The notes under the pieces: model-generated
The model's input: only the letters and a program-made list of their open reading frames with translations
Databases searched by the model: none
What the model was told of the DNA's origin: nothing
Origin: a virus
Virus record (IMG/VR): IMGVR_UViG_3300010354_013305
Coordinates: 1 to 31,920 of that record
Reading direction: 5' to 3' (one strand)
Length of the DNA stretch: 31,920 nt
Part shown: positions 1-31,920 of the stretch, piece by piece
Numbering within the stretch: the first letter of the stretch is position 1
Layout of the letters: every line of letters begins with the position of its first letter
Position numbers and translations under genes: made by a program

Positions 1-2448
1 AAGCCCATTGTTTAAAAGAGAATTAGCATTGTTAGGAATATCAATAAAACCATATGAGCCTTCAGAGCCTATCATAAGACCGTCGTGTATTATTGTCGTT
101 CCGTTTGGCACCTGAAGATTGCCGGTATCAGTAAATGTCCAAACATTAACACCACCTGCGGTGTTTAATCTAATCACGCCAGCGGCCGCTGTGTATAAAT
201 CTATATTACCACCACTATTAGCATCAATAGTAATATTACCACCAGTACCATTAGCACTACTACCGCTTTCAATGTTGATCCACCCTCCGTTGGCTCCAGC
301 TCCGTCACCGGCGTTGCCTGCTTGGAAGTTCAGGTATCCACCACCACCGTTACCTTGTCCGCGGCCAGCACGGATCTTTATATCCCCACCATCGCCGCCA
401 GCACTACCACCTGGGCCCGCCCATAGATAAATGTCGCCACCTTCGCCGGCTGTTCCTGTATAACCCGGAGCACCTTGTATAATTACTCGTTCAGCACTAT
501 TAAAATATGCTGTACTTGAAGGTCCGTAGATAATGGCTTGTTGCGAAGGATCATCAAATTTCAGCGTTTGACCTGTGCCACTAGGATTAGCATTGTCACT
601 GATCGGTACTGTTAGTGTTGGAAACTTAGTTGTCCCACCTTGCTTGAAAGCCCATTCTTCTAGCCCTGAATTGAAGTTGATAGAGCCATGAACACCATAG
701 GTATCTACAAAAGTTTGTCCAGCAGAGACAGTAATGCTGCCACCTGGTGCTGATGAATACGCTGATCCACCACCGCCACGGGTGAATGTGTAAGATTCGG
801 TATTAACAAATACTGATCCATCAGTGCCATCGATGTGGATTAGTATCAATCCAGGAGTTGGTTCTGTTATAGATGTTACTACCTTAATGCCAAATATTCC
901 AACTCCTGATACTAGATCTCCAACGATCACATTAACAAGGTCTGGATAATTTGACGTATATTCTGAGAATACATTATTACTTTCGTTATTACCGTTTATA
1001 GCAGTTACAACTGTTGTGCCGTAGGCTGTAAATCCAGTACCGTCAACTGGAATAGTTGCGTCAGGATCGTAATACAGATCTACTACGGTGTCGCTGAGAT
1101 CACTGACATAGAACATTCGATTATTTAATTGTGTGGTTGTAGTGATGCCTTCAAACACAACGGTATTACCTGACATTAAGCGATGGTTTGTATTAAAGGT
1201 TACTCTAACTGGATTGAGGTTTTCTATTATTGCGACTGCTGCGCCACTGAGTTTTAGACCATTAGGGCCACCAGCACCACCAGCAAGCAGTATATTACCA
1301 CCGTTGTTATAATCACCAGGGCCACCTTGAAGAGTTACATTACCGCCACGTTCTGTATATCCAACACCGTATCCGCCTCCAATAGTAATGTTACCACCAA
1401 TATTACCAGTATCAGCTGGTCCATCAAGTTGTCCAGCGTGGCCGCCTAGTATGGCTATATCGCCACCACCGTTACCTGGATCGCTGTTGCCTGCATAAAG
1501 ATTGATGTCTCCGCCTTCTGAATCAGTGCCTGGTAAATTTTTACCTTGTAAAGTAATGTCGTCACCAGATGAAAAACTGATATCGTTGCTGGTATCTGCG
1601 TTAGAGTAGGAGCCATTAAAAATTACACTATTACCAGCACTATCTCTAATATCTCCTCCTGCTGGTAGGTAGATATTACCCTGTACATCAAAAATCCATC
1701 CTTTGTCGCTAGCACTGACAATCAGTTCGTCTGTGCTACGAATCTTAGCAAGGTCTGCTGGTCCTGGTGCTGGACTAAATGCTATTTGAAGACTGTAAAG
1801 ACCTGTTTCAAGATCGGGTCCCATAACCTCTACAAGAATGTCAACATTAACTCCAGTAATGCCGTGATCTGCTTCTGTATATCTAAATGCCTGTTGCCCT
1901 ACATAACCTCTGTCAGTATTAAATGTTGGATCTTCAACTAACCATTGGAACTGTGCTCCTTGTCCTTGTAGTTGTACGCCAAGGCTGATTGTGCCGTCGC
2001 CTTGAAATGTTCCGCCACCGTTATAATGCGCTTCATCAAATACTGCGGTAAACTGCACGGGAAACTTAATAGGTAATTCTATATCACCCTGAGCGTTAAA
2101 TGTCCAACCAAAACTGCCACCTTGACCTCGGCCTTCTGTGTTAGAAATAACATTTAAACCACGTCTAGATGTAACTGCTAGGTTACCGCTTATTGATGCT
2201 ATTTCAGCACCTTGAATAAGCAGCTGATCACCTCCTGTTATTGCTGGAAATGTTGTGTAAGGGTTAGCACCACCTGTTAAAATGACTTCATCGCCACTTG
2301 CTGTTAGTCTATCTGAACTGCTGCCATCTGAACCTAGATTATTGTAAAGCTCGTCGAAGTTTTGATTTATTTTATCGAAAGCAGATCGAATACTTTCTCC
2401 GTCCCCCTGTAGTTCCCCTGAACCAATGTTTATTGTTTGTTTAGCCAT
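1..2448 (-). CDS. Tail-fibre-like structural protein, glycine-rich (3' end off window)
   Basis: The frame is open from ATG 2448 to the left edge (816 codons, no stop seen), so the C-terminus is missing. The N-terminus (MAKQTINIGSG, then GESIRSAFDKINQNFDELY at about residues 17-35) matches the starts of the fibre genes beginning at 27687 and 22593, suggesting a shared virion-attachment module. Two glycine-rich blocks of the type GGDI-x-hydrophobic-AG-x-GG occur at about residues 312-396 and 667-752. They resemble the polyglycine sandwich of some T4-like adhesins and a similar block in the gene at 19332-21290. The rest is beta-rich and low in cysteine. The start is preceded only by a weak GGGG. 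It is probably a distal fibre or adhesin; the exact tail position is unknown. Confidence 0.75.
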   Translation of the reverse strand, partial: MAKQTINIGSGELQGDGESIRSAFDKINQNFDELYNNLGSDGSSSDRLTASGDEVILTGGANPYTTFPAITGGDQLLIQGAEIASISGNLAVTSRRGLNVISNTEGRGQGGSFGWTFNAQGDIELPIKFPVQFTAVFDEAHYNGGGTFQGDGTISLGVQLQGQGAQFQWLVEDPTFNTDRGYVGQQAFRYTEADHGITGVNVDILVEVMGPDLETGLYSLQIAFSPAPGPADLAKIRSTDELIVSASDKGWIFDVQGNIYLPAGGDIRDSAGNSVIFNGSYSNADTSNDISFSSGDDITLQGKNLPGTDSEGGDINLYAGNSDPGNGGGDIAILGGHAGQLDGPADTGNIGGNITIGGGYGVGYTERGGNVTLQGGPGDYNNGGNILLAGGAGGPNGLKLSGAAVAIIENLNPVRVTFNTNHRLMSGNTVVFEGITTTTQLNNRMFYVSDLSDTVVDLYYDPDATIPVDGTGFTAYGTTVVTAINGNNESNNVFSEYTSNYPDLVNVIVGDLVSGVGIFGIKVVTSITEPTPGLILIHIDGTDGSVFVNTESYTFTRGGGGSAYSSAPGGSITVSAGQTFVDTYGVHGSINFNSGLEEWAFKQGGTTKFPTLTVPISDNANPSGTGQTLKFDDPSQQAIIYGPSSTAYFNSAERVIIQGAPGYTGTAGEGGDIYLWAGPGGSAGGDGGDIKIRAGRGQGNGGGGYLNFQAGNAGDGAGANGGWINIESGSSANGTGGNITIDANSGGNIDLYTAAAGVIRLNTAGGVNVWTFTDTGNLQVPNGTTIIHDGLMIGSEGSYGFIDIPNNANSLLNNGL

Positions 2449-2458
2449 AAAAACCCCG

Positions 2459-2872
2459 TTATAAATTTACACGAATGCTATCGACACTACCAGTGGTCCA
2501 ATTAGTGATTTTGGCTCGTACCCATACAAAGTTGCCTGTAAAGTTATAAGCAAATGCATTAGTAGTAGAGGTAGAGTATGTAATCTGGCTAACAGACCCT
2601 ATAATTGCTGACCCTGTAGTGTCAACAGAAAAAGAAGTATCTGAGCTAAGTTTAATATTAACCCAATCATTTTCAGTTGGTTCAGTGGCTAGACTACCTT
2701 GAATTGTGATAGTTCCGCAGAATCCTATAAGGTTCCAGACTACGGTATGTAACCCGTCTGATCTACCATAGTACCCGTCCCCTTTTATAGGATCAGAGGT
2801 GTAGGTTTCTATATCAGTGTTTAACGGATTATGGGCTTGATTACTAACTAGTATACTGGCGAGATTTGGCAT
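2459..2872 (-). CDS. Small beta-rich protein, probably structural
   Basis: A 137-aa protein with no signal peptide, membrane segment or cysteine pair. It is rich in Thr/Ser/Ile/Val with alternating hydrophobics (for example GTITIQGSLATEPTENDW and NFVWVRAKITNWTTGSV), as in a compact beta-sandwich. It lies 10 nt upstream of the fibre gene ending at the left edge and downstream of clpA, so it is likely a virion or fibre-associated component. I do not recognise the family. The ATG at 2872 has no visible Shine-Dalgarno sequence; an 8-bp hairpin and a NATAAATA box lie directly upstream, so it may start its own, nearly leaderless, late transcript. Confidence 0.65.
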   Translation of the reverse strand: MPNLASILVSNQAHNPLNTDIETYTSDPIKGDGYYGRSDGLHTVVWNLIGFCGTITIQGSLATEPTENDWVNIKLSSDTSFSVDTTGSAIIGSVSQITYSTSTTNAFAYNFTGNFVWVRAKITNWTTGSVDSIRVNL

Positions 2873-2874
2873 AA

Positions 2875-2898
2875 TGTAGTATTTATGTTGATACTACA
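2875..2898 (-). promoter_or_regulatory. Hairpin containing a late-promoter-like CATAAATA box
   Basis: TGTAGTAT (2875-2882) and ATACTACA (2891-2898) are perfect 8-bp inverted repeats around an 8-nt loop. On the minus strand the box CATAAATA (2887 to 2880) overlaps the loop and one arm. The ATG of the 137-aa gene starts 7 nt after the box, leaving essentially no untranslated leader if initiation follows T4 late-promoter geometry. There is no U-run, so a terminator is less likely. Confidence 0.4.
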
Positions 2899-2914
2899 CA
2901 TGCCAAGCCTTGAG

Positions 2915-5146
2915 TTAGTTGACAGTTTCTATAGCTATAGATTCTGATTTCAGTGAAATTTTACCATTGATGAAATCAATCTTAACAGTGCCCCCTTGTT
3001 TTAAAGCACCAAACAGTATTTCTCTGCTTAACGGACGCTTAATTTCTTTATCAATTACTCGTTGTAAAGGTCTTGCCCCCATTTTACGATCAAATCCCTG
3101 TTTAACTAGCTCATCGATAGCTTCATCGCTGATCTCAACATTGATGTTTTTATCTTTGATCTGTTCTTTAAGTTCAACAAGGAACTTACCTACAATCTTG
3201 ATCATAGTTACATCGTTAAGCCGATCAAACTTGACTACTCCATCTAATCTATTTCTAAACTCCGGTGCAAAGAATTTTTTCAGTTCTTTGTCATCGTGTT
3301 CTTTTTCTTGATGACCGAACCCTATGGCATTTCTGTCTGCTGCTTCTGCTCCTAGATTTGTAGTCATAATTAAAATTAAATTACGGCAATCAGCTTGTTT
3401 TCCGTTTGATCCAGTAACAAAACCGTTATCCATGATCTGTAGTAATACTGTACTTACATCCGGATGGCTTTTTTCAATCTCGTCTAGTAACAGCACACAA
3501 TGAGGGTTTTCTTGTAGTTTAGTAATTAGCAACCCTGCATTCTCTTCAAAGCCAACATAACCTGGAGGACTACCGATCAGCTTACTAACACTATGTTTTT
3601 CTTGGTATTCACTCATGTCAAACCTAATTAAAGGAATTCCTAGTTGCTTACTAAGTTGTTTAGCAGTTTCTGTTTTACCACAACCAGTAGGTCCGATAAA
3701 AACAAAGCTACCAATCGGCTTATTTTCTGCTTTAAGACCTGCTTGAGCAATATAGATCTTATCTACAATAGTTTCAATGGCAGAATCTTGTCCGTAGATT
3801 TCAGCTTTAAGGTTTCGATCAAGGTTGCTAAGATTGTTGTTTTCTTTGTGTTTAACTGTATCCTCGGGAATTCTTGTGGCTTTGCTTAGTTCGAATTGAA
3901 CATTTTCCACATCAACAGTTCGGTCAGTTTGCTGACTAAGCTTAAATCTGGAGCAAGCACAGTCGATTAAATCAATAGCTTTATCAGGCAGCTTTTTATC
4001 AGTTTGATATTTTACACTAAGACTAACAGCTGATCGAATTGCATCGTCAGTAATAGTAACTTTATGAAATTCTTCATAGTATTTTTTAATACCTAATAGG
4101 ATTTCAACAGCCATTTCAGCACTAGGCTCGTCGATAGTGATTCTTTGAAAACGACGCATTAATGCTCGATCCTTTTCAAAGCTTTTTCGATATTCTTCCC
4201 ATGTGGTACTAGCAACAACCTTGATGTCTCCTTTACTAAGTATAGGTTTCATCATATTAGCAAGATCGTTACTATTTTGATTAGCAGCACCAGCACCGCT
4301 CATCATATGAGCTTCATCAATAAACAAAATTGCTTTGCCTTTTTTCTGAAGAGCTTTAAGAACAACCTTAAATCGTTCTTCAAAATCACCACGATATTTG
4401 CTTCCAGCAAGCATAGCACTAATGTCAAGGTTGTATACTTTGTAGTCTTTTAAGAATTCTGGACATTTACCGTTAACAATATTGTAGGCTAATCCCTCAG
4501 CGATAGCAGTTTTACCTACACCGGGATCTCCTACAAGTAAGACATTACTTTTATTTCTACGACCTAAAGATAACGCAATTTGATCAAGCTCGTCTTCTCG
4601 ACCGATTACTGGGTCGATCTTAGTTTTCTTTACTTCCTCGTTAAGATTAGTAGTAAATGATTTTAGAGCTTTTTCAGCAGCATGGTCAGCTACTTGATCT
4701 TCCTCATCGCTGTCGATCTCTGTATTAAGATATTCTATGAACTTGTCTTTAGATATTCCAGCTTTTTGAATGTAGTAGAAAGCATAACTTTTCTTTTCAC
4801 TCATTACGCTTAAGAAAACATCGGTTAGTTCAATCTTTTGCCTACCACTAAACAAGACCTGTGTAAACGACCTATTAAGTACTCTTTCAACTGTATGAGT
4901 TTTCTTAGGCTTTGAATTTGTATCTTGTATGACGATATCACTACAGTTATTTTTAAGATAATGTTCGAGATTTTTCTTAATAAACTCAGTATCAGTTCCA
5001 AACCCAGATAACACTTTAACAAATCCATCCTCACATAACATGGCAAAAGTTAAGTGTTCTAAAGTAATATATTCGTGATTGAGTTTTTTAGCTATATCTA
5101 CAGCTTTTTCAAAAACAACCTGTAATTCATTGCTTGGTTCAACCAT
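2915..5146 (-). CDS. clpA: ClpA-like AAA+ unfoldase (Clp protease ATP-binding subunit)
   Basis: A 743-aa hexameric-unfoldase homologue that would feed substrates to ClpP. In order: a Clp N-domain (about 1-145); the first AAA+ module with Walker A GDPGVGKT (206-213) and Walker B ILFIDEAH (273-280); a short linker; the second AAA+ module with Walker A GPTGCGKT (485-492) and Walker B VLLLDE (551-556); and FRNRLD (630-635) near the arginine-finger region. The long coiled-coil M domain of ClpB is absent, so this is a protease-type ClpA rather than a disaggregase. A ClpP-docking IGF-type loop is visible at 608-610. The start overlaps the end of the deformylase gene by 8 nt, implying co-translation. 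No clpP or clpS lies in this window, so it may capture host ClpP. ClpA in a T4-like phage is unusual. Confidence 0.93.
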   Translation of the reverse strand: MVEPSNELQVVFEKAVDIAKKLNHEYITLEHLTFAMLCEDGFVKVLSGFGTDTEFIKKNLEHYLKNNCSDIVIQDTNSKPKKTHTVERVLNRSFTQVLFSGRQKIELTDVFLSVMSEKKSYAFYYIQKAGISKDKFIEYLNTEIDSDEEDQVADHAAEKALKSFTTNLNEEVKKTKIDPVIGREDELDQIALSLGRRNKSNVLLVGDPGVGKTAIAEGLAYNIVNGKCPEFLKDYKVYNLDISAMLAGSKYRGDFEERFKVVLKALQKKGKAILFIDEAHMMSGAGAANQNSNDLANMMKPILSKGDIKVVASTTWEEYRKSFEKDRALMRRFQRITIDEPSAEMAVEILLGIKKYYEEFHKVTITDDAIRSAVSLSVKYQTDKKLPDKAIDLIDCACSRFKLSQQTDRTVDVENVQFELSKATRIPEDTVKHKENNNLSNLDRNLKAEIYGQDSAIETIVDKIYIAQAGLKAENKPIGSFVFIGPTGCGKTETAKQLSKQLGIPLIRFDMSEYQEKHSVSKLIGSPPGYVGFEENAGLLITKLQENPHCVLLLDEIEKSHPDVSTVLLQIMDNGFVTGSNGKQADCRNLILIMTTNLGAEAADRNAIGFGHQEKEHDDKELKKFFAPEFRNRLDGVVKFDRLNDVTMIKIVGKFLVELKEQIKDKNINVEISDEAIDELVKQGFDRKMGARPLQRVIDKEIKRPLSREILFGALKQGGTVKIDFINGKISLKSESIAIETVN

Positions 5147-5651
5147 TTTTTTCGTATTTCCTTTTTTTCTTTTGTGCCATTTCTAATTTAAGTTTACTGA
5201 CTCGGTCAGTATAACATATTCCGTGTAAATGGTCAAATTCATGTTGAAAGCATTTGGCAAGATAGCCGTCGATTTTTACTTCTTCTATTCCTCCTCTTGC
5301 ATTAGTATACCTAGCCACAATCCATTCTGGTCGTGTAACAGTTAGCCAAATACCAGGGAAGCTTAGACATCCTTCGCGATCAAGTACCTTATTTTCGCTA
5401 ACTTCTATGATCTCTGGGTTAATAATAGCAAATGGTTTAGGGAAATCTCTAATCATATGCGACCCCATAACAAAGATTTGAGCATCTAACCCAACTTGAT
5501 TGGCAGCTAGACCGATACCTTGATTTTGGTGCATGATTTTAATCATCTCGGCTTCTACAGCCTGTGCGTCGTATTTGTTAAAGTCGAATATTTGAGTTGG
5601 TTTATGTAATAGATCAAAAGGATCATGCTGTAATGCTAGATCTAATGTCAT
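5139..5651 (-). CDS. def: Peptide deformylase
   Basis: A 170-aa Fe/Zn hydrolase that removes the N-formyl group from nascent proteins. All three family motifs are present: GIGLAANQ (45-52), EGCLS (93-97) and HEFDH (137-141). The metal ligands would be C95, H137 and H141, with E138 catalytic. It ends in a strongly basic tail (MAQKKKRKYEKNG). The gene overlaps the upstream J-protein gene by 29 nt and the downstream clpA by 8 nt, so the three are a tight translational unit. Phage deformylases are well known in marine T4-like phages, where they are thought to help process phage or host proteins during infection; the pairing with dnaJ and clpA is the notable part. Confidence 0.95.
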   Translation of the reverse strand: MTLDLALQHDPFDLLHKPTQIFDFNKYDAQAVEAEMIKIMHQNQGIGLAANQVGLDAQIFVMGSHMIRDFPKPFAIINPEIIEVSENKVLDREGCLSFPGIWLTVTRPEWIVARYTNARGGIEEVKIDGYLAKCFQHEFDHLHGICYTDRVSKLKLEMAQKKKRKYEKNG

Positions 5652-6453
5652 TTATATTTTTCCTTTGTTCATCAGTTAATTGTTTTGGGATATCAACAAC
5701 TACTCTTACATATAAATTACCTTTCATGCTATTTTGTTTGTAAGGTAATCCTTGGTTACTTAAGTTTAATACTGCAAACGGTTGTGTTCCAGGCGGAACT
5801 GTAACCTGTAGTTTTCGATAATCAATAGTATCAACAAATATGTTAGTTCCGAGTATAGCATCAAAGACATTGATATTAATATCTATTTGAAGATCTGCAC
5901 CTTGCCTTCTAAATCTAGGATGGGGAATTTCTTCTATAATAGCTATTAGATCACCTCGAGGCAGTTGATCAGAAGTATCATCCCCCATTCCTCGAAATCG
6001 AATTGCATCTCCTTTTTCTACTCCAGGTGGGATAAAAATATCAATGGTTTCTTCTCGTCCGCTAGGTAAACGCATAGATCCTATTATGTTTTTTCCAGTA
6101 AATATTTCTTCTAAAGTTAGTTGTACTTTTAGATTTACATGCTTATTTGGTTGTGTTCTTTGCCTAAATCCCTGACCGAACCTGGTACCGAACATATCGC
6201 CACCAGGTCCAAAATGAAAACTAAACCCTGGAAACCCAAATCCGCCCATTTGGTCTACTTGGCGTTGTTGGTCGTAGTTTTGTCTTTTATGTTCGTCGCC
6301 TAAAATACTATATGCTTCATTAATTTGCTTAAAGCGTTCTTCATTACCACCTCTATCTGGGTGGTGAGTCATAGCTAATTTTTTAAATGCCTTCTTAATG
6401 TCGTCTTGGTTAGCAGATTCTGCTACACCTAGTATTTGGTAGTAATTTAGCAT
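5623..6453 (-). CDS. DnaJ-like co-chaperone (CbpA type, no zinc finger)
   Basis: A 276-aa class B J-protein that would stimulate host DnaK ATPase and deliver substrates. A J-domain spans about 1-66 with HPD at 31-33, followed by a Gly/Phe-rich linker (about 69-98) and the paired beta-barrel C-terminal substrate-binding region (about 104-255, including IPPGVEKGDAIRFRGMGD). There are no cysteines, so the DnaJ zinc-finger domain is absent, as in CbpA. Its start at 6453 lies only a few nt after a terminator-like hairpin and lacks a normally spaced ribosome site, so expression control is unclear. It is the first gene of the dnaJ-def-clpA unit. Confidence 0.92.
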   Translation of the reverse strand: MLNYYQILGVAESANQDDIKKAFKKLAMTHHPDRGGNEERFKQINEAYSILGDEHKRQNYDQQRQVDQMGGFGFPGFSFHFGPGGDMFGTRFGQGFRQRTQPNKHVNLKVQLTLEEIFTGKNIIGSMRLPSGREETIDIFIPPGVEKGDAIRFRGMGDDTSDQLPRGDLIAIIEEIPHPRFRRQGADLQIDININVFDAILGTNIFVDTIDYRKLQVTVPPGTQPFAVLNLSNQGLPYKQNSMKGNLYVRVVVDIPKQLTDEQRKNINDIRSSITA

Positions 6454-6456
6454 GAG

Positions 6457-6485
6457 AATAAAAAGGACCGTAGAGAACGGTCCTT
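6457..6485 (-). terminator. Terminator-like hairpin directly before the dnaJ-like start
   Basis: AAGGACCGT (6463-6471) and ACGGTCCTT (6477-6485) form a perfect 9-bp stem with a 5-nt loop. On the minus strand it is followed by a T-rich tract that runs almost into the ATG at 6453. It would end the lysis/secreted-protein transcript. The only good Shine-Dalgarno sequence nearby (AGAAGGA) overlaps the 5' arm, so the same hairpin could also gate dnaJ translation. Confidence 0.6.
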
Positions 6486-6511
6486 CTATTTACTTTTTCT
6501 ACCTAAGTAGA

Positions 6512-6736
6512 TTATTTTTTGTCAGGTACTTTTGTTCCTTCGTGTTTTTGATGTACCTTAACTTCTTTACAGTCTTGTTTAGGCTTTTGTGTTTTCGGGT
6601 CCATGACTGGTTTTCCATCCTTACCTTGCACATCGACGCAGACTTTTTTGGTCTCTTGTTTCTTTTCAGCATCTGCGGCATATGCTGACATAGATAAGGT
6701 AATTGCTAGACCTAAAGCTAAGAAAATTTGTTTCAT
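6512..6736 (-). CDS. Small secreted lysine-rich protein
   Basis: A 74-aa protein with a clear Sec signal peptide (MKQIFLALGLAITLSMSAYA, likely cleaved after A20). The mature part is about 54 residues, very rich in Lys/Asp/Glu/Gln, with two cysteines (C33, C56) that could form a disulfide in the periplasm. The strong Shine-Dalgarno AAGGAG, 7 nt before the ATG, overlaps the stop of the o-spanin gene, so it is translated with the lysis cassette. The family is not recognised. A role in lysis or periplasmic defence is inferred from position only. The transcript probably ends at the hairpin at 6463-6485. Confidence 0.75.
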   Translation of the reverse strand: MKQIFLALGLAITLSMSAYAADAEKKQETKKVCVDVQGKDGKPVMDPKTQKPKQDCKEVKVHQKHEGTKVPDKK

Positions 6737-6747
6737 GTTTCGCTCCT

Positions 6748-7020
6748 TTACTTTTTCTTAGGGTTATTAAAGTTATCTCGTTGGGTATCGTACCATTCGA
6801 TCCAACCGTCAACTTTATTTGAACATTGATAGTATGTTCCGTAATTATCAATGATTATTTTTAACATATCTGTTATGTTTTTAGTTTTATCATCTACTTC
6901 TTTAAGTTCGGGGCATTTAATCTTAAGTTCAGGCACTGCTTCGGGAAATTTTTGTTTTACTGGAACAAGAATCGAGCAACCTGATACAGCTAGGGCTAGT
7001 GCTAATATTAAGAATCTCAT
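6748..7020 (-). CDS. Outer-membrane spanin lipoprotein (o-spanin, Rz1-like)
   Basis: A 90-aa lipoprotein: hydrophobic N-terminus, lipobox AVSGC with lipidated C15, then a short periplasmic domain with C36 and C66 and an aromatic tail (WIEWYDTQ). Such proteins pair with an inner-membrane spanin to fuse the two membranes in the last step of lysis. It overlaps the upstream two-TM gene by ATGA at 7017-7020 and has a strong AAGGAGG Shine-Dalgarno. Its place directly after the endolysin and membrane-protein genes supports the lysis role; the sequence family itself is assigned by pattern. Confidence 0.75.
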   Translation of the reverse strand: MRFLILALALAVSGCSILVPVKQKFPEAVPELKIKCPELKEVDDKTKNITDMLKIIIDNYGTYYQCSNKVDGWIEWYDTQRDNFNNPKKK

Positions 7021-7595
7021 TTCTTGACTTCCTCCTTATTAGTAGTTTTTTCTACATCTTTAAGAAGTCTAGCTGCCTTATTATGCTCTTCAATTACAAT
7101 TTGAGGAACTGGACAATTCTTTATTGAGTCCTCGAGTTCTTTTACCTTTGCTTCGAATTTAGATCGTTCTTCAGGACTCATATCCTTGGTGATTTCTTTT
7201 ACTCTTTCAGGTCCTTGTACAATTTTTTCAACATACTCAATTTGTGTTTTACCTTTTTCTCGAATTACCCGATCCTTATAGACAACTTCTTTTTGAATCT
7301 CGACATTATGCTCAGCAGCTCGTTCTTCGGCTACTTGAATTTCAGCTTGAAGCTCTCTAGCTCGATCTCTCCAAGTCATCTCAGTGTGGTACCCTCCCCA
7401 TAAGTATACTCCGACTAGAAAGATTGCTACACTAACGGCCTGAAATAATCTATAACTTCCTGCTAGTGCGGGCATAAACCTTAATAAAGGATTTATAAGA
7501 AATAGGCTAATAATAGTGGCAATAGATCCTATCCCTAAGATAGAAAATATTATTAGTTCTAATAAGGAATCAGGTAACCATTGTAGTACCCACAT
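7017..7595 (-). CDS. Two-TM coiled-coil lysis protein (i-spanin or holin-like)
   Basis: A 192-aa protein with two hydrophobic segments (about 11-35 and 48-68), then a long charged, probably coiled-coil region (about 75-160) and a Lys-rich tail. The inter-helix loop carries arginines (LLRFMPALAGSYR), so the positive-inside rule predicts N-out and C-out. That would place the coil in the periplasm where an i-spanin needs it. I chose ATG 7595 over the in-frame TTG at 7607 because GGAGGA (7600-7605) is spaced correctly for the ATG; one base separates it from the endolysin stop. It overlaps the o-spanin start (ATGA). A holin function alone or in addition is possible. Confidence 0.7.
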   Translation of the reverse strand: MWVLQWLPDSLLELIIFSILGIGSIATIISLFLINPLLRFMPALAGSYRLFQAVSVAIFLVGVYLWGGYHTEMTWRDRARELQAEIQVAEERAAEHNVEIQKEVVYKDRVIREKGKTQIEYVEKIVQGPERVKEITKDMSPEERSKFEAKVKELEDSIKNCPVPQIVIEEHNKAARLLKDVEKTTNKEEVKK

Positions 7596-7596
7596 A

Positions 7597-8223
7597 TTAT
7601 CCTCCAAATAAATGTAATGCGTGGTTATAATGTTTAATTCGATCTTCTAGACCAATAGTGCCGCCGTTAATTCTTTTAGTTAATGTTACAATGTCTTTTT
7701 GGTCAGCCCATTGATTTAACTTGTTCTGTTCCCAAAAAAAGCAAGCAGATTGTACAGCACCTTCAAATGTTTGTAGATACTCGGCAGCTTCTTCTACATC
7801 AACACCGATACTAGCAGCAAAAAATGTGTAATTATTTTTACCAGTTAATTGAATTAGCCCACGACCGCAGTATTTCCAGCCATCACCAGATTCTTCTGGA
7901 CCATTACCCATACGATTAGCATATACACGATTGGCAATCATTTCTGGTTTGTTAGCGTAACGAGCGGCAGTAGCATCGTCTGGAAAGTATTTTCCAAACA
8001 CCTTGCGCAAACTTGCTGCTTTGTAGTTAAGATTTTCTTTCAAGAATTTAAAATTTCCGCTTTCGTGAGCACATTGAGCTAAGAACGCAGCTACTCGGAG
8101 AGGGGTGTTAATTTCATAGTCCGGTAAAATCTTAGTCAGCGAATCATACCAATAGTCAAGATAAGGGTTATTCCCTATGATTCCTTTAAGGTGGTCTTTG
8201 GTAAATTCAAATGTAAAACTCAT
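7597..8223 (-). CDS. Endolysin, glycoside hydrolase family 19 type
   Basis: A 208-aa chitinase-like muramidase, without signal peptide, that degrades peptidoglycan at lysis. Family GH19 hallmarks are AHESGNF with the presumed catalytic E54, the block GRGLIQLTGKNNY (120-132), and RINGGTIGLEDR near the C-terminus. The Shine-Dalgarno AAGGAG sits 7 nt before the ATG. It starts the lysis cassette, followed by the two-TM protein and the lipoprotein. Lack of a signal peptide means it needs a holin to reach the wall. There is no separate cell-wall-binding domain. Confidence 0.92.
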   Translation of the reverse strand: MSFTFEFTKDHLKGIIGNNPYLDYWYDSLTKILPDYEINTPLRVAAFLAQCAHESGNFKFLKENLNYKAASLRKVFGKYFPDDATAARYANKPEMIANRVYANRMGNGPEESGDGWKYCGRGLIQLTGKNNYTFFAASIGVDVEEAAEYLQTFEGAVQSACFFWEQNKLNQWADQKDIVTLTKRINGGTIGLEDRIKHYNHALHLFGG

Positions 8224-8233
8224 TGTTCGCTCC

Positions 8234-8953
8234 TTATTTTAGTTTTACGGCTATCCCATATCCTAGAGATTCGAGTACATGAAGATTTCCGATTTTGTGT
8301 ATGTTATAATCACCTAAATGCTTAATTAGGTATAGATTTTCTGCAACTGCTTTACTTTCTAGTTGAATTGCTCCAGTAATCCTAGATGTTAATTCATTAA
8401 TAGGCCCATGGTCAACTAGTTCAAATCTAATGAAATTGTTTTTGCTCTTTTTGATAATCAAGTTGTTATCTTGCATTACAACATTCTCTTTAAGAGTTTT
8501 ATGAAAAAAATTCTTGTAATTTTTTATATAATTTTCATTAATACTAACAGTATATTCTTGAGCAGTTTTAGGAATTTTTGTATTTAGGCTATCTTCAGTA
8601 GCATCTATACTATCAAAGTTTCTGTGATACCGAAATTTAAGATTTTCTATGCCAGTAAGCTTTTTTACACCGTCGACAATTTCCATAATATTAGACGGCA
8701 ATTTGCTATCTCTTTGTATTTCGACAAACACCTTATATTTTCCATCGTCAAGCTCGCCAGGACTTACATCGGCGTCGAGTACGAATCCAAAACCTTTTTC
8801 TATAAAGTTTACGAGATCGTTAGCTGCTTCTTTAATGTCGACTTCAAAACTAAGAACGCTAACATCAGAATCCTCACCCATTTTACTTGAGTAACTATCT
8901 ATTTCAAAGATTTCTTTAACTAGGTCTCGAAGGTCGTTTGCTCGTAAGGTCAT
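8234..8953 (-). CDS. Conserved-looking phage protein of unknown function
   Basis: A 239-aa soluble mixed alpha/beta protein without signal peptide, membrane segment or motif I recognise. The first half is acidic (GEDSDVSVLSFEVDIKEA), the second half basic and hydrophobic. Its ATG overlaps the stop of the upstream 172-aa gene (ATGA at 8950-8953), and it lies 10 nt before the endolysin, so the three are co-transcribed. Its place between a late-type promoter and the lysis genes suggests a late gene, possibly a virion component; this is positional inference only. Confidence 0.7.
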   Translation of the reverse strand: MTLRANDLRDLVKEIFEIDSYSSKMGEDSDVSVLSFEVDIKEAANDLVNFIEKGFGFVLDADVSPGELDDGKYKVFVEIQRDSKLPSNIMEIVDGVKKLTGIENLKFRYHRNFDSIDATEDSLNTKIPKTAQEYTVSINENYIKNYKNFFHKTLKENVVMQDNNLIIKKSKNNFIRFELVDHGPINELTSRITGAIQLESKAVAENLYLIKHLGDYNIHKIGNLHVLESLGYGIAVKLK

Positions 8954-9468
8954 TGTTCTGTTCCTGGTTCAACAACTTGTTCGACAGGTTGCTCAGCCTG
9001 TGCGCTAGCTGGAATTTCTGGCTCGTCGGGCATGATTTGACTTCTTACTCTATCTTGATACCCTCTAAACATTTCTAACATAAGTTTTTTCGGCATTCTC
9101 ACTTCAACTACCCATACAGGTAATCGGTCCAGTTTTCCTTTTTTGCTGTTATGTCGAATGTCGTTATGATCCTTAATCTCTCGCGGTGCAACTAACTCAG
9201 TAGTACGATATCGAATTTTACACCCATATTCTGTTAATCTTTTAGCTCCAATAGGATTAGGCATCTCTCGATGAGGCCACATCAGTTCCACAGTTACCCA
9301 ATGTCTTTCAATATCTGGACCTTTGATAACTTCGCCTTTATCCCAGTTTTCGTAAACATAGACATCTAATTCGTCTATAACTCGTTCAAAGTCCTTTAAT
9401 ACAGCTAACGAACTGTTCGAATTATAAAGGGTTTCTGTATTTTTAATTATTTCTATAAGGTCTTTCAT
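8950..9468 (-). CDS. Unknown phage protein with Pro/Gln/Glu-rich tail
   Basis: A 172-aa soluble protein: an N-terminal helix (MKDLIEIIKNTETL), a basic, tryptophan-containing core (HWVTVELMWPHREMPNP, LPVWVVEVRMPKKLML), then a disordered acidic tail rich in Pro, Glu, Gln and Val. I placed the start at ATG 9468, not the in-frame TTG at 9474, because AAAGGA (9475-9480) leaves the correct 6-nt gap for the ATG. A GATAAATA box lies just upstream. The stop overlaps the next gene by ATGA. The family is not recognised; a late structural or assembly role is possible. Confidence 0.7.
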   Translation of the reverse strand: MKDLIEIIKNTETLYNSNSSLAVLKDFERVIDELDVYVYENWDKGEVIKGPDIERHWVTVELMWPHREMPNPIGAKRLTEYGCKIRYRTTELVAPREIKDHNDIRHNSKKGKLDRLPVWVVEVRMPKKLMLEMFRGYQDRVRSQIMPDEPEIPASAQAEQPVEQVVEPGTEQ

Positions 9469-9486
9469 AGCCAATCCTTTACAAAA

Positions 9487-9494
9487 TATTTATC
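9487..9494 (-). promoter_or_regulatory. Late-promoter-like box GATAAATA
   Basis: Differs by one base from the T4 late -10 box TATAAATA. A start site 6-7 nt downstream would give a roughly 12-nt leader beginning with the AAAGGA ribosome site of the 172-aa gene. It would drive the two unknown genes and the lysis cassette. Confidence 0.5.
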
Positions 9495-9550
9495 AATAGC
9501 AAGATGTTAAGTGATTGCTTTATTATTATATTATCTGATTAAATACTTGG

Positions 9551-9583
9551 TAGGGCTTCGGCCCTTCGGTGGCCGTAGCCTTA
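9551..9583 (+). promoter_or_regulatory. phoH leader with two alternative UUCG-capped hairpins
   Basis: AGGGC-TTCG-GCCCT (9552-9565) is a perfect 5-bp hairpin with the extra-stable cUUCGg loop. The same 5' arm can instead pair with 9571-9583 to give a longer stem (12 pairs, one mismatch), whose apex again contains a C-UUCG-G pair with one bulged base. The two folds exclude each other. The structure ends 8 nt before the phoH Shine-Dalgarno (9591-9597). Confidence 0.5.
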
Positions 9584-9603
9584 CTCATATAGGAGAGTAT
9601 TAT

Positions 9604-10332
9604 ATGGCAAAAAGAGCGGCAAAAAGGCGTTTTAATGCAGTTCAGGAATCGAGCAATATTATAGAGATGCAACCTTACATGCCTCAGAAGAAGCTAAGTG
9701 TAGCTATTCATCCTCGAAACAAACACCAAAGAACCTATCTTCAAAAATTACAAAACGATGTCAAAAACATTGTCTTTGCTATAGGACCAGCTGGCACTGG
9801 AAAAACCTTGCTGGCCTGTCAAACTGGAGTTCAGTGGCTTAAAGGTGGAAAAGTAGAAAAAATAATTGTAACAAGACCAGCTGTTAGTGTAGACGAAGAT
9901 CTAGGATTTTTACCCGGGTCGTTGCAGCAAAAAATGGAACCTTGGACAAGACCTATTTTTGATGTTCTACATGACTACTATTACAGTAGAGAAATAGAAC
10001 ATATGGTTCGAGAAGGAATTATCGAAATTAGCCCATTAGCTTATATGAGAGGCAGGACTTTTAAGAATGCATGGATTATTGCTGATGAAATGCAAAACGC
10101 TACGCCTAATCAAATGAAGATGTTACTAACAAGATTAGGTGAAGGCTCTAAAATGGTAGTAACCGGAGACCTACGGCAGGCTGACAGACTAGATAACAAT
10201 GGTCTATTAGAATTTGTTAATTTACTCGACGAGGTTGAAAATCTAACACATGTAGATGTAATTAGATTTGATAACCAAGATATTGAAAGGCACAATGCAG
10301 TTAAAGAAATATTAGAAATTTACGGAGATTAA
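9604..10332 (+). CDS. phoH: PhoH-like P-loop ATPase
   Basis: A 242-aa PhoH-family NTPase, common in marine phages; its role is unsettled (phosphate-stress or RNA-linked ATPase). Walker A GPAGTGKT is at 61-68, Walker B IIADEMQN at 158-165, and VVTGDLRQAD at about 185-194 is typical of the family. It has a basic N-terminus (MAKRAAKRRF). I chose ATG 9604 because AGGAGAG (9591-9597) is spaced 6 nt from it; an upstream in-frame ATG-type start at 9511 would translate the structured leader and has no ribosome site. It is one of only three plus-strand genes here and converges on gp44, sharing a hairpin at its stop codon. Confidence 0.93.
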   Translation: MAKRAAKRRFNAVQESSNIIEMQPYMPQKKLSVAIHPRNKHQRTYLQKLQNDVKNIVFAIGPAGTGKTLLACQTGVQWLKGGKVEKIIVTRPAVSVDEDLGFLPGSLQQKMEPWTRPIFDVLHDYYYSREIEHMVREGIIEISPLAYMRGRTFKNAWIIADEMQNATPNQMKMLLTRLGEGSKMVVTGDLRQADRLDNNGLLEFVNLLDEVENLTHVDVIRFDNQDIERHNAVKEILEIYGD

Positions 10333-10356
10333 GAATAGGGGCCTAGCCCCTATTCT
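10332..10356. terminator. Bidirectional hairpin between phoH and gene 44
   Basis: AGAATAGGGGC (10332-10342) and GCCCCTATTCT (10346-10356) form a perfect 11-bp stem with a 3-nt loop. It includes the last base of the phoH stop codon and part of the gene 44 stop codon, so one element serves both convergent transcripts. Neither side has a strong U-run, so it may act as an RNA 3'-end stabiliser as well as a terminator. Confidence 0.65.
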
Positions 10357-11272
10357 AAAGAGCACCGAGCTTAATCATAGTAGCTGCTAGATTAATTTCT
10401 GGATCAGCTACTAGAGCATGGTTAACTAGCCCTTCTCTGATAACAAGAATAGCCATTTCTTGTTGCTCTTCAGAGCCAAACAGGGTTATGTTGTCGTATA
10501 GCCATCTATATACTTCTTCAACTTCTTCTGGTCTTACTTGACCACAGACAAGTTTTCTTGCTTCGCTAATTTTACCTTTTTTAAACAGCTCGACCATTTC
10601 AATTTTATAATCAGCTGTATTTTCAAGTTCCTCTGGAGATTTTAGAGTACCACCGAGACTATTTGTTTGCAGATTATTAAGACATTTTCTTAAGTCTGGA
10701 TAAGTTCCTTTAACATATGTGTCAAGAGTGTCTAGGTCAAACTCAATTTTTTCTTCCACTAGTACAGTCGCCGCTCTTGCAGTAAATTCAGTAAGATCAG
10801 TTTTTTCAATATGAATGTGATGACATCGGCTATGTAATGCTGGAATAATCTTATTCGGGTAATTACATGTTAAAATGAATCGTACGCTAAAGCTATATTC
10901 TTCCATTAGATTACGCATAGCTGGTTGCACTGATTGAGGGTTTAAGAAATCTGCTTCGTCTAATATTACTATCTTAAAATCTCCAAACGGCATAGTTTGA
11001 CAGAAACCTACAAGCTTATCAGTAAGCCATTCGATTTTTCTACCTTCTTTACTGCCGTTAGCGAAAAGAACATCAGTATCAAAGATACCTAGTTCGTTTA
11101 CTAGAATTTTAGCTAGAGTTGTTTTTCCTACTCCCGCTGAACCGCTTAGTAGTAGATGAGGTATACTGCCTTCTTTGATCCACGCATTAATTTGTTCTTT
11201 TTGTGATTCATCTTTAAACACATACCCACTTAGACTTTTTGGTCTCCATTTTTCAACCCATAATTCTTGCAT
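10355..11272 (-). CDS. 44: Sliding-clamp loader ATPase subunit (T4 gp44-like)
   Basis: A 305-aa AAA+ clamp loader that opens and loads the gp45-type clamp at primer-template junctions. It begins WVEKWRPKSL, typical of the family, with Walker A GSAGVGKT (44-51), the DEAD box LDEADF (104-109) and the SRC motif (148-150) providing the trans arginine finger; the helical collar follows. In T4 the partner gene 62 follows gene 44, but here gene 44 ends the operon against convergent phoH, so any gp62 must be elsewhere. The start overlaps the dexA end by 20 nt, with AGGA 7 nt before the ATG. Confidence 0.95.
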   Translation of the reverse strand: MQELWVEKWRPKSLSGYVFKDESQKEQINAWIKEGSIPHLLLSGSAGVGKTTLAKILVNELGIFDTDVLFANGSKEGRKIEWLTDKLVGFCQTMPFGDFKIVILDEADFLNPQSVQPAMRNLMEEYSFSVRFILTCNYPNKIIPALHSRCHHIHIEKTDLTEFTARAATVLVEEKIEFDLDTLDTYVKGTYPDLRKCLNNLQTNSLGGTLKSPEELENTADYKIEMVELFKKGKISEARKLVCGQVRPEEVEEVYRWLYDNITLFGSEEQQEMAILVIREGLVNHALVADPEINLAATMIKLGAL

Positions 11273-11801
11273 TTGATATTCCTAATTTATTAATAGTGTG
11301 AATGATTGCCTTGCTTTGATTTATACTATCTTGTAATGCATTATGCAACTGTGTTTGAAACAATTTTCTTGGATCTTCTTCCATCAGGTTAAACAGTGTC
11401 CGAGAATCTTGTATTTGCCAATATTGCCATGGAATTGGTCTTTGTAACATTCGATAAAGGCTTTCTAATAGAACACTATCGAAACCACAACCATGGACCC
11501 AAATTTTACTAGATCCAACAAGGAACTTGTTAAGTTGATCTAGACAATAATTTAAATCTAATCGACCTTCAGGGTCCAATGCTTCCCACATAACATCTTT
11601 ATCCTGTTTCCCCCACCATTCCATTGTTTTTTCGTCAACTTTTCTTCCTAGGTCAAGTTGACTGTCAACATCGAATCTAAGGTAAAGTTCGTCATAGAGC
11701 TCTTCAGTTTTTGGGTTAAACCGAACTGCGCCCAAGGTAAGGATTACGGCATTTGGACAGGTTCCGAGAGTCTCGAGGTCAATTGTGCTGTGAATACTCA
11801 T
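11253..11801 (-). CDS. dexA: DexA-like 3'-5' exonuclease (DEDD family)
   Basis: A 182-aa nuclease resembling T4 exonuclease A. Metal-binding motifs: STIDLETLG (D8, E10), CGFDSVLL (D108) and HNALQDS (H153, D158), the DEDDh arrangement. In T4 the enzyme degrades DNA 3' to 5' and is dispensable. I chose ATG 11801 over an upstream in-frame ATG at 11864: the upstream segment is the antiparallel-frame body of a 51-aa membrane gene whose stop overlaps this ATG (ATGA), and the catalytic region begins right after 11801. It overlaps gene 44 by 20 nt. Confidence 0.88.
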   Translation of the reverse strand: MSIHSTIDLETLGTCPNAVILTLGAVRFNPKTEELYDELYLRFDVDSQLDLGRKVDEKTMEWWGKQDKDVMWEALDPEGRLDLNYCLDQLNKFLVGSSKIWVHGCGFDSVLLESLYRMLQRPIPWQYWQIQDSRTLFNLMEEDPRKLFQTQLHNALQDSINQSKAIIHTINKLGISNARIMG

Positions 11802-11953
11802 TGCTTGCTTTCTTGCCCCATTGCTGCTAGAATAAGCAAGACATATAGGATGGGCCAAGCCCATCCCTCGAGGTGCCCTAGTATGTGTAACACCATTAGA
11901 ACAATCCCAGTAGCACCTACAGTAGTAATTCCACTACCTGCATTTATTTTCAT
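11798..11953 (-). CDS. 51-aa protein with two predicted membrane helices
   Basis: A short gene fitting exactly between mazG and dexA: its ATG (11951-11953) overlaps the mazG TGA, and its TGA overlaps the dexA ATG, both as ATGA. The product has two hydrophobic segments (about 9-25, GITTVGATGIVLMVL; and 34-45, PILYVLLILAAM) separated by GHLEGWAW, and ends in GQESKQ. It could be a small inner-membrane effector, holin-like or superinfection-related protein; no family is recognised. The double coupling makes a real gene likely despite its size. Confidence 0.72.
   Translation of the reverse strand: MKINAGSGITTVGATGIVLMVLHILGHLEGWAWPILYVLLILAAMGQESKQ
11848..11866 (-). other. Perfect 8-bp hairpin inside the 51-aa gene
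   Basis: GGATGGGC (11848-11855), loop of 3, GCCCATCC (11859-11866). It lies in the coding part for GWAWPI and has no U-run. It could pause ribosomes or protect the mRNA, or be a by-product of the coding sequence. Confidence 0.35.
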
Positions 11954-12390
11954 AGATCGCCTTGTTTTCTGTTTTCGCTGTAAAATGGATCGAACTCTCC
12001 TCCAGGATATCTAGATTTAAGTTTATTAACATTTTCTGAAATGACTTCATTTGGATCGTAGCCTAATGCTCGACAGGCATTAATCCAATACCAAATAATA
12101 TCACCGAGTTCTCTTTTCATATGGAATCGGTTTTCTTCAGTATATGGTTTCCCTTGAAAAACCATTTTCTTAACGATTTCGTTAAACTCTCCGCCTTCAC
12201 TAGCAAGGCCTATACCTGCTGTGAGCAGTAATGAAATGTTTAATTCGATTCCGTCGATTGCTGCTTTACGCTCTAGATCATGCAAGCTAGTAATCAAAGA
12301 ATCTAAGCCGTTGCTTTGATTACTAGTAACTCCTGCTACAAAATCTTTGTATTTGTTTAAATCAACTTTTGGTTGGTGAAATTGTGACAT
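11950..12390 (-). CDS. mazG: MazG-like nucleotide pyrophosphohydrolase
   Basis: A 146-aa all-alpha NTP pyrophosphohydrolase. Metal-binding motif residues are visible: SEGGEFNE (E65, E68, E71), RELGD (E94, D97) and ENVNKLKSRYPGGEF (N120, K123). Phage MazG proteins have been proposed to alter host alarmone signalling or to recycle host nucleotides; the substrate cannot be told from the sequence. The likely start is ATG 12390 (or 12393), 4-7 nt after GAAAGG; the farther ATG at 12405 contains that ribosome site in its own codons. It overlaps the GroES gene by 29 nt. Confidence 0.9.
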   Translation of the reverse strand: MSQFHQPKVDLNKYKDFVAGVTSNQSNGLDSLITSLHDLERKAAIDGIELNISLLLTAGIGLASEGGEFNEIVKKMVFQGKPYTEENRFHMKRELGDIIWYWINACRALGYDPNEVISENVNKLKSRYPGGEFDPFYSENRKQGDL

Positions 12391-12706
12391 CATTAGGCCT
12401 TTCATCTGATGTCAACATTATAGCATCTTTATCAACACGACGCAAGGTAATTTCACCATTTTCGGTTTCTACAGTAAATCCTCTTGTCCAACGACCATGT
12501 TCTACACAAATCCATTCTCCAACTTTTACATCTTGTTGATCTGGACCGATTGCCCAAACTTTGGCCCATCGAGATTTAATACCGTGTGCCTTTCCGTCGT
12601 CTGAACTAATTATAATTCCTGAACTGGTTTTTTGTTCACCAAAATCCATGTCACTTACAAGAACAACATCTCTAAGTGGAACAAGCCTGCCTTTAATCGC
12701 ATTCAT
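12362..12706 (-). CDS. groES: GroES/gp31-type co-chaperonin
   Basis: A 114-aa co-chaperonin that would cap host GroEL. The Cpn10 beta-barrel pattern is visible: a basic start (MNAIKGRLVPLRDVVLV), a mobile-loop region with GEQKTSSGIIIS (about 23-34), then WAKVWAIGP and VKVGEWICVEHG. T4 uses gp31 to fold its large capsid protein with GroEL. The C-terminal extension after the barrel (about 92-114) is longer than bacterial GroES. Its ATG overlaps the stop of the 67-aa gene (ATGA). It adds to the protein-folding genes of this phage. Confidence 0.88.
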   Translation of the reverse strand: MNAIKGRLVPLRDVVLVSDMDFGEQKTSSGIIISSDDGKAHGIKSRWAKVWAIGPDQQDVKVGEWICVEHGRWTRGFTVETENGEITLRRVDKDAIMLTSDERPNDVTISPTKS

Positions 12707-12906
12707 TCAGTTCTATCACCTTTATAGTATTCGGAAATAATTTGTTCCCGAGTCTTGACAATTTTACCACCTTTTCCAAGTAAATCACCGCGAGCATTCA
12801 TTCTAGTATTTCCTACAGCAGGAGTTAATTCATTCCTAGCACGGAGGCGATCAAGCTCAACTACTTTACCTTGCATTGTGCGATAAGTTTTCTTTTGTGC
12901 AGCCAT
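12703..12906 (-). CDS. Conserved small basic protein (NELTPAVGN type)
   Basis: A 67-aa basic protein with a memorable core: KTYRTMQGKVVELDRL, then NELTPAVGNTRMNARGDLLG and KGGKIVKTREQI. Small proteins of this pattern are, from memory, widespread in T4-like marine phages, but I know no function. AAAGGAG lies 7 nt before the ATG. It is followed by ATGA coupling to the GroES gene, so it belongs to the early/middle operon. It could be a virion core or nucleic-acid-binding protein. Confidence 0.75.
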   Translation of the reverse strand: MAAQKKTYRTMQGKVVELDRLRARNELTPAVGNTRMNARGDLLGKGGKIVKTREQIISEYYKGDRTE

Positions 12907-12921
12907 TTTTTTCTCCTTTAA

Positions 12922-13452
12922 CTACTTAAAAAATTCTTTATAGTCTAACTCATATTTAATACTATCTATAGAATGAACTCCAATAATGTATAAAACATAG
13001 CTAGCAACACTGCTACCTCTTCCTACTCCGTAAAGGATATCATTTGTTTCACAAGTATCTACAAAGTATTTTAGCCATTTTAGTAAATCAATCATATTTC
13101 TTGATTTAAATTCTTGTAATTCTTCTTCTATTCGAACACACTCATCAGCCCACGGGGGGAACTTTGATCTTATCCATTCAATAATATCTAAGTTTTTATA
13201 TTCTTCAGGCATAAACCAAACCTGTTGATTATTTTCATCGAATGACAGTAAATCGGAATCATGTATGTGGTATCTTAATTTTTTATAATCTAATTTTAGA
13301 TCTTTTATAGTTTGATTATAAAGTTCAACTTCAAATCTGTTATTAAACGCAAATTTTTCAATATCTTCAATTGTATCAAAACTAATAGCATCCAACAAGT
13401 CTTTTGTTGAAAGTATCTGATTACCTAAATGATCTAATTCTATTCTTGACAT
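12922..13452 (-). CDS. C-family DNA polymerase (DnaE)-like fragment without catalytic Asp
   Basis: A 176-aa protein whose C-terminal part matches the nucleotide-binding region of bacterial DnaE/PolC. RIEEELQEFKSRNMIDLL is followed by ILYGVGRGSSVASYVLYIIG (139-158) and a segment ending LDYKEFF. In full polymerases this run leads into FERFLN and then the catalytic PDxDxD; here the protein stops just before it, so polymerase chemistry is impossible with this chain alone. It could be a regulatory mimic of host DNA Pol III, or a piece of a split enzyme. A TTGACA-N17-TAAACT promoter ends exactly 6 nt before the ATG; the AGAGGA touching the start is too close to act as a normal ribosome site. Confidence 0.7.
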   Translation of the reverse strand: MSRIELDHLGNQILSTKDLLDAISFDTIEDIEKFAFNNRFEVELYNQTIKDLKLDYKKLRYHIHDSDLLSFDENNQQVWFMPEEYKNLDIIEWIRSKFPPWADECVRIEEELQEFKSRNMIDLLKWLKYFVDTCETNDILYGVGRGSSVASYVLYIIGVHSIDSIKYELDYKEFFK

Positions 13453-13458
13453 TCCTCT

Positions 13459-13487
13459 AGTTTAGTCGATATTGATCAAGTTGTCAA
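13459..13487 (-). promoter_or_regulatory. Sigma70-like promoter predicting a leaderless mRNA
   Basis: Minus strand: TTGACA (13487 to 13482), exactly 17 bp, then TAAACT (13464 to 13459, 4 of 6 matches to TATAAT). The ATG of the polymerase-like gene follows after 6 nt, so the expected start site falls on the A of the start codon. It separates the fibre genes from the replication/metabolism operon. Confidence 0.65.
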
Positions 13488-13692
13488 GATCTTTGGGGCG
13501 TTTTTGATACATTTCGTTAACCTGTCTCGAACGTCTCATTGATAATTCTTGCCTATATTGATCTAAGAAAATCTGTATTTGTTGCCTTAAAGCACCATTC
13601 CCGGTTTGAAAATATTTTCTGCTGAGCTCGATAATTTTATTTTCTATTTCTTCATCTTTAAAAGAAGAAAGGTCAGATTCTAAAGGGTGCAT
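13462..13692 (-). CDS. Unknown 76-aa helical protein
   Basis: A charged, helix-rich protein (MHPLESDLSSFKDEEIENKI, then a long Gln/Arg-rich helix QQIQIFLDQYRQELSMRR). No motif is recognised. Its ATG overlaps the stop of the upstream 193-aa gene (TAATG, one shared base), so it is translated with the fibre genes, and its 3' end carries the promoter for the next operon. From memory, similar small proteins starting MHPLE occur in marine T4-like phages, without assigned function. Confidence 0.7.
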   Translation of the reverse strand: MHPLESDLSSFKDEEIENKIIELSRKYFQTGNGALRQQIQIFLDQYRQELSMRRSRQVNEMYQKRPKDLDNLINID

Positions 13693-14273
13693 TAGGCAAA
13701 GGATCCTTTGTATTCTGCATAGACTTGTTGGTTATCCCAAGTAAAGAATCGTATGATAGTAGGGTTAGTTGTGCTACTAACGGTAACTGTTCCTGGGAAA
13801 CTAGAATTTTTCTTAATAGTTACAGTAGTAATTACATTCTGAAAAGTAACATTATGTGATCCTCCATCCTCACTAAGTAAGACTAGATGTAATTCAGACA
13901 CTCTTCCGTCCTCTTCGTAATCACCTTCAGGAATATCTGGCCATCCTGATAAAGTTACAGCAGTATCTCCAGTAAGTCTTAGTAATTGGTAGTGCCCGTT
14001 ATTATAATCTACAGTGTGTGCTGAAGTAATCCCACCACTTTCGAAGTAGGAAAAAGTACTTCGATGTATATTCATGTCTTCTTGTTTTAATGAGTTAAAG
14101 TCATTAGGAATTTGAGTGTTAGCACTTTCTGTTTCTAAACTAGTAATTTCGACCTTAGCTACATCAAGTCCAGCTTTAATAGCACTAAAGTTATCACGAA
14201 ACCCCTGGCTATCATTATCTTGTCCAGCAACTGGGTAGTTGGTTAAAATGTTTTCTGTGTTTATTGCAGACAT
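13692..14273 (-). CDS. Fibre-associated structural protein, small
   Basis: A 193-aa protein with N-terminus NYPVAGQDNDSQGFRDNFSAIKAGLDVA, a divergent version of the (G)NDGxGDSxRxAFxKxNxNF module that opens the larger fibres, then a short helix and a beta-rich C-terminal domain (SELHLVLLSEDGG, NVTFQNVITTVTI). It is probably a virion protein using the shared attachment module. AAAGGA is 6 nt before the ATG and an AATAAATA box just upstream. Confidence 0.7.
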   Translation of the reverse strand: MSAINTENILTNYPVAGQDNDSQGFRDNFSAIKAGLDVAKVEITSLETESANTQIPNDFNSLKQEDMNIHRSTFSYFESGGITSAHTVDYNNGHYQLLRLTGDTAVTLSGWPDIPEGDYEEDGRVSELHLVLLSEDGGSHNVTFQNVITTVTIKKNSSFPGTVTVSSTTNPTIIRFFTWDNQQVYAEYKGSFA

Positions 14274-14289
14274 TTCTGATCCTTTTTAA

Positions 14290-14297
14290 TATTTATT
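14290..14297 (-). promoter_or_regulatory. Late-promoter-like box AATAAATA
   Basis: It overlaps the stop codon of the 1154-aa gene and lies 16 nt before the ATG at 14273. A start site 6-7 nt downstream would leave a roughly 10-nt leader holding AAAGGA. Confidence 0.4.
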
Positions 14298-17200
14298 AGA
14301 CATTCCATGCTGCTGAATTAAATTTAATGTACTTTGGATTATCATATGATTCAACAGCAGTAATTACATATCTATCAAATTCGAAGTCAAATGTTTTAAA
14401 ATCAAATTTTAATAGCTTAATCTTGTTCATAATTGTGGTAGCATGACCTGGTTTGCAGTAGCAAATTGGAACAGCTAAGGTATATCCTAATATCTTCGTT
14501 GTTCCTTGCTGAGGAGTTAGCATCCACAAAGGTAAGTATTCTTGGTTATTAGCTCCAGCTTGTTTGATCTTATTACGCATATTTTTAATGCTTGCTGGAT
14601 AGACCTTACTTAGATTATCTGAATCTACAGTTATAACATCTGAAAAAATATCTAAATCTGCAAACTGTGGTCTGTAGATCATAGGATACGGTTCGCTTAA
14701 TTCAGCTATTTTATCATTTAACGGTCCTTCGATAGTATTGTAAGGTGTAGTATTAACATAAAGTTGCTTGTTATTATCGTTGATCGGTATCTTAACCGAT
14801 CCAGCAACTTGCGAATAGGGGTCTATTAGTTCAACATAGACTATCTCATATTCTACATTGTTGCTACCATTTTTCTTAGCTTGAGCAGTTTTTACTTTTC
14901 CGAAGTTTAATCTTCTTCTTTTAAAATTACTTTCTGCTAGGTTAGCATAAATTTCTGCTTGTTTAGTTTCGATCCCTGCAAACAACAGCATTTTTTGTTC
15001 GATCTGGATACCAAACGCAGGATCGTCTTGCCTATATAATATACTCGGATCAAAGATACTTGGATCTGTAACAAATCGAGTCCATTTTTCTCTTTTTTCG
15101 ATTTTAGGCAAAGGCTGAATATAGACATTACTGTATACCTTAGTATCGGTAGTATCTATGTCAATTCGGAAAGTCCTTGAAGTTATGCTATAATTAAACT
15201 GATCTTTAGCTTCAACAGTAAAGGTATATGACTTGTCAAATGTAGTTAGATTATTGTCATATGATGTATATTGTTTCTGTCCGTTGATAATATCATAGAA
15301 TCTTAATATTCCATCTTTATCAGGATTCTTTATAAAGCTGCTGTTTGCAGTTATATTATTTAATGCTAGTTTGTTAACAAAAATCTTAGTGCCATTAACA
15401 AATGTAATTTCAGCTTGACCCCCGGGTAAGTTTTCATTTCGTATGATCCACCCTGGCTTAATAGATGCGCTAAAAGTTGAGGGGATGTTAATTATATCAG
15501 AATTAAAATTGAATTTAACTGGGATATCATTGTACAATTCGCTGCCGTAGAGGTTAACAGTTCCGGCAATGTTTCCATAGCGTGTGAGTGTTAGGCCAGG
15601 CGGAAGCTTATTTAATCTACCATCTGTATTATATCTAGTGCTGGATAGGCTGTAAGTGATCAGATTATTGTTAATAAGACTCTCTGCCTGAACATTTAGT
15701 ATAGATTGTGTACCTGTTTTTAAATTTCCTAGATACGGATCTGTAATCCAACGGATTGAGCTATCAATTTCTCCTATGACATTAATTGTAAATGTTTTAC
15801 TATCAGAGACTGTGTCGCCTTCAGACGCAAATAATACAAGCCTTTTAATCAGTGTATCACCAGGACCTATTTCAGACTTTTTAGGAATGAAACTTAATAG
15901 ATCAGTATCAAATGGAATATCAGCTTCTAATCCTAGTTCTGGTCTTTCAACATTAGTAATAGTTATAGCCTGATAAGGCCCTTGAGAAAGTGGTAAATCT
16001 CGAGCATTGCCAAATCGATATTCAACACCGTCCCAGTTAAAGTATCTCGATTCAACTCGACTTCTAGGAATAGTTAGTGGGTTGATGATAATCTCATTAT
16101 CTCCGGTAGCCGCATCATAGGCAAGAATAACACCATCAGTTCTTGTTTCTGTGCTTGAATACAGAGATTCATCGTAGCCAATTACATCGTATAGTCCAGT
16201 AACGTCGTCTATGTCAACTGGTCGATCAAAGTAGAAATAGTTATGATCGTCTTTTACTTCGTACGATTCTATAGTATAATAGGTATCATCCATTAGTAAT
16301 TTAATACCTACTAACGATCCAGCTTCTTGATCATCTAGTGTACCGTCAACACTAAATGGATCGTAAAGTTTAATCCCGTCGTCTCCTCTCATTACGGTCT
16401 CGTAGACATAAGAATAAATTACTGTTGGTTCGAGTTGGTCAGGATCGTATGAAGTTGCAGTAACAGTAAATTTGTACTCTTTTGTAACAGCTGGTTGCCG
16501 TTTTACATATCCTAGTATTTCACCAGTTAAACTGTCTATGTCGCATCCAGGAGGTAACAGGCTAGGAGTTCCATCTGGATTCGTGTCTTCAAGTGTGTAT
16601 AATATTTTTCCAGTGTTTTCACAATTTTGTAGTGTGTCTAAATATAAAGTGAAGTAATTATTGGCTCTTTTAAATCCTAGGTTACTAGGTGTTAACCATA
16701 CTGGAGTTCTAACTCTAGTCGAATCAGCAGTAAATACTCCAGTAGCTACATTCATGATAGTATTATCTGTAGTAAAGAAATCGTCAGCTACTACATATAT
16801 TTTAAAAGTACGATCAACAGTGGTTTCGTAATCAGTAGCACTAACAATGAACTCGTAGTATCTGTTAAGTCTTCTAGGCTGATCGATGGGAATTGAGTAG
16901 TCGTATTCTTCGCTATCGTACGGAAAGCTACTAAATCCAGTTTCGTTATTTGCAGTAAAATCGTACGGAGCACTGTCAAATATATTAGAGTCAAAAGTAC
17001 CGTCACCGTCGGATTCAGATTGATATGGCAAGCACCCAATAATACCAACTAATCGGCCATCGTCAGTGAGACTAATTCCAGGTGGTAATGATCCTGCCTT
17101 TAACAAATATGTTAATTGTTGCCCAGAGGGTAAGTCAGGGTCGGTAGCTAGTAACGGGTAATCAATTGGTATATTATCTAATATAAATGTTAGATTGTTG

Positions 17201-17760
17201 GCTCCGATCGGCAATAATCCTGCCGGAGTAATCCAAGTTGGATTATCTGCTCCTTGAACTGGTATAATAAATGTACGATCACTAATAGAGTTATCACTAG
17301 ATCTACTAGCTCTTATCACAAATTTAAAATTCTTAGTTCTTGGTACTTGAAATGCTGCTCCGATAATGTTAGTTTGTGATATAAAAAGTCCAGGAGGGAG
17401 TTGTCCGCTAACTACAGTATAATTAAATAATCCTTTAACAGTACCGGACGCATTAGTTGGAAATAAATCAGATCCTGCTAATCTATAAGTGAAACTAGTT
17501 GAGTTAAGTTTAGAAATTACTATACCGTCTTTTATGCTAAATGAGCTATCAGAAGTACAAGATAGGGTAAATTGATCTCCTGCTATAAGATTTATAGCTT
17601 CTTGAGTTACTACAGTAACAATGTTATTAGTTCTAGAAATCGTTATTATATTATAAGTTTCAATCGGCAAAGGAATCTCGACACTACTAGCTTCGTTAAT
17701 AGCATCGAACTGATAGCCTGAATTCTGATTCCATACTGTTAATGGCATTATTTCGACCAT
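14296..17760 (-). CDS. Giant structural protein with Ig-like (He_PIG-type) repeats
   Basis: A 1154-aa virion-type protein with at least four LPPG repeats typical of putative-Ig (He_PIG/cadherin-like) domains: GQLPPGL, GSLPPGI, SLLPPGC and NKLPPGL. Each is followed by a TGxIxG-like strand and an (F/Y)xFxVxAxS strand. WITPAGLLP / WLTPSNLGF linkers recur between modules. No signal peptide. The start is either ATG 17760 (12 nt after AAAGG) or ATG 17748, which shares a base with the protease stop (TAATG); both begin the same protein. It is probably a long tail/baseplate-attached adhesin, and is translated straight after the subtilase. Confidence 0.82.
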   Translation of the reverse strand: MVEIMPLTVWNQNSGYQFDAINEASSVEIPLPIETYNIITISRTNNIVTVVTQEAINLIAGDQFTLSCTSDSSFSIKDGIVISKLNSTSFTYRLAGSDLFPTNASGTVKGLFNYTVVSGQLPPGLFISQTNIIGAAFQVPRTKNFKFVIRASRSSDNSISDRTFIIPVQGADNPTWITPAGLLPIGANNLTFILDNIPIDYPLLATDPDLPSGQQLTYLLKAGSLPPGISLTDDGRLVGIIGCLPYQSESDGDGTFDSNIFDSAPYDFTANNETGFSSFPYDSEEYDYSIPIDQPRRLNRYYEFIVSATDYETTVDRTFKIYVVADDFFTTDNTIMNVATGVFTADSTRVRTPVWLTPSNLGFKRANNYFTLYLDTLQNCENTGKILYTLEDTNPDGTPSLLPPGCDIDSLTGEILGYVKRQPAVTKEYKFTVTATSYDPDQLEPTVIYSYVYETVMRGDDGIKLYDPFSVDGTLDDQEAGSLVGIKLLMDDTYYTIESYEVKDDHNYFYFDRPVDIDDVTGLYDVIGYDESLYSSTETRTDGVILAYDAATGDNEIIINPLTIPRSRVESRYFNWDGVEYRFGNARDLPLSQGPYQAITITNVERPELGLEADIPFDTDLLSFIPKKSEIGPGDTLIKRLVLFASEGDTVSDSKTFTINVIGEIDSSIRWITDPYLGNLKTGTQSILNVQAESLINNNLITYSLSSTRYNTDGRLNKLPPGLTLTRYGNIAGTVNLYGSELYNDIPVKFNFNSDIINIPSTFSASIKPGWIIRNENLPGGQAEITFVNGTKIFVNKLALNNITANSSFIKNPDKDGILRFYDIINGQKQYTSYDNNLTTFDKSYTFTVEAKDQFNYSITSRTFRIDIDTTDTKVYSNVYIQPLPKIEKREKWTRFVTDPSIFDPSILYRQDDPAFGIQIEQKMLLFAGIETKQAEIYANLAESNFKRRRLNFGKVKTAQAKKNGSNNVEYEIVYVELIDPYSQVAGSVKIPINDNNKQLYVNTTPYNTIEGPLNDKIAELSEPYPMIYRPQFADLDIFSDVITVDSDNLSKVYPASIKNMRNKIKQAGANNQEYLPLWMLTPQQGTTKILGYTLAVPICYCKPGHATTIMNKIKLLKFDFKTFDFEFDRYVITAVESYDNPKYIKFNSAAWNV

Positions 17761-19322
17761 AATCTAAAACTACCTTTAAGATCATAACCAATATTTTTGG
17801 CGTAAGGTGAGTATAAGAATTTATTAGGTCCTCCTTGTAGGCTTCTGCTATTGCTGTAGTCATTGTCGAGACCAGACGAATATAATTGATTAGTTTTAGA
17901 AGCTACATTATTCAACCAATCTTTACACTGTTGTGAAGTTGCATGAGGGTTAACTTGTAAAAATAATGCTAATAATCCAGTTACTTGCGGAGCTGCCATT
18001 GATGTTCCTGAAATTCTAGCTATTTTATAAGTACTTGACCCTGGATAATATAACCAAGAATAGTTTGTACTATTATTTGTAGCAGAAGTAATGTATGTTC
18101 CGGGAGCTGCGATATGAACTCCCGGACCTCTTTCTGAGCTCGATGAAAGTTGTTCTGTTGAAGAATCATAAGATGTAGCGTCAACATTTGATACAATGAT
18201 TGTATCAGCACTCCACGGTGTTCCACCACGGTGGTAGTATATGGGATCACCAGCTGGTATAATTCCGTAGGCAAAATCAGCAGTGTAAGTATAATGATTA
18301 TCCCAATCTAGTCCTCCGGGAAGATCAATTTTATGATAATAGTTTCCGGCAGCTCTAACAACAATAACTCCAGCGTCAGTTAGTTCTTCTTGGTTGACAT
18401 CGTCTGGACCGTATATTAAGGTGTGCGCACTATTAACATTACCCCAATTAGAACTAGTTGTTGTTCCTCTATTAATACCTCTATAATTAATAGCTGATAT
18501 ACTTCCACCTAGACCGTTATTATTATAATACCAACGATACCCCCAACTTTGATTTACTATAGTTGGCCTTCTAGATCCAGTTTTTGGATCAATTGGCTTT
18601 TTTAAGTGCCACATTCTAATAGCATCAAATGCATCAGCATCTAAGTAATCGTATCTTGCAGAGTAAATTTTAGCACCTTTAGCCCATCCGTACAACTTAC
18701 CTGCTGCTATTCCTGCTACATGAGATCCGTGATTTCCTACATCTCCGTAGTGCCCTGTCATCATAGCGCCCGGCAACCCCGAGACTGCATACCAATCATG
18801 CTCAATGAATCTAGTTTCCCCATTGTTGTCTAACCATTCAGGATGTCCTGATTGTACGCCGTTGTCATGAATTACAATATCAACGCCAGTGCCGTCGATA
18901 CAATAATCATAATTTGATCCTAATGATTGTTGTACAATCGATTCGACTGAGGATCTTCTCAACCCCCAATTTACTTGATCTTGAGAAATAATCGCTGTTC
19001 CTCGTGTAAAGTTACCGTATTGTATGGCTCCATGTGCTTTAAGATCAGGGGGCGCGGGTACAGCTATCGCTGCTACTCTTGGGTCATTTTTTAAAATTAA
19101 GGCTTCTTGATCAGTTAACGCATAATGACAACTTCGAATACTACCTGGTCGATTATTAACAATATCTACTATTCGATCAGGAATAGTAGACAGGTTTTGT
19201 GTATTCGACTCCATATCATTCCAGAATTCGTCATGATTAACATCTTTTTTAAGAGAAACTATATATTCTCTTTCAGGTTCTGTTGGTGCTGGAGAAGCTT
19301 CTAACGGGTCGTTTATTTGCAT
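17748..19322 (-). CDS. Subtilisin-family serine protease (S8)
   Basis: A 524-aa protease with an intact triad: D153 in IVIHDNG, H198 in GNHGSHVAG and S441 in SGTSMAAP, plus the oxyanion Asn in RAAGN (N327). Residues about 18-95 resemble an inhibitor-type propeptide (REYIVSLKKD ... AAIAVPAPP). There is no signal peptide, so it is not exported by the host Sec route; it may act in virion assembly or be carried on the particle. It lies between two adhesin genes, 10 nt after one and overlapping the other, with AAGGA 5 nt from the ATG. A subtilase inside a phage fibre operon is unusual; fibre maturation or host-surface digestion are the leading options. Confidence 0.93.
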   Translation of the reverse strand: MQINDPLEASPAPTEPEREYIVSLKKDVNHDEFWNDMESNTQNLSTIPDRIVDIVNNRPGSIRSCHYALTDQEALILKNDPRVAAIAVPAPPDLKAHGAIQYGNFTRGTAIISQDQVNWGLRRSSVESIVQQSLGSNYDYCIDGTGVDIVIHDNGVQSGHPEWLDNNGETRFIEHDWYAVSGLPGAMMTGHYGDVGNHGSHVAGIAAGKLYGWAKGAKIYSARYDYLDADAFDAIRMWHLKKPIDPKTGSRRPTIVNQSWGYRWYYNNNGLGGSISAINYRGINRGTTTSSNWGNVNSAHTLIYGPDDVNQEELTDAGVIVVRAAGNYYHKIDLPGGLDWDNHYTYTADFAYGIIPAGDPIYYHRGGTPWSADTIIVSNVDATSYDSSTEQLSSSSERGPGVHIAAPGTYITSATNNSTNYSWLYYPGSSTYKIARISGTSMAAPQVTGLLALFLQVNPHATSQQCKDWLNNVASKTNQLYSSGLDNDYSNSRSLQGGPNKFLYSPYAKNIGYDLKGSFRLWSK

Positions 19323-19331
19323 AATAATCCT

Positions 19332-21290
19332 TTATGCGGCTGAGCCATCGTCGATGTTAATCCAAGAACCATTCTGATATCCTTGAAGTTTGTTAACTGT
19401 AACATTATATATTAAGTCACCGTTTTGTGCCGTTATGTTATTTCTTTCAGCAGTTGAAAACTGTGCTAGTCTAAATGGGCTAGTAGTAACTGAAACTCTG
19501 TTGCCTGCTGTAAGATCAATGTTTGTTTCGCTGAAAACCTCAGGGGTTCCTGTTTGAGTTGAAATAAACGATCCTGCTGTTACAGCCCCTGTAACTGTTA
19601 AATTGTTTTCAACATTTAAGTTACTGCGCATTACTACGCCGGGTATAATTTCAAAGTCTCCGGAGTCATCAGTGTCGATGCTATTTGGGAGTATTATTGT
19701 TGGAGCAGACACTGTTATCGATGTTGGCGAATCAATAACTAACGCATCTGTTTTGTAAATATCTGCATCAACTCTAATGTTGAAAACATCAACAATATTT
19801 CTAACAGAATTTGAAGGTTGAACATTACACTTAACAGCAGATCCTTCTATGTTGCCGATAATGTTGATATTCCCAGTTCCTGTAATGTTAAAACTGTTTA
19901 GATCTAGGTTGCTAGATAAAGTACCACCAACAGATGATAACAGGTTTCCTATATCGTCTAATTGACTAATATCTAAGTTTGAAATAGTTGCACCAACAGG
20001 AAATGTTATGTTAGTCGATGAAAATTCGATATTTCCCGAGGATGTTATAGTTAATGTACCTGTTCGATTAATGTCGGCATTAACACGATTAAGATTATAA
20101 TCGATAAGTGTAGTTGAGTCAGAGCCAATAAGATTACCGTAAAAACTTGTAGCTGCAACATACCCGCCAATTAGTATGTTACCTTGTCCGGTAATTTCAT
20201 ATCCATTTAATACTAGGTCGGCTTGTAACGGCCCACCTATATATAGACTTCCGCTAGGTCCTAAAGGTACTCCACCGATAGTTGACCCACTTGGAATGTT
20301 AACAGCACTAGATCCATTATTAGTGATTCGAGCATCACCAATCCATAGACTAGTTCCTGATAAGTATAAGTCTCTAAACTTATAGACACTACTACCTAGG
20401 TCATAAGCACTGTCTGAACTAGGAATAATATTTCCGCCTAATGTTACATTGCTACTAAGATGAATCGGTGTACTTAGTGATCCAAGATGAACTTCAAGAG
20501 TGTTTAAAGTACCAATAAAAACGGTTCCTTCATTTCCACCAACTCCAACCCCTCCCCGAATTGTTACATTTCCACCTGTCTGTCCTCCATCGCCGCCTCC
20601 TAGAGTAACACCGCCTCCGTTCACTTGTCCGTACCCGCCAACTAGGCTAAGTGTACCACCAGCACTATTAATAGATCCTCCAGCGCCGCCGGACATTAAA
20701 ATATCTCCACCACTGCCAGTACCGTTTCCGTTACCAGCAATGATGTTAATATCTCCTCCTTCAACACCGCTGTATGTTGTGTTTACTCCCCTGAGGTTTA
20801 TGTTCCCAGAAACAGTAGTTCCATCAACAGAATAGAAAGTCAAATCACCACTAGTTCCAGTTCCGTACAAAGCAGAAGCAGTAATATTACCAGTTCCGGT
20901 GATATCAAATCCATTTGTGTCTAAGTTTCCTCCAAGTTGAGGGGTTGTATCTTGAGAGACACTAGATATTCCGGTATCAGTTGACTCAATTGTAATTGTA
21001 CTAGCATCAGTTCTAGTTAGTGTAATATTTGATCCGGCAGCAAATTTAACATCGTCAGTTGTTCCATTACTTCCAGATAATCTTAAATTAACACCGCCGG
21101 TAGCAGTCTCTGCACTAATATTATATGTAGAACCACCTCCACCTCCACCTCCTGTGACTAATACACCCCCGGTCGTAGACCCATCACCTACAAATACCTC
21201 TTTATTATCTGTAGTGTAAATTAGCTCACCTTCCTCGGGTGTAATTGATTGTCGTTGAGCGTCAGTTCCTCTTCTTAATTTTAATGCCAT
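19332..21290 (-). CDS. Fibre/adhesin with polyglycine block
   Basis: A 652-aa structural protein. It begins MALKLRRGTDAQRQSITPEE followed by GELIYTTDNKEVFVGDG, a known start of phage fibre and head-fibre proteins that differs from the NDGxGDS module of its neighbours. A Gly stretch at 47-53 is followed by beta-strand repeats, then a GGDI/GG-rich block at about 178-254 like those in the left-edge gene. Later repeats are TGxGNI-type. AGGA is 8 nt before the ATG. Probably a trimeric receptor-binding or accessory fibre; C-terminal ...GSWINIDDGSAA. Confidence 0.8.
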   Translation of the reverse strand: MALKLRRGTDAQRQSITPEEGELIYTTDNKEVFVGDGSTTGGVLVTGGGGGGGSTYNISAETATGGVNLRLSGSNGTTDDVKFAAGSNITLTRTDASTITIESTDTGISSVSQDTTPQLGGNLDTNGFDITGTGNITASALYGTGTSGDLTFYSVDGTTVSGNINLRGVNTTYSGVEGGDINIIAGNGNGTGSGGDILMSGGAGGSINSAGGTLSLVGGYGQVNGGGVTLGGGDGGQTGGNVTIRGGVGVGGNEGTVFIGTLNTLEVHLGSLSTPIHLSSNVTLGGNIIPSSDSAYDLGSSVYKFRDLYLSGTSLWIGDARITNNGSSAVNIPSGSTIGGVPLGPSGSLYIGGPLQADLVLNGYEITGQGNILIGGYVAATSFYGNLIGSDSTTLIDYNLNRVNADINRTGTLTITSSGNIEFSSTNITFPVGATISNLDISQLDDIGNLLSSVGGTLSSNLDLNSFNITGTGNINIIGNIEGSAVKCNVQPSNSVRNIVDVFNIRVDADIYKTDALVIDSPTSITVSAPTIILPNSIDTDDSGDFEIIPGVVMRSNLNVENNLTVTGAVTAGSFISTQTGTPEVFSETNIDLTAGNRVSVTTSPFRLAQFSTAERNNITAQNGDLIYNVTVNKLQGYQNGSWINIDDGSAA

Positions 21291-21303
21291 AATTTGTTCC
21301 TAA

Positions 21304-22593
21304 TTAAATTGTTCCTAAATCAAGAGTGAAACCACTCGGAGAAAGAAAGGTTCCAAAGTCTAAATTCCCTCCCCCGCCACTAGCAACATTACCGGGTTTC
21401 CAAAGGTTAGTAGAGTTATCCCATACTAATGCTTGACCATTTGTCGGCGGAGTACTTGAGGTATCAACATCATTTAAATCGTTTACAGAGTGATTGGAAA
21501 TAGACTCAACTGTTCCGAAAAAGTGTTCGGCATTTCGATCAACTAACAAAGAAGATCCGTCGTTACTAATTAAGTCGCCAAACAGATTTCCGTATACTGA
21601 TCCTATTAAATACCCTTCAACATGACCGTTTAGTTTTGAATTATCAACATCTAAAACTAATACAGTTCCTGCGGTATTTTTAACATTACCGTGATGATCA
21701 CCAGTTACTGTTCCCGACACTGTTCCTTCAAGCCCGCCGTAAAATTTATTATTAACAGCATCAACTAACAAGCTGCTGTCGTCAGCAAATAAAGATCCTC
21801 TAAAATCGCCAACTATATTTCCGTAGACATTTCCGTAGACATTTCCTGTTACATCTCCAGTAACTGGGCCTACAAATTGTAAAGATGTTACAGTATCATA
21901 GACAGTGACTGGTCCAGTAATTCCTGCACTTGTTGTAACTGTAAGGTCGTTAATTGTAATAGAATTACTAGAAATATTGTTAGATATGTTAATATTTTGA
22001 GCGCTGATATCATTAGTAACAACTAAGTGGTTCCCTATACTAACATCACTCCAAAAGTCAGTTTCATGAAGTACAGTGATTAATCCGCTATCTATAGCAT
22101 AGATAGCATTTGTGTATAAAGTACCACTCAGCCGAGTAGACGCTGAAATAGTATCTGTAACTAGCGTATTAAAAGTACTAGTTCCTGAGCTAGTAACATT
22201 GCCTGTTAAGTTTCCAGTAACATTACCAACTACATTGCCTGTTAAGTTTCCGTTTATAGTTGAACCAGCTAGTCCTGTGATGACTCCAGTTACATTACCA
22301 GCAAGATTGGCACTAATAGTGCCAGTAGTAGAAATAACAATTTTTTCGTTATCACTAGTTAATGTTAAGTTATTTCCAGCTGCTATTTTTTTTAACTGTA
22401 TTTCACTACCGGATTCTTGGTAGAATAAGCCTTCTCCAGTTGATCCTAGATTGACTACAGTTGTATCATCTTGAAGATTGTTTTCGATATAAACGAAGTT
22501 ATCGTTAATCTTCTTCATGGCTACTCGTAAGGTATCACCGTTACCGTCGTTCGGTACAGATCCTAGATTAATGAATTGCATTTGAGTAGTCAT
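21304..22593 (-). CDS. Fibre protein with GN(V/L)TGN repeats
   Basis: A 429-aa structural protein. The N-terminal module INLGSVPNDGNGDTLRVAMKKINDNF matches the other fibres. The middle holds short beta-repeats of the form GNxTGNxxGN (for example NLTGNVVGNVTGNLTGNVTS and GDVTGNVYGNVYGNIVGDF), suggesting a repetitive shaft. The end contains NDLNDVDTSSTPPTNGQALVW and a Gly run, then a hydrophobic tip. An AATAAATA box and a weak AAGAGA ribosome site precede the ATG. Confidence 0.8.
   Translation of the reverse strand: MTTQMQFINLGSVPNDGNGDTLRVAMKKINDNFVYIENNLQDDTTVVNLGSTGEGLFYQESGSEIQLKKIAAGNNLTLTSDNEKIVISTTGTISANLAGNVTGVITGLAGSTINGNLTGNVVGNVTGNLTGNVTSSGTSTFNTLVTDTISASTRLSGTLYTNAIYAIDSGLITVLHETDFWSDVSIGNHLVVTNDISAQNINISNNISSNSITINDLTVTTSAGITGPVTVYDTVTSLQFVGPVTGDVTGNVYGNVYGNIVGDFRGSLFADDSSLLVDAVNNKFYGGLEGTVSGTVTGDHHGNVKNTAGTVLVLDVDNSKLNGHVEGYLIGSVYGNLFGDLISNDGSSLLVDRNAEHFFGTVESISNHSVNDLNDVDTSSTPPTNGQALVWDNSTNLWKPGNVASGGGGNLDFGTFLSPSGFTLDLGTI
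21821..22251 (-). repeat. Direct repeats encoding the fibre shaft
   Basis: A 20-bp sequence occurs exactly twice, at 22196-22215 and 22232-22251 (36-bp period), and a 12-bp unit (ccgtagacattt) is tandem near 21826-21850. They encode GNLTGNV and GNVYGNV shaft repeats. Such repeats can expand or contract by recombination. Confidence 0.6.
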
Positions 22594-22612
22594 ATTTTTT
22601 TCTCTTATCCAT

Positions 22613-22620
22613 TATTTATT
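22613..22620 (-). promoter_or_regulatory. Late-promoter-like box AATAAATA
   Basis: Lies 19 nt before the ATG of the 429-aa fibre; a T4-like start site would leave a leader of about 13 nt. It sits in the 39-nt gap between the two fibre genes. Confidence 0.5.
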
Positions 22621-22632
22621 GTTTTTAAACTT

Positions 22633-25600
22633 TTAAAATCTACCTACAGCAACTTCGATAATACCTTCACCGTCAGTTAGCTTGTCTGCTAGCGATTTTC
22701 CAATAACTGTTCCTACTCGAGGATGGTTATTTACTATTGCATATCCAGGTTTTGCACTAGTTACAAGTAGGTCACCTTTCTTAACACGCCCTAGTACTTT
22801 ACAAGGGGTTCTTCCTTGCAAAGCTATACAGGCTACTGTTCCTGTTAGATCTTTATTCATTATATACGCAGGGTTAGTAGTAACTACACCTGCAACTCTA
22901 TGATCACCGAACTGATCAGTGGTAGTTGTTTCGAATCCAACTCCACCAAACACTAAGACTGTACCAGGGTCGTAGGTTTGGTCTGCTGTATACTTTTCTG
23001 CTAAGTCAGCATAAGTGGCTTGTAGACTGCTTCCAGAACTAAGACTCCAAGTCCCTGTTAAGGTTCCGGCAGTACCAGAACCTCCTGTAGTGACTGTAGT
23101 TGTAGTAATACTACCTACACTGATGCCACTGGCAGTGGTACTTCCTCGACCCACAACATCGTTAAGTGTTGATGTTTCTGTGTAACCAGTAATGAATCCA
23201 GCACCATTAGTTAATTGATTAGTATTAGTTGGTATAGTTATAACACCGGTTCCGCTGTTATAAGCACCACTACCTGCTGTGAAACTAAGTGATCCTCGAG
23301 CTCGGCTATCTGTATAGTAAAGATTTGTTCCTTCGCTGACATTAGAAGTTGATATACTTACAGATCCGCCAAGACTAACGCTTGTTCCGGCAACTGTAAT
23401 ACTACTATTAGCTAGTTGACCGTTTGTGATCCCAGCTGTAGCACTTAGGTTGGATGTTGTTAGGCCTGTAATAGTATTACTACCTGCTGCAATGGTCTTA
23501 TTTGTAAGAGTCATTGCCCCAGACTGTACCCAACCAGCAGTTGCTCCGTCTTTTGGTTGCCAAGTACCGGCGCCTCCACTTCCTACTCTTGGGTCAGCAA
23601 GACTAATAATATTGAAATTGCCCATGTTAACATTTCCGCTAAACGGTACTGAACCGTCTAAAGGAAAGAATCCAGGTCCGATCTTATTTGGAACTACAGT
23701 GTTTGTAACTCCGTTACTGTTTAATCCTAGTCGTCTGTTAATGTAAGTTCTTACAGCACTTTCAGTAGGTACAGTGTCTCCAGCACCACCGAGCGTGCCT
23801 CCCATACTGTCATCGGTTGAGAATTCTCTAACAACAGTTCCTCTTTTAAACCCAAACCCATCAAGGTTACTTAACGCAATTTGAGCACTAAATGTAACAG
23901 TTCCAGTTCCTTGGTCTACTTCGAAGAATCGACCTACTCTAAAGAATCCGTCTTGGTCTGTGCCCATAAAGAATACACGACCTTTGGACTTTTCTTGAGT
24001 CTGTGCCTTTGAAGCTCCACCTGAGTCGTCAACTGCATCGTCTGCTGATACAGGCTCAAACCCGACCTCAGGCTGACCAAAAATTAAGTTAGGGTAGTTA
24101 GTGGTATTAAATCCTCCAGTACCGATATCTAAGAAATCATGTCCGGTAGCTCTACAAGTACTAATATCTACAGTAACTTCGGCGGCTACTTGCGCTATCT
24201 CAGTAGATGATCCAATTGGGTAAGCAGAATTAGTTGTACCGTACGCTCCTCTAGTTACTCCAGTAAATGAAGTTCCAGTTTTACCGGTATAGTTAAAGAC
24301 TTCGTTATTTCTTTTGTTTGCAGTACCTGTAGCGGCTGTAGACGAAATAGCTGATCCAACTTGACTATATTTAAATTGTGTTGAAGTAAGACCACTGCTT
24401 AATACAGTGGCTTTACCGATATTAATTTCTGGGTATTCTACGCAGATTACTTCGACAACATCACCGGCGCTTAGATAGTGGTTGGCGCTAGTAGTTACTG
24501 TAACAATGTCAGATGATTTAGCAATGTTGCTAATCTGACTGGTAAGATTTATAATAAATGATCCAGTTGAAGTAAATCCAGTAGTATCATTGGCATTTAT
24601 TGTGCTGATCGATCCACTGCTTGGAATGGCCGTTGTAGTTAGGTATGTAGTTGGACTTTTCTTAAGTCCAGCTCTGATATCCTCGCCGATAGCAATTCTT
24701 GTGTCAGCAGGCAATGCTGAGTTGATGTTAATGATAGCATAATCGTTACTACCGCTTTCTCCTGGATCTGTTCCAGGAGGCAAATAACTTGTAATAGTTC
24801 TTTTAAACCCTTTAGTAATTGGAGGAACATTGCTGTTAGTAGATGAGTTCCAACGATCAACCCAAGCAAATTCCATAATTCCGCTATTAAGTCTATCAGG
24901 ATCATCACCGGCTAACCCTTCAATCCTAATTTGAGTAGCTCCTGCAAGAGCGTTTTGATTTACAACACGCATAGCAACATAGTCAAATGTGGCGTCAAAT
25001 TCTACAACAGCAGTGTCGCTCTTAAGATTGTCATCTTGACCGTAGGTTGGGTCACTAGGGATTAGATCGTTATTATAATAATTACTATCAAATGTAATTG
25101 TTCTATAAATTGTATCAGAAGTATCATAAGTGAAGTCTAACGCAGTACTTGGTCTTGTTGGGGCGTTAGCTTCGATCTCTCTGAATTTAAAATTTTGATT
25201 ACTACGAATTATAACATATTCATTATGATCACAGCTTTCAGAAAGAACTTGTCCTTCGGCAGTAGTACCGTCTGATCGAAGGTTAATTTTAGCTAATGGT
25301 ATACTTGGGTTACTTCCGTCAGTGACCATTTCAATATTGTTTACTACATATCTAGTTGGTCCACTGTTTCCGTGATGTATTTCTAGTTCGGAGGTTGAAT
25401 AGGGGATATGCTCGTAATTATAAATTATAACAGATATGTCACCTTGTTGATTTACTCCTGCACTGCTACTTGAAAAATCACCGGCACTATAGACCTGTAC
25501 AACCTGAATCATATTATCTTCTAGTACAATGGGATCAGGAATTTCATTTGGATCAGATCCTTCTGCTTTAAGTCCATAAAAACCGTGAGCACTTGACCCA

Positions 25601-27687
25601 TTTACACTTCGAATTTGTCCACCGTTAAGTGCATAGAACCCCGTATGACAGTAATAGGTAAATGTTGAAACTTGTTCAGTTAATCCGTTGTTAGCTGCTA
25701 CAATTCCATACCCTAGATCATTAACCTGTGTAAAGTCATTAGCTAACATACTTCGATTACCAGGTGTTTCGATAGTAATAGTCTGAGGCAGAGATAATCC
25801 GAATGAAGTGTTTCTGTTAACTTTAAAATCAACTGTACCAGTTAAGCTGTTATAATTTTCAGTTTGATCTATTTGATATCTAACCCCATTTATATAAAAA
25901 CTAAACGGTGCTTTAGGTTCACGATATTCTAAGAAGGTATACGGAGAAGGGTTAAGTTGTACAGTTAACACTTCAGGAGTTCCTGCGCCCCAGTTTCCAG
26001 TTTTGGCAGTAACCTGAGCAGGGATCCGTCCGCAGAATCCGTCAATATATTGCCCGCCCCTAAAAGCCTTTTCGTTATCACCTCTTGAAAAACTTGATCC
26101 AACTTGGCAGTAAGGAGATTTAGTAAGGATCGATCCTGATGGATCTAAAACCATCATAAATCCTCCGTGCCCTTGAACTGTTACAGCATGTACACGAGTA
26201 GCATCATTACATAAGAACACATCAAGTTCTTTATTATTTTTAGGAGTACTGTCTTTATCATTTGGGTCAGTAAGGTAATGATAGCCGTAGTTTTGGCTAG
26301 CAATAGTTAGCCCGTCAAAAGTTGTATCTCTCCAGAACCATGTTTGAGCATACGGGCTTTGACTAATTCTATCTTTTGGTCGAATAATAACACGGCGGAA
26401 ATCAGTTCCTACAATAGAGACATTGTTAGCTAGCTTGATAGGATAGTCTTCTTCGTAAATTCCGCTTTCGACATTAATACTAATCTGAGTTATTTCAACC
26501 GGCTCACCGAATTCTACATATTCGTTTGGCTCAAACGGGTCACTAGTTAACGGAGTAAACTCAATTCTATTACTATTTGAATATGTTACAGGATCTTGTT
26601 CAGAAGTGTAGACAGCAGTAATAATACCTTTAGCGCCGCTGCTGTTACCATATATTAATTTGCCTGGTAATAAATCTGTAACCTGATCTACATCATCACC
26701 GATATGAACCAACACAATACTGTCTGCATTAATACCGCTCGGATCTACGGTAGCGTAGCCTGTAGCATTGTTATCTGTAATAAGTTGTCGGTATGGTCCA
26801 GTCTCTAGCGATGACGAGTTAATAACAGCTTCGGCATATTGCGCAGCTTCTAATATACTGTTGAACGCATATGCCCATGCTCTTCCTACTTTATTACTTG
26901 GGACTCCATCAGTAAGTTGAGTAGATTCGGTCCTTCCACTAGTGCTAACAAATAATTCAACAGCACTGGCAAAACTGTTATTATCAACATAGTTTTTATT
27001 AGCTAAATGAGTTGGTAATGTTGGATCAGGTGAAGTTGCATTGCTAACAAAGTTAGCTGATTGTGCCCACAACGCTCCTTGTATACCTACACCACCTGTA
27101 ACCTTTAAGGCACCTGAAGTTGTACCAGTAGATCCTGTAGTATTAGTGATATTAAGGACACCAGACATTGAGTCACCGCTTTTTGCAACCTTTGTGTCAA
27201 CATACCCTTTATTAGCTGCAAATCGATCAGGGTCGAGACTAATTGAATGTGCATCATTTATGATGTCTAACGCATCAGCATACTCTGTTAAATTTTCTAA
27301 TTTCGGTAATCCACCAATAGGATAGTTACTAGCTGAAGCATATAATGGTCCTCCTAGCTGAGGAGCTAGATCTACTGCTATCGAACCGCCAGTACTATTA
27401 ATAGTAATTTGATCATTTGTTTTAGTAAGAGTAACATTTGATCCAGCAACTAGGTTTTTGTAATTGAATCCGGTCCCTACTGCATTAACTCCGAGAATCT
27501 TATTTGCATCTGCCGGAGTAACTGTGTCTGGAGTATCGGTTAGATCTAACAGTTTTAATCCTCCACTAATACCGAAAGATGCATATAATTCATCAAAGTT
27601 CTGATTAACCTTTCTAAATGCATCTCTAATACTGTCACCAGTACCGTCATTGCCTTTAGTACCAATGTCTATTAATCTCTTAGCCAT
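22633..27687 (-). CDS. Very large tail fibre protein
   Basis: A 1684-aa protein, the largest gene here. N-terminal attachment module: DIGTKGNDGTGDSIRDAF, then NQNFDELY. Next come fibre repeats (ANKGYVDTKVAKSGDSMSG, ANKNYVDNN), and a long region (about 300-800) with an epimerase/lyase-like right-handed beta-helix look (SIVGTDFRRVIIRP, DGLTIASQNYGYHYL); I see no catalytic motif there. The C-terminal domain (about 1559-1684) begins DLAEKYTADQTYDPGTVLVF and contains VALQGR-like CIALQGRTPCKVLG, a conserved tip of large fibres in marine T4-like phages by my recollection. The ribosome site TGGAG is 7 nt before the ATG. Host-recognition fibre is the likely role. Confidence 0.85.
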   Translation of the reverse strand: MAKRLIDIGTKGNDGTGDSIRDAFRKVNQNFDELYASFGISGGLKLLDLTDTPDTVTPADANKILGVNAVGTGFNYKNLVAGSNVTLTKTNDQITINSTGGSIAVDLAPQLGGPLYASASNYPIGGLPKLENLTEYADALDIINDAHSISLDPDRFAANKGYVDTKVAKSGDSMSGVLNITNTTGSTGTTSGALKVTGGVGIQGALWAQSANFVSNATSPDPTLPTHLANKNYVDNNSFASAVELFVSTSGRTESTQLTDGVPSNKVGRAWAYAFNSILEAAQYAEAVINSSSLETGPYRQLITDNNATGYATVDPSGINADSIVLVHIGDDVDQVTDLLPGKLIYGNSSGAKGIITAVYTSEQDPVTYSNSNRIEFTPLTSDPFEPNEYVEFGEPVEITQISINVESGIYEEDYPIKLANNVSIVGTDFRRVIIRPKDRISQSPYAQTWFWRDTTFDGLTIASQNYGYHYLTDPNDKDSTPKNNKELDVFLCNDATRVHAVTVQGHGGFMMVLDPSGSILTKSPYCQVGSSFSRGDNEKAFRGGQYIDGFCGRIPAQVTAKTGNWGAGTPEVLTVQLNPSPYTFLEYREPKAPFSFYINGVRYQIDQTENYNSLTGTVDFKVNRNTSFGLSLPQTITIETPGNRSMLANDFTQVNDLGYGIVAANNGLTEQVSTFTYYCHTGFYALNGGQIRSVNGSSAHGFYGLKAEGSDPNEIPDPIVLEDNMIQVVQVYSAGDFSSSSAGVNQQGDISVIIYNYEHIPYSTSELEIHHGNSGPTRYVVNNIEMVTDGSNPSIPLAKINLRSDGTTAEGQVLSESCDHNEYVIIRSNQNFKFREIEANAPTRPSTALDFTYDTSDTIYRTITFDSNYYNNDLIPSDPTYGQDDNLKSDTAVVEFDATFDYVAMRVVNQNALAGATQIRIEGLAGDDPDRLNSGIMEFAWVDRWNSSTNSNVPPITKGFKRTITSYLPPGTDPGESGSNDYAIININSALPADTRIAIGEDIRAGLKKSPTTYLTTTAIPSSGSISTINANDTTGFTSTGSFIINLTSQISNIAKSSDIVTVTTSANHYLSAGDVVEVICVEYPEINIGKATVLSSGLTSTQFKYSQVGSAISSTAATGTANKRNNEVFNYTGKTGTSFTGVTRGAYGTTNSAYPIGSSTEIAQVAAEVTVDISTCRATGHDFLDIGTGGFNTTNYPNLIFGQPEVGFEPVSADDAVDDSGGASKAQTQEKSKGRVFFMGTDQDGFFRVGRFFEVDQGTGTVTFSAQIALSNLDGFGFKRGTVVREFSTDDSMGGTLGGAGDTVPTESAVRTYINRRLGLNSNGVTNTVVPNKIGPGFFPLDGSVPFSGNVNMGNFNIISLADPRVGSGGAGTWQPKDGATAGWVQSGAMTLTNKTIAAGSNTITGLTTSNLSATAGITNGQLANSSITVAGTSVSLGGSVSISTSNVSEGTNLYYTDSRARGSLSFTAGSGAYNSGTGVITIPTNTNQLTNGAGFITGYTETSTLNDVVGRGSTTASGISVGSITTTTVTTGGSGTAGTLTGTWSLSSGSSLQATYADLAEKYTADQTYDPGTVLVFGGVGFETTTTDQFGDHRVAGVVTTNPAYIMNKDLTGTVACIALQGRTPCKVLGRVKKGDLLVTSAKPGYAIVNNHPRVGTVIGKSLADKLTDGEGIIEVAVGRF

Positions 27688-27706
27688 AAAAAACTCCAGT
27701 TTGTTT

Positions 27707-27727
27707 TATTTACCCGTATTTTTTATA
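27707..27727 (-). promoter_or_regulatory. Possible late promoter for the 1684-aa fibre
   Basis: Two partial late boxes on the minus strand: TATAAAAA (27727 to 27720) and GGTAAATA (27714 to 27707). The second is 19 nt before the ATG, the same geometry as the 22613 box. Confidence 0.35.
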
Positions 27728-27738
27728 AACCTAATGTA

Positions 27739-27746
27739 AATAAATA
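27739..27746 (+). promoter_or_regulatory. Late-type box touching the start of the CxxC gene
   Basis: AATAAATA ends on the base before ATG 27747. If used as a promoter, transcription would begin inside the gene, so either the box is coincidental or the true start is further in. No Shine-Dalgarno sequence precedes the ATG. Confidence 0.3.
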
Positions 27747-28034
27747 ATGTTTTTAGAGGCTATTGAACAAGAAACTGTGTTTAGTCGTAGAAGTAAATGC
27801 GGAAAAATTCACAACTATGTACGCCGATCCATAGTCTATTTGTTTATGTGCGACAATTGTAATAGAAAATTTTTAAGACCTAAATCAAGAGTCAGCATGA
27901 AACGAGCTTCTAATAACTATTATCATATATGCGATAACTGCGATAGCAAAAAAATTGCTCAATCGATAGGGGTTAGGCAAAGAAGAATTCTTAGCATACC
28001 TGCTAGTAGCCTTAAATCTATAGGAGATTTATAG
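27747..28034 (+). CDS. Small zinc-finger-like protein (two CDNC motifs)
   Basis: A 95-aa basic protein with two identical CDNC knuckles (35-38 and 62-65), 23 residues apart, as in a zinc ribbon. Around them are RRSIVYLFMCDNCNRKF and KRASNNYYHICDNCDSKK, followed by a basic helix (GVRQRRILSIP). By memory, small proteins of this layout occur in marine T4-like phages without known function. It may bind DNA or RNA. It is divergent from the large fibre gene, with 59 nt between them. The start lacks a ribosome site, so it is uncertain. Confidence 0.72.
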   Translation: MFLEAIEQETVFSRRSKCGKIHNYVRRSIVYLFMCDNCNRKFLRPKSRVSMKRASNNYYHICDNCDSKKIAQSIGVRQRRILSIPASSLKSIGDL

Positions 28035-28054
28035 GTTTTATTGTTATCTGCATA

Positions 28055-28060
28055 TATAAT
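28055..28060 (+). promoter_or_regulatory. TATAAT -10 element before the EF-hand gene
   Basis: Perfect -10 box in a 52-nt gap; the -35 position (TAGGTT, 17 bp upstream) is poor. The expected start site near 28067 gives a 20-nt leader containing AAAGGAG (28074-28080), 6 nt before the ATG. Confidence 0.4.
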
Positions 28061-28086
28061 AAGCATCCATAAGAAAGGAGATATTT

Positions 28087-28461
28087 ATGGAAATTTTGTT
28101 AGGCGTACTATTAATTGGATTAGTTGGGGCGTTTGTCTATGTGAGCTTAAATAAAGCTAAGTTTGATACCAATCAAGATGGTAAACTTGATGCTGATGAG
28201 GCAAAATCTGCTGCGACAGCAGTAGTTACTTCAATTGGAACTAGTGCTAGTTCGGCACTAGGTGCTACTATGGCAGTAGCCGATGTAAATAAAGACGGCA
28301 AGGTTGATAAGGAAGATGTCAAAGAAGTAGTTAAACGAGGTCGTAAAAAAGCCTCCGAAGCTACACAGAAGGTAGCAACGAAGGCAAAATCTGTAGCAAC
28401 TAAAGCTAAAACTGCGGCAACTAATGCTAGAGGTCGTAAACCAGCTTCAAAAAAGTCCTAA
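28087..28461 (+). CDS. Membrane-anchored EF-hand protein with H1-like tail
   Basis: A 124-aa protein of three parts. An N-terminal hydrophobic helix (about 2-20, LLGVLLIGLVGAFVYV) is a membrane anchor or uncleaved signal. Next are two canonical EF-hand loops: DTNQDGKLDADE (27-38; ligands D27, N29, D31, D35, E38) and DVNKDGKVDKED (66-77). The tail (about 84-124) is rich in Lys/Ala/Thr (KVATKAKSVATKAKTAATNA), like histone H1 or bacterial H1-like proteins. The combination could tether DNA or polyphosphate-type anions to the membrane in a calcium-dependent way; this is inference. It has a strong AAAGGAG ribosome site. Its last 15 bases overlap the convergent uvdE end. Confidence 0.78.
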   Translation: MEILLGVLLIGLVGAFVYVSLNKAKFDTNQDGKLDADEAKSAATAVVTSIGTSASSALGATMAVADVNKDGKVDKEDVKEVVKRGRKKASEATQKVATKAKSVATKAKTAATNARGRKPASKKS

Positions 28462-29475
28462 TGTTTTAGATTCTTTCGCTAGTTGAAAGCTAGCTAGATT
28501 TTTAGCTTTACTTTCTGCCATAATATCAAAATTATCTAGAAAGCCTAGAGCCCACTCATTAACTGCGGTGTTCCAATAGAAATCACTATGGGCCCGCAGT
28601 TTCTGTTTCTTATGTCCTGATTCTAAGAGAATCTTATGATTGGGAAGTGTACGAATGCAGTGGTTAACCAAGAGATCTTCCCTGCTGACAGAATAATGGC
28701 AAGTAGGGCGCCTACCACGCCAACTATCAATAACCCTTTTGACACGATCATCAGTTGGGTTGATATATTCGCCTTCACGAATCCAATGATGATGAATGTC
28801 AAGCACAATAGGAACAACATCACCAAGTTGAAGGCAATCAGTGAGTCCATAACTTATTTCCTCGTTTTCGATGGTAAGGGTGTTTCTTGCTTCTGGAGTG
28901 AGTCTTTTAAGTGCTGCTCGAATACCTTGGGTACCGGCTCGACCCGCGATGTGGACATTGATTTTAAAGTCTTGAAATTCCTTACCGTATCCCATCCAAC
29001 GGGCCATATCAACATGATATTCAAACTCCTCTATACTTCTATTTACAATATCGGGATTATCGCTAGCAAGCACAGTAAACTGACCAGGATGAAAGCTAAG
29101 CCGAACACCCATCTCGCGAGCTTTATCTCCCACAGTTCGGAAATGTCTCGAGGCGTAATCTCGTACGTCGGACTGCCTATAAAACCAAGACCAATTCGAC
29201 TCAGTGTACACAGGAAGTATATCGCTGCTGAGTCGTACCATTCTAAGATTTTCATCTAAACTACCTACTTTCTCTACTAGAAGGCGAGTAGATTCAATGT
29301 TACCTTTCATAAGGTCCCAAAGTTTTTCTACAGCCTTATCCTTGCTTTGTCTATTTAACCAAGCTACAGTAGTAGATCCTGTATTGTATTTCTTACAGTC
29401 GTCTTTGGGTTTAATACCATCTACTTGATTAGGATGGTCGATCCACTTGCAGGCAAAACCAATTTTTTTATTCAT
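28447..29475 (-). CDS. uvsE: UV-damage endonuclease (UvdE/UvsE family)
   Basis: A 342-aa TIM-barrel repair nuclease that nicks 5' to UV photoproducts. Family signatures with metal-binding residues: VRLSSDILP (80-88), RLSFHPGQFTVL (125-136, H129), KINVHIAG (171-178, H175), LTIENEE (200-206, E203) and PIVLDIHHHW (222-231, D226, H229/H230), plus a later CHYS (259-262). Length is usual for the family. It protects phage or host DNA in sunlit water (inference). The start ATG 29475 has no ribosome site; a perfect consensus promoter ends 6 nt before it, predicting a leaderless transcript. The end overlaps the convergent EF-hand gene by 15 nt. Confidence 0.93.
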   Translation of the reverse strand: MNKKIGFACKWIDHPNQVDGIKPKDDCKKYNTGSTTVAWLNRQSKDKAVEKLWDLMKGNIESTRLLVEKVGSLDENLRMVRLSSDILPVYTESNWSWFYRQSDVRDYASRHFRTVGDKAREMGVRLSFHPGQFTVLASDNPDIVNRSIEEFEYHVDMARWMGYGKEFQDFKINVHIAGRAGTQGIRAALKRLTPEARNTLTIENEEISYGLTDCLQLGDVVPIVLDIHHHWIREGEYINPTDDRVKRVIDSWRGRRPTCHYSVSREDLLVNHCIRTLPNHKILLESGHKKQKLRAHSDFYWNTAVNEWALGFLDNFDIMAESKAKNLASFQLAKESKTLGLF

Positions 29476-29481
29476 AGCATT

Positions 29482-29510
29482 ATTATAAATGACTTAATAC
29501 CAATTGTCAA
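29482..29510 (-). promoter_or_regulatory. Perfect consensus sigma70 promoter for uvsE
   Basis: Minus strand: TTGACA (29510 to 29505), 17 bp, TATAAT (29487 to 29482): all 12 consensus bases at optimal spacing. Six nt then separate the -10 from ATG 29475, so transcription should start on the A of the start codon. It lies over the 3' end of the glycosyltransferase gene. Confidence 0.85.
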
Positions 29511-30192
29511 CAATTACGGCATCTTTAACCTGATGAACTTGCGGAAATCCATGAAATGCCAGAATTGAAGTATCTTTATGTAATTTAGGACTTATATTAT
29601 CTTTAAACCGAGTTTGTTCTCGGTATCCTAGCAAATCACTCTTTTTTCTAACTTCCCACTTATAGCTTAGTATCCAATCTCTAGGATAAAAGTTAATGGA
29701 GTTTTTATGCATGTACCAAATCCAGTCTTGATCTCCATGAAATTTTTTGCTGATTGATGGATCTTTTGCGATAGATTCCCATATATCGGAGTATGAACCA
29801 GCAGGCCATCGCATTACAGCACTGCCAAGCTTTTTTGAATCTGGTCTAAATACTCTTGTTGGGTCCTGAAGACCCATAAACTTTTCAGGTTGATAAGTGA
29901 TTAATTTGTCGATGTTTTTAACTATGACCATGTCTAGATCAATTGAAAAATTGATATCTCCAGAATTAAACAAATCTCTTTTAAAGAAGTAAGGTTTATA
30001 CCACCAACCTTGAAGACCGTTGATATTAGGCAATGGCAAAACCTCGATCTCTGATTTTAAACCGTTTGTATTTTCGGTAAAGCAGATAAATCGATGAGGA
30101 ATAGACAGATTCCTCTTAACCATATTAAAAAGTCTATTAACATAGTCACTAGAATATTTTGTACCGTGTTTTAGACAAATAATGTTGAGCAT
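29494..30192 (-). CDS. Small glycosyltransferase (GT-A type)
   Basis: A 232-aa cytosolic enzyme resembling family-8-like or capsule-type glycosyltransferases. It has the nucleotide-sugar DxD motif as SIDLDMVIV (DLD at 85-87), an acceptor-side HGDQDWI (152-158), and conserved-looking LQGWWYKPYFF (60-70). It has no membrane segment. It overlaps the end of kdsA by 22 nt, so it probably acts with it, for instance adding a sugar to a surface glycan or to phage components. The donor and acceptor cannot be told. No clear ribosome site precedes the ATG, consistent with coupling to kdsA. Confidence 0.8.
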   Translation of the reverse strand: MLNIICLKHGTKYSSDYVNRLFNMVKRNLSIPHRFICFTENTNGLKSEIEVLPLPNINGLQGWWYKPYFFKRDLFNSGDINFSIDLDMVIVKNIDKLITYQPEKFMGLQDPTRVFRPDSKKLGSAVMRWPAGSYSDIWESIAKDPSISKKFHGDQDWIWYMHKNSINFYPRDWILSYKWEVRKKSDLLGYREQTRFKDNISPKLHKDTSILAFHGFPQVHQVKDAVIVDNWY

Positions 30193-30977
30193 TGATGAAT
30201 AGAAGTTAGTTGGTGAATTAACCCTAACATATTATTAATGTTAATCATATTTGGTCCATCACTTGGAGCATTGTCCGGATCCTGATGGCATTCTATGAAT
30301 ACACCATTAACATAACCGCTTGCTACAGCAGATCTCGCCAACGACGGTACCATAGACCTGTCTCCCCCTGATGATGTTCCCATACTGCCAGGTTGTTGTA
30401 CACTATGGGTGGCGTCATATACCACTGTATACCCGGTGCTTGCCATAATTGGAAAGCTGCGCATATCGACAACAAGGTTGTTATATCCATGGGTTGCTCC
30501 TCTTTCACACAGCATTATATTAGTATTTCCTGTGCTTGAAATCTTGTCTGCGACATTTTTCATATCAGCGGGTGCAAGAAATTGTCCTTTTTTAACATTT
30601 ATCCATTTTCCTGTTTCTCCTGCGGCTATTAATAAATCGGTTTGTCTACAGAGAAAGGCTGGAATTTGTAATACATCTATTCCAGCATGAGCAGCTAGCT
30701 CGGCCTGGTAACTTTCGTGTATATCGGTTAAAACAGGAATTTGAAATCGTTGTTTAATATGACTTAATATTTCTAATCCTTTTTCTATGCCAACACCTCT
30801 AGTAGACCTGTAACTAGACCGGTTAGCTTTATCAAAACTACTTTTATAAATTAAGGGAACTCCTAGTTCTTCGCAGATATCCTTGAGTCTAGAAGCCATC
30901 ATTAAAGCATGATCTAAACTTTCAATTTGACATGGACCTGCAATGAAAAATAGTTTGTTTTTTTCTATATTAAACAT
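30171..30977 (-). CDS. kdsA: 3-deoxy-8-phosphooctulonate synthase, metal-type
   Basis: A 268-aa enzyme that condenses arabinose-5-phosphate and PEP into KDO-8-phosphate, the precursor of the lipopolysaccharide inner-core sugar. Family blocks: AGPCQIES (13-20), KSSFDKANRSS (45-55), QIPAFLCRQTDL (104-115), NVKKGQFLAP and YDATHSVQ. All four residues of the metal-binding site known in the metal-dependent class are present: C16, H191 (DATH), E229 and D240 (APSD). E. coli KdsA lacks the Cys and is metal-free, so this is the Aquifex-like class. It overlaps the dadA-like stop by 8 nt with GAGG 6 nt before the ATG. A KDO enzyme in a phage is unusual. Confidence 0.93.
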   Translation of the reverse strand: MFNIEKNKLFFIAGPCQIESLDHALMMASRLKDICEELGVPLIYKSSFDKANRSSYRSTRGVGIEKGLEILSHIKQRFQIPVLTDIHESYQAELAAHAGIDVLQIPAFLCRQTDLLIAAGETGKWINVKKGQFLAPADMKNVADKISSTGNTNIMLCERGATHGYNNLVVDMRSFPIMASTGYTVVYDATHSVQQPGSMGTSSGGDRSMVPSLARSAVASGYVNGVFIECHQDPDNAPSDGPNMININNMLGLIHQLTSIHQCSTLFV

Positions 30978-31920
30978 CTACGCCTCTAATTAATCGAACT
31001 AATTGATATGCAGTTGTTGGTGCCAATGTCCAACCTAAATGTCCGTGTCCTACATGATAAAACACATTAGATTCCTTCTTGCTCTGTCTAACTATGGGCA
31101 TCATATTTGGTGTCATAGGACGCAGACAGGCCCAACTCTTATAATCTCTAGTGTCTACAAGTGGGAAATTTTCTCTTACCCATTTTAACAATGGTTCAAT
31201 CCTATCTCTGCGAATGTCCCAATTATCGCCTGTGATTTCCGCAGTGCCTGCGACCCTTAGACTATTATTAAATCTACTACTAACAATCTTTGCTTCGTCG
31301 TCTAATAGACTTACACTAGGACTATGAGTTCTGGATTTCTCATTATCTAAATTAATTGTGATACTATACCCTTTAACAGGATAGATAGGCAGTTTATCGC
31401 CTATGACTTTACTAAAGTGTCTGGCATCGCTGCCATTTGCGACAACAATATAATGATAGGCAAATCCATCTATCGTGTTTATAGGTTTGTTAAAGAAAAA
31501 TCTCACATTGTATTTGGTTTTCAATACTTCATACATAGCCATACAGAATTTATGTATGTCACCAGTCCAGTCACTGGGGGTATAAATTCCTCCTATGAGG
31601 TCTTTGGCATATTGCAAATTTGGTTCAACATTAAGTAACTTATCCGAATTTACTACCTGCCATTCACATCCGTTACCTTGATATAATTCTTGTAGTAGTA
31701 GGGCTTCTTCAAAATATTTTTTACTTTTATAGACGTGAAGAATACCCTTGTTCAGTCTTTCATACTCTATGCCTTCGTCCTGTTCAATTTGGTTATACAA
31801 GTGCCGGGCTTCGATGCCCATGCGAATAGTTTCTGCGGTATTTCTTGCCCATTCGTTGGTAGCAGTATGGTAAAGAAACTTTGTTAACCATTTGGCCTTG
31901 TCCCAGTCTAGACTAGGTCG
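30970..31920 (-). CDS. DadA-like FAD-dependent amino-acid oxidoreductase (5' end off window)
   Basis: The frame is open from the right edge (33 codons precede the first internal ATG at 31821), so the N-terminal FAD-binding GxGxxG region lies outside the window; 316 aa are visible. Family features: the FAD-domain body, YIVVANGSDARHFSKVIG, PVKGYSITI, and the C-terminal GHGHLGWTLAPTTAYQL, close to the GHGTLGWTMA signature of D-amino-acid dehydrogenase. The expected reaction is oxidative deamination of a D-amino acid (or a related amine) with electrons passed to a quinone. It is the first visible gene of the kdsA-glycosyltransferase group. Sarcosine or glycine oxidase relatives cannot be excluded. 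Confidence 0.85.
   Translation of the reverse strand, partial: RPSLDWDKAKWLTKFLYHTATNEWARNTAETIRMGIEARHLYNQIEQDEGIEYERLNKGILHVYKSKKYFEEALLLQELYQGNGCEWQVVNSDKLLNVEPNLQYAKDLIGGIYTPSDWTGDIHKFCMAMYEVLKTKYNVRFFFNKPINTIDGFAYHYIVVANGSDARHFSKVIGDKLPIYPVKGYSITINLDNEKSRTHSPSVSLLDDEAKIVSSRFNNSLRVAGTAEITGDNWDIRRDRIEPLLKWVRENFPLVDTRDYKSWACLRPMTPNMMPIVRQSKKESNVFYHVGHGHLGWTLAPTTAYQLVRLIRGVDV

Follow-up and report, generated by a model that had tools for sequence, protein, structure and literature searches.

Gene Organization of the Locus

The window analysed here, that is, the whole stretch of 31,920 bases, is a virus record representing a fragment of ~32 kb. Three genes follow one another on its minus strand in the order dnaJ (5623-6453), def (5139-5651) and clpA (2915-5146). 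That they overlap, by 29 nt between dnaJ and def and by 8 nt between def and clpA, had been predicted originally and was confirmed from the open reading frames. The overlaps go beyond chance, since similar lengths were found in relatives (20 to 38 nt for J/def in most def-bearing relatives; most frequently 1, 8 or 17 nt for def/clpA) and the gene order is repeated in more than 100 clusters. By direction of transcription, a 74-aa gene, two small genes that are putatively of the spanin type, judged by look and position, and an endolysin gene lie 5′ of dnaJ, and the gene found 3′ of clpA (2459-2872) has phage structural matches. The GroES gene predicted elsewhere in the window is real but weak: a GroES/gp31-like co-chaperonin is encoded outside the cassette at 12362-12706 on the minus strand (PF00166, 28 bits; cut-off 21.1).

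The dnaJ product (276 aa) comprises a J domain, a G/F-like linker and a DnaJ_C region. Pfam and NCBIfam models detected DnaJ and DnaJ_C and no zinc finger; with the HPD motif at residues 31-33 of the J domain (codons 6355-6363, minus strand) and the C-terminal substrate-binding domain, this identifies a class B (CbpA/DnaJ2-type) J-protein. The closest solved structure is T. thermophilus DnaJ2 (6psi), matched over residues 3-264. Two J architectures occur across the phages, a class B protein of ~280 aa and a J-domain-only protein of ~130 aa, and HPD is retained in every complete phage J domain examined. With this motif kept, the phage J-protein would act together with host DnaK.

Def (170 aa) matches Pep_deformylase with 143 bits, above the Pfam cut-off, and TIGR00079 with 135.6 bits (cut-off 104). 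The three active-site motifs GIGLAANQ, EGCLS and HEFDH are intact, identifying a peptide deformylase. These motifs are shared with the known phage deformylases of cyanophages and of Vp16 (PMC5591237), from which the window protein differs in being a 170-aa enzyme embedded between dnaJ and clpA.

The clpA product (743 aa; N domain, D1 and D2) contains Clp_N, two AAA modules and ClpB_D2-small (Pfam/NCBIfam), with Walker motifs in both AAA+ modules and no ClpB middle domain. Its best model was TIGR02639 (ClpA) with 888 bits. As this is below the equivalog cut-off of 993, we refer to the protein as a member of a phage ClpA-like subfamily and not as an equivalog of bacterial ClpA. It matches E. coli ClpA (1ksf) over residues 6-725, and its tripeptide IGF (residues 608-610; codons 3317-3325, minus strand) aligns with IGL of the ClpP-docking loop, for which [ILV]GF/L is the pattern. 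By alignment alone, [IVL]GF was counted in 125 of 128 phage ClpA clusters; the three exceptions (IGM, IGV and IGV in 121Q, RaK2 and Vibrio 2.275) all belong to phages without a J gene. Mean identity among phage ClpAs is lower in the N domain (42%) than in D1 and D2 (61%), and the N domain of bacterial ClpA is likewise the faster evolving part (36% versus 59%). In a tree with 14 bacterial ClpAs, a fully supported branch separated the phage proteins from the bacterial ones; the tree was built by a quick method and contains several long branches, so that its deep order is unsure.

Conservation of the dnaJ-clpA Pair

A tblastn search with ClpA returned 213 GenBank phage records, all below 60% identity, and a scan of viral contigs yielded at least 594 confirmed ClpA relatives with a best identity of 74% among the matches listed. 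A scan seeded with the window DnaJ alone gave no matches, its patterns being too specific. Together with extra scans seeded with the ClpAs of Atu_ph07 and PA5oct, the sample comprised 203 phage loci, corresponding to 128 clusters at 90% identity, and gene order was counted in the 114 clusters for which 1.5 kb or more of upstream sequence was available. One candidate, "Acinetobacter phage MD-2021a", was discarded, as its neighbouring genes (rpiA, argC, clpS-clpA) are those of a bacterial chromosome. Gp23 family major capsid proteins were detected in 9 of 15 records, including a near relative of the window (G001), which indicates that the group is T4-like.

In 106 of the 114 clusters, clpA was preceded by a J gene of the same orientation. 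The order J-def-clpA, for which a synteny search had been proposed, was present in 56 clusters and in the isolated Sinorhizobium phage Phosso; J and clpA adjoined directly in 44 clusters (35 with a long and 9 with a short J gene), J was farther away in six and absent from eight. Agrobacterium phage Atu_ph07 and Pseudomonas phage PA5oct are isolates with the order J-clpA, the two genes of the latter being 10 nt apart, and clpA without J was found in RaK2, 121Q and Vibrio 2.275. The arrangement is consequently not confined to one genome. Among the 75 bacterial clpA loci nearest in sequence, a set biased to spirochaetes, deltaproteobacteria and clostridia, clpS was upstream in 72 and a J gene in none.

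Mapped onto the ClpA tree, the presence of J required a single change, and the state of def 15. Since def comes and goes while the J-ClpA pair is stable, the deformylase is accessory: dnaJ-clpA is the core unit, into which def is optionally inserted, always at one position. The original prediction of a three-gene proteostasis unit therefore holds in so far as the unit is conserved, widespread and of constant order, and has to be modified to two genes with an optional third. A link between def and clpA through fMet degrons was also considered and dropped, as def is optional and the protease named in PMC4745127, from its authors' unpublished data, is FtsH.

Part of the linkage is block synteny, as other genes are also conserved nearby. 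In the 37 clusters whose ClpA is 40-50% identical to that of the window, J was adjacent in 33, and within the fetched flanks relatives of gene 2459-2872 were present in 34, of gene 8234-8953 (gp8234-like) in 24 and PhoH in 18. The endolysin and the 6512-6736 gene were found in none of these clusters and spanin-type genes in two.

Predicted Promoters and Terminators

Of 58 non-redundant long-J loci, 38 had a sigma-70 site scoring 11-12/12 in the 100 nt preceding dnaJ, compared to 36 of 5,800 random windows (0.6%). In 19 of the 38, only 5-8 nt separate the end of the -10 box from the dnaJ start codon, which would yield a leaderless dnaJ mRNA. In the other 19 it is located 23-39 nt before the ATG inside a strong hairpin, followed in most cases by a T-run; this reading was made by eye, and a strict automatic test scored eight, one of them a short-distance site. 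In the hairpin-bearing loci the terminator of the upstream transcript thus seems to be superposed on the dnaJ promoter. The clpA gene is preceded by a second sigma-70 site, which falls within def at a distance of ~125-135 nt or, in several def-less loci, immediately ahead of clpA. Of 37 def genes, 29 contain such a site, compared to 2.3 expected under synonymous codon redrawing. None of the 12 short-J loci has a promoter site before J, and an 11/12 site preceded only one of 12 ClpP genes of the relatives, indicating that the dnaJ/clpA promoter is generally not shared by clpP. These host-type promoters suggest that dnaJ and clpA may be expressed early and under separate control in the relatives that carry them.

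The window itself lacks both promoters, the best site before dnaJ scoring 9/12. Instead, a terminator-like hairpin with a fold z of -4.05 is located at 6463-6485 (minus strand: AAGGACCGT TCTCT ACGGTCCTT, then TTTATT), its end 9 nt away from the dnaJ start codon; the corresponding position in relatives is occupied by a sigma-70 promoter, either alone or fused with a hairpin. A weak sigma-70-like site (10/12) inside def at 5208-5236 on the minus strand was rejected as clpA promoter, as it overlays the coding sequence of a conserved deformylase motif at a position different from that in the relatives; it may be a by-product of coding HEFDHLHGICYTD. Two further proposals, that the three genes are translationally linked and that they form one transcript, did not find support: AGGA-type ribosome-binding-like sites are present separately for def and for clpA, and relatives possess separate dnaJ and clpA promoters.

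ClpP and Chaperone Genes of the Relatives

No clpP gene is present in the 31,920 bases of the window. A ClpP-family gene (PF00574) was detected in 28 of 32 larger relatives (19 of 20 and 9 of 12 records), located away from clpA; in most of them it encodes a canonical ClpP. The ClpPs of four relatives from the window's clade reached 254-302 bits and pass the ClpP subfamily cut-off of 249, that of PA5oct being just under it with 236 bits, and all five canonical ClpPs tested scored below the head-maturation-protease cut-off. The canonical proteins have kept the Ser-His-Asp triad and the N-terminus LVPMV...DIYSRLL, and align with solved ClpPs. A nominal E. coli ClpP sequence served as yardstick in one comparison only, and the solved-ClpP alignment and the model scores are independent of it. 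Three records (G003, G009 and G010) contain only a divergent ClpP-like protein, which in G009 fails the canonical-ClpP test, and ClpP was not found in G004, G021, G022 and G026 among the 32 larger records, all but a few of which may be fragments. The protease is probably phage-owned, and by comparison with its relatives the window's own genome would carry ClpP as well. The proposal that phage ClpA steers host ClpP is consequently not the simplest reading and probably wrong.

ClpS was present in 13 of 20 records; among the near relatives, G001, G005, G006 and G007, some of which are fragments, gave no ClpS match. DnaK was encoded in only one of 20 records, in agreement with the prediction that the J-protein would depend on the DnaK of the host, and GroEL in none of 15. 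Judged by gene content, these phages bring a J-protein, ClpA and ClpP (in the window also a GroES-like protein) and would borrow DnaK and GroEL, which is a helper-only strategy.

Proposed Function

We propose, with a probability of about one half, that the phages encode a ClpAP protease fed via host DnaK by a dedicated J-protein. The cassette would provide the ATPase (ClpA) and the Hsp70 co-chaperone (J) of this phage-owned ClpAP. The IGF loop would mediate docking of the ClpA ring on ClpP, in all likelihood the phage ClpP encoded elsewhere in the genome, and the J-protein would capture unfolded or chosen proteins and load them onto host DnaK via its HPD motif. DnaK clients would then either be refolded or be passed to ClpA, to be unfolded and degraded. 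Where present, Def may play an accessory role by deformylating the burst of new phage proteins. The substrates may be proteins of the host, proteins involved in defence, or phage proteins that have misfolded. Formation of a ClpA-ClpP complex, the hand-off from J/DnaK to ClpA and the early timing are what we infer from sequence comparisons, and the coupling of J to ClpA is the least certain step.

Arguments for this ClpAP reading are the conservation of J-clpA across two J architectures, the retained loop, the co-encoded ClpP, the detection of DnaK in one record only and of GroEL in none, and the sigma-70 sites before dnaJ (38/58) and inside def (29/37). It is weakened by the location of ClpP, which lies outside the window and distant from clpA in relatives, by the four records in which none was found and the three with only a divergent ClpP-like protein, by the partial block synteny, by the lack of the relatives' promoters in the window, and by the ClpAs of RaK2 and 121Q, which have no adjacent J-protein. 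A more far-reaching version appears rather unlikely: the J-protein would be a dedicated ClpA adaptor in the place taken by ClpS in bacteria, converting host DnaK from a refolder into a delivery route for phage ClpAP that is switched on early by host-type promoters, in some phages with a leaderless dnaJ mRNA, and destroys chosen host or defence proteins.

It is possible, though less likely, that the genes are virion-assembly chaperones, J with host DnaK, the ATP-driven ClpA unfoldase and the GroES-like protein with host GroEL folding and assembling the large tail and fibre proteins, with proteolysis being secondary. The cassette is situated between lysis and structural genes, a structural gene follows clpA in most relatives, the genes after PA5oct clpA encode virion proteins detected by mass spectrometry, and folding or assembly roles have been proposed for phage J-proteins and ClpA (PMC7824862). 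However, the ClpP loop in 125/128 ClpAs and the co-encoded canonical ClpP argue against such a role, as do the dedicated host-type promoters of the relatives' dnaJ and clpA, which do not rely on late neighbours. Redirection of host ClpP, in which phage ClpA competes with host ClpA/ClpX and delivers host proteins, is unlikely. The intact IGF loop and the phages without a detected ClpP would be in line with it, whereas 28 of 32 records have their own ClpP-family gene; the fast evolution of the N domain, which binds adaptors and substrates (42% versus 61% for D1/D2), is nothing special, as it is equally seen in bacterial ClpA.

We consider it very unlikely that the genes merely top up host proteostasis as a general stress insurance, with their order reflecting vertical block synteny without functional coupling. 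PhoH, gp8234-like and 2459-2872-like genes are indeed also found nearby at 40-50% ClpA identity, and the authors of the Atu_ph07 study (PMC6102473) proposed that Clp and DnaJ aid host survival of infection. Nevertheless, J stays beside clpA where the lysis genes and the small 6512-6736 gene have given way to others, one place is occupied by two different J architectures, and the promoters belong specifically to dnaJ and clpA.

Comparison with Known Systems

The phage unit resembles the bacterial clpS-clpA locus and ClpAP (E. coli ClpA 1ksf, ClpP 1tyf) in the ClpA domain plan and docking loop, in the canonical ClpP of phage relatives and in having a partner gene immediately before clpA. It differs in that the partner is a J-protein and not ClpS, which, if present in the phage, is encoded elsewhere, that the phage ClpAs form a separate group and that the clpA promoter of the relatives lies inside def. 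Jumbo-phage papers have named genes of the cassette singly (PMC6102473, PMC11242549, PMC7824862, PMC12619734). Atu_ph07 encodes ClpA gp292, DnaJ gp293, ClpP gp676 and ClpS gp708 (PMC6102473), and Sinorhizobium phage AP-J-162 deformylase gp154 and DnaJ gp155 (PMC11242549). In these two phages and Phosso the same genes occur with J-clpA or J-def-clpA adjacent (in AP-J-162, def and DnaJ adjoin), and Atu_ph07 and Phosso carry their own ClpP and ClpS; the descriptions treat the genes individually with tentative roles and do not address gene order or how widely it occurs, the optional nature of def, or the promoters. In Moraphages, which are large aquatic phages, ClpA is a core gene and DnaJ and DnaK occur (PMC12619734); these are mostly predicted Bacteroidota phages, for which gene linkage and ClpP are undescribed.

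Rki of phage RB43, defined by experiment, is likewise a J-domain protein and acts on the DnaK of its host; it is toxic, is no generic co-chaperone, depends on DnaK and stabilises sigma-32 (PMC3486835). For Rki, a linkage to clpA is undescribed. The window J-protein contains a DnaJ_C substrate-binding region. Clp and DnaJ are unmentioned in a 2026 jumbo-phage review (PMC13282480), and neither a description of the J-ClpA unit nor expression data for the cassette were found in the literature searched, whose coverage leaves out most subscription papers. As a unit, the proposed protein-destruction machine seems not to have been described before.

Isolates are available for studying the cassette, PA5oct-type phages, which grow on P. 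aeruginosa PAO1, and the Sinorhizobium phage Phosso. If the ClpAP reading is true, the phages of this large and mostly uncultivated group possess an ATP-dependent protease of their own, tied to host Hsp70 via a dedicated co-chaperone, and borrow only the large chaperone engines, DnaK and GroEL, from the host. This would represent a general route by which phages could remove host proteins, as well as a natural hand-off from Hsp70 to ClpAP.

The phage ClpP genes at loci L214, L216, L217, L220 and L225 differ in a 10-residue insertion (MIHRVSSGTPGTRGSVHVQELQFEDAKR) past the catalytic His region, present in some of the proteins and absent from others; one phage group holds two ClpP types, with and without the insertion. 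Several PA5oct-type and Atu_ph07 records label canonical ClpP as 'head maturation protease' (matches H160-H168 and H181-H182). For these entries, ClpP is the assignment favoured by the sequence models. In one relative, a full-length DnaK (902 bits) was detected in L218, a locus in the record of L037 (record positions 75700-88500), approximately 0.7 kb away from a ClpS gene, and is the only one among the 20 records of larger relatives.

Within the window, a long inverted repeat of ~16 pairs (2878-2908) lies between clpA and gene 2459-2872, with z = -5.6 when folded as RNA. Its loop holds CATAAATA, which resembles a T4-type late promoter, ~10 nt 5′ of the next ATG. Elsewhere, a subtilase-family protein of 524 aa (17748-19322; Peptidase_S8, 107 bits) is encoded amid tail and structural genes. 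The block at 29494-31821 has a sugar or cell-surface look; it contains a DAHP/KDO-8-P synthase-family enzyme (223 bits), an adjoining putative FAD oxidoreductase and a glycosyltransferase-like gene, the latter two assigned by look only.

Locus L004 (Acinetobacter phage MD-2021a, CAKLQF020000008), filed as phage, was rejected as it resembles a bacterial chromosome and carries rpiA, argC and clpS-clpA. The phage J-(def)-clpA arrangement was also found on contigs L124, L126, L127 and L128, whose bins are labelled Neomarinimicrobiota, Pacearchaeota, Rickettsiales and Pelagibacter. These four contigs are probably misbinned phage, or may give clues to the host.
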